DNA from: a virus
DNA length: 32,043 bases
IMG/VR virus record: IMGVR_UViG_3300032087_001289
Location: 1 to 32,043 of that record
Direction: 5' to 3' (one strand)
This document shows, in pieces, positions 1 to 32,043 of the stretch. Position numbers and translations under genes: made by a program. Numbering within the stretch: the stretch's first letter is position 1; every line of letters begins with the position of its first letter. The notes beneath the pieces are model-generated. The model searched no databases, had not been told where the DNA came from, and worked only from the letters and a program-made list of their open reading frames with translations.

Positions 1-202
1 CACCAGTACTAGGTGTAGTTGCACCTACTGGCGTACCGTCTATTGAGCCACCTGTAACAGTAATACCATTAACTGCAATAGAGCCATCTAGTAGGTCATC
101 GACCTTATCCCAGTTAGCGTTTAATTTAGTACCCCATGAGTCAGCACTTGCGCCTACTTCTGGGAGCGTAAAGCTGTAGGTAGTTGTATTTGAATCTGCC
201 AT
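1..202 (-). CDS. Tail fibre/appendage-type protein, N-terminal part (runs off the window start)
   Basis: ATG at 202-200, preceded by GGAG six bases upstream inside the end of the previous gene (whose stop is 205-203). The 67 visible residues begin MADSNTTTYSFTLPEVGASA, then DSWGTKLNANWDKVDDLLDG and GGSIDGTPVGATTPSTG. This style (a short N-terminus with D-W-G-x-K-x-N-x-N-W, then small Gly/Thr repeats) is typical of the starts of phage tail-fibre or tail-appendage proteins. The gene is cut by the window edge. The piece at 31952-32043 continues it in frame if the map is circular. No domain beyond the N-terminus is visible, so receptor-binding function is not shown. Confidence 0.75.
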   Translation of the reverse strand, partial: MADSNTTTYSFTLPEVGASADSWGTKLNANWDKVDDLLDGSIAVNGITVTGGSIDGTPVGATTPSTG

Positions 203-847
203 TTATATCTCCGTCCAGCTCTCGCTGCCCTTAGTTATTTGTTGCCAAGTGCCATCATCAGGCGTTACTTGCGACCATGACTCGTTATCTTTGTCTAGGT
301 CTACGTATAGGTATTCGATGTTGAATATAATATCATTATTAGCGTTTACGGTAAAATCAGCACTATAAGTAACGTTAGGTATAAACTCTACCTGAGACAC
401 GCCATATAGGCTCGCTGATACGTTAGATAAGAAGTTACCTTGAGCTGTTAACGCTGACTGAGCATCACTGCTTAAATCTATGTGCTGTATGCGGTAAATA
501 TCACCACTAACACTAGCTGAACCATCAGCGCTTAACGATACTGTTCTTAAACGGTCTGTATCGCCCTGTGTCGCACTATCAGCATCCATCAGTGTGATTG
601 CTTCACGTATGACTATAGGTGCTGTTACAGTATCACTGGTTGCGTCTGAGGATAAATCCACATCACGTACACGATATACTTCAGCGCCTACTGTTAATTG
701 AGGGCTGATTGTCGTGACTGCTACCAGTATTTTCTCTACGCTAGCACTAAACTGACTACCAGACGCAGTTAGTGATACTGCATCCTTAGTAGTTAGGTCT
801 GCGGTAGAGTATTCGCTCCACCCGTAGAGGAACTGACCGTAGTTCAT
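203..847 (-). CDS. Virion appendage protein with beta-rich internal repeats (214 aa)
   Basis: Starts at 847 in a TAATG overlap with the stop of the upstream gene, so it is probably translationally coupled. The sequence is rich in Ser, Thr, Asp and Val with no membrane segment. Two units resembling YRVRDVDLSSDA (near residues 58 and 118) show an internal duplication of a beta-rich module. The C-terminus carries spaced W-x2-V/I motifs (ESWSQV, TWQQI, ESWTEI), a pattern often seen in phage structural appendages. Position between the adaptor and the tail-fibre N-terminus supports a tail-surface role. No enzyme domain is visible. The exact function is unknown. Confidence 0.7.
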   Translation of the reverse strand: MNYGQFLYGWSEYSTADLTTKDAVSLTASGSQFSASVEKILVAVTTISPQLTVGAEVYRVRDVDLSSDATSDTVTAPIVIREAITLMDADSATQGDTDRLRTVSLSADGSASVSGDIYRIQHIDLSSDAQSALTAQGNFLSNVSASLYGVSQVEFIPNVTYSADFTVNANNDIIFNIEYLYVDLDKDNESWSQVTPDDGTWQQITKGSESWTEI

Positions 848-1227
848 TAATCTAGTGTAATATCAAGCTGTGACGCAGTGAAGCGCAAGATGTCGCCAGT
901 CTCCACTACCTTGCTAGATGTTAGCGTAGCATAAGCAAGCATATTACCGCCTGTAGACGCGTCAAAGATAGCGGCATGAGTCACTGTACCCCAGTTACCT
1001 GTAGCTGCTGGGAACTCAATGTTAGCTGAGTTAGTAGCAGTGTTACCTGATACTGTAAAAGCAGCAGATTGACGTGCATATGCGTCACCTGATAGCTCTG
1101 TACCACCACCTGCTTCACCTGGTGCTGCTGTGTATAACGCAACAAAGTGAGTAGTAGGCATGGTGTAAGCTGTCTCACCGAATGCGTGTTCTAAAATCTT
1201 AGTCTCTAAGTAGTTACTGAATGACAT
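847..1227 (-). CDS. Conserved phage structural/tail protein (126 aa)
   Basis: Begins MSFSNYLETKILEHAFGE and contains THFVALYTAAPGE, TELSGDAYARQ, NIEFPAATGNWGTVTHAAIF and a closing LDITLD. I recognise this as a widespread family of about 120-130 aa in tailed phages: N-terminal helix, then a beta domain with ALYTAAP and WGTVTHAAIFD signatures, found among tail or appendage genes. Its role is not established and is probably virion-structural. It lies one base after the adaptor gene and overlaps the next gene by a TAATG junction. Length matches the family. Confidence 0.75.
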   Translation of the reverse strand: MSFSNYLETKILEHAFGETAYTMPTTHFVALYTAAPGEAGGGTELSGDAYARQSAAFTVSGNTATNSANIEFPAATGNWGTVTHAAIFDASTGGNMLAYATLTSSKVVETGDILRFTASQLDITLD

Positions 1228-1228
1228 A

Positions 1229-1822
1229 TTAACCTCTTAATTTCATTTTTAAGCCAGTACCACTGTACTTAGACTCGTTGGATTGCTTGTTAGCTGCTAG
1301 TAGTGCTGCTTGATATAGACCCATCCATATTCCTAGGCGCTCGTCATCCTTTAGATAAGGTGCTGAGTGTACCAGTGAGCCGTATAGGTATAAGTCAGGA
1401 TAATCTACAGCAACAAAGTTCTCTGTCGTAGCAATGGCTGGTAACTTAGCTGTGTAGTATAGAGTGCCAGTGTAATCAACATCAGGTGTAGGGTATAACT
1501 CTAGTTCACCTGCTACGTGAGCGTAATATCTTGGTTTGCCTGACTGAGGATAGTTAAAGCGCATTGTCTGCATATCGTCTATTGAGATAAGTCTTAACAC
1601 GTCATTAGTATCTAGTACGATACGATTAGTACCTAGCCAGTCAGTAGGTAATGTGTGGAAACGGTCATTAAACGTAGATGTAGCACGTTTTTCTTGTTTA
1701 AAGTGCTTTAGGTCACGATTAAGACTAGCTTCTGCCATAGTGATGAATGATGGAATAACGCTAGTTAAGTCCTGTCTATTCAAAGTATCAGCAATATCTG
1801 CCTTGAGTTCTTCGTATGTCAT
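1229..1822 (-). CDS. Head-tail adaptor protein (SU10 adaptor-like, 197 aa)
   Basis: The ATG overlaps the stop of the large terminase as ATGA. The N-terminus is helical (MTYEELKADIADTLNRQDL, then IPSFITMAEASLNRDL), followed by a beta-strand region (LPTDWLGTNRIVLD, LYYTAKLPAI) and a helical end. This matches adaptor/connector proteins that bind the portal ring and begin the short tail, including the SU10-type adaptor family. The pairing with an SU10-like capsid protein elsewhere in the window fits. A location directly after terL is common for this family. Family membership is judged from pattern and context only. Confidence 0.72.
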   Translation of the reverse strand: MTYEELKADIADTLNRQDLTSVIPSFITMAEASLNRDLKHFKQEKRATSTFNDRFHTLPTDWLGTNRIVLDTNDVLRLISIDDMQTMRFNYPQSGKPRYYAHVAGELELYPTPDVDYTGTLYYTAKLPAIATTENFVAVDYPDLYLYGSLVHSAPYLKDDERLGIWMGLYQAALLAANKQSNESKYSGTGLKMKLRG

Positions 1823-3087
1823 GCTATGCCTTTAAGGTTACGTCTAATGGGTTTACCCCAGTTATTCGGTGGTTGATATCCTACTGCTAAGTATCTAAAT
1901 GCATCAGCAGCGTGAGATGTCCAGTCATGCAAGGGACTGCCTCGCCATGACTTTAAGTTGTCATCCCATGCTCTGCGATACTGCCTTAGACAATCTCGAC
2001 CTTTCTCGGTCTTAACGTCATCGAACCAGCATCTACCTATCATAGAGCGTACTTGTTGGATACCATCCTCTACTCGCATCATAGGGCATACTGTTATATC
2101 AGTCAGCCCCATTGAGCCTAGCACCTCTAAACGACTTTTTCCTGTGCCTAGCTCTTTAACTTTTACATCGTGCGGTAGGATGTGTTGTGAGTAATTATAC
2201 CCTTTTTCTCGCAATATACCAACGTAGTGATCTAACGCATGTCCACTAGCTTCATAGTAGTCGATTATATGTATCTCTTTACCTACGTATTGAGCAAACC
2301 AGATAGCCGTTGAGTCATCCATGCCTAAATCCCATGCTGTCACTACACTAGCGTTAGCATCGTATGGTACACCACACACCTGGTCTTTAATTGCCATCAT
2401 CTCACGCGCATAATATGCACCATCAACGTGTACTAGGAAATCACCATTCCAAATATGGTCATACATATCAGGACGTGACTTAGCATCATTAACACGCTCT
2501 TGGTTCAACACGTCAGGGAAAAACGGATTATCTGACCAATTCATCTCTACGATGTTTGCGTTATCTGGTACTTCTTCTCTAAATCTCTTATGCGTAGCTG
2601 ACTCTTTACTCTCTGGATTCCATGTTACCCAGACCTCAGAGTTATCCTCACGCACTGTGGGTAGCAACTTAGTATATGCTACCTCACTTACTGCTTCCGC
2701 TTCATCTATCCAGCATAGTAATATCCTAGCCTTACTCTTTATAGAGTCTAGGTTATGCCGTAGACCAGCGAATGCATATTTAATCTTGCCATCCCTACTA
2801 CGAATGTATTTCTCACCACACTCGTAATAAGCGTCCAGCCAAGGCACACTCTTAATGGCTTGTTTAATCTCCTCCATTGAACTCTCATCCAATGAATTAA
2901 GATGCTCACGCGCTGATAGTATAATACCAGTCTGACCTGCCTGTGCAGCTTTATAGCCCCACACCGCTGTCATTAATGCAAACGTTCTAGTCTTACCAGA
3001 ACCACGTCCACCGTAAGCACCTCTGTAACGATAATCTCCTTGAAATACTGGGACTAACTTATCAGGTATCTGTAGACGTGTTTGCAC
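1819..3087 (-). CDS. terL: Terminase large subunit (PBSX-type packaging ATPase/nuclease)
   Basis: 422 aa. The ATPase domain has Walker A GGRGSGKT (residues 26-33), Walker B ILLCWIDEAE (about 122-131) and the coupling motif VTWNP (154-158). The C-terminal RNase H-like nuclease begins with TAWDLGMDDST, whose Asp253 is the expected first metal ligand, and ends with HDWTSHAADAFRYL, which carries a conserved C-terminal Asp. It drives ATP-dependent DNA translocation through the portal and cuts concatemers. The length is normal for the Terminase_3/PBSX group. It overlaps the small subunit by 26 bases and the adaptor by 4 bases. Confidence 0.95.
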   Translation of the reverse strand: MQTRLQIPDKLVPVFQGDYRYRGAYGGRGSGKTRTFALMTAVWGYKAAQAGQTGIILSAREHLNSLDESSMEEIKQAIKSVPWLDAYYECGEKYIRSRDGKIKYAFAGLRHNLDSIKSKARILLCWIDEAEAVSEVAYTKLLPTVREDNSEVWVTWNPESKESATHKRFREEVPDNANIVEMNWSDNPFFPDVLNQERVNDAKSRPDMYDHIWNGDFLVHVDGAYYAREMMAIKDQVCGVPYDANASVVTAWDLGMDDSTAIWFAQYVGKEIHIIDYYEASGHALDHYVGILREKGYNYSQHILPHDVKVKELGTGKSRLEVLGSMGLTDITVCPMMRVEDGIQQVRSMIGRCWFDDVKTEKGRDCLRQYRRAWDDNLKSWRGSPLHDWTSHAADAFRYLAVGYQPPNNWGKPIRRNLKGIA

Positions 3088-3442
3088 TTACCCCCTCCAG
3101 TATAATGTGAGTAGGTTTAAGTGAGCCATCAGGACTTGAGACCTCTTGCTGTACCTTGTCGCTGTAATTGTGATTAGATAGCACCAGCTTAGTTATCATG
3201 CTATTAAAGTCTCCTGATAAGCCACCTGATAGCAATCTGCGCTCCTGTGTACTATTCATTACCTTTAACGTGTCCGAAAACTGGTCGTGCAGTTCAGCCC
3301 ACTTATATAATGTGGACTTAGCTACTCCTAAGTGGCAAGCCATACCTGCTGCACTTGGTATCATATCTCCTAGCTGCTCATACTTATCTAGGTACTCACT
3401 AGCCTTTGCTAGCATTTCTTTACTGTACTTTGTTGGTCTCAT
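3062..3442 (-). CDS. terS: Terminase small subunit (DNA-packaging protein gp3 family)
   Basis: 126 aa. The N-terminus MRPTKYSKEMLAKASEYLDK is followed by a helix-turn-helix region (AAGMACHLGVAKSTLYKWAE), then SDTLKVMNSTQERRLLSGGL and ITKLVLSNHNYSDK. These are characteristic of the gp3-like small terminase family that recognises the packaging site and recruits the large subunit. The gene lies directly upstream of and overlaps terL, as expected. The C-terminal tail (PDGSLKPTHIILEG) resembles that of related small terminases. The pac site itself is not identified. Confidence 0.9.
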   Translation of the reverse strand: MRPTKYSKEMLAKASEYLDKYEQLGDMIPSAAGMACHLGVAKSTLYKWAELHDQFSDTLKVMNSTQERRLLSGGLSGDFNSMITKLVLSNHNYSDKVQQEVSSPDGSLKPTHIILEGVSANTSTDT

Positions 3443-3460
3443 GTCTATTCCAATAATGGG

Positions 3461-3856
3461 TCATAGGTGCATCCATTCTCTCATTTTATCATTAAAGTTA
3501 GTAAAACGCGACTTACTCTCAGTGTACGCTTTATAGTCCAAGTATCCGCCACCATCACGCTCATAGTATTGTATGATGTATCTGTCCTTACGCATCTGTT
3601 CTTTAGGGTAATATGGTCTAGACTTATCTACCTTTAGCTCATCAATGAATAACTCGCTTACTGGTAGCCCTAACGCTCTAACTACATCTGTACCCTTAGC
3701 GCCACATGAGAAGCAATGTATCAGCACATCGCCCTTGTTAGTCTCTGTGATAGTCATGCTAGGTTTAGAGTCCTTGTGTACTGGACATAACGCTGTGTAG
3801 GACCTACCCTTTACTTTTCTTACCTTGTCTAGTGAGTTGAGGATGTTATCTAGCAT
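3461..3856 (-). CDS. Primase-type CHC2 zinc-finger protein without TOPRIM domain (131 aa)
   Basis: The N-terminal domain has the ligand set CPVH (residues 24-27) and CFSC (48-51), followed by GTDVVRALG. This matches the zinc-binding domain of DnaG-type primases, which senses template sequence during primer synthesis. The remaining 70 residues (Tyr- and Lys-rich) contain no TOPRIM catalytic core. It may be an accessory zinc-ribbon protein or a reduced primase relying on a host partner. The start overlaps the helicase stop by 11 bases. It is the last gene before the terminase pair. Confidence 0.85.
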   Translation of the reverse strand: MLDNILNSLDKVRKVKGRSYTALCPVHKDSKPSMTITETNKGDVLIHCFSCGAKGTDVVRALGLPVSELFIDELKVDKSRPYYPKEQMRKDRYIIQYYERDGGGYLDYKAYTESKSRFTNFNDKMREWMHL

Positions 3857-5315
3857 ACTTACTACCCTTAGCCTTACGTATAGCTAGGTGCTTTATAAAC
3901 CCCTTAACCACTTCACTTATCTCATTTACCTTAGTAGGTTTAACTTGTGGGAACTCACCGAACTTCTGCTTATACGAATATGCTACCCATCCTGGTTTAA
4001 AACCTTTTTCTTGTGCGTGTAATTCTAACCCACCTAAGAACACTGCTTTATGCTCATCTTGGTAATCAGTAGGCTTTTTAAGTAGCACCAGCTCCTCCTC
4101 AGTAGTTTTAATCTGCTGCGTGATTGGTATCTCGTAACCACATGCACATCTTACCCCTATCATAATACCAAAGCACTGTGGACAATCTCTGGTCTTAGCT
4201 GGCTTTTTCTCTTTAACCTGATTGTTCTCGTTATACGTTTTCTCACCATCATCTAACGACTCAGGCACAATATCTTCTGGAAATCCGTGAGTAGAAATAT
4301 TGCCAGCATGGTCTAGGTAGATTGCATCTGTTTTACTGTCGTGAAGTCTCATTATGCGTCCTGCTCGCTGTACGAATTGTATTTTAGACTTTGTAGGGTA
4401 GCAGTCTATCAAGCATGAGATATGCGGTGCATCGTACCCAGTGCCTAGTAGCATTGAGCAGCTAAGTATCTTAAACTCGCCAGCTTCATGCCCTTTAAAT
4501 ATTGCTTGTCTTTCTGCTTCATCCATGTACCCATCAATATGTACTGCGCCTATACCTACCTTGTTGAATTGCTCTACTAGGTATTTACTGTGCTTTATGG
4601 ATGGACTAAACGCTATGGCTGGACGGTTATACGCTAGCTTGGTGTAGTTTAGGATGATATCACCAGTTAGGTACTCGCTTTGATCCTCTGTTGCCTTGCT
4701 TAGCTCTTTTGGATCGTAATCCTTAGCACCAGTAGACAATCTTTTACTCTTGATGCCTTTAGTATCGACCTTGCTACCACCATAATACTTGACTGGGCAT
4801 AAATAGCCTTTATCGAGTAGCTGACGGGTCGTAACTGGCACAATAAGGTCATTGTATGCTTTACCTAGTCCTTTACTAAATGGCGTAGCAGATAACCCAA
4901 TAAAAGGCACATTACTGTACCTATCCATAAGCTCCTGCATCGTCTTATAGTGAGTATGACACTCGTCCACTATTGCCAGGTCAAATTCTGGTTTACGATA
5001 CATCCTAGCGACTGACTGTATACTGGCTATTTGTATCATGGCATCTCTATTTGTACGCTCATGCATACTCTGTATCACACCTACCTCAATACCAGCTTTA
5101 TCAAAGGCTGCTAAGGCTTGCTGTACTAGCTTTACTCGGTCACAAAAGAATATACACTTCTTACCTTTCTTGACTGCTTCCGTCAGGATGTAAAGTGCTG
5201 TGATAGTCTTACCGAACGAGCAACATGCGCCCAGTATCGGTCTCTTATAGCCCTTAGCTAGTGATTGCCTTAACATGCTTATAGCGCGCTCTTGGTGTGG
5301 TCTTAATTGCATCAT
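3846..5315 (-). CDS. Superfamily 2 DEAD/DEAH-type helicase (489 aa)
   Basis: Motifs in order: Q-motif-like RPHQERAI (residues 5-12), an unusual Walker A GACCSFGKT (29-37), DECH box VDECH (116-120), motif III GLSATPF (140-146), motif V-like LLGTGYDAP and motif VI QRAGRIMRL (316-324). A four-Cys zinc ribbon (CPQC, then CACG) lies near residues 378-394. It is an ATP-dependent nucleic-acid remodeller, probably in phage replication together with the downstream primase-like protein. The start MM is preceded by GGGAGAG, so the first or second ATG could be used. The Walker A carries Cys where Thr/Gly is usual. Confidence 0.93.
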   Translation of the reverse strand: MMQLRPHQERAISMLRQSLAKGYKRPILGACCSFGKTITALYILTEAVKKGKKCIFFCDRVKLVQQALAAFDKAGIEVGVIQSMHERTNRDAMIQIASIQSVARMYRKPEFDLAIVDECHTHYKTMQELMDRYSNVPFIGLSATPFSKGLGKAYNDLIVPVTTRQLLDKGYLCPVKYYGGSKVDTKGIKSKRLSTGAKDYDPKELSKATEDQSEYLTGDIILNYTKLAYNRPAIAFSPSIKHSKYLVEQFNKVGIGAVHIDGYMDEAERQAIFKGHEAGEFKILSCSMLLGTGYDAPHISCLIDCYPTKSKIQFVQRAGRIMRLHDSKTDAIYLDHAGNISTHGFPEDIVPESLDDGEKTYNENNQVKEKKPAKTRDCPQCFGIMIGVRCACGYEIPITQQIKTTEEELVLLKKPTDYQDEHKAVFLGGLELHAQEKGFKPGWVAYSYKQKFGEFPQVKPTKVNEISEVVKGFIKHLAIRKAKGSKYAR

Positions 5316-5329
5316 TCTCTCCCAATGAC

Positions 5330-5482
5330 TTAATTATCTTCTAGCGCTTTGAGTTCTTTTTCGTACTTCATCTGCTCAATCTTGCGTCTAGCTTCTGCTT
5401 GCTTTGCTTGCATAGGTGTTATCTTGCGCCTGTGCTTTACTCTGCTCGGTGTAAAGAACTTAGGTAACTCACTATTAGCCAC
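5330..5482 (-). CDS. Very basic 50-aa protein with GTG start
   Basis: GTG at 5482-5480 follows a strong GGAGG seven bases upstream. The start overlaps the upstream stop as GTGGCTAA. The protein begins ANSELPKFFTPSRVKHRRK and continues as a charged helix rich in Lys, Arg, Glu and Gln. It contains no Cys, no membrane segment and no motif I recognise. The basic N-terminal half and amphipathic helix suggest nucleic-acid or RNA-polymerase binding, but that is inference. It sits between a small membrane protein and the helicase in the early block. Confidence 0.68.
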   Translation of the reverse strand: MANSELPKFFTPSRVKHRRKITPMQAKQAEARRKIEQMKYEKELKALEDN

Positions 5483-5627
5483 TAAACAGCCTCCACACTA
5501 AAACAACATTAAGTAGAACCGAACCCATCATCATGGCATAGCATAGCTCTATAACCGCTTTAGATTCCTTTAGCTCCTCCTGAAGCTCCTTAGTCTTTTT
5601 ATCAAGCAAATAATCTAGACTGCTCAT
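5475..5627 (-). CDS. Small coiled-coil/membrane protein (50 aa)
   Basis: The ATG at 5627 is preferred over the longer frame (ATG at 5687) because AAGGAG lies five bases upstream. The protein is MSSLDYLLDKKTKELQEELK followed by one C-terminal membrane segment (about residues 28-47, MMMGSVLLNVVLVW). The topology is a short charged helix facing the cytoplasm with a membrane anchor. It overlaps the previous gene by 26 bases and the next by 8. It could be a host-membrane effector or a small holin-like protein, but it is far from the lysis block, so an early host-takeover role is more likely. Function unknown. Confidence 0.7.
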   Translation of the reverse strand: MSSLDYLLDKKTKELQEELKESKAVIELCYAMMMGSVLLNVVLVWRLFSG

Positions 5628-5898
5628 GTTTACTCCTTGGTGAATACTTATCGGTGGAAATAAAGTCATGCATATACTTATGTGCATTACCCGTCTTTTT
5701 GCGCTCGTTTAATGTATGCAACGTTTTAACCAGTGCTGAAGTATTGCCCTTGGTCTTATCCATTGTATACCCGTTAACTAGGTATTGGATAGCGCCAGCT
5801 CTTACACTGGCTGTTAGCTGCATGTCACCGATTAACTCGATGACTTCCTCCAGCGTTAACGTACCCTTTAAATACTTATAGTGACTTTCGGTTTTCAT
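5602..5898 (-). CDS. Early protein resembling the DUF3310/SaV-like family (98 aa)
   Basis: The order of elements is ESHYKYLKGTLTLEEVIELI, a helix with TASVRAGAIQYLVNG, then K-x-NTSALVKTLHTLNERK. The H-Y near the start, EEVIELI, A-x-x-YL and a late L-x-K-x-L-x-x-L helix resemble small DUF3310 proteins of many phages, whose function is unknown. The match is by pattern only and could be convergent. The start overlaps the upstream stop as ATGA. The tail (KYSPRSKHEQSRLFA) is basic and overlaps the next gene. Confidence 0.6.
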   Translation of the reverse strand: MKTESHYKYLKGTLTLEEVIELIGDMQLTASVRAGAIQYLVNGYTMDKTKGNTSALVKTLHTLNERKKTGNAHKYMHDFISTDKYSPRSKHEQSRLFA

Positions 5899-6131
5899 AC
5901 TGTTACCAGATTCTCTGTGATAAAGTCCTCAAGCTCTTTTAGTTGCTCTTTAGACAATGTTATAGGCTGGTCGTTAAACTTAACCGAATATACTACTGCG
6001 TACTGGTCTATGCGTTCCTCAGTGCCAAACTCATGACTGAAGCTGTTATCCTCAGTCACTTCTTCGTAAGACACATCAAGCTCTAAATAGCCGAACGCTT
6101 CGCATTCTAGTGTGATAGTTTCATGCATCAT
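5895..6131 (-). CDS. Small acidic protein of unknown function (78 aa)
   Basis: The ATG at 6131 overlaps the stop of the upstream gene as ATGA. The protein is strongly acidic (many Glu and Asp), starting MMHETITLECEAFGYLELDV and ending with a helix LSKEQLKELEDFITENLV. It has no Cys pair motif, membrane span or recognisable domain. Small acidic early phage proteins sometimes act as DNA mimics or inhibitors of host proteins. Nothing here proves that. Coupled translation with its neighbours suggests it belongs to the same early operon, driven from the 6421-6443 promoter. Confidence 0.7.
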   Translation of the reverse strand: MMHETITLECEAFGYLELDVSYEEVTEDNSFSHEFGTEERIDQYAVVYSVKFNDQPITLSKEQLKELEDFITENLVTV

Positions 6132-6388
6132 AATATGTTTACCACCGCTAGTATAACCATTAATAAAATACAGATAGCTGGTAAGATTAAATCACCTTTA
6201 CGCATCTCCTCAGAGTCATCATGCGCTAATTTTGCTTGCTGTCTAAGGTTAGATAATTTTACCTGTATTGCTGCCTGACTTCTGCTTAATCGCTGAGCCA
6301 TTTCCATGTTAGAAAAGCCCTTGCTAGACATATAAACTAATTTAGCAATTTCTTCTTCAGTCCAGCGTTTGTTGTTACGTGTTTTCAT
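6128..6388 (-). CDS. Membrane-anchored Myb/SANT-like helix-turn-helix protein (86 aa)
   Basis: Residues 5-50 read NKRWTEEEIAKLVYMSSKGF followed by SNMEMAQRLSRSQAAIQVKL. This is a Myb/SANT-like three-helix DNA-binding pattern with a leading W-T-x-E-E and a recognition helix containing R-S-x-x-A-I. Residues 66-86 (LILPAICILLMVILAVV) form one membrane span at the very C-terminus. DNA-binding domain plus tail anchor would place it at the inner membrane. GGAG lies six bases upstream of the ATG, and the duplicated promoter cassette is immediately upstream, so it is the first gene of that unit. A regulatory role is inferred. Confidence 0.78.
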   Translation of the reverse strand: MKTRNNKRWTEEEIAKLVYMSSKGFSNMEMAQRLSRSQAAIQVKLSNLRQQAKLAHDDSEEMRKGDLILPAICILLMVILAVVNIL

Positions 6389-6414
6389 TACATTCTCCTA
6401 GTTGGTTCTATTGC

Positions 6415-6465
6415 ATCATCTCACGATATTTCGTGACAATCAACAGTTTATTCACTTTTTTGTAA
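6415..6465 (-). promoter_or_regulatory. Promoter/operator cassette B, upstream of the Myb-like gene
   Basis: Minus strand: -35 TTGATT (6443-6438), 17-base spacer, weak -10 GATGAT (6420-6415). The spacer is filled by a perfect inverted repeat TCACGA-N4-TCGTGA (6421-6436). Farther upstream is the box TTACAAAAAAGTGAAT (6465-6450), which lies inside the last codons and stop of the methyltransferase gene. The arrangement is nearly identical to cassette A at 8062-8112. A repressor bound at the palindrome would block polymerase, so regulation by a phage repressor is a strong inference. Confidence 0.75.
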
Positions 6466-7317
6466 ATTATTAAATATGTGTGCTATAACATCAACTGTCC
6501 AGCCATTACCTAATACTTTCTGGCATTGGTTATAGCTGACCATGTCTGTATAGCCATCAGGAACTGTTTGACATCTTTCTAGCTCACGTCTTGTTAAGTA
6601 GCGACAAAAATCCTCAAACTCTATTAATCCGCTATTTGGTTGCCTGTCTTGCTTCACCGTTAAGCAATATGCCTTATCAGCGTTAGTTATGTTGTAGCAA
6701 CCACCTACCTTACCGCCAGTGCCTTTACCATCAGCCCACATTTTAACTCTACTAGGTGTGTGGTTAACTTTTGACTCTGCAAGTCTAACTGGGTCAGTGT
6801 CTTTTATGTCTTGGAAAGATACTCCCTTATCTAACGGTTGTTCGATATCCCAATTACACCAATAGAATCTAACTCTGTTTTGTGCTGAAACTAATTTACT
6901 ATTAATCATCACTGGCTCTACATTTAGCTTATCGCTGATAATATCTAAATGATCCTTTTTCATGCGTACATTTTCTAGCAAAAACTTAATGTCAGGGTTA
7001 TAGCATTTAATAGTGTTTAGTATCTCTAGGAATGTAAAAAACAATGCACTTCTAGGGTCATCAAACGCAAGCTCTTTACCTATCTTAGAAAAACCTTGGC
7101 ATGGTGAACCGGCAATGATTAAATCAATCTTCTCTAAATCCCATGACTTCCAATTATTAACATCACCTAGTCGAATAATGTCAGGATAGTTAGCTTCACT
7201 AACCTTTATGGCATGCTTATCAATCTCACTAGCATAGTATTTATTTACTTCAATACCTGCTCGCTCAAGAGCTATGCGACCACATGACATGCCGTCAAAT
7301 AAACTTAATACATTCAT
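6448..7317 (-). CDS. DNA (cytosine-5) methyltransferase (289 aa)
   Basis: Motif I LSLFDGMSCGRIALERAGI (residues 4-22), motif IV GSPCQGFS with catalytic Cys73, motif VI ENVRM (115-119), motif VIII QNRVRFYW (146-153), motif IX-like RRELERCQTVPDGY and motif X LGNGWTVDVIAHIF near the end. All key motifs of a C5 enzyme are present. It transfers methyl groups from S-adenosylmethionine to cytosine and probably protects phage DNA from host restriction. No cognate endonuclease gene is adjacent, so it looks like an orphan enzyme. The start overlaps the upstream stop as ATGA. The last codons overlap promoter cassette B. Confidence 0.93.
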   Translation of the reverse strand: MNVLSLFDGMSCGRIALERAGIEVNKYYASEIDKHAIKVSEANYPDIIRLGDVNNWKSWDLEKIDLIIAGSPCQGFSKIGKELAFDDPRSALFFTFLEILNTIKCYNPDIKFLLENVRMKKDHLDIISDKLNVEPVMINSKLVSAQNRVRFYWCNWDIEQPLDKGVSFQDIKDTDPVRLAESKVNHTPSRVKMWADGKGTGGKVGGCYNITNADKAYCLTVKQDRQPNSGLIEFEDFCRYLTRRELERCQTVPDGYTDMVSYNQCQKVLGNGWTVDVIAHIFNNLQKSE

Positions 7318-7562
7318 TCTTGTAGCACCTCGATTAATGCTTCTAGGTCACACTTATGCATTGACGCTTTAAGCTCATCTACGTGATTAAATATTAAGTC
7401 CAGTAGACTCTGTAGGTTATCCTCATCAGTCTTACTGAGTAGGTTCTTAGATATGTACTGTGATACTAACGTTGATAGCTCGTAGTCGTCCATATGTTGC
7501 AATACGTCAAATGCGCTTATGTTCTTCATCATTTCTTCTGTGCTAATCTCAATCTTCATCAT
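7314..7562 (-). CDS. Small acidic helical protein of unknown function (82 aa)
   Basis: Begins MMKIEISTEEMMKNISAFDV and is predicted mostly helical and acidic (DDYELSTLVSQY, KTDEDNLQSLLDLIFNHVDE, DLEALIEVLQE). AAGGGG lies four bases before the first ATG and seven before the second, so the second (7559) may be the true start. It overlaps the HTH gene upstream by 14 bases and the methyltransferase by 4. No recognisable domain. Its place directly before the methyltransferase might suggest a partner, but there is no direct evidence for that. Confidence 0.68.
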   Translation of the reverse strand: MMKIEISTEEMMKNISAFDVLQHMDDYELSTLVSQYISKNLLSKTDEDNLQSLLDLIFNHVDELKASMHKCDLEALIEVLQE

Positions 7563-7758
7563 CCATCCCCTTGTCTATAATTTTAATGTTGTAACCTGTG
7601 GATCTAAGTATCTTTACCATATTCTTGTAGCTTGGCTCGTTACCTTTTTTAACGTAGCCCCATACGGTCATGTATGGCAGCTCTGCTAATACTGCCATCT
7701 GCTTAACCGTTATCTTGCGCTCTAGCAGTATCAGCTCTAACTTTTCCTGTGTTTTCAT
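7549..7758 (-). CDS. Small Cro/XRE-like helix-turn-helix regulator (69 aa)
   Basis: The ATG at 7758 is chosen over the longer frame because it overlaps the upstream stop as ATGA and has AGGA five bases upstream. The sequence TQEKLELILLERKITVKQMA, then VLAELPYMTVWGYVKKGNEP, shows a helix-turn-helix with a recognition helix around PYMTVWGYV, as in phage Cro-like proteins. The end (IIDKGMDDED) is acidic. It probably binds phage operators. The palindromes at 6421-6436 and 8068-8083 are candidate targets, as it sits in the operon controlled by the latter. Target assignment is inference. Confidence 0.72.
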   Translation of the reverse strand: MKTQEKLELILLERKITVKQMAVLAELPYMTVWGYVKKGNEPSYKNMVKILRSTGYNIKIIDKGMDDED

Positions 7759-8036
7759 AGAAGTCCTAGCCAGTTTATAAATAACATGCCTGATGCACAC
7801 CCTATCAACATAATTAAAGCAATCTCTGCCATGCTAGGCTTTTGTGACTTAATCTTCTCTACACGTAAATCAAAGCCGTTAGGTAAGCATGCGACATGCT
7901 CAATAGCATCATCTAACTCACTGAACTGGTCGATATAACAATCACCGTTATCAATCTGGCGAACTGTGTATAAGTTAAGACCATCAAGGTCAACGTGCTT
8001 TAGTATTTCTATGTTGTTACGTTGTAATATAAGCAT
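7755..8036 (-). CDS. Small protein with C-terminal membrane anchor (93 aa)
   Basis: The start at 8036 follows AAGGAGAAAGCA, a good ribosome site. The longer frame to 8090 would put the promoter inside the gene, so it is rejected. The N-terminal 65 residues form a soluble mixed domain (LKHVDLDGLNLYTVRQIDNG, DQFSELDDAIEHVACLPNGF). Residues about 70-93 (MAEIALIMLIGCASGMLFIN) are one membrane span. It is the first gene after promoter cassette A. The Myb-like gene after cassette B likewise ends in a membrane anchor. Function unknown. Confidence 0.72.
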   Translation of the reverse strand: MLILQRNNIEILKHVDLDGLNLYTVRQIDNGDCYIDQFSELDDAIEHVACLPNGFDLRVEKIKSQKPSMAEIALIMLIGCASGMLFINWLGLL

Positions 8037-8061
8037 TGCTTTCTCCTTAGTTGTTGAGTGC

Positions 8062-8112
8062 ATCTTATAACGACATTTCGTGACAATCAAGCATTAATTC
8101 ACATTTTTGTTA
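8062..8112 (-). promoter_or_regulatory. Promoter/operator cassette A of the early operon
   Basis: Minus strand: -35 TTGATT (8090-8085), then a 17-base spacer and -10 TAAGAT (8067-8062), or the better-looking TATAAG two bases upstream. The spacer holds the imperfect inverted repeat TCACGA-AATG-TCGTTA (8083-8068). About 25 bases upstream is the box TAACAAAAATGTGAAT (8112-8097). The leader then runs to an AAGGAG ribosome site. The same layout is repeated at 6415-6465. This is a likely repressible early promoter for the 8036-to-6448 genes. Confidence 0.78.
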
Positions 8113-8408
8113 ATTATTTTTATTTGGGAATAGTGGGTCTTTGATAGGCTGTTGGTCAACCTGTCAGTGTGGTACTACATAGTATATGCAATTACTGGCT
8201 AATCCTTTGCCATTATCCATCGTTCAAACGCTCAATCTGCGTATAAGAGTAATCTCGTTTTCCCACTTCATCCAGTCATCAGCAAATAGATTAAGTAGGT
8301 GTCATCCTACCAATGGCTCTATCAGTGCCACCCTGCTTGGCTCTTTCGAGCTAGTTGACCGTAACGCTGTTTATTCCCGCCTATCAAGGTCGGATAAAGT
8401 TTCTTGCT
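8110..8408 (-). pseudogene. Possible decayed small gene or gene fragments
   Basis: Reading the minus strand, one frame gives SKKLYPTLIGGNKQRYGQLA then RKSQAGWH before a stop (8408-8322). A neighbouring frame gives VALIEPLVG, stop, HLLNLFADDWMKWENEITLI then RRLSV, stop, and MDNGKGLASNCIYYVVPH, stop (down to about 8130). The composition looks protein-like, but it is interrupted by stops and a frame change, and no ribosome site stands out. It might be a degraded gene, or chance. I do not recognise the family. Confidence 0.25.
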
Positions 8409-8517
8409 TTATTGAGCGACTGCACAATGAGACAGTTCTGTTTGACTAGGCTCGACTAGGGAGCTGAATTGACGGTTTATTATGACCAATAACGGTCCAA
8501 GATGTATAACTAGAGAC

Positions 8518-8545
8518 TTGATATAAGAGGGTATTTAGGTATACT
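8518..8545 (+). promoter_or_regulatory. Plus-strand sigma70-type promoter 1
   Basis: TTGATA (8518-8523), 16-base spacer, TATACT (8540-8545), preceded by TAGG. Each hexamer matches the consensus at five of six positions. The predicted start is near 8552. No protein gene follows on the plus strand. The next element is a structured segment and an intrinsic terminator at 8663-8686. The promoter is nearly identical in design to promoter 2 at 8692-8719. Confidence 0.72.
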
Positions 8546-8551
8546 TACTAA

Positions 8552-8686
8552 AGGTTAGCAAGGTATGACTTAACTCCTCGGTTCTATAGTTATACTGCAC
8601 GCCAATGCAGCTAACAACCTAATACTACAACTCTGATGTGTGTTTGTAAAGTGTTAATAGAGAAAGCCCTTAATTGGGCTTTTTTT
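8552..8686 (+). ncRNA. Candidate small RNA 1 (about 135 nt)
   Basis: It lies between promoter 1 and an intrinsic terminator. The 5' part can fold as a three-way junction: closing stem AGGTTAGC (8552-8559) with GCTAAC plus AACCT (8610-8620), stem GTATGACT/AGTTATAC (8563-8570 with 8588-8595, one G-U) and hairpin TGCA/TGCA (8596-8599 with 8606-8609). This is followed by a single-stranded stretch and the terminator. It does not fit a canonical tRNA (no T-loop, oversized arm loop). It is the only transcription unit, with its neighbour, that opposes all the phage genes. Function unknown. Confidence 0.55.
8663..8686 (+). terminator. Intrinsic terminator on the plus strand
   Basis: Stem AAAGCCC (8663-8669), loop TTAATT, stem GGGCTTT (8676-8682), with a run of seven T from 8680 to 8686. 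The T run is on the plus strand only, although A-rich sequence on the 5' side could give weak reverse function. It ends candidate RNA 1. Confidence 0.85.
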
Positions 8687-8691
8687 ATGTC

Positions 8692-8719
8692 TTGAATTCG
8701 ATGGATAGGTAGGTATACT
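8692..8719 (+). promoter_or_regulatory. Plus-strand sigma70-type promoter 2
   Basis: TTGAAT (8692-8697), 16-base spacer, TATACT (8714-8719), again preceded by TAGG. The identical -10, same spacing and shared TAGGTATACT block with promoter 1 argue for duplication or shared control. It starts immediately after terminator 1. Confidence 0.68.
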
Positions 8720-8725
8720 GAAGAT

Positions 8726-8820
8726 GTCGTAAAGGCTGGACGCTTACATGCAAGAGTGATTCGGCTGGGTTGGTAGCTCACGATGAATAGATGGTAGCCC
8801 ACCTAGTGTGGGCTTATTTA
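8726..8820 (+). ncRNA. Candidate small RNA 2 (about 95 nt)
   Basis: Runs from promoter 2 to the hairpin AGCCCAC/GTGGGCT (8796-8802 with 8808-8814) followed by TATTTA. An internal stem GTGA-bulge-GCT with AGC-TCAC (8756-8766 with 8775-8781) is possible. The 3' end reaches the stop codon of the convergent minus-strand gene at 8818, so the two transcripts could overlap by a few bases. The terminator has a weak U tract, so the unit is less certain than RNA 1. Confidence 0.42.
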
Positions 8821-9069
8821 TAGCTCAATACTGCGCTCGATACTCATGATAGCTTCACGCTTATCTCTAACACTATCCTTAACGCCACGCTGACCACTGC
8901 AAAGCATTTTCTTGATTGCGTGTTGCATTGCTGGGCATGTCACATTAAAAGCCACTAGAACATCGTACACGTCCACATAGAGCTGCTCACCCTCTAGCTT
9001 ACCGTTGATAGGTTTAAGGTACTTGTGAGTAATTGGTTGGATTGGCTCATCTCTACGGTAATCAGTCAT
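8818..9069 (-). CDS. Conserved phage hypothetical protein (83 aa)
   Basis: The start at 9069 (MTDYRRDEPIQPI) is preferred to the frame beginning at 9096. Its ATG overlaps the upstream stop as ATGACTGA. The C-terminal half, VDVYDVLVAFNVTCPAMQHA followed by IKKMLCSGQRG and a helix REAIMSIERSIEL, is a recurring pattern in small proteins of many tailed phages. I know the pattern but no established function. It is the last gene of the recombination/nucleotide block, facing the plus-strand RNA units. Confidence 0.75.
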   Translation of the reverse strand: MTDYRRDEPIQPITHKYLKPINGKLEGEQLYVDVYDVLVAFNVTCPAMQHAIKKMLCSGQRGVKDSVRDKREAIMSIERSIEL

Positions 9070-9259
9070 GGATAAGCTCGCAATACTTGCATACACTTCC
9101 TTTAACGGTACTAATCTTAACTAGCATCTTAGGACATAGGTGAGTAACCATCTCGTTAGTTATAACGGTTTTAAACTGCACTTTATCGTAGTTGTCAGTG
9201 TAGTTCTTCGTAGCTTTAGTTTTAATACTATCGCCAGTAATGTCGTTAATAGCTGTCAT
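9062..9259 (-). CDS. Small phage protein with NDITGD motif (65 aa)
   Basis: Begins MTAINDITGDSIKTKATKNY then TDNYDKV. The pattern N-D-I-T-G-D, K, then Y-x-D/E-N-x-D-x-I/V is a recurring start of very short phage proteins. The rest (LCPKMLVKISTVKGSVCKYC) has two Cys pairs that could bind a metal. The start overlaps the dUTPase stop as ATGA, with GGAG eight bases upstream. Function unknown. Assignment rests on motif memory and operon position. Confidence 0.68.
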   Translation of the reverse strand: MTAINDITGDSIKTKATKNYTDNYDKVQFKTVITNEMVTHLCPKMLVKISTVKGSVCKYCELIHD

Positions 9260-9678
9260 CTTCTTGTCTCCAGTGAGTTAATGCCCTCAGCACCTCTAGG
9301 TGTGTCATTAAGCTGCTCTACATCTTCAAATTCGTAATCTATGTATTGTTGAAATATAATCTGAGCCATGCGGTCGCCAGCTTTAACTTCGAATGGTGTA
9401 TCTGTGTTGTTGTATAGAGATATCATGACCTCACCACGGTAATCACAATCTACTACGCCACCCATAACTTGTAGACCGAACTTACTGGCTAGCTTTGAGC
9501 GCTCCCAGATTAGACCTACTGTGCCTTTCTCCATCTCCATGCATAGACCTGTACCTAGCTTGGCTGAGCGATGTGGTGGGATAATGGCGTGTTCTATTGA
9601 GTATAGGTCGTAACCTGCACTGTCGTATGATCCACGCGTAGGTGTTTTGGCTTGACTGTGTATTTTCTTAATCTTCAT
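9256..9678 (-). CDS. dut: dUTPase (deoxyuridine 5'-triphosphate nucleotidohydrolase), divergent motifs
   Basis: 140 aa, normal length for the trimeric enzyme that hydrolyses dUTP to dUMP and keeps uracil out of DNA. Motif I DSAGYDLYS (19-27), motif II ERSKLASK (59-66; the usual form is PRSG), motif III GGVVDCDYRGEV (73-84), motif IV GDRMAQIIFQ (101-110) and motif V RGAEGINS (128-135; the usual form is RGxGGFGST). Motifs I, III and IV are intact. The loss of the motif V Phe and Gly-Ser-Thr run is unusual and could alter nucleotide closure. It overlaps the upstream 55-aa gene by 11 bases. Confidence 0.9.
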   Translation of the reverse strand: MKIKKIHSQAKTPTRGSYDSAGYDLYSIEHAIIPPHRSAKLGTGLCMEMEKGTVGLIWERSKLASKFGLQVMGGVVDCDYRGEVMISLYNNTDTPFEVKAGDRMAQIIFQQYIDYEFEDVEQLNDTPRGAEGINSLETRR

Positions 9679-9835
9679 CTTCTAGCTCTACTGTCCACCA
9701 TGATAGTGGGTTCAGCTCCTCTTTTTCTTCGTATATCTTATCTTTTAACGCTTGCTGCGCGTCATTGTAAGACCGGATTAATGTTTCCTGGTAATCACCC
9801 TGCTCTAAGGTGCATCTAATAAGCTGATACTTCAT
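9668..9835 (-). CDS. Small acidic protein (55 aa)
   Basis: ATG at 9835 with GAGG five bases upstream, stop at 9668. It starts MKYQLIRCTLEQGDYQETLI and ends WWTVELEDED. It appears mixed alpha/beta with an acidic end and no membrane span. It fills the gap between the PP-loop gene and dUTPase and overlaps the dUTPase start. The compact packing and ribosome site support a real gene. No family recognised. Confidence 0.7.
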   Translation of the reverse strand: MKYQLIRCTLEQGDYQETLIRSYNDAQQALKDKIYEEKEELNPLSWWTVELEDED

Positions 9836-9842
9836 AATTACC

Positions 9843-10577
9843 TCAATCGTAGTACCTTATTTCTATCTGCTCGCAAGTAAAACCACAATCGCTTGGTACG
9901 TCTCTCTTAAAGTTACCTCTATCTGGATCTAACTCATCAAGGTAAACTGCACCGTCTTTATCTTTGAGTATTGCGTGACCAATTTTGCGCTCTAACTTTG
10001 CCATTCTATCAAAGTGTTCTGGAAAGTCTTTTCTTATTGCATTCCAGTACCCCATACCACCTTTAACACATCCTATGCAATTATTGTTAGGATAGCCTAG
10101 CTGGTACATTAAAGGAATTTTAAAACCCATGTCCTTTATCCAGTCTAAGCACTGCTGCTTAGTGACTCCACTTTCTATAAGTATAAAATCCTCATTAACT
10201 TGGTTGTTAGAGTCTATAAACCTGTCAGCACGATGTTGCTCCTCTACTGTGTATCCAAATATCTGGATATCAGTGGGTCGCTCGTACTTCTTACGCACGT
10301 CTTTTTTAAGAACCATTGTGCATGGTGCGCCAGTCTGACCTTTAATAAATTTACGACTCTCAAACACATCGTAGATACTGTAGTTGTGTTTCTCATTGCC
10401 AATAACTTTTACTGGTATACCTGTTTTCTTAGTAAACTCGTTAAGGAATCGCATATTATCCTCCGACTCCTCTGCAACTCTACAATAAACCACCTCTAAG
10501 TTGTCATACTTTTTACTGGCTAAGTACGTAGCGTAAGCAGAAGCAGCTCCACATGAGAACCAGCTAATAACTCTCAT
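9843..10577 (-). CDS. PP-loop ATPase of the PAPS reductase family (244 aa)
   Basis: The N-terminus MRVISWFSCGAASAYATYLA contains a PP-loop variant (S-C-G-A-A-S-A) that binds the pyrophosphate of ATP or PAPS. Conserved-looking segments include GAPCTMVLKKDVRKK (C-T-x-x-L-K), FGYTVEEQHRADRF, and a Cys cluster NNNCIGCVKGG (about 165-175), with a further C-x3-C near the end. Phage members of this family are common, but their substrate is unsettled: nucleotide sulfation/thiolation or DNA/tRNA modification are options. The GAAS in place of GGKDS makes classical PAPS reduction less certain. The start overlaps NinG by 14 bases with AAGGA upstream. Confidence 0.85.
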   Translation of the reverse strand: MRVISWFSCGAASAYATYLASKKYDNLEVVYCRVAEESEDNMRFLNEFTKKTGIPVKVIGNEKHNYSIYDVFESRKFIKGQTGAPCTMVLKKDVRKKYERPTDIQIFGYTVEEQHRADRFIDSNNQVNEDFILIESGVTKQQCLDWIKDMGFKIPLMYQLGYPNNNCIGCVKGGMGYWNAIRKDFPEHFDRMAKLERKIGHAILKDKDGAVYLDELDPDRGNFKRDVPSDCGFTCEQIEIRYYD

Positions 10578-10974
10578 TTTCTAAGTCCTTAATCTTCTGC
10601 TTTAAGTCTTTTTGTATATCCAGTAGCTCTTGGCGATCCCATTTCTTAATAGTGCGCTTTGTGGCTATCATCTCACGTACCCAATCTTCGCCATACTTGT
10701 CTACCATAAACAAAGTATAGTCATCATGGCACTTGTGAGCAAACCTATTGCAGCCTTTACACTGTGGAAAAATTTGGTCTTGGTTTATCTTGTGGATTGT
10801 ATAAGTACGACTAATCCAGTGACCGCCATCAAACTCTTTCCAGTGACCTGTCTTACCGCATGTAACACACGTACAATATCCATTCTCTGCAAAGTCTTTA
10901 AGTCTGACATACTTCTGCACTAGCACTGCTGTATCGTCTAGTACCTTGGCAATAGTCTTAGTTTTCTTAGGCAT
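10564..10974 (-). CDS. ninG: NinG-like recombination protein (136 aa)
   Basis: Basic N-terminus (MPKKTKTIAKVLDD), then CTCVTCGKTGHW, DGGHWISR and FPQCKGCNRFAHKCH, a double zinc-knuckle arrangement with HNH-like His pairs, and a helical Lys-rich tail. This matches the lambda NinG (Rap) family, nucleases that resolve branched recombination intermediates. The length is shorter than lambda NinG (about 200 aa), mainly in the tail. Adjacent NinB supports the call. GGAG lies eight bases before the ATG. Confidence 0.88.
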   Translation of the reverse strand: MPKKTKTIAKVLDDTAVLVQKYVRLKDFAENGYCTCVTCGKTGHWKEFDGGHWISRTYTIHKINQDQIFPQCKGCNRFAHKCHDDYTLFMVDKYGEDWVREMIATKRTIKKWDRQELLDIQKDLKQKIKDLENESY

Positions 10975-11434
10975 CTTGTTTTCTCCGTAGTTTCATATAC
11001 TCAGAGTCCTCTGGTGTTTTTAACTGGATACCTCTATCAAATGCCCAGCCGTAAACTTCATCTAAAAAGCGCATCATCTCACCTTTATCCAGTTTCTTAG
11101 TAGAGACTAACTGGTCTTTTATAACCATCTTACCTCTGACAATATCACGATAACCTAAGAACTTGTCTTTAAGCATTAACTTAACATCATCTTCGGACAA
11201 GTAAAGCGTTTGATTGTCCTGGACATATGTAAAACCCTTTAACTTCATAGCCTTAGCTATTTCTGCAAACCAGACATGTACAAGTGCATTCTGTGATAAT
11301 GTTCTAGGATTCTTATACTCTTTAAATAGAATCTGTACTGGCTTCTCAAAGTTCCAGTTATCTATCAGGTTTAAAGCTAGGTTATCCAGGACTTGCTTTA
11401 CTTTATGCCTAGAGTCTATCTTGTAAAAGTTCAA
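10967..11434 (-). CDS. ninB: NinB-like recombination mediator (155 aa)
   Basis: The start is taken as TTG at 11434, nine bases after a GGAGG ribosome site lying inside the preceding HTH gene. A longer frame begins with another TTG at 11461 but lacks a ribosome site. The sequence includes NPRTLSQNALVHVWFAEIAK, TLYLSEDDVKLMLKDKFLGY and a C-terminal MMRFLDEVYGWAFDRGI, typical of the lambda NinB (Orf) family, which helps load recombinase onto single-stranded DNA. Gene order NinB-NinG matches lambdoid nin regions. The non-ATG start should reduce translation. Confidence 0.87.
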   Translation of the reverse strand: MNFYKIDSRHKVKQVLDNLALNLIDNWNFEKPVQILFKEYKNPRTLSQNALVHVWFAEIAKAMKLKGFTYVQDNQTLYLSEDDVKLMLKDKFLGYRDIVRGKMVIKDQLVSTKKLDKGEMMRFLDEVYGWAFDRGIQLKTPEDSEYMKLRRKQDA

Positions 11435-11606
11435 GAGCTGATACCTCCATGTACTTTGCAATAGCCACTAACGTGCTAGCTTTCATATCTTCATTGTTGC
11501 GCCATCTAACCACTTGAGAATTGTTAACGCCCATGTGGTCGGCTAACATCTGATTTGTGATCCGCTTTCGCTTCTGTAGTATTTTAAGGGATTTTCCAAC
11601 GTTCAT
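11409..11606 (-). CDS. Cro/C1-type helix-turn-helix regulator (65 aa)
   Basis: MNVGKSLKILQKRKRITNQM then LADHMGVNNSQVVRWRNNED is a clear XRE-type helix-turn-helix (turn at HMGVN, recognition helix NSQVVRWRN). The rest is a helix with a hydrophobic end. Length and single-domain form resemble Cro or a minimal repressor. Its ribosome site GGAG (11615-11612) abuts the T run of an intrinsic terminator, so expression needs read-through. It could bind the palindromes at 13111-13128 or 14247-14261. The target is inferred. Confidence 0.85.
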   Translation of the reverse strand: MNVGKSLKILQKRKRITNQMLADHMGVNNSQVVRWRNNEDMKASTLVAIAKYMEVSALELLQDRL

Positions 11607-11615
11607 AGTAACTCC

Positions 11616-11636
11616 AAAAAAGGGGCATAAGCCCCC
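11616..11636 (-). terminator. Intrinsic terminator/attenuator between SSB-like and HTH genes
   Basis: On the minus strand: GGGGC (11635-11631), loop TTAT, GCCCC (11626-11622), then six T (11621-11616). It begins just after the SSB-like stop codon and ends one base before the GGAGT ribosome site of the HTH gene. With no room for a promoter in between, it must be leaky or controlled by antitermination. Confidence 0.85.
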
Positions 11637-11640
11637 TTAA

Positions 11641-11892
11641 TTAAAACGGTAAATCTTCGTCAATCTCGTCAGGATTAAACGCTGGTGTAGTTGGAGCTGG
11701 CGCTACTTGCTCTTTACGTGTAAACGCTAGTGATTGGAACTTTTTACCAGCCTTACTGGTCTTAGTCCATGCACTCACCCAGTATTCAACACCCTCGATA
11801 TTTACCGTACCAGTAGCGTTAGGATGGTTCTCAGTCTTGCGCTTGTCGTTAGCGAATAGTGCGCCTGAATTAGTATCGTCATAGTTGCTCAT
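11641..11892 (-). CDS. Small single-stranded-DNA-binding-like protein with SSB-type acidic tip (83 aa)
   Basis: The central strand pattern ATGTVNIEGVEYWVSAWTKT and GKKFQSLAFTRK resembles compact phage DNA-binding beta-barrel proteins. The C-terminus, PDEIDEDLPF, is an acidic tip ending in Pro-Phe, as in bacterial SSB, where it recruits partner proteins. It sits in an operon with an annealing protein and an exonuclease, the usual setting for phage SSB. It is shorter than classical SSB, so it is probably a reduced or unrelated functional equivalent. Start overlaps the exonuclease stop (ATGA) with GGAG six bases upstream. Confidence 0.72.
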   Translation of the reverse strand: MSNYDDTNSGALFANDKRKTENHPNATGTVNIEGVEYWVSAWTKTSKAGKKFQSLAFTRKEQVAPAPTTPAFNPDEIDEDLPF

Positions 11893-12488
11893 TTCTTTCT
11901 CCAGTTTTCTGTTTCTAAGTTAATTACTTCAATAGTTTCTTTAAGTGTGTTGTGTAAGGCGATAATGAACTCCTCATCACGATACACTCGTATAATCATG
12001 CTTTCTACGTCAGGATGGAATGACATAAAATCCCACCAGTCTCTGTTAGTGATATACATGCATCCTTGGACTTGCTGCATATACTTGCTAGGTAGCTTAC
12101 CAGCACGTAAATAACCAATGTGTGTGGATAGCTTAGGGCATTTAATCTCTAAACCACCATCTTCACCTATTAGCCCATCAGGACTACATCCAGCACCAAT
12201 ATCGTTAATAATCAAACCTACCTCCTCGACCTCATTGTCGGTCATTAGCTCGTAGTAAGCCCTAGCCTGTGGCTCTAACTCATTACCACGCTCCATAGCT
12301 TCACTTTTAAATGTCTCTGGTATCTCACCAGTAATACGCTGCCCTATAAGCTCGTTAATGTAACTCTCAGCCTGTGTGCTACGTTTGCCTTGTGTTGTTA
12401 TCAACTTTGAATAACATGACGCTGTAGGGACTCCTAGACGCGCTCTGAGCCATTCATCTGTACCTTGCTCTACATTAATTATCTGCAT
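11889..12488 (-). CDS. YqaJ-type viral recombination exonuclease (199 aa)
   Basis: Start taken at ATG 12488. A TTG 18 bases further upstream is less likely. Motifs of the PD-(D/E)XK fold: GTDEWLRARLGVPTASCYSK, MERGNELEPQARAYYE, GAGCSPDGLIGEDGGLEIKC (catalytic D-x-n-E-I-K) and YMQQVQGCMYITNRDWWDF. It matches the lambda-exonuclease/YqaJ family that resects 5' strands to give the ssDNA used by the ERF protein. It overlaps the ERF gene by 14 bases. Length is normal for the family. Confidence 0.92.
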   Translation of the reverse strand: MQIINVEQGTDEWLRARLGVPTASCYSKLITTQGKRSTQAESYINELIGQRITGEIPETFKSEAMERGNELEPQARAYYELMTDNEVEEVGLIINDIGAGCSPDGLIGEDGGLEIKCPKLSTHIGYLRAGKLPSKYMQQVQGCMYITNRDWWDFMSFHPDVESMIIRVYRDEEFIIALHNTLKETIEVINLETENWRKK

Positions 12489-13059
12489 TGTCTTTAGCCT
12501 GTTCAATTTTACGCTTTAACATCGACTTAGCTTTAGTGAAGTGACCTGTCTCCATGTCGCTCAATGAGTCAATAGCAAATGCTTTATAGAACTTAGTCTT
12601 ATCAGCTCCAGACTGCTCGATTAAATTTGCAAGCTCATCGTATTGACGCTCACTAATATAAGACTTACCACGTACCATCGCCATCTCTGCATCATCATCG
12701 ACGGCTGGGATACCGCACATAGCAGCCAAAGCATAACGTCTAGCATAGGTGATGGTAGAACCTGCTGACTGAGGGTCATTCTTGACTAGCGGTAAAAAGC
12801 ATTCACTCTCTAGCCACTCGCCTGACTCATGCATAAGCCTGGTAGTTACACCGATGTGGTCTGGTGCGCTGATAGGGAATTGAACGAAAGATAAACCGTT
12901 GTTAGCAAACGGCTCTTTGATTGCCTTGATTACTGACGTAAGGTCAGCATAGCTAGACTTAAAAAATGGGTTGCTAGAGTCTTTAACTGCACCACCCATC
13001 TCAGCCTGTGCTTTAGCCATCGCCTTGGATAGCTCAATGATTGTTTCTGATTGTAACAT
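12475..13059 (-). CDS. ERF-family single-strand annealing recombinase (194 aa)
   Basis: ELSKAMAKAQAEMGGAVKDS, then NPFFKSSYADLTSVIKAIKE, GLSFVQFPISA, GVTTRLMHESGEWLE and GSTITYARRYALAAMCGIPA with a DDDAE region. These are the hallmarks of the ERF family, which anneals complementary single strands. It is the first gene of the recombination operon, with GAGGAG seven bases before the ATG, and is paired with the YqaJ nuclease and an SSB-like protein downstream. C-terminal helices probably bind partners. Control is by the promoter/operator at 13087-13128. Confidence 0.93.
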   Translation of the reverse strand: MLQSETIIELSKAMAKAQAEMGGAVKDSSNPFFKSSYADLTSVIKAIKEPFANNGLSFVQFPISAPDHIGVTTRLMHESGEWLESECFLPLVKNDPQSAGSTITYARRYALAAMCGIPAVDDDAEMAMVRGKSYISERQYDELANLIEQSGADKTKFYKAFAIDSLSDMETGHFTKAKSMLKRKIEQAKDNADN

Positions 13060-13086
13060 GACATTCTCCTCTTGTTGTCGATATGA

Positions 13087-13128
13087 ATACTAACAAAAGT
13101 GTGAATGTGTGTAAACATAAATGTTAAC
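13087..13128 (-). promoter_or_regulatory. Promoter and operator of the recombination operon
   Basis: Minus strand: -35 TTTACA (13115-13110), 17-base spacer, -10 TAGTAT (13092-13087). The inverted repeat GTAAACAT-AA-ATGTTAAC (13111-13128; one mismatch between arms) covers the -35 and the stop codon of the preceding gene. The spacer carries, in opposite orientation, the box TAACAAAAGTGTGAAT (13091-13106), also found upstream of cassettes A and B. Control by a phage HTH protein is inferred. Confidence 0.7.
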
Positions 13129-14209
13129 TAAATTGTGAAATATTGAAAGTAAACCTCTCTACCTCACCATAATCTTTATGTAAAACTATAACTTTAATAT
13201 CTCTATCTGACCTGTAACCGCTAGCGTGATGCCATGCATCTTTACCAGCTAAGGTACGAAAGCTCTCAGCTTTGTAGCCACGGAACTCTTTAACTTGGTC
13301 ATGGTGTACATGCCCAGTGTAAAAATAACGATGAACAGAACCGCCCCATAAATCAGGTACATCTGTAGCCATGATACCACCGAGGTCTGCCATTTTTGCT
13401 GTGTCTCCATGAGTCACTCCGAATAGGTTTTTACCGAATGTAAAGTATTGGAACTGACTGGCGTTGTCATGCACAATAACACGCTTATTTGAACTAAATA
13501 ACGCATCTATTGCAATGTTAAGCCATTGGCTCGAATGATCGTCATGATTGCCTATGGCATTCACAATATGTACAGTTTTGTGCTTTTTAAGGGCTAATAT
13601 AACCCACGTCTTAACTATGTGAACTCCGACCTTTACTATCTCATTCCAGCGACCGTCAACGTCTAGTGCGTGACCGCCCCTAGATGTACGGTTAGATGAT
13701 AGGTCAGAATGGAAAAAGTCACCTACGTTAATGATGTAGCAGTTATCGCATGGCTGGCATTTATCCATAGCTTTAGTCATGGCTCTAGTGAATAGGTTCT
13801 TAGCTTTCTCTAACGTGTATTGCTCGCCCACTTCATTAAATGCTGAGTACATCCCTACGTGTGGATCACCTATAGGAATAATATTAGCGTAGTCACTAGG
13901 TTGATATACTGGTTCTGGTATCTCATCGATTGGAGTAATTGATTTAGCAAGTTCTGTAATGGCTTGCTTCATCGCTTCAAATTGCTGCTCTTTGTTGCGA
14001 TCTGTTTTTTCCCATGTCAGCTTAACTTTGCCATCAGCGTCATAGAGCTTAGATTGACCTTTAACTAAATAACCATCAGGTGTTGGTGCGCTTGCTTCTA
14101 GTGGTACTGAGAAGTACTTAGCACATGATAGACATTGAAACTGTTGTTTAGACCTGCGTACTTTAACATTTCTGAGTTTAACCCCGTTACAATGTGGGCA
14201 TGATTGCAT
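13124..14209 (-). CDS. Calcineurin-like metallophosphoesterase with N-terminal zinc ribbon (361 aa)
   Basis: The start at 14209 has GGAG five bases upstream; the longer frame to 14239 lacks support. Residues 4-29 hold CPHC and CLSC, a zinc ribbon similar to those of IS1-type transposases. A basic linker leads to the phosphoesterase core with all metal motifs: GDPHVG (114-119), GDFFH (163-167), GNHD (220-223), HGD (267-269) and GHVHH (299-303). It is probably a nuclease or phosphatase; the zinc ribbon favours nucleic-acid binding. It stands alone between the late terminator and the ERF promoter. Confidence 0.9.
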   Translation of the reverse strand: MQSCPHCNGVKLRNVKVRRSKQQFQCLSCAKYFSVPLEASAPTPDGYLVKGQSKLYDADGKVKLTWEKTDRNKEQQFEAMKQAITELAKSITPIDEIPEPVYQPSDYANIIPIGDPHVGMYSAFNEVGEQYTLEKAKNLFTRAMTKAMDKCQPCDNCYIINVGDFFHSDLSSNRTSRGGHALDVDGRWNEIVKVGVHIVKTWVILALKKHKTVHIVNAIGNHDDHSSQWLNIAIDALFSSNKRVIVHDNASQFQYFTFGKNLFGVTHGDTAKMADLGGIMATDVPDLWGGSVHRYFYTGHVHHDQVKEFRGYKAESFRTLAGKDAWHHASGYRSDRDIKVIVLHKDYGEVERFTFNISQFS

Positions 14210-14246
14210 AGATACTCCAGTATGCAAGTTAGGAGTCACTATTCTA

Positions 14247-14261
14247 GCTTAAATTTTAAGC
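14247..14261. promoter_or_regulatory. Perfect 15-bp palindrome before the metallophosphoesterase gene
   Basis: GCTTAAA-N-TTTAAGC, arms of seven bases around one centre base. It lies directly after the T run of the late terminator and about 40 bases before the metallophosphoesterase start. A -10-like TAGAAT follows on the minus strand (14248-14243). It has the form of an operator. No clear -35 can be named. Confidence 0.5.
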
Positions 14262-14288
14262 AAAAAAAAGCCCACTCGAAAGTAGGCT
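14262..14288 (-). terminator. Strong intrinsic terminator closing the late operon
   Basis: Minus strand: AGCCTACT (14288-14281), TTCG tetraloop, AGTGGGCT (14276-14269) with one G-U pair, then a T run to 14262. It sits after the lysis block and the 35-aa gene. It is the best terminator in the window and marks the late/early boundary. Confidence 0.93.
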
Positions 14289-14330
14289 CATGAACAACAT
14301 TGGGAGGAATGTTAAATATATTGTATCACA

Positions 14331-14438
14331 CTATTTCTTTTTACGGTTAGTTTTTGTGCGTTGACCACGTTTAGGCTTTTTAATGCACCCACTAGACCGA
14401 CACTTACTTGGTGTTAAACACCCATCACATAACTTCAT
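14331..14438 (-). CDS. 35-aa Cys-rich, very basic miniprotein
   Basis: ATG at 14438 overlaps the holin stop as ATGA. AGGG lies four bases upstream. The N-terminus MKLCDGCLTPSKCRSSGC has four Cys as C-x2-C-x5-C-x4-C, suited to binding one zinc. The rest is Lys/Arg-rich (KKPKRGQRTKTNRKKK). It is followed by the late terminator. It may be a tiny DNA- or RNA-binding virion or lysis-linked protein. No function is known to me. Confidence 0.72.
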   Translation of the reverse strand: MKLCDGCLTPSKCRSSGCIKKPKRGQRTKTNRKKK

Positions 14439-14812
14439 TTTTCCCTCGCTACGCCTTTTGACTTCTCGTAACTACGCATACCACCTAAACCTAATAAGCC
14501 CATCATAACTGGCATTAGAATATCCGTATTTAGTTCTGGCATAGTAAACCAGATATCTAGGATAGGGTAGGCAAACACTGCGTAGAATAAACCTAATGCA
14601 CATATCCACATAATCGCTGGTCTAGCACCTGCTACGAATAGTGACTTATGCGCTGCTTGCACTTCGTTGACTTTAATCTGAGCCATCATAGACTCATGCG
14701 CTTGCTTCTCTGCTAACGTAGAGATTTCATGCGCTAACTTAGCCTTTTCGTCAGCATCAGGAATAAATTTATCTAGCAATCCAGTTATAGCTGGTACGAG
14801 TAAATTCAACAT
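14435..14812 (-). CDS. Holin, GTA/3-TM family (125 aa)
   Basis: The ATG at 14812 forms a TAATG overlap with the endolysin stop and is preferred to the ATG four codons upstream. The N-terminal amphipathic part has FIPDADEKAKLAHEISTLAE and a coiled stretch. The membrane part is AARPAIMW-type: FVAGARPAIMWICALGLFYA, VFAYPILDIWF and MPVMMGLLGLGGMRSYEKSK. This matches the three-segment holin family that releases endolysin or permits lysis (also used by gene transfer agents). It lies directly after the peptidase, as expected. Confidence 0.88.
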   Translation of the reverse strand: MLNLLVPAITGLLDKFIPDADEKAKLAHEISTLAEKQAHESMMAQIKVNEVQAAHKSLFVAGARPAIMWICALGLFYAVFAYPILDIWFTMPELNTDILMPVMMGLLGLGGMRSYEKSKGVAREK

Positions 14813-15165
14813 TAGTACGTCCAAACAACGGGAGTAGTATCCCTAAAGTCCAAGTGAATAAAGTTTTTATCTACACCGATTCCATTAGCACCGACTATTA
14901 AGCCAGTGGTTATTATCTCGTGCCTCTCAGTGCCACTAGACACGTATATGTCAAATGCAATGCCTTGGTTATGAGTTCCAGCTTTAGATTTTCTAGCTTC
15001 TGCAGGGTGATTGCTACAGCGATATGCAGAAGTTATAGCAAGAGGTCGACCGACAATATTACGAACTGTTTGTAGCTTATCTAAAGCCCACTGCTGAACA
15101 CCAGACTCACCGCAACACGAGCATACTAATTCTTCTGCTGAGAAATTATTACTAGATGCGCTCAT
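14812..15165 (-). CDS. Endolysin, M15A-type peptidoglycan endopeptidase (117 aa)
   Basis: The start at 15165 (MSASSNNFSAEELVC) overlaps the previous stop as ATGA. The longer frame to 15213 would extend 48 bases into the upstream gene. Zinc ligands of the M15 fold appear as HNQGIAFDIY (His65, Asp72) and FIHLDFR (His104); the segment ITSAYRCSNHPAEAR is the family signature. It cuts peptide cross-links in murein. No signal peptide is visible, so it needs the holin. The length is at the short end for the family. Confidence 0.92.
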   Translation of the reverse strand: MSASSNNFSAEELVCSCCGESGVQQWALDKLQTVRNIVGRPLAITSAYRCSNHPAEARKSKAGTHNQGIAFDIYVSSGTERHEIITTGLIVGANGIGVDKNFIHLDFRDTTPVVWTY

Positions 15166-15455
15166 TTTAAAAACCCTATACCAAATGATATAAATGCAGC
15201 TGCAGCGACCCACATTACGCGCTCAATCCACATTTGTGATGCTAATCTTGCCTCGTTAGACCTGATGCGTGCTTCATGGTCGTCAATTCGACCGTTTATG
15301 CGAAGGACATTATCTTGCGTAGATGAGTGACGCTCCTCAAGGCGAGCCAAAGTATGCAATGCCTCATTGATACCTTTAAGTGAATCTTTCATCTCACTAA
15401 TATCTTCAGCCATCGCTTCTTGTCGGGCTTTTATATAATTATATTCGTCTGGCAT
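15162..15455 (-). CDS. Coiled-coil protein with C-terminal membrane span, holin/XhlA-like (97 aa)
   Basis: Starts in a TAATG overlap with the 25-aa gene upstream. An N-terminal heptad-rich region (DISEMKDSLKGINEALHTLA, RINGRIDDHEARIRSNEARL) is followed by one C-terminal membrane segment VMWVAAAAFISFGIGFLK. The layout matches XhlA-like haemolysin/holin-associated proteins. It probably helps membrane disruption together with the downstream holin. Overlaps the endolysin start by 4 bases. Confidence 0.78.
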   Translation of the reverse strand: MPDEYNYIKARQEAMAEDISEMKDSLKGINEALHTLARLEERHSSTQDNVLRINGRIDDHEARIRSNEARLASQMWIERVMWVAAAAFISFGIGFLK

Positions 15456-15532
15456 TATAGGTCTGTAAACTCAATAGCTGTCTTTACAGCAAATATTAAC
15501 ACACCAAGACATATTAAATAAAGTATAATCAT
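15455..15532 (-). CDS. 25-aa single-span membrane miniprotein
   Basis: The ATG overlaps the upstream stop as ATGA (15532-15529) and its TAA overlaps the next ATG as TAATG (15457-15453). The sequence is one hydrophobic helix: MIILYLICLGVLIFAVKTAI, then EFTDL. The precise coupling on both sides, inside a lysis cluster, suggests a real gene even though no ribosome site is seen. It could be a holin regulator or small lysis protein. Confidence 0.6.
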   Translation of the reverse strand: MIILYLICLGVLIFAVKTAIEFTDL

Positions 15533-16053
15533 GTTAAAGGGTTACTCAGTGCGTCCATCCCATTCCATAAGTCGTCAATCTCACGCTTAATGCGTTTCAT
15601 GTCATCACTGTACTGCTTGAGCTTGTCTAGTTCTGACTTTAATAGAATCTCTTGCTCACCGCTTCGCTTTTCGATGGCGTTAATCTTGTCACGTAAATCC
15701 AGTAGCTCGCCCTGACGCTTCATAATGGCTTCTAGGTTAGTGCCTAGCTCTGCTAACTTGCCTTGGAGCTGGCTTACATTATTATCATCTAGGCTTTGAC
15801 GTACATTGGATATATCTGTCTCAAACGTGTTTAGCTCAGCAGTTACTGTGTCAGATAATGATCCAAACTTGGTATCTAGTACTAAAGCATTCTGCACCGC
15901 TTCCTGCACTGCTTGCTCTTGGTCATCTAGTCGATTAAAGAACTCACTAGCTGTCCAGATGCCACCTGCAATAGTAGACGCAAATGAGAATAAGATAGCA
16001 ATATACACGCCCTTAAACTTAGTACCACCTACGTCTAATTCTATATCTTCCAT
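15529..16053 (-). CDS. Membrane-anchored coiled-coil protein in the lysis cluster (174 aa)
   Basis: The start at 16053 (MEDIELDVGGTKFKG) makes a TAATG overlap with the exported-protein stop and is preferred to the frame at 16065. One membrane span (VYIAILFSFASTIAGGIW) lies near residues 16-33, then a long heptad-repeat region, probably periplasmic, to the end (KRIKREIDDLWNGMDAL). The layout (inner-membrane anchor plus long coiled coil) is that of an i-spanin-like protein. Spanin function is suggested by form and neighbours only. No lipobox partner is obvious. Confidence 0.7.
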   Translation of the reverse strand: MEDIELDVGGTKFKGVYIAILFSFASTIAGGIWTASEFFNRLDDQEQAVQEAVQNALVLDTKFGSLSDTVTAELNTFETDISNVRQSLDDNNVSQLQGKLAELGTNLEAIMKRQGELLDLRDKINAIEKRSGEQEILLKSELDKLKQYSDDMKRIKREIDDLWNGMDALSNPLT

Positions 16054-16847
16054 TATTCTATACACGCTTCTTGGCTAAAGAAGCACTCACCTGCTGGGCT
16101 TGTGCGGTAGAACTCTGACTCTGCACCTGCTGTCAGAATATCCTCAGCGGTCTTGTAGTAAGCTGTAACATCTAATGAGATATCACCTGCTAGCATAGCT
16201 ACTGTAGTAGTGCCTTGAGCATAGAAAGCTGCTTCAGCAAATGAGAATGACTCACCTAGTGCGTCTGCTTGTGCTTGCGCGCTATCTACCAGGTCTTGGT
16301 CACTAGCAATAGCGGTAAATGCTGCTGCATTCTGAGCTGCTGACTCCACCATGTCTAATGCACCGTTATAAGTGTCTACTGACTCAGTAGTGATTTGTAA
16401 TTCGTTATTAGCGACATAAGTTTGCAACTGTTCGGCTGCTTCTTGTGTAGTAGCTTCTACTGCCATCTGGTTGACCACTACAGCACCAATTAAATCTGTG
16501 CTAGCTTCTACGTAGGTGCTAACCGCTGTGCCTAGATTATCCATTGCAAGGGTAGCTTGCTCGTCAAAGTATTCTTGAGCCGTCATGTTATAGTTAGCTT
16601 CCGCCACTGCTGATAAGGCTGTGTTGTAATCTTCTGCTTGCTGGTAGGATACGTGAGCATTACTAGCCATATCTGGCGATATACCGCCTAATGACGCATA
16701 ATCAGCCTGACCACCTACTGTTTGTATACCTAGTGCAAATGTTTGCTTAAGTGAGTCACTTGTCGTGATTAAGCTGTCAATCCCGTTTGCTTGTACGGAA
16801 ACGCTCGCTAATGCTGCGATTGTCGCTATCATCAGTTTGTACTTCAT
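16053..16847 (-). CDS. Exported Ala-rich helical protein (264 aa)
   Basis: Signal peptide MKYKLMIATIAALASVSVQA with an A-x-A-type cleavage before NGIDS. The mature protein is acidic, very rich in Ala, Gln and Ser, and mostly helical. It ends with a Cys pair (ECFFSQEACIE). AGGA lies seven bases before the ATG. It overlaps the preceding exported gene by 71 bases. A phage protein sent to the periplasm next to the lysis genes might be an outer-membrane or lysis factor. No family recognised. Confidence 0.75.
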   Translation of the reverse strand: MKYKLMIATIAALASVSVQANGIDSLITTSDSLKQTFALGIQTVGGQADYASLGGISPDMASNAHVSYQQAEDYNTALSAVAEANYNMTAQEYFDEQATLAMDNLGTAVSTYVEASTDLIGAVVVNQMAVEATTQEAAEQLQTYVANNELQITTESVDTYNGALDMVESAAQNAAAFTAIASDQDLVDSAQAQADALGESFSFAEAAFYAQGTTTVAMLAGDISLDVTAYYKTAEDILTAGAESEFYRTSPAGECFFSQEACIE

Positions 16848-17391
16848 AACCGATTCCTAATAATGTGTTATAAAAGTCCTTATCTTCCTCGTAAGTAGGA
16901 ATATAAAGCTCTGGGTTCTTTCTCATCACTAGGTACGCGTTCTTCCCTACTACTAATCTGGAATTAGCTAACACTGGGCATGGAGTACCTGCTGTGAACA
17001 TTGCTAGCCATACCTTTGGCTTTTGACACATAAGCGCTACACTTGCTACGCTCATGCCTAATTCCTTTAGTGTCTTTGAGTCTTTTCTGCGGTTACATTC
17101 TAAGTCCTGGTAATACTTACCAGCCGATACACCGATAATAGCTAGCTGAACACCGCCCACTGTAGAGCGTAAGCATGAGTCATTACCGCTAGACATTAAT
17201 GATGGTGAAATGGTTGATGTAACTGGCATACCGCTAGAACCAGCACCGTTGTACGTTTTACTGTTGGTGGTGTTATTAGAGCTGACTGTAGAGTTCTGGG
17301 TATTAGTATTAAGGTCGCCTGTTTGCGTATTGGTCTCTTGAGCAATCACGTTAAAGCATAATACCAGTGCTAAGATTTGCGCTTTGACCAT
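16777..17391 (-). CDS. Exported protein with Asn/Thr-rich region (204 aa)
   Basis: A short signal peptide, MVKAQILALVLCFNVIA, with cleavage before QETNTQ. Then a low-complexity Asn/Thr/Ser stretch (residues 20-50), then a compact domain with several Cys (SCLRSTVGG, DLECNRR, LMCQKP, GTPCPV) suited to disulphides in the periplasm. It pairs with the next exported gene, which overlaps it by 71 bases. Function unknown. The Cys pattern would need an oxidising compartment, which agrees with export. Confidence 0.75.
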   Translation of the reverse strand: MVKAQILALVLCFNVIAQETNTQTGDLNTNTQNSTVSSNNTTNSKTYNGAGSSGMPVTSTISPSLMSSGNDSCLRSTVGGVQLAIIGVSAGKYYQDLECNRRKDSKTLKELGMSVASVALMCQKPKVWLAMFTAGTPCPVLANSRLVVGKNAYLVMRKNPELYIPTYEEDKDFYNTLLGIGYEVQTDDSDNRSISERFRTSKRD

Positions 17392-17690
17392 GCTGTAGCA
17401 CCCATAAACCCAACTACGATACCAGTCTGAGCTACTAAAAATGTGTTTAAGAATCCGCTAATACTGCCCATTCTATCAATGGATACGTAAGGAGTTAAAA
17501 GTATAAATACTACAATGATACATGACAACATAGATACCCACGCCATAGCGCGCTGCTGGTCTTCCATACGGTCGTTATTCTCAATCTGTATCATACGCTC
17601 GTGTTGAGCAAGCTCCTCGTCAGTGACTATACCATCACCATCTAAGTCTGCTTTGTTATAGACCGAGTTATCTTGTAGTACTTTAGACAT
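17370..17690 (-). CDS. EF-hand membrane protein (106 aa)
   Basis: Residues 15-26 (DLDGDGIVTDEE) form a canonical EF-hand loop with Asp at positions 1, 3 and 5, Thr at 9 and Glu at 12. A helix with QRAMAW leads to two membrane spans, WVSMLSCIIVVFILLTPYVS and FLVAQTGIVVGFMGATAW. It may bind calcium on the cytoplasmic side. Proteins of this build occur in marine phages between the head and lysis genes, with unknown function. It might be a holin-like or calcium-regulated membrane protein. The start forms a TAATG overlap. Confidence 0.82.
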   Translation of the reverse strand: MSKVLQDNSVYNKADLDGDGIVTDEELAQHERMIQIENNDRMEDQQRAMAWVSMLSCIIVVFILLTPYVSIDRMGSISGFLNTFLVAQTGIVVGFMGATAWSKRKS

Positions 17691-17971
17691 TAGTAACCCT
17701 TGATACGTAACTTAGAGTTCTCAGCTAATTGGATCTGCTTTTTGGCATACAATCCAAACTCTACAGTGCCTATCGCTGCACCACATTCTCTAGCCCATTG
17801 CTCTACTAAAACTAATGGTACTCGTGCTACAAAGCGACCTGCGTGGTCTCCGTGCATGCTTGGTAACTCATCAGCTAGACGTTGATTGTCCCTTAGCATT
17901 GCGCTTACGTCTTGGCTTCGGCTTACTATCAGCTTTCCGTCCTGTTCCGACATCGTCTCTATCACTGACAT
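17690..17971 (-). CDS. Conserved head-region protein (93 aa)
   Basis: Starts MSVIETMSEQDGKLIVSRSQ and continues DVSAMLRDNQRLADEL, then HAGRFVARVPLVLVEQWARE. The pattern G-K-L-I, D-V-x-x-x-L-x-x-N-x-x-L, R-x-V-A-x-x-P, V-E-x-W recurs in small proteins beside podovirus capsid genes. GGAG lies seven bases before 17971; an alternative ATG is at 17953. The N-terminus overlaps the preceding gene by about 100 bases, an unusually long overlap. Its role is probably in head completion or connection, but this is not established. Confidence 0.7.
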   Translation of the reverse strand: MSVIETMSEQDGKLIVSRSQDVSAMLRDNQRLADELPSMHGDHAGRFVARVPLVLVEQWARECGAAIGTVEFGLYAKKQIQLAENSKLRIKGY

Positions 17972-18110
17972 CTATAATCTCCGCAAATCCTAGTTTAGAC
18001 AATAACTCAGCATCATCGACACTGACCTCAATTTCTTGCCCTAACTCTAGGCGCAAACCGTCAACTGACGGTCTACGCTTAGATAGGCACTTAATTAGTG
18101 CCTTTTTCAT
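17871..18110 (-). CDS. Small head-completion-type protein (79 aa)
   Basis: Begins with a basic strand, MKKALIKCLSKRRPSVDGL, then a beta element (RLELGQEIEVSVDDAELLSK) with FAEIIDVS. The C-terminal third is Lys/Arg-rich (KPKPRRKRNAKGQ). The plan resembles the small proteins that follow the capsid gene in many phages. The start forms a TAATG overlap with the capsid stop. The basic tail, which overlaps the next gene, could contact DNA. Confidence 0.7.
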   Translation of the reverse strand: MKKALIKCLSKRRPSVDGLRLELGQEIEVSVDDAELLSKLGFAEIIDVSDRDDVGTGRKADSKPKPRRKRNAKGQSTSS

Positions 18111-19072
18111 TAGCTGATATCCGCAATCACACCGTGTGCTGCTTCATTGTCAACTTGTACACCCCATTCTACAGAGATTAAGCGACGTTCTGCGTGACCA
18201 GTACGTGCTAAAGGCTTCTGTGAAGTAGGTGCTAAGTAAGCAACTCGTGCATAGTTTGGATCTAAAACTAACACATCGCGTGAACGACTGAAGCGGCTTG
18301 GTACGATTTGTAACTCGCCAAAATCAGAAATGTACACGTCAATAGCAGCGTTCAACTTGCTATCTTCTGCTTCTTTATAACGAGTAGCGTTACCAGTGAA
18401 AGCTGAAATAGCTTGTTTCTGTGAAGAACCACAAATAACAACACTTGGCTCTGCACCAGCATCCCAACAATCAGCAATAACACCCTTTAAAAGAGTCTCA
18501 GTGATAGCACGTTGAGTACCGTCAGTAGCGGCAGCGTTAACATAACCAGAGTTACCAGAACCTGAAGTAGTACCATCTGCACCGCCAGTACCACGTGAAG
18601 TGTTAGAGCGTAAGAACGCTGGTAAACCAGCAGACGCACGTGCAGTACCAGAAGAACCAGCAGATGCAGCTACGTTGTCACATAACATTTTTTCCATGTC
18701 ACGCTTAAGCTCTTTAAGTTTATAAGCAACTTGCTTAGCAACTGTTTGAGCATTACCAGCACCGTTAACGGCATTGTTAGTGTCAGATACTTCAACTACT
18801 TTATCAGAAATCTGAGTGTAGTTACCTTGACGTACTGCATTGGTAGGTGCATCGTTAGCTGGAGCTGATTCGCCCTCAACAACACGGTTAGAGTCAGAAG
18901 CTGCTGCTAAATCTACTACGCCCCACTCAAAGTAAGTGTTGTCAACGTTTTTACGACCGATAGCTGACATTACTGGAGTGTCAGTTGGTGAGATTGAGAT
19001 TAAAGCGTCTTGTAAATCTTCTTTAATCGTTGAGACATCATAAGTCTCGTTAGTGTTTGCATTAACTGCCAT
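18110..19072 (-). CDS. Major capsid protein (SU10/DUF5309-like, 320 aa)
   Basis: Residues 1-40 read MAVNANTNETYDVSTIKEDL then SISPTDTPVMSAIG, followed by NTYFEWGVVDLAAAS, the typical start of the SU10-like capsid family (HK97 fold). Later segments KRDMEKMLCDNVAA, WDAGAEPSVVICGSSQKQAI and PNYARVAYL agree. The Gly/Ser/Thr-rich stretch near residues 145-185 probably corresponds to a surface loop. It forms the icosahedral shell. It is preceded by the scaffold, with AAGG ten bases before the start. Confidence 0.92.
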   Translation of the reverse strand: MAVNANTNETYDVSTIKEDLQDALISISPTDTPVMSAIGRKNVDNTYFEWGVVDLAAASDSNRVVEGESAPANDAPTNAVRQGNYTQISDKVVEVSDTNNAVNGAGNAQTVAKQVAYKLKELKRDMEKMLCDNVAASAGSSGTARASAGLPAFLRSNTSRGTGGADGTTSGSGNSGYVNAAATDGTQRAITETLLKGVIADCWDAGAEPSVVICGSSQKQAISAFTGNATRYKEAEDSKLNAAIDVYISDFGELQIVPSRFSRSRDVLVLDPNYARVAYLAPTSQKPLARTGHAERRLISVEWGVQVDNEAAHGVIADIS

Positions 19073-19090
19073 GATAATTCTACCTTAAAA

Positions 19091-20059
19091 TTAACTAATC
19101 AAAAAATTCGCAACATCATCTATGCTGCCAGTTTGTTTCATCTTACTCTTAGCCGCTTTAGCCTTTTTAACTTTACTTGCCACTGGCTTCTTAGCCGCAC
19201 CTGCTTTGACGTAAGGTCTAGCAGACTTAGCTTTTTCTTTAGCTTGTGGCTTGGACTTCTGTAGCTTAGCGTACATAGCTGCGTTCTTTAATACTAATAA
19301 CGCTCTATGGTCATTGATTCCTCTGATATCTTCAGGTGTGAAACCAATCGACTCAGCAAACTCTAGCATATCAGTTTTAACCTGTTTCGCCCGTTCTGGG
19401 TTAGAAAAATCAGGGTCTACCTGTACCAGCTTTTCCATCTCATTAGACAAGTGCTGTTGCATCTGTCGTTGATTGATTTGGTCTTGCTGTTGTAGTGTGT
19501 GCTGTACTTGTTGTACTTGTTGGTTATAGTGAGCTAAATTCTCCTCATAACGCAACTTCTCGTCCATAAAGCCTATCGGGTCTTGCTCGAATAACTCTCT
19601 ACTTGGTGGTGTAGGTGGAGTTAAGTTCAACTGACCTGATTGAGCTGCTTGCAAAATAGTTTGCAACTGCTGGCTTTGCTGCTGAACCTGAGCTATCTCA
19701 GCTTCTACAGCCTTTCTTGCTTCGGCTGCTTGTTGCATGCCTTTTTGGATGTATTTTTGACCAGAATAACTTCGGGTAAGCTCGTCGAGGGATACTTCTT
19801 GTTCTTCACCGTCAATCTTAACAGTGTAAAAAAGCTCCTCATTATCGCTGCCTAGTTCTTCATCTTCTTCTACATCTTCATCTTGCTCGACTTCCTCTGG
19901 CTCATCGCTTTGGTCGTCTTGCTGGATTTCTTCATCTGGCTGACTTGCTTCTTGCTCGTCAACTAGATCTAATTGTTCTTCCTCAGCCACTGGCTGTTCT
20001 ATTAAGCTATCTGCTACGGCATCTACTGAGCCTATTGCGTGTTCTGTCATGTCAGACAT
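19091..20059 (-). CDS. Scaffolding protein (322 aa)
   Basis: The ATG at 20059 has GAGG nine bases upstream; a GTG at 20074 is an alternative. An acidic N-terminus rich in Glu, Asp and Gln (residues 20-70), then FYTVKIDGEEQEVSLDELTR, a domain found in phage scaffolds, then a long coiled coil (QQLQTILQAAQ, ANQ-like Gln-rich runs) and a basic C-terminal region that would bind the capsid. It directs assembly and is removed before packaging. It lies directly before the capsid gene. Confidence 0.88.
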   Translation of the reverse strand: MSDMTEHAIGSVDAVADSLIEQPVAEEEQLDLVDEQEASQPDEEIQQDDQSDEPEEVEQDEDVEEDEELGSDNEELFYTVKIDGEEQEVSLDELTRSYSGQKYIQKGMQQAAEARKAVEAEIAQVQQQSQQLQTILQAAQSGQLNLTPPTPPSRELFEQDPIGFMDEKLRYEENLAHYNQQVQQVQHTLQQQDQINQRQMQQHLSNEMEKLVQVDPDFSNPERAKQVKTDMLEFAESIGFTPEDIRGINDHRALLVLKNAAMYAKLQKSKPQAKEKAKSARPYVKAGAAKKPVASKVKKAKAAKSKMKQTGSIDDVANFLIS

Positions 20060-20077
20060 GGTACAGTTCCTCACGTT

Positions 20078-20296
20078 TTATTTAATGAACTTCTCATCAT
20101 TAGCACGACTTTGTAAAGTGGCGCTAATCTTGTCCAATGCAATGAGTAACATCTTTGCATCTTCTCGCTTAATTGTATCATCTTTAGCCGAATTAACAAA
20201 TACGGCAATTTGCTCGTTACGTATGTCTGCCATAACCTCTGTGAAGTCTGGGTTACTTAGTAGCGCTTTTGCCTTACTTGACTTAACTGTATTCAT
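20078..20296 (-). CDS. Small helical protein between portal region and scaffold (72 aa)
   Basis: MNTVKSSKAKALLSNPDFTE, then VMADIRNEQIAVFVNSAKDD, ending DKISATLQSRAND. A small helical, charged protein in this position is common in phages of this kind, often without a known role. It starts in a TAATG overlap with the stop of the 790-aa gene. It could be a scaffold accessory or head protein. No domain recognised. Confidence 0.68.
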   Translation of the reverse strand: MNTVKSSKAKALLSNPDFTEVMADIRNEQIAVFVNSAKDDTIKREDAKMLLIALDKISATLQSRANDEKFIK

Positions 20297-22668
20297 TATA
20301 ATTCTGTCTCTTGCTCATCATCACCAGTAGTTAAGAATGCAATACCACCAGCACTAAACATAATCTGACCGCCTGATGACTTGTGTAGATTCTTAATTGC
20401 GCCTGTACGCCCTTTTTCTGGGTCATAGTATTCAATCTTAAGCCCAGCATTCTCTAGTGGCGCTGTGACCTTTCTAGAAGTACCTTTAGGCACTACTGCA
20501 CCATAGAACTCTGATAACTCTACCGCTCTCCTTGGTTTAGCTTCAAAGTATTCCGTAGGCATGTCTTCTAGATCTTTTAAGTATAAGTCAACGGCTCCTT
20601 TAGACTCACCACTTATATTGTCAAATGCGCTTGGATTACCCTTGATATATTCAGCAATTTCTTCATGGAATGTATTGTAACCATCAAACACATCCTCCAG
20701 CTCTGGCGACTCTTTAATTAAGTAGTCCTGTAAGTCTGCTGTTAGATTATCCATGTCTGAAGTTATATCATTGAACTCGCCACCAGTAATAATTCGACCT
20801 CGATTATCCTTTATATCCTTGATAGTTTTAAGTCTTGGTGTAACTAGCGCCCTTGTGCCACCAACACCACCAAATCCCTCACCACCTCTAACATCTTGCT
20901 TGTTCATAGCCTTTAGGATGTTATCCATATTGTACTCTAGGCTTCTACGCTCACCAGTGTTGTAGAAGTAGTCAGAGTCAAACAGTGACTTCTGTGGGTT
21001 CATAGACTTAACTTTATCTTGGATAAACTGCTCGAACTCACCCTCTAGACCTTGCTCTCTAAACTGGTCTTTTAAGTTTCTAGCTGCTGTGTTTTTGTCA
21101 AATACTGACTTAGCCTTGTTTACGTCATACTCATTTTTAAGTACTTCATAACCAAGGTCGTTAAGTTGTCCATCATCAAAGAACGCTTTATAAAGCTCTA
21201 GCTTGTCATTGTACTTCTTCTTTCTTATCTTGCTTGCATTCTCTGGTGGCTTTGGAGGTAGATTGCTAGCAAAATACTTTTTAGCTTGATTGCTTAGAGA
21301 ATCGGTTATACCCTCGTCTAGCTCTAGACTACTACCAAACAAAGACTCCATTTTTTCAAAGTTACTTGTGACTGTGGTCTGCGCTTGTGGGCTTACATCA
21401 ATACCTTTTGACTGTGCAAATTCAGCAATTATAGATGGCTCACCTCTAGCTGCGTCCACTGGGTCAGATGACCTGTCAAACCTTGGAATACCGTAAGCCT
21501 GAGCTATTTCTGGCTGCTCTTGTCTGAGTCTTGCTTGTTCACCTAATACAGAATCTTCTGATAGGTCTATGTCTGGCTTAGGTTGTCTAGGCGAATAAAC
21601 GTCAGCAGCAAATGTAGGATCGCTATCGAAAGAATCCATGCGACCAATTAAGCCTATTTCACCAAAGTTACTTATTGGGTCTCCAACTTTAGCAATACCA
21701 ATACTAGGGCTAGGTAAGCCGCCTAGCTCGTCAATCGTATCAATATACTCTGGGTTTATGTTAGAGAATTTATATAAGGCATCATCACCTAGCTCATCAA
21801 ATAGACTTGCACTAAACTTGCTTTCAACCATGTCTGGGTCAAACACGTTCATCTCTACAACATCATCGCCTGACTTTATAGCTATAGAGTCATAGCCACC
21901 TTGCTTCAGCTTCTCTGATACTATGCTCGATGAGTCAGGATTACTAGCGATAAAACGCTTTAACTCAGCCGCTTCCTCTGGACTTATAACTAATGACGCA
22001 TCAGCCTTTGTTGTCATAGGATGTATGTTAGGATTACCGCCTGTAGCTCTAGCTGACTTCTCAGCATAGTGTTGAGCCACTGGTGGTTGACCAGTCATAT
22101 AGAAACCTTGCCCCATAAAACCAGCATCTTGTGCTTGAGTCTTATTAATATCAGGCTTGTCTATAACGTCTGATGTACCATGAAATAACTTAGTCTGTGA
22201 TAGGTCTTGAGAATTTGGATCTAACGGGTCAAAATCTAACTTACCTTTAGCATACTTAATACCTTTACCTAAAGGCTTACCCACTACTGGAATAGTAGAT
22301 AAAGCACCGATACCAGTGCCTACCATGTCATCTTGAGCTATTGCACGACCAAAGTCATCACCGCCTATCATATCGCCTACCACTGGTAGCATCTCGGTAG
22401 CTGTACCTAATGTACGTCCAGTGTCCATCGCTCTATAGCGGTCAGACACAATACCCGTATCGTACAATGTCTCACCGATACCAGAGGATATCATCTCACT
22501 TAGTGTAGGCTCGTAAGTATCTGCTGTCTGTATAGGCGTAAGGGCATCAGTGGCACTTTGACGCGCACTGGTAGGATACATTTGACGTAGAGCTAGACGC
22601 ATCTGCTCTTGACTCATTCCATCAGGTAAGTCTACCTCACCAAAACCCTTGACCATAACTCTAGGCAT
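20296..22668 (-). CDS. Large virion-type protein with an ADP-ribosyltransferase-like domain (790 aa)
   Basis: Residues 1-32 (MPRVMVKGFGEVDLPDGMSQ) form a module shared with the 684-aa ejection protein. Residues about 160-285 resemble an ART-PolyVal domain: LFHGTSD (His163), GFYMTGQPP...HYAEK (Tyr190/Tyr201), GYDSIAIK and VVEMNVFDPDMV (Glu272). This His-Tyr-Glu set fits the NAD-binding and catalytic residues. A later segment, GGEGFGGVGGTRALVTPRLK, is known from large ejected phage proteins. It lies between the portal and scaffold genes. Packaging and enzyme activity are inferred. GGAG lies nine bases before the ATG. Confidence 0.78.
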   Translation of the reverse strand: MPRVMVKGFGEVDLPDGMSQEQMRLALRQMYPTSARQSATDALTPIQTADTYEPTLSEMISSGIGETLYDTGIVSDRYRAMDTGRTLGTATEMLPVVGDMIGGDDFGRAIAQDDMVGTGIGALSTIPVVGKPLGKGIKYAKGKLDFDPLDPNSQDLSQTKLFHGTSDVIDKPDINKTQAQDAGFMGQGFYMTGQPPVAQHYAEKSARATGGNPNIHPMTTKADASLVISPEEAAELKRFIASNPDSSSIVSEKLKQGGYDSIAIKSGDDVVEMNVFDPDMVESKFSASLFDELGDDALYKFSNINPEYIDTIDELGGLPSPSIGIAKVGDPISNFGEIGLIGRMDSFDSDPTFAADVYSPRQPKPDIDLSEDSVLGEQARLRQEQPEIAQAYGIPRFDRSSDPVDAARGEPSIIAEFAQSKGIDVSPQAQTTVTSNFEKMESLFGSSLELDEGITDSLSNQAKKYFASNLPPKPPENASKIRKKKYNDKLELYKAFFDDGQLNDLGYEVLKNEYDVNKAKSVFDKNTAARNLKDQFREQGLEGEFEQFIQDKVKSMNPQKSLFDSDYFYNTGERRSLEYNMDNILKAMNKQDVRGGEGFGGVGGTRALVTPRLKTIKDIKDNRGRIITGGEFNDITSDMDNLTADLQDYLIKESPELEDVFDGYNTFHEEIAEYIKGNPSAFDNISGESKGAVDLYLKDLEDMPTEYFEAKPRRAVELSEFYGAVVPKGTSRKVTAPLENAGLKIEYYDPEKGRTGAIKNLHKSSGGQIMFSAGGIAFLTTGDDEQETEL

Positions 22669-24811
22669 TTACAAAATCTCCAACATCTGGGTCAAATACA
22701 ATCGAATTAGAGCGTACCTGCGTATCCAGGTCTTTATTCAACTTCTGCTCTAACTCGGTCAGCTTGATTGATAATTCTGCTATTTTAGCATCTTTATCCA
22801 TGTCTAGCTTCTGTTGTTTCTGTGATAGCTCGATATTACCTTGCTCAATCTTAGCAGCGTTTAATGCTACCTCAGACTGTAGTTTATCGTACTTGCCTTT
22901 CTCATCAGACTGTAACTTAGCCATGTCAACTTGGATTTGCTGCTGTTTAAGCTGGTTCTGTACCATATCCGCTTCTGCTTTAGCCATCTCTGCCTGAGCT
23001 AATAACATAGCCGCTGGGTCTTGTGGTGGCTGTTGCTGCGCCTGAGCTTGTTGCTGCTGTAGTAACTGCTGCTCTAGCTCTGGTGTAACTGGCTTATAGT
23101 ATCTTTCACTGTTGCGAATACCCGTCATCGCTAACATATCTGCTAGTGTGTTACGGATATTAGTCACACCTACGACTGGGTTCTGTGCGCCATACGACTG
23201 ATATACTTGCATCTGCATCTGTAGAGTCTGCTGTAAGGCTGCTAGTTTCTCTTGCTCTTTACCAGTACCTAGACCTACGTTAACAGACATATCCATATCA
23301 GAGTTCCATGAGCGAACATCCATAGGGATAAACTGACCGTTAAGGCGAATAAACTCCTCATCATCAGCGTTCTTAATCATGCAATCTAACATGAGCTTAA
23401 ATAAGCGTTTAAAGCCACCCTCGGCTAGGTTACGTGCAATGACCTCAATCTGTCCTGCTCCGCCCTCTACAGTCGCTTTGACGGCTGTTGCTGTAGCACC
23501 TTGCAATGCATCGCTGTCTAAACCTAGTGACGCTTGTGAGATACCTGTCTTGTCAGAGACTTTCTGGTCTAAGTAACCCATGAATGGTAGTACTTGACCT
23601 GCTACGAATGGGGTCTGTAAATCACGTACTGCACCTGATTGCTTAACTCGGATAATCGCACCAATTTCATTATTGAGTACGTCATCTACGTTAACTAAGT
23701 CCTCGATAATCTCACGCTGTGGGTTATTCGTTAGTGCTACGTTATCTAAGATACCACGTAGAACACTGGTAGTGGCGTCTTGCTCGTTGATGAGGATATC
23801 AGCAATAGAACGACCAAAGAATGAGTGAGGCTCTGGGTCAGCTTCAAATACTGCAAATGGGTTATCTTGTACTGCTTCAAAGTCTAATACTTCATGGTTA
23901 GAGCCACCAGTAATAACCTTATGCAATACTGGAATACCAGTACCCTCTACGTCCATCTTGATGTAAGACTCACACACCATCACCATTTTCATAGATGGGT
24001 CTAGGCTTTCATCTTCTTCTTGACGGTCAGAGAAATAACCTTGTCGTGCATACTGTTCTTCGTCCAACATAGTGTCAGACTCATTCATGCCGTCTAGCTC
24101 TACTACGTCATCATACTCAAAGCCCATAGCGACTAAATCACCTACACGCATCTCGGTACGTTGACCAATGATGTAGAAGTCATCCATAGAGGTGGCATTG
24201 CGGTCTACGTATAGCTCCTCTGGTGGCACTGACTCGACTTTAAGCTCACCTGAATAGTATCGACGCACTATCTTGGCGTCATGGCTTACAATGCCATTCT
24301 CGTCCATCATAGTGTGTTCTAGCACTTCTGTGTCAGGGTCGTTGACTAATAAGCTAAACTCATCTTCATTAAGATTGGTATATTCGTAAGAGTCAGATGT
24401 TTCTTTCTGCTCATAGTAAACCTTAGCTACACCTATCTTCTTGAGTAGTGCGTCATGGATAGCATCAGCTAGGACTGTGTAACCCTTGCACTGATTAAAC
24501 TTATAACTACAGTAGGATGTGGCTTGGTCTGATACTGGTGCTTGGTCTGGTCGTCTAGGGATAAACTCTACTGGACGATCCGTTGATAAGAACACACGCA
24601 TCAGCGCTGGCTTAATATTGCGGATGGTATCTCGTACTTTAGTATCTACTACTTTAGAACGACCTAACTCAGACTCAATATCTACCTGACCATCATAGTA
24701 ACGCTGCGCTTTAATACGATCTTCTGCAATCTCTGACTGGATAAAGTCTACTGCGTCATCTACTGCGCTAGATACTATGTTCTGAATATCATCTTTCTCT
24801 AATGGCTTCAT
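22661..24811 (-). CDS. Portal protein (P22-like, 716 aa)
   Basis: The N-terminal region IAEDRIKAQRYYDGQVDIES, then RDTIRNIKPALMRVFLSTDR and VEFIPRRPDQAP matches the wing/stem part of P22-type portals. RRYYSGELKVESVPPEELYV and FGRSIADILINEQDATTSVL are characteristic later segments. The C-terminus is a long Gln-rich helix (QQLLQQQQAQAQQQPPQD and beyond) that fits the barrel/tube of long portals. It forms the DNA channel. Starts in a TAATG overlap with the 684-aa gene. Confidence 0.92.
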   Translation of the reverse strand: MKPLEKDDIQNIVSSAVDDAVDFIQSEIAEDRIKAQRYYDGQVDIESELGRSKVVDTKVRDTIRNIKPALMRVFLSTDRPVEFIPRRPDQAPVSDQATSYCSYKFNQCKGYTVLADAIHDALLKKIGVAKVYYEQKETSDSYEYTNLNEDEFSLLVNDPDTEVLEHTMMDENGIVSHDAKIVRRYYSGELKVESVPPEELYVDRNATSMDDFYIIGQRTEMRVGDLVAMGFEYDDVVELDGMNESDTMLDEEQYARQGYFSDRQEEDESLDPSMKMVMVCESYIKMDVEGTGIPVLHKVITGGSNHEVLDFEAVQDNPFAVFEADPEPHSFFGRSIADILINEQDATTSVLRGILDNVALTNNPQREIIEDLVNVDDVLNNEIGAIIRVKQSGAVRDLQTPFVAGQVLPFMGYLDQKVSDKTGISQASLGLDSDALQGATATAVKATVEGGAGQIEVIARNLAEGGFKRLFKLMLDCMIKNADDEEFIRLNGQFIPMDVRSWNSDMDMSVNVGLGTGKEQEKLAALQQTLQMQMQVYQSYGAQNPVVGVTNIRNTLADMLAMTGIRNSERYYKPVTPELEQQLLQQQQAQAQQQPPQDPAAMLLAQAEMAKAEADMVQNQLKQQQIQVDMAKLQSDEKGKYDKLQSEVALNAAKIEQGNIELSQKQQKLDMDKDAKIAELSIKLTELEQKLNKDLDTQVRSNSIVFDPDVGDFVNA

Positions 24812-26865
24812 TATTGCGCCCCTATTTGACCTGCTTGAGTTGAGCCAATTCTAGAACCTGCTGCTTTCATTCTTTGGATGTAAGGCTCTGCAAGTCTCGC
24901 TATTTCTTCCTGTATCTCTTTGTTTTCTAGACCGCTAGTAAGTACCTTGTATATTTGGTCTGGATCTTCTGAGATTAGGATGCGCGTTAAATCTAGTATT
25001 TCATCATCCGTTAACTTGGCTGATAACTTCTGCTTAATGGCTTGTGTAGTAGCGCCTATCATAACACCAGTGGCATCACCTGTCATTACTGCACCACCTA
25101 AATCAATTGCTGCTGACGCTCTATCATCTAACTGACCACCTCTAGCTAGCATAGGCGCAGTTTGTGAACCGCCCTTAGTTGGCAGTGCGGCTTGAGACAA
25201 TCTAATATCTCTGTAAGCTCTTGATGCCTCTGGTACGCTAGAATTAGGCGATATCATCTCTATAAGGCTTCGCGCTGGAGTCTTTTGACCTAGCTCTGTA
25301 ACTGAGTCCGCTGCTGTCATGCGTGATAAAGCCATTAAATCTCTATCTTCTCTGCCTTTACCCATTAGAGTTAATGCAGCGCCTTGACCATATCGCTGTT
25401 GCTCTTGCGGGGTCATTTTATCAAAATCAAGCGTCTCTGTGCCAGTAATTTGCTCACGACTAAGTGCTGGTGCTTTAACACCTCTAGTGTAGGCTTCTTG
25501 CTGTTGCTTCATTGACCTGAAGTTGCGTCTAGCATCACCATACTCTGGAACTTGTCTTTCTATAAGGTCTTGGATGACATTCTTATCATTACGGTATGTC
25601 TGCGCCAAGTCTCCTCGACCAGCTCTATTTTCCATGTTATCCATAGAAGCTAGTGTGCGCTTCATTATCTCAGCATCTTCCATAGTGGGCATGCGAATAA
25701 ACTCTACTGCGCCATTCTCTTTAATCTGGAATGGAGGAACTAGATTCCCGTCATATCTATCCATGATTTCTTTAGCTATTCTTGGATTTGCTAGTTTTGT
25801 CTGCATAAAGTCAATTAGTATTGGTGAGGGGTCTTTACCTGCGTTTCTAGCTAAGTTATATAGCTCACTTGCGCTTTCTTCTTCTGACTTTCTGGTAGCG
25901 CTCTCTAGTGCAGTTAAGTTTGGATCGTAAGTGTCACCCACATCCCTACGCAGCGCATCAGTCAGCTCGTCGCCTTTCTCTCTAGCTCGTCTTGTGTATG
26001 ACGTAGCCGCTTCTCTAAGCGCCTGTGGATTTCTAGATGTAACCTCACGTAGTAAGATCCTGATAGTCTCGTTATCAGACATTACACGACCATTAGCCAC
26101 TTCCTCTAAGAATTCCTCTGGCTCTAGACCAGCGTCAGCGGCTTCTTTTTGGATAATTTTTTCTACTCTACTGGCGCTAGGTTTACCTTGTAAGTAGGCT
26201 TTAACTCCGCCATACAAGTTAGATCCACCACGACCAAGCAACTCTGAACCCTTAGATACTGCTGGCGACATAACCGTACCTATACCAGCACCAGTCAATG
26301 CGTCCATACCAATGTCAGATACATCCTCTTTGTCGCTATAGCCAATACCAGCAATACCACCCTCAATAGTACCTACTTTAGCTTGTTTTGCCAATGTTGA
26401 TAAGTTAGGGCTTACCGCTGCTTGTTTGAGCTTATTACCTAAAGTTGCTAGGCGTGAGACATTAGCCGCTGTGGCAGTCTGACCTAGCGCTGGGATAAAC
26501 ATACTTACAAAACTAGGGATTGTACTGCCAGCCATCTCTAATGCTAGTGCTTCTGCACCATTCTCGCGCTGATAGTCTGCAAGCTGCTTACGTATGTTGT
26601 TACGAATATCCTTGTAGCTGTCATCTGAGAATACTGAGCGTATAGCTGCTTCTGCTTCATCAGCAAAGCCAAATGTAAGACCTTGAGCTAAAGACCTAGT
26701 TTTCTGTGACTCTACTGGCTTTTTCTCACTTCTTACTTTTTGTATACTGCCCGTAAACGTCTTATTTAATACTTGGTTTTTAAACTCATCTGGTTTCATG
26801 CCTTGAGGTACTACTAGCTCATCAATTTCACCAGTGCGCTTATTCTGTATTTTAATGGTTTCCAT
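24811..26865 (-). CDS. Internal virion/DNA-ejection protein (684 aa)
   Basis: The N-terminal module METIKIQNKRTGEIDELVVP-QGM resembles the start of the 790-aa protein. It is followed by the segment GLTFGFADEAEAAIRSVFSD and GAEALALEMAGSTIPSF, a common signature of phage proteins carried in the head and injected with DNA. Two amphipathic Gly/Ala-rich stretches (residues 110-200) could insert in membranes. The rest is helical. It lies directly before the portal, in the region of ejection genes. AAGGA is five bases before the ATG. Confidence 0.8.
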   Translation of the reverse strand: METIKIQNKRTGEIDELVVPQGMKPDEFKNQVLNKTFTGSIQKVRSEKKPVESQKTRSLAQGLTFGFADEAEAAIRSVFSDDSYKDIRNNIRKQLADYQRENGAEALALEMAGSTIPSFVSMFIPALGQTATAANVSRLATLGNKLKQAAVSPNLSTLAKQAKVGTIEGGIAGIGYSDKEDVSDIGMDALTGAGIGTVMSPAVSKGSELLGRGGSNLYGGVKAYLQGKPSASRVEKIIQKEAADAGLEPEEFLEEVANGRVMSDNETIRILLREVTSRNPQALREAATSYTRRAREKGDELTDALRRDVGDTYDPNLTALESATRKSEEESASELYNLARNAGKDPSPILIDFMQTKLANPRIAKEIMDRYDGNLVPPFQIKENGAVEFIRMPTMEDAEIMKRTLASMDNMENRAGRGDLAQTYRNDKNVIQDLIERQVPEYGDARRNFRSMKQQQEAYTRGVKAPALSREQITGTETLDFDKMTPQEQQRYGQGAALTLMGKGREDRDLMALSRMTAADSVTELGQKTPARSLIEMISPNSSVPEASRAYRDIRLSQAALPTKGGSQTAPMLARGGQLDDRASAAIDLGGAVMTGDATGVMIGATTQAIKQKLSAKLTDDEILDLTRILISEDPDQIYKVLTSGLENKEIQEEIARLAEPYIQRMKAAGSRIGSTQAGQIGAQ

Positions 26866-26873
26866 TGTGATCC

Positions 26874-27878
26874 TTAATAGTCATTTAAGTCTGCTGAAGA
26901 AATAGTAGTAGGTATATCTTGAGCTGTATTCTGGAGAATATATTCACTATACGTCATACCACTTTGCGACAATGTTCTAGCCTTACCTCTAATCGCGTTA
27001 GCTAACTTAGCTTGCGCTTCATACTTATCTATAACATATTTACGTAGTCGCTCTGGACTTAAGTTTTGCGGTATCTCCGTACTCAATGCTAACTGCAACT
27101 CGGTATCACTTAATGCACCAAACGTAGCAGAGTTAATCACTGTAATACCTAGCTGATTAGCTGCACTTCTTAGTGATGCTGTAGCTTCATTTAGCACTGG
27201 TAGCTTAGACATGATAAAGCCAGTATCAGCGCCCTCATCAATATTTCTGATAATACCCTCATAAAGCGGCAACTTAGACTGGATAGAGCTTGCTTGTTGC
27301 ATTGCTAAAGATGCTTGCTCTTGCGCTTTCTGCATGTCAGCGAATCTTAACTTTTCAGTAGTTTCTAGCTTAGCTAGTTCCTCTCTGGTTAATTGATTTG
27401 CGCCCTCAATATTTACTCGCTGACCACCACGTACAATGTACTGCTGACCAGTTACGGGGTCTACACTAAGACCGCCTGTAACCGAACTGCTCTTACCCAT
27501 CTGTAAAAAGTCCTCATAAGAACCTTGATAGCCTTGCTGTTTAGCAAATTCATACTCACGCACTTTAGATGGCTGCTCTGTAGGTGAGCTAAACTGGCTT
27601 TTCATAAGCTGTGAAGCATAAGCCATTAACATCTGAGGATTACCCTGTAACGATGACAATGTAGCCTCATCTACACCTCTAGCTCGTAAAAACTCGATAG
27701 TCTTGTTCACTTGCTGGCTCATCATGGTCTGTTTCTGACGCTGAGCAATATTACCTTTGGCTAGGTCAACTAAGCCTTGGTTAGGGTTCATGGTTAAACC
27801 TTGCAATCCAATGGTTAACCTATCCTTTAATCCTGGGTCATCCTTAAACTTCTGACCTATTGCATCAAATAAATTCAT
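26874..27878 (-). CDS. Helical internal virion protein, probable ejection protein (334 aa)
   Basis: Starts MNLFDAIGQKFKDDPGLKDR and continues with Gln-rich helices (QQVNKTIEFLRARGVDEATL), a FAKQQGYQGSYEDFLQM segment and a long helix. QYIVRGGQRV suggests a small beta hairpin. YEFAKQQGY-type segments occur in phage ejection proteins. It follows the repetitive 604-aa gene and precedes the 684-aa protein. It could be a gp7/gp20/gp16-like ejection component, but no specific family can be named. AAGG is seven bases upstream. Confidence 0.7.
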   Translation of the reverse strand: MNLFDAIGQKFKDDPGLKDRLTIGLQGLTMNPNQGLVDLAKGNIAQRQKQTMMSQQVNKTIEFLRARGVDEATLSSLQGNPQMLMAYASQLMKSQFSSPTEQPSKVREYEFAKQQGYQGSYEDFLQMGKSSSVTGGLSVDPVTGQQYIVRGGQRVNIEGANQLTREELAKLETTEKLRFADMQKAQEQASLAMQQASSIQSKLPLYEGIIRNIDEGADTGFIMSKLPVLNEATASLRSAANQLGITVINSATFGALSDTELQLALSTEIPQNLSPERLRKYVIDKYEAQAKLANAIRGKARTLSQSGMTYSEYILQNTAQDIPTTISSADLNDY

Positions 27879-27887
27879 AATTTCACC

Positions 27888-29702
27888 TTAAAACTGTAGA
27901 CCTAATGATAGGAAGTCGAATAAGCCTGGAGTCATTGTGTTCTGTTGCTGCTGCTGACCAGTCTGTGAGCCACTGTAAGCACCTATAAGCGTATTTAACG
28001 CATCTTGAGGTGAGTTGTAGTAGTTCTGAGTTTGACCTCGTCCAGCGTTGATTAGAGCTTGCATTAGGGCTTGTTGCTGATTACCTGCTGCCATCTGGTT
28101 CTGGTTAAGCGTGTTACCCATGTTAAAGCCCAAGTTAGATAGGCTACCTAACTGATTAGCACCTGCCATAGTCTGGTTACGGTAGTTCATGCCAGCATTC
28201 TGATTAGCTAGTTGAGCTTGCATATCTCTGGCTAGGTTAGCGTTAGTCATTTGATTCTGAGCGCTAGCACCGAACTGACCTGCTTGATTCATAGCACCCA
28301 TATTAGCCTGAGTCATCTGGTTAGCTGCCGCTTGGTTAGCTAGTGATGCTTGGTTAGCCGCAGTTGCTCCAAACTGACCAGCTTGGTTTAATGCGCCCAT
28401 GTTAGCTAGTCCCATTTGGTTTCTAGCTGCCATGTTTTGCTGATTGGCTTGCATCATTGCTTGCTGGTTGGCTAGGCTTGCTGTATTAGCTGCACCTGCT
28501 CCAAACTGCCCAGCCTGATTAAGTGCTTGCTGATTTGCTTGCTGTGTAGCTAGTTGGTTAGCAGCACTGGTAGACTGAGCCTGTAAACCTGCTTGTTGGT
28601 TAGCCTGTTGAGCGTTAAGTTGAGCCTGTTGATTAGCTAGAGCTGCCTGATTAGCTGCTGAAGCACCAAACTGTGACGCTTGTTGCATAGCTTCTTGGTT
28701 GGCACGTTGAGCTGCTAGTGTGTTAGCCGCTGACGTTGTACCAGCTTGTAAGTTAGCTTGTTGATTCGCTAATGCTGCTTGTTGCGCTGTAGCTACGTCT
28801 TGACCTGCTAGTGCTGCTTGCTGTGCAAAACCTTGTGAACGTAATTGTGCTGCTGTATCTGCTGACTGTTCTAGTGCTGCTCGGTTAGTCTCTGCTTCTA
28901 CCACACCTTGACGTGAGCCACCGAATGCATTTGCTGCTGTAGCTTGTGCGCCTACCTGATTCATCTGCATCTGACGTTGACGCTCAATGTCTTTCATCGC
29001 ATTATCGACTACTTGTTGCTCGTATGGGTTTTTATATAGCCCCATGTTTTGTGCAATCGTTTGAGTACCCACTTGGTTAGCAGATATAGGACTAACACCG
29101 CTAATAGTAGATGCATCAAAGCCTTGACCAGTAACATCTTGAGCCTTGACATTCTGAGCTGTAATATCACTAACACCTGCCATTTGTGATGCGTCATAGC
29201 CTTGCGATCCAGTTTCTACCGCTTTCATCTGGCTAGCTGTACCTGTAGCTGGTTTATACGTAGTAGCTTGAGTGCTAGCTGCTTGCCCAGTTGTAGGCTT
29301 GTATGTGGATGCTTGACCAGCTTGTGCTGATACAGTGCTAGGCATCATACCTAATGCATCACGCGTAGTGCTTAATGCGTCAGTATATGCTTGCGCTGAC
29401 TGACCAAAGATACTTGGCTGAGCTGGTTGACCACCTAAATTAGTTCCTGCTCCTCCATCTGTAGCTGGGACTGTTGGTGGCATTGGCGCTTGATTCTGCG
29501 TTGCGTTGCGATAATCAATATACCCTTGTGGATTAGCTCTCACTGCGTTTGGATCTATACCTGCTGGTAAATTATTGTAATCAATAGCTGATGACCCTTG
29601 TGGTTGACCCTCCTCAAGAGTAGGACCGCCTCCAGGCATCATCATGTTGCGGTTATCTGGTCTTAATGCTGGCGTGTTAGCGCCCATCTGTGGCATACCC
29701 AT
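27888..29702 (-). CDS. Repetitive Ala/Gln/Asn-rich virion protein (604 aa)
   Basis: N-terminus is Pro/Gly-rich. Residues 100-215 have repeats such as TYKPTTGQAAS/TYKPATGTAS and S-x-V-S-x-I-x-A. The central part holds at least four copies of a unit NQAGQFGA-x-A-A-N, each flanked by LANQQA and ANQQ-type runs, spanning about 28240-28720. It should form a long, mostly helical or fibrous structure. Its Ala/Gln composition is found in phage ejection proteins. It is not enzyme-like. AAGG is ten bases before the ATG. Confidence 0.72.
   Translation of the reverse strand: MGMPQMGANTPALRPDNRNMMMPGGGPTLEEGQPQGSSAIDYNNLPAGIDPNAVRANPQGYIDYRNATQNQAPMPPTVPATDGGAGTNLGGQPAQPSIFGQSAQAYTDALSTTRDALGMMPSTVSAQAGQASTYKPTTGQAASTQATTYKPATGTASQMKAVETGSQGYDASQMAGVSDITAQNVKAQDVTGQGFDASTISGVSPISANQVGTQTIAQNMGLYKNPYEQQVVDNAMKDIERQRQMQMNQVGAQATAANAFGGSRQGVVEAETNRAALEQSADTAAQLRSQGFAQQAALAGQDVATAQQAALANQQANLQAGTTSAANTLAAQRANQEAMQQASQFGASAANQAALANQQAQLNAQQANQQAGLQAQSTSAANQLATQQANQQALNQAGQFGAGAANTASLANQQAMMQANQQNMAARNQMGLANMGALNQAGQFGATAANQASLANQAAANQMTQANMGAMNQAGQFGASAQNQMTNANLARDMQAQLANQNAGMNYRNQTMAGANQLGSLSNLGFNMGNTLNQNQMAAGNQQQALMQALINAGRGQTQNYYNSPQDALNTLIGAYSGSQTGQQQQQNTMTPGLFDFLSLGLQF
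28240..28720 (-). repeat. Degenerate tandem repeats inside the 604-aa gene
   Basis: Four copies of an encoded core A-x-Q-F-G-A-x-A-x-N appear at roughly 28270, 28370, 28500 and 28670 with differing spacer lengths. The DNA copies share motifs such as TCCAAACTG and GATTAGCTG-like blocks but have drifted, so they look like old repeats under protein-level selection. Confidence 0.6.
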
Positions 29703-29704
29703 AA

Positions 29705-30979
29705 TTATCGTACCTTATTAAAGTTGCGCTTGATTTGCTTAGGTGGCTTACGCTTACCATTAGTCTTATCTAACTCGTCAAACAAGTTCTTAACAGTAGA
29801 CTGGGTAGCTGGTGACTGGTCTAGCATATTACCTGCATTGTAGAATGAATTAGGCGCTGTTAGCGTTGGACGGTCATCTACTACAATAGTCTCAAATTGT
29901 GGAGCTGTGATTGATGGTTTAGCACCATACTCAGCGGTGTTTTCTAAGAACTCATCAGCATCAGCCAAAACCTGATTAACTTGACTGCCACCAAAAACAT
30001 TGACACCAGGAGCTGACACTAATTGGCTATTTGATAGTGGCGTTTGTTCACCGAAAATAATGTCTGATAGGCTTCCGCTAGTAAATGTATCTGGCGCTAT
30101 TCTATTGCCTAAATTGGTTAACATGCCTAAACTAGAGTTATCAAGTATTCCACGACCAATAGTGCCTGCACCTTGAGCTATTTGATCCATCATTGATGGG
30201 TCTTGACTCTGTGCGTAGAAATCAGGCTGGAAATCACCTGCTTGACTAAGGCTATCAACCGTCACGTTAGGTACGTTACCCTCAAATGGTGAACTAAAAT
30301 CCATACTACCAATGGTATCTGGCGTAATAGGCTGAGTCACGTTAGGGTATAGCGCATTTGCAGTCTGCATAAACTGACTAGGTGCTTGTGGCGTTAAGCC
30401 CTCGTTAGCTTGCGCTAGTTCCTGTTGCATAATCTGCTGTTGTTCTTGCTGATTATACGCTGGTGGATTATATGGTGACGTTGGGATAACTGCTGGCGTA
30501 GAGTTAATATCCTGCTGGTTAGCTTGCTGAGTAGCTACAGTACCAGTATTACGCACTGATGGTGCATTAGTACCTGAGTTAGCAATGCTACCAGAGCCTT
30601 GTGCGCCAGTCCGAGGGTCGATAAAGAAGCTATCAATCAATGCTTTCTGAGCTGGACGATCCTGTTCAAAGCGACTTACCGCATCAGCAAATAATGGCTG
30701 AGATGAGTAACCCATTACACCACCAAAGTTCTGCGCTTGTGGCATACCAGCCATCGCATCAGTAGGCGCTGATAAGCCAAACGCACGACTAGCATCGGCT
30801 GTATTCTGGAATCCTGCTGCTTGCATAGGATTAAATGCTGCTACATCTGCACCGTAGTATGGAGTATACCCAATACTTGCTATGTCTTGAGCTTGACCTA
30901 AATTAGCTTTAGCAGCTTCTTCTAGCCACTCTGGAATCTTTACTTTTGACTCAGTAGAACCACTGAATAAACTACCCAT
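29705..30979 (-). CDS. Virion structural protein with GSLF N-terminus (424 aa)
   Basis: The ATG at 30979 is used because it forms a TAATG overlap with the previous stop; the frame to 31000 is an extension. The protein begins MGSLFSGSTESKVKIPEWLE, then ANLGQAQDIASIGYTPYYGA and DVAAFNPMQAAGFQNT. This start, with IPEWLE and YTPYYGADVAAF, is a recurring feature of marine phage structural proteins beside ejection genes. The middle is Asn/Gln-rich, and the end is basic (KRKPPKQIKRNFNKVR). Function not established. Confidence 0.7.
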   Translation of the reverse strand: MGSLFSGSTESKVKIPEWLEEAAKANLGQAQDIASIGYTPYYGADVAAFNPMQAAGFQNTADASRAFGLSAPTDAMAGMPQAQNFGGVMGYSSQPLFADAVSRFEQDRPAQKALIDSFFIDPRTGAQGSGSIANSGTNAPSVRNTGTVATQQANQQDINSTPAVIPTSPYNPPAYNQQEQQQIMQQELAQANEGLTPQAPSQFMQTANALYPNVTQPITPDTIGSMDFSSPFEGNVPNVTVDSLSQAGDFQPDFYAQSQDPSMMDQIAQGAGTIGRGILDNSSLGMLTNLGNRIAPDTFTSGSLSDIIFGEQTPLSNSQLVSAPGVNVFGGSQVNQVLADADEFLENTAEYGAKPSITAPQFETIVVDDRPTLTAPNSFYNAGNMLDQSPATQSTVKNLFDELDKTNGKRKPPKQIKRNFNKVR

Positions 30980-31320
30980 TATATAACCCTCGTCATACAT
31001 GCTGAGTCAACTGACCAGCCATGTTGTTTTAACGCTTTAGTCCAGCCCATACGACCAATCATCGTCATTAGCTCGCAATTTCTAGACTTCGCAAATTCTA
31101 TTACTTCTTCGTGTAAATCTGTTACACCCTCTAAGTCACCACCAGCTAAGAATACAAATAGCACTTTCTTTCTAGGGTATTGAGTGATTTGTGTAACTAC
31201 GCATCCTCGGTCATTAGCAAATAACTGGAACTCACCTTGCTCTATACCACGTACCACATCTTCAAAGTCGTGAGTACCGTTAGAATACTTTAGTGCGCCT
31301 ATTATCCATTTGCTTATCAT
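30979..31320 (-). CDS. GNAT-like small virion-associated protein (113 aa)
   Basis: ISKWIIGALKYSNGTHDFED, KVLFVFLAGGDLEGVTDLHE, then EVIEFAKSRNCELMTMIGRM and GWTKALKQHGWSVDS. The order of a strand pair, an alpha helix, C-E-L-M-T-M-I-G-R and a final helix with a W-x-K-x-L-x-x-H-G pattern resembles GNAT-fold proteins such as the small virion protein gp13 of T7-like phages. Catalytic residues are unclear, so acetyltransferase activity should not be assumed. The start overlaps the upstream stop as ATGA. Confidence 0.6.
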   Translation of the reverse strand: MISKWIIGALKYSNGTHDFEDVVRGIEQGEFQLFANDRGCVVTQITQYPRKKVLFVFLAGGDLEGVTDLHEEVIEFAKSRNCELMTMIGRMGWTKALKQHGWSVDSACMTRVI

Positions 31321-31955
31321 TGATTAACTCGTATGATTGATATCGTTGCTGCTGGTGCAGATGGTGCGTAAGATGTAGCTGCTGTCGCCTCTAGCCATCC
31401 ATTAGTATCATCAACTGCCCACATAGCCTTTAGTGTATCATTTTTAGCAAACGTAAACAAAGCTGCTCGTGACATAACCTTGGTTGAGCCATTATCTTTA
31501 ATACTAGCAACGATTGTCGAACCGGGCACATCTACGTCATTAATTCTTGGAAAAAACCTAAACACCTTAACCGAACTGGAGTCAGACCTAATCTGCGCTG
31601 AGAATGTAATTAAGTACTTGCCTGGTTCTTCTATGGTAATCTCATCAGAGGATACTGTAATGCCACTAGCGTCTGTGTCAGTCCATGCAATGCCATACGC
31701 TGTATCTGCTGCGGCTGCTGTGACATTGGAGTCTACATAAGCATTTAGTGTACCGTTAGACAATACTATTTGTCTAAATTCACCATCTACAGATACTACT
31801 GGGTAGCTATTCTCAGCATCCCACAATAAAACACCATCTTGAGTAGCCCTAGCATCATCTGTCTTGAACTGTAACAGTGAGCGTACTTGGTCTAAGTATT
31901 TGCTTAAACGGTTAGCCCACGTTACTGTGTCGTCGTTAAATAGCCTGGGTGTCAT
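31317..31955 (-). CDS. C1q/TNF-like jelly-roll virion protein (212 aa)
   Basis: N-terminal helix (WANRLSKYLDQVRSLLQF), then an all-beta domain with ITIEEPGKYLITFSAQIRSD, FRFFPRINDVDVPGSTIVAS and SRAALFTFAKNDTLKAMWAV. The strand pattern G-x-Y-L-I-T-F-S and D-x-L-K-A resembles C1q/TNF-type jelly rolls that form trimers in phage appendages. It overlaps the upstream gene as ATGA and the next gene as ATGA. A tail-surface role is likely. Confidence 0.65.
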   Translation of the reverse strand: MTPRLFNDDTVTWANRLSKYLDQVRSLLQFKTDDARATQDGVLLWDAENSYPVVSVDGEFRQIVLSNGTLNAYVDSNVTAAAADTAYGIAWTDTDASGITVSSDEITIEEPGKYLITFSAQIRSDSSSVKVFRFFPRINDVDVPGSTIVASIKDNGSTKVMSRAALFTFAKNDTLKAMWAVDDTNGWLEATAATSYAPSAPAATISIIRVNQ

Positions 31956-32043
31956 CGTCTGCTACCTTGTTTGACTTCCAATCTATTCACACCTACTCGC
32001 CAGTCAGAGTTAGTATCGCCTGTTAGGCGTATTCTTAACTGTC
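31952..32043 (-). CDS. C-terminal part of a structural gene (runs off the window end)
   Basis: The last 29 full codons end GDTNSDWRVGVNRLEVKQGS then RR, stop TGA (31954-31952). The stop overlaps the next ATG. The visible part is beta-rich with no motif beyond a Leu/Val pattern. It is in the reading frame that would continue from the fragment at 1-202 if the two ends were joined. Confidence 0.7.
   Translation of the reverse strand, partial: QLRIRLTGDTNSDWRVGVNRLEVKQGSRR

Follow-up and report, generated by a model that had tools for sequence, protein, structure and literature searches.

Two tandem promoter-terminator units on the plus strand

Do two short stretches of a viral genome, each bounded by a promoter-like site and a terminator-like hairpin, give rise to small RNAs, and what might such RNAs do? 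The DNA analysed here, hereafter called the window, is the linear virus record IMGVR_UViG_3300032087_001289 (32,043 bases). All genes of the window with family matches lie on the minus strand, in agreement with a preliminary description of this locus, and those for terminase, helicase, a methyltransferase, dUTPase, PAPS reductase, NinB/NinG, Erf, exonucleases, the major head protein and portal are recognisable among them. No tRNA or tmRNA was found in the window using ARAGORN. On the plus strand, between two blocks of genes, positions 8518-8821 hold two promoter-like sites. Each has the same TATACT box and a spacer of 16 bases, and each is followed by a terminator-like hairpin. The block TAGGTATACT is present at both 8536-8545 and 8710-8719, and the pattern TAGGTATACTNNNNA has no exact match at any other site. 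The boxes, spacers, shared block and both hairpins were all found at the positions previously given for them:

8518-8545, plus strand: promoter 1 (TTGATA at 8518-8523, 16 nt, TATACT at 8540-8545)
8552-8686, plus strand: RNA1, ~135 nt, predicted start placed from the -10 box; three-way junction, hairpin and terminator
8663-8686, plus strand: intrinsic terminator of RNA1 (AAAGCCC/GGGCTTT at 8663-8682, T run to 8686)
8692-8719, plus strand: promoter 2 (TTGAAT at 8692-8697, 16 nt, TATACT at 8714-8719)
8726-8821, plus strand: RNA2, ~96 nt, predicted start; three-way junction, then terminator
8796-8821, plus strand: intrinsic terminator of RNA2 (AGCCCAC/GTGGGCT at 8796-8814, then TATTTAT)

When counted as patterns, neither kind of signal is above chance: 4 promoter-like sites were found vs 6.6 ± 2.9 in shuffled sequences, and 2 terminators vs 1.9 ± 1.2. 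Given these chance-level counts, the claim that the units encode small RNAs stands or falls on conservation. What does exceed chance is the retention of promoters, terminators and stems across diverged lineages, with compensatory changes.

RNA1 is a conserved three-way-junction RNA

Two IMG/VR contigs, L002 and L003, encode a dUTPase 92-93% identical to that of the window and carry the 8518-8821 stretch at ~74% DNA identity. In their alignment, the two promoters are kept, as are the two terminators and the stems in the centre, while other positions and lengths vary. Additional carriers were retrieved from viral contigs with degenerate patterns built from block A, a conserved element of the opposite strand that is described below. 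The carriers of block A form six lineages, namely the window, L002/L003, L095/L180, L182, L191 and L177, the region of L177 being identical in L178, L179 and L181. Six contigs from the last viral scan (L186-L190 and L192) were discarded as chance matches on reading.

RNA1 and its three-way junction are present in five diverged lineages of uncultured phages. The junction is built as follows:

8554-8615, plus strand: three-way junction of RNA1 (stem 1, 8554-8559/8610-8615; stem 2, 8563-8570/8588-8595; stem 3, 8596-8599/8606-8609)

Over the 18 pairs of this junction (alignment A1), 95.4% of the cells are standard pairs, compared with 83.3% after shuffling and 18-35% with slid partners; the structures of the pair tests were derived from the window sequence, so that the slide control is biased in their favour. 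Changes on both sides occur in 8 of the 18 pairs, and the covariation score was reached by 0 of 500 shuffles. Stem 1 reads GUUAGC/GCUAAC in the window vs GUCGAC/GUCGAU in L095, and stem 2 reads GUAUGACU/AGUUAUAC vs GUUUGGUAA/UUAUCAAAC. Stem 3 shows a compensatory change, from TGCA/TGCA in the window to TGGA/TCCA in L002 and L003. The CAA at the junction is invariant while the stems change, and the loop of stem 2 varies in both sequence and length between lineages. Moreover, the RNA1 fold has an energy z-score of -2.8 relative to shuffles, and it pairs better on the plus than on the minus strand in every sequence. Since every sequence loses pairs when it is read on the minus strand, RNA1 is assigned to the plus strand.

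The signals around RNA1 are also conserved. Of 8 sequences, 7 retain promoter 1, with TTGATA, TTGAAA or TTGATT at a spacing of 16-17 from TATACT, TAGAAT or TATAAT. The exception is L177, where the best match of the equivalent site to the promoter consensus is ≤7 of 12. Terminator hairpins of the RNA1 type, of new sequence, are found in L095, L182 and L191. A covariance model of RNA1 (R1) scored six carriers at 69-77 bits, the next match in ~1.67 million bases of phage loci being at 18.6; R1 was built from the carriers other than L002, and their scores are thus no independent test.

RNA2 has a fold of the same kind

The preliminary description had proposed a three-way junction for the first transcript, a proposal that the co-varying stems strongly support. 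RNA2 can be added, as it is a three-way junction too in the window and in L003:

8726-8730/8780-8784, plus strand: junction helix of RNA2, with arms 8734-8745/8754-8766 and 8767-8771/8775-8779
8744-8754, plus strand: conserved apical loop region of RNA2, UUACAUGCAAG, unchanged in the window, L002 and L003 on an altered stem

The energy z-score of the RNA2 fold is -1.9 vs shuffles. The window and L003 differ at nine pairs; on the plus strand each of these is standard in both, while on the minus strand six would be mismatched in one sequence, figures that rest on two informative sequences. Promoter 2 reads TTGATA-16-TATACT in L002 and L003 and TTGGGC-17-TATACT in L095. In L003, the loop and tail of the RNA2 terminator are altered and its stem is still paired. 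The counterpart of RNA2 in L095 is a plain hairpin, in whose loop the AUGCAAG of the apical loop region recurs. The complement of the RNA2 loop, CUUGCAUGUA, has no other occurrence on the mRNA strand of the window. In L182 and L191, RNA1 is not followed by any RNA2-like unit.

The common junction layout and promoter sequence suggest that RNA1 and RNA2 may be old duplicates. The RNA1 model gives RNA2 just 5 to 7.6 bits; on that score RNA2 was not retained as a diverged copy of RNA1, and a common origin is unproven. No reading frame common to the lineages is conserved in RNA1 or RNA2, as expected from the earlier proposal that the units encode no protein. An open reading frame on the minus strand (8611-8802) was also rejected, since in L002 and L003 it is interrupted by stops and by changes of frame.

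A comparison with related phages had been put forward as the check on a pair of phage small RNAs. Conserved promoters and terminators, together with stems that co-vary in RNA1 and whose changed pairs all stay paired in RNA2, now lend strong support to that pair. From this pattern of conservation, RNA1 and RNA2 are very probably structured non-coding RNAs of the plus strand.

A third structured RNA, block A, lies on the minus strand

Outside the coordinates of the preliminary description lies a third structured RNA of the locus:

8126-8460, minus strand: block A, structured RNA with its 5' end facing promoter 1; core of the covariance model, 8257-8460

Over 39 pairs of block A, 93.9% of the cells are paired, compared with 80.6% after shuffling and 28-49% with slid partners, and 18 of the 39 pairs show changes on both sides. 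The outer helix of 9 bp displays covariation at 8 of its 9 pairs and is nearly all rewritten between lineages (ACUUUAUCC/GGAUGAAGU, AUCUCAUCC/GGAUGAGAU, CAAACAUAC/GUAUGUUUG and ACUCAUAUC/GAUAUGAGU). In one hairpin, the loop UCUCAUUGUG is invariant and the stem varies among lineages. Where this hairpin and the outer helix contain G-U pairs, these are consistent with the minus strand (L177 being misaligned in the outer helix there). Block A also contains many invariant unpaired bases, a property often seen in RNAs whose binding partner is a ligand, a protein or polymerase, and its degree of conservation is typical of ligand- or protein-binding RNAs.

Block A ends just ahead of the start codon of a minus-strand gene in L095, L182, L191 and L177. 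The adjoining gene varies, being an O-like replication initiator in L181 (phrog_678, E 1.5e-10) and a member of phrog_18407 in L182. Helicase genes lie downstream of block A in the window, L182 and L181, further downstream in the window. No clear promoter for block A was seen, and that it is the start of a transcript is unproven. If block A is indeed a leader that binds a ligand, a protein or polymerase, phages would have in it a new kind of control element preceding replication genes.

At the far end of block A, an inverted repeat CAATAG/CTATTG occupies 8126-8152 and the equivalent positions in L182, L191 and L003, and in several relatives it lies next to the start of a gene. Its pairs do not clearly favour the minus strand, and the repeat may therefore be a DNA operator or a terminal hairpin.

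Much of the set recurs together, and searches found no described counterpart

Block A stands back to back with RNA1 in five of the six lineages, while the adjoining genes differ. In these five lineages, block A is followed by an opposite-strand promoter, a three-way-junction RNA and a terminator (L180 ends at the contig edge). L177 has block A and a terminator without the junction RNA, its unit being different and shorter. In L177:1014-1144 (minus strand), after block A, an inverted repeat AAGAACAGGA/TCCTGTTCTT surrounds a possible promoter, and a strong terminator is present. Block A of L095 is 83% conserved and stands beside two promoter-terminator units of very different sequence. Judged from this recurrence, RNA1, RNA2 and block A probably form one functional module.

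In L095, the cassette of block A, RNA1 and RNA2 (4082-5689) is flanked by a pentapeptide-repeat gene and by a gene that does not resemble the window's neighbour, and is located on the opposite side of the PAPS reductase gene compared to the window. By gene order, the cassette appears to have moved relative to its neighbours between L095 and the window; the six known lineages, all of them metagenomic contigs, are enough for selection on the folds, not for tracing module movement.

We searched for earlier descriptions of these RNAs in several ways. At gathering thresholds, Rfam 15 gave no match for the window, L181, L182, L183 or L003, and relaxed searches gave just sub-threshold, mutually inconsistent matches to sRNAs and leaders. 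Direct similarity to isolated phages and plasmids was limited to terminator-sized or other short chance matches. Neither covariance model (R1 or block A) had a credible match in eight isolated phages chosen for a related terminase, helicase or methyltransferase or for a short match, namely Pseudomonas PS-1, Pseudoalteromonas HS1, HS5 and H40/1, Vibrio 1.233.A and 1.177.O, Paracoccus KLEP18-1 and Sulfitobacter pCB2047-A. Two pattern matches in cellular genomes were judged to be chance, nothing else of block A being present. Overall, no isolated phage, plasmid or cellular genome with the module was found at the sensitivities of these searches, and the exact-pattern and word searches among them would miss strongly diverged copies. 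Among the titles and abstracts listed for open-licence papers, none described such a module.

Block A, RNA1 and RNA2 thus are, as far as sequence comparison tells, a new conserved RNA module, much of which recurs with its folds kept in several diverged viruses. Detailed knowledge of phage small RNAs is mostly confined to a few laboratory hosts. In the present case, metagenomic sequence by itself yields two small RNAs and one highly conserved structured RNA, backed by covariation, in a recurring layout and with none in Rfam, and the two covariance models offer a direct route to a cultured host carrying the module.

Possible functions of the module

The RNAs had been suggested to regulate early genes or a host function, or to block read-through by antisense pairing. 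A role in early-gene regulation could not be established: by duplex energies, calculated without accessibility, RNA1 and RNA2 did not clearly outdo shuffled queries in pairing with any translation-initiation region of the window. Moreover, the complementarity of RNA1 to its cognate block A or RNA2 is not elevated. Given that neither a phage start-region target nor a specific pairing with block A was found, the question shifts to a host target or a protein partner.

The plus-strand units finish at, or close to, the stop codon of the upstream gene that converges on them (8821 vs a gene end at 8818 in the window; RNA1 end at 610 vs a gene end at 550 in L182), and their antisense overlap with that gene is almost nil. 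This weighs against the antisense part of the read-through proposal, while insulation by a two-way terminator is plausible, the terminator being T-rich both ways in L182 and L191.

On balance, we favour a reading in which the locus holds two tandem phage small-RNA genes with their own promoters and terminators, accompanied by block A and acting by the following mechanism. RNA1 and RNA2 would each be made by the host RNA polymerase, from their own sigma-70-type promoter to their own intrinsic terminator, and termination would release them as free RNAs. The RNA1 terminator would also halt transcription coming from the upstream genes, and the downstream operon would start anew with block A as a structured leader, ahead of the helicase and terminase genes. 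The free RNAs would then act in trans, their junction-held loops being offered to an RNA or protein partner of the host or the phage. A more ambitious version is conceivable, although we consider it rather doubtful: the three RNAs would be one new phage RNA device, in which a multi-branched minus-strand RNA of ~200 nt with invariant loops and one or two divergent junction RNAs control entry into the replication operon, as a cassette that moves between phages.

Other explanations have to be weighed against these tandem small-RNA genes. The locus could be a replication-control or origin module: promoters 1 and 2 point away from the block A operon, and their transcription would set how active the origin is or how much of the replication proteins is made, the RNAs being mainly by-products, primers or counter-transcripts. 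Its position upstream of helicase and O-like genes would suit such a role, as would the precedent of lambda pO, which lies beside gene O and affects replication though oop RNA is not the primer (PMC3985674). Nevertheless, the stems of RNA1 and RNA2 show compensatory changes, which shows that the RNA product itself is selected and not the act of transcription alone, and we regard this explanation as unlikely. We judge it equally improbable that RNA1 and RNA2, instead of regulating by base pairing, are decoys for a protein such as a host RNA-binding protein, nuclease or polymerase. The rigid junction fold with its invariant CAA amid changing stems is what a protein-binding RNA might display, and no phage mRNA target was clearly better than the shuffled controls; however, the variable sequence and length of the stem-2 loop speak against a decoy.

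A two-way terminator or insulator, whose hairpins part converging transcription units with the junction RNAs as decoration or stabilisers, is less probable still. It would account for the plus-strand units finishing at or near the converging gene's stop codon and for the RNA1 terminator, whose tail is T-rich on both strands in L182 and L191 and partly so in L095. For insulation alone, though, neither promoter conservation nor covariation of the junction would be required, and the minus-strand tail after the RNA1 hairpin in the window, CTCTATTAAC, is weak. Finally, that chance promoter-like and terminator-like strings arose in an AT-rich gap would agree with the pattern counts, but is refuted by the pair counts and by the promoters, terminators and co-varying stems conserved in diverged lineages, leaving it a negligible probability.

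Comparison with known phage RNAs

In lambda, pO activity influences replication, and cII is the gene to which OOP is antisense (PMC3985674; PMC12197685). Like OOP, RNA1 and RNA2 would be short, intrinsically terminated RNAs that run against early genes, initiated shortly upstream of the replication genes. This arrangement, with opposed transcription and an own terminator, is present in the relatives, and the helicase gene of the window lies further downstream. In contrast to OOP with its cII overlap, RNA1 and RNA2 have hardly any antisense overlap, as they finish at or close to the stop codon of the upstream gene, and by that feature they are not OOP homologues. Another difference is that no divergent structured partner like block A was found described in the cited lambda literature. 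That RNA1 and RNA2 are trans-acting RNAs in a pO/oop-like position is put forward tentatively, as a possibility that falls somewhat short of being our expectation.

Block A resembles the putRNA of HK022 as a structured RNA in early-gene direction, ahead of early genes (PMC9378689), whereas RNA1 and RNA2, ending in their own terminators, would be free RNAs and not parts of an early mRNA. The put RNAs, which act as antiterminators in cis by binding RNA polymerase and suppressing its pausing and termination, are with tens of bases far shorter than the block A core of ~200 nt.

As candidate free small RNAs encoded by a phage, RNA1 and RNA2 are similar to the Hfq-dependent VpdS of VP882 and PreS of lambda (PMC12197685). 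Their terminators have U-rich tails, in line with the Rho-independent terminators of Hfq-dependent sRNAs. VpdS and PreS differ in having known Hfq binding and targets. A hammerhead ribozyme, whose core consists of CUGAUGA and GAAA, was rejected for RNA1: in alignment A1 its junction strands read CAAG/CAAA, without CUGAUGA.

Two genes near the units deserve mention. The minus-strand gene at 9843-10577 belongs to the PAPS reductase family (phrog_424), with hundreds of relatives among viral contigs; genes of this family are frequent cargo of marine phages. The minus-strand gene at 8818-9069 matches only the C-terminal part of larger families (positions 148-215 of 235 in phrog_2452, a related family being named ATPase), and from these partial matches it looks like a shortened or split gene.
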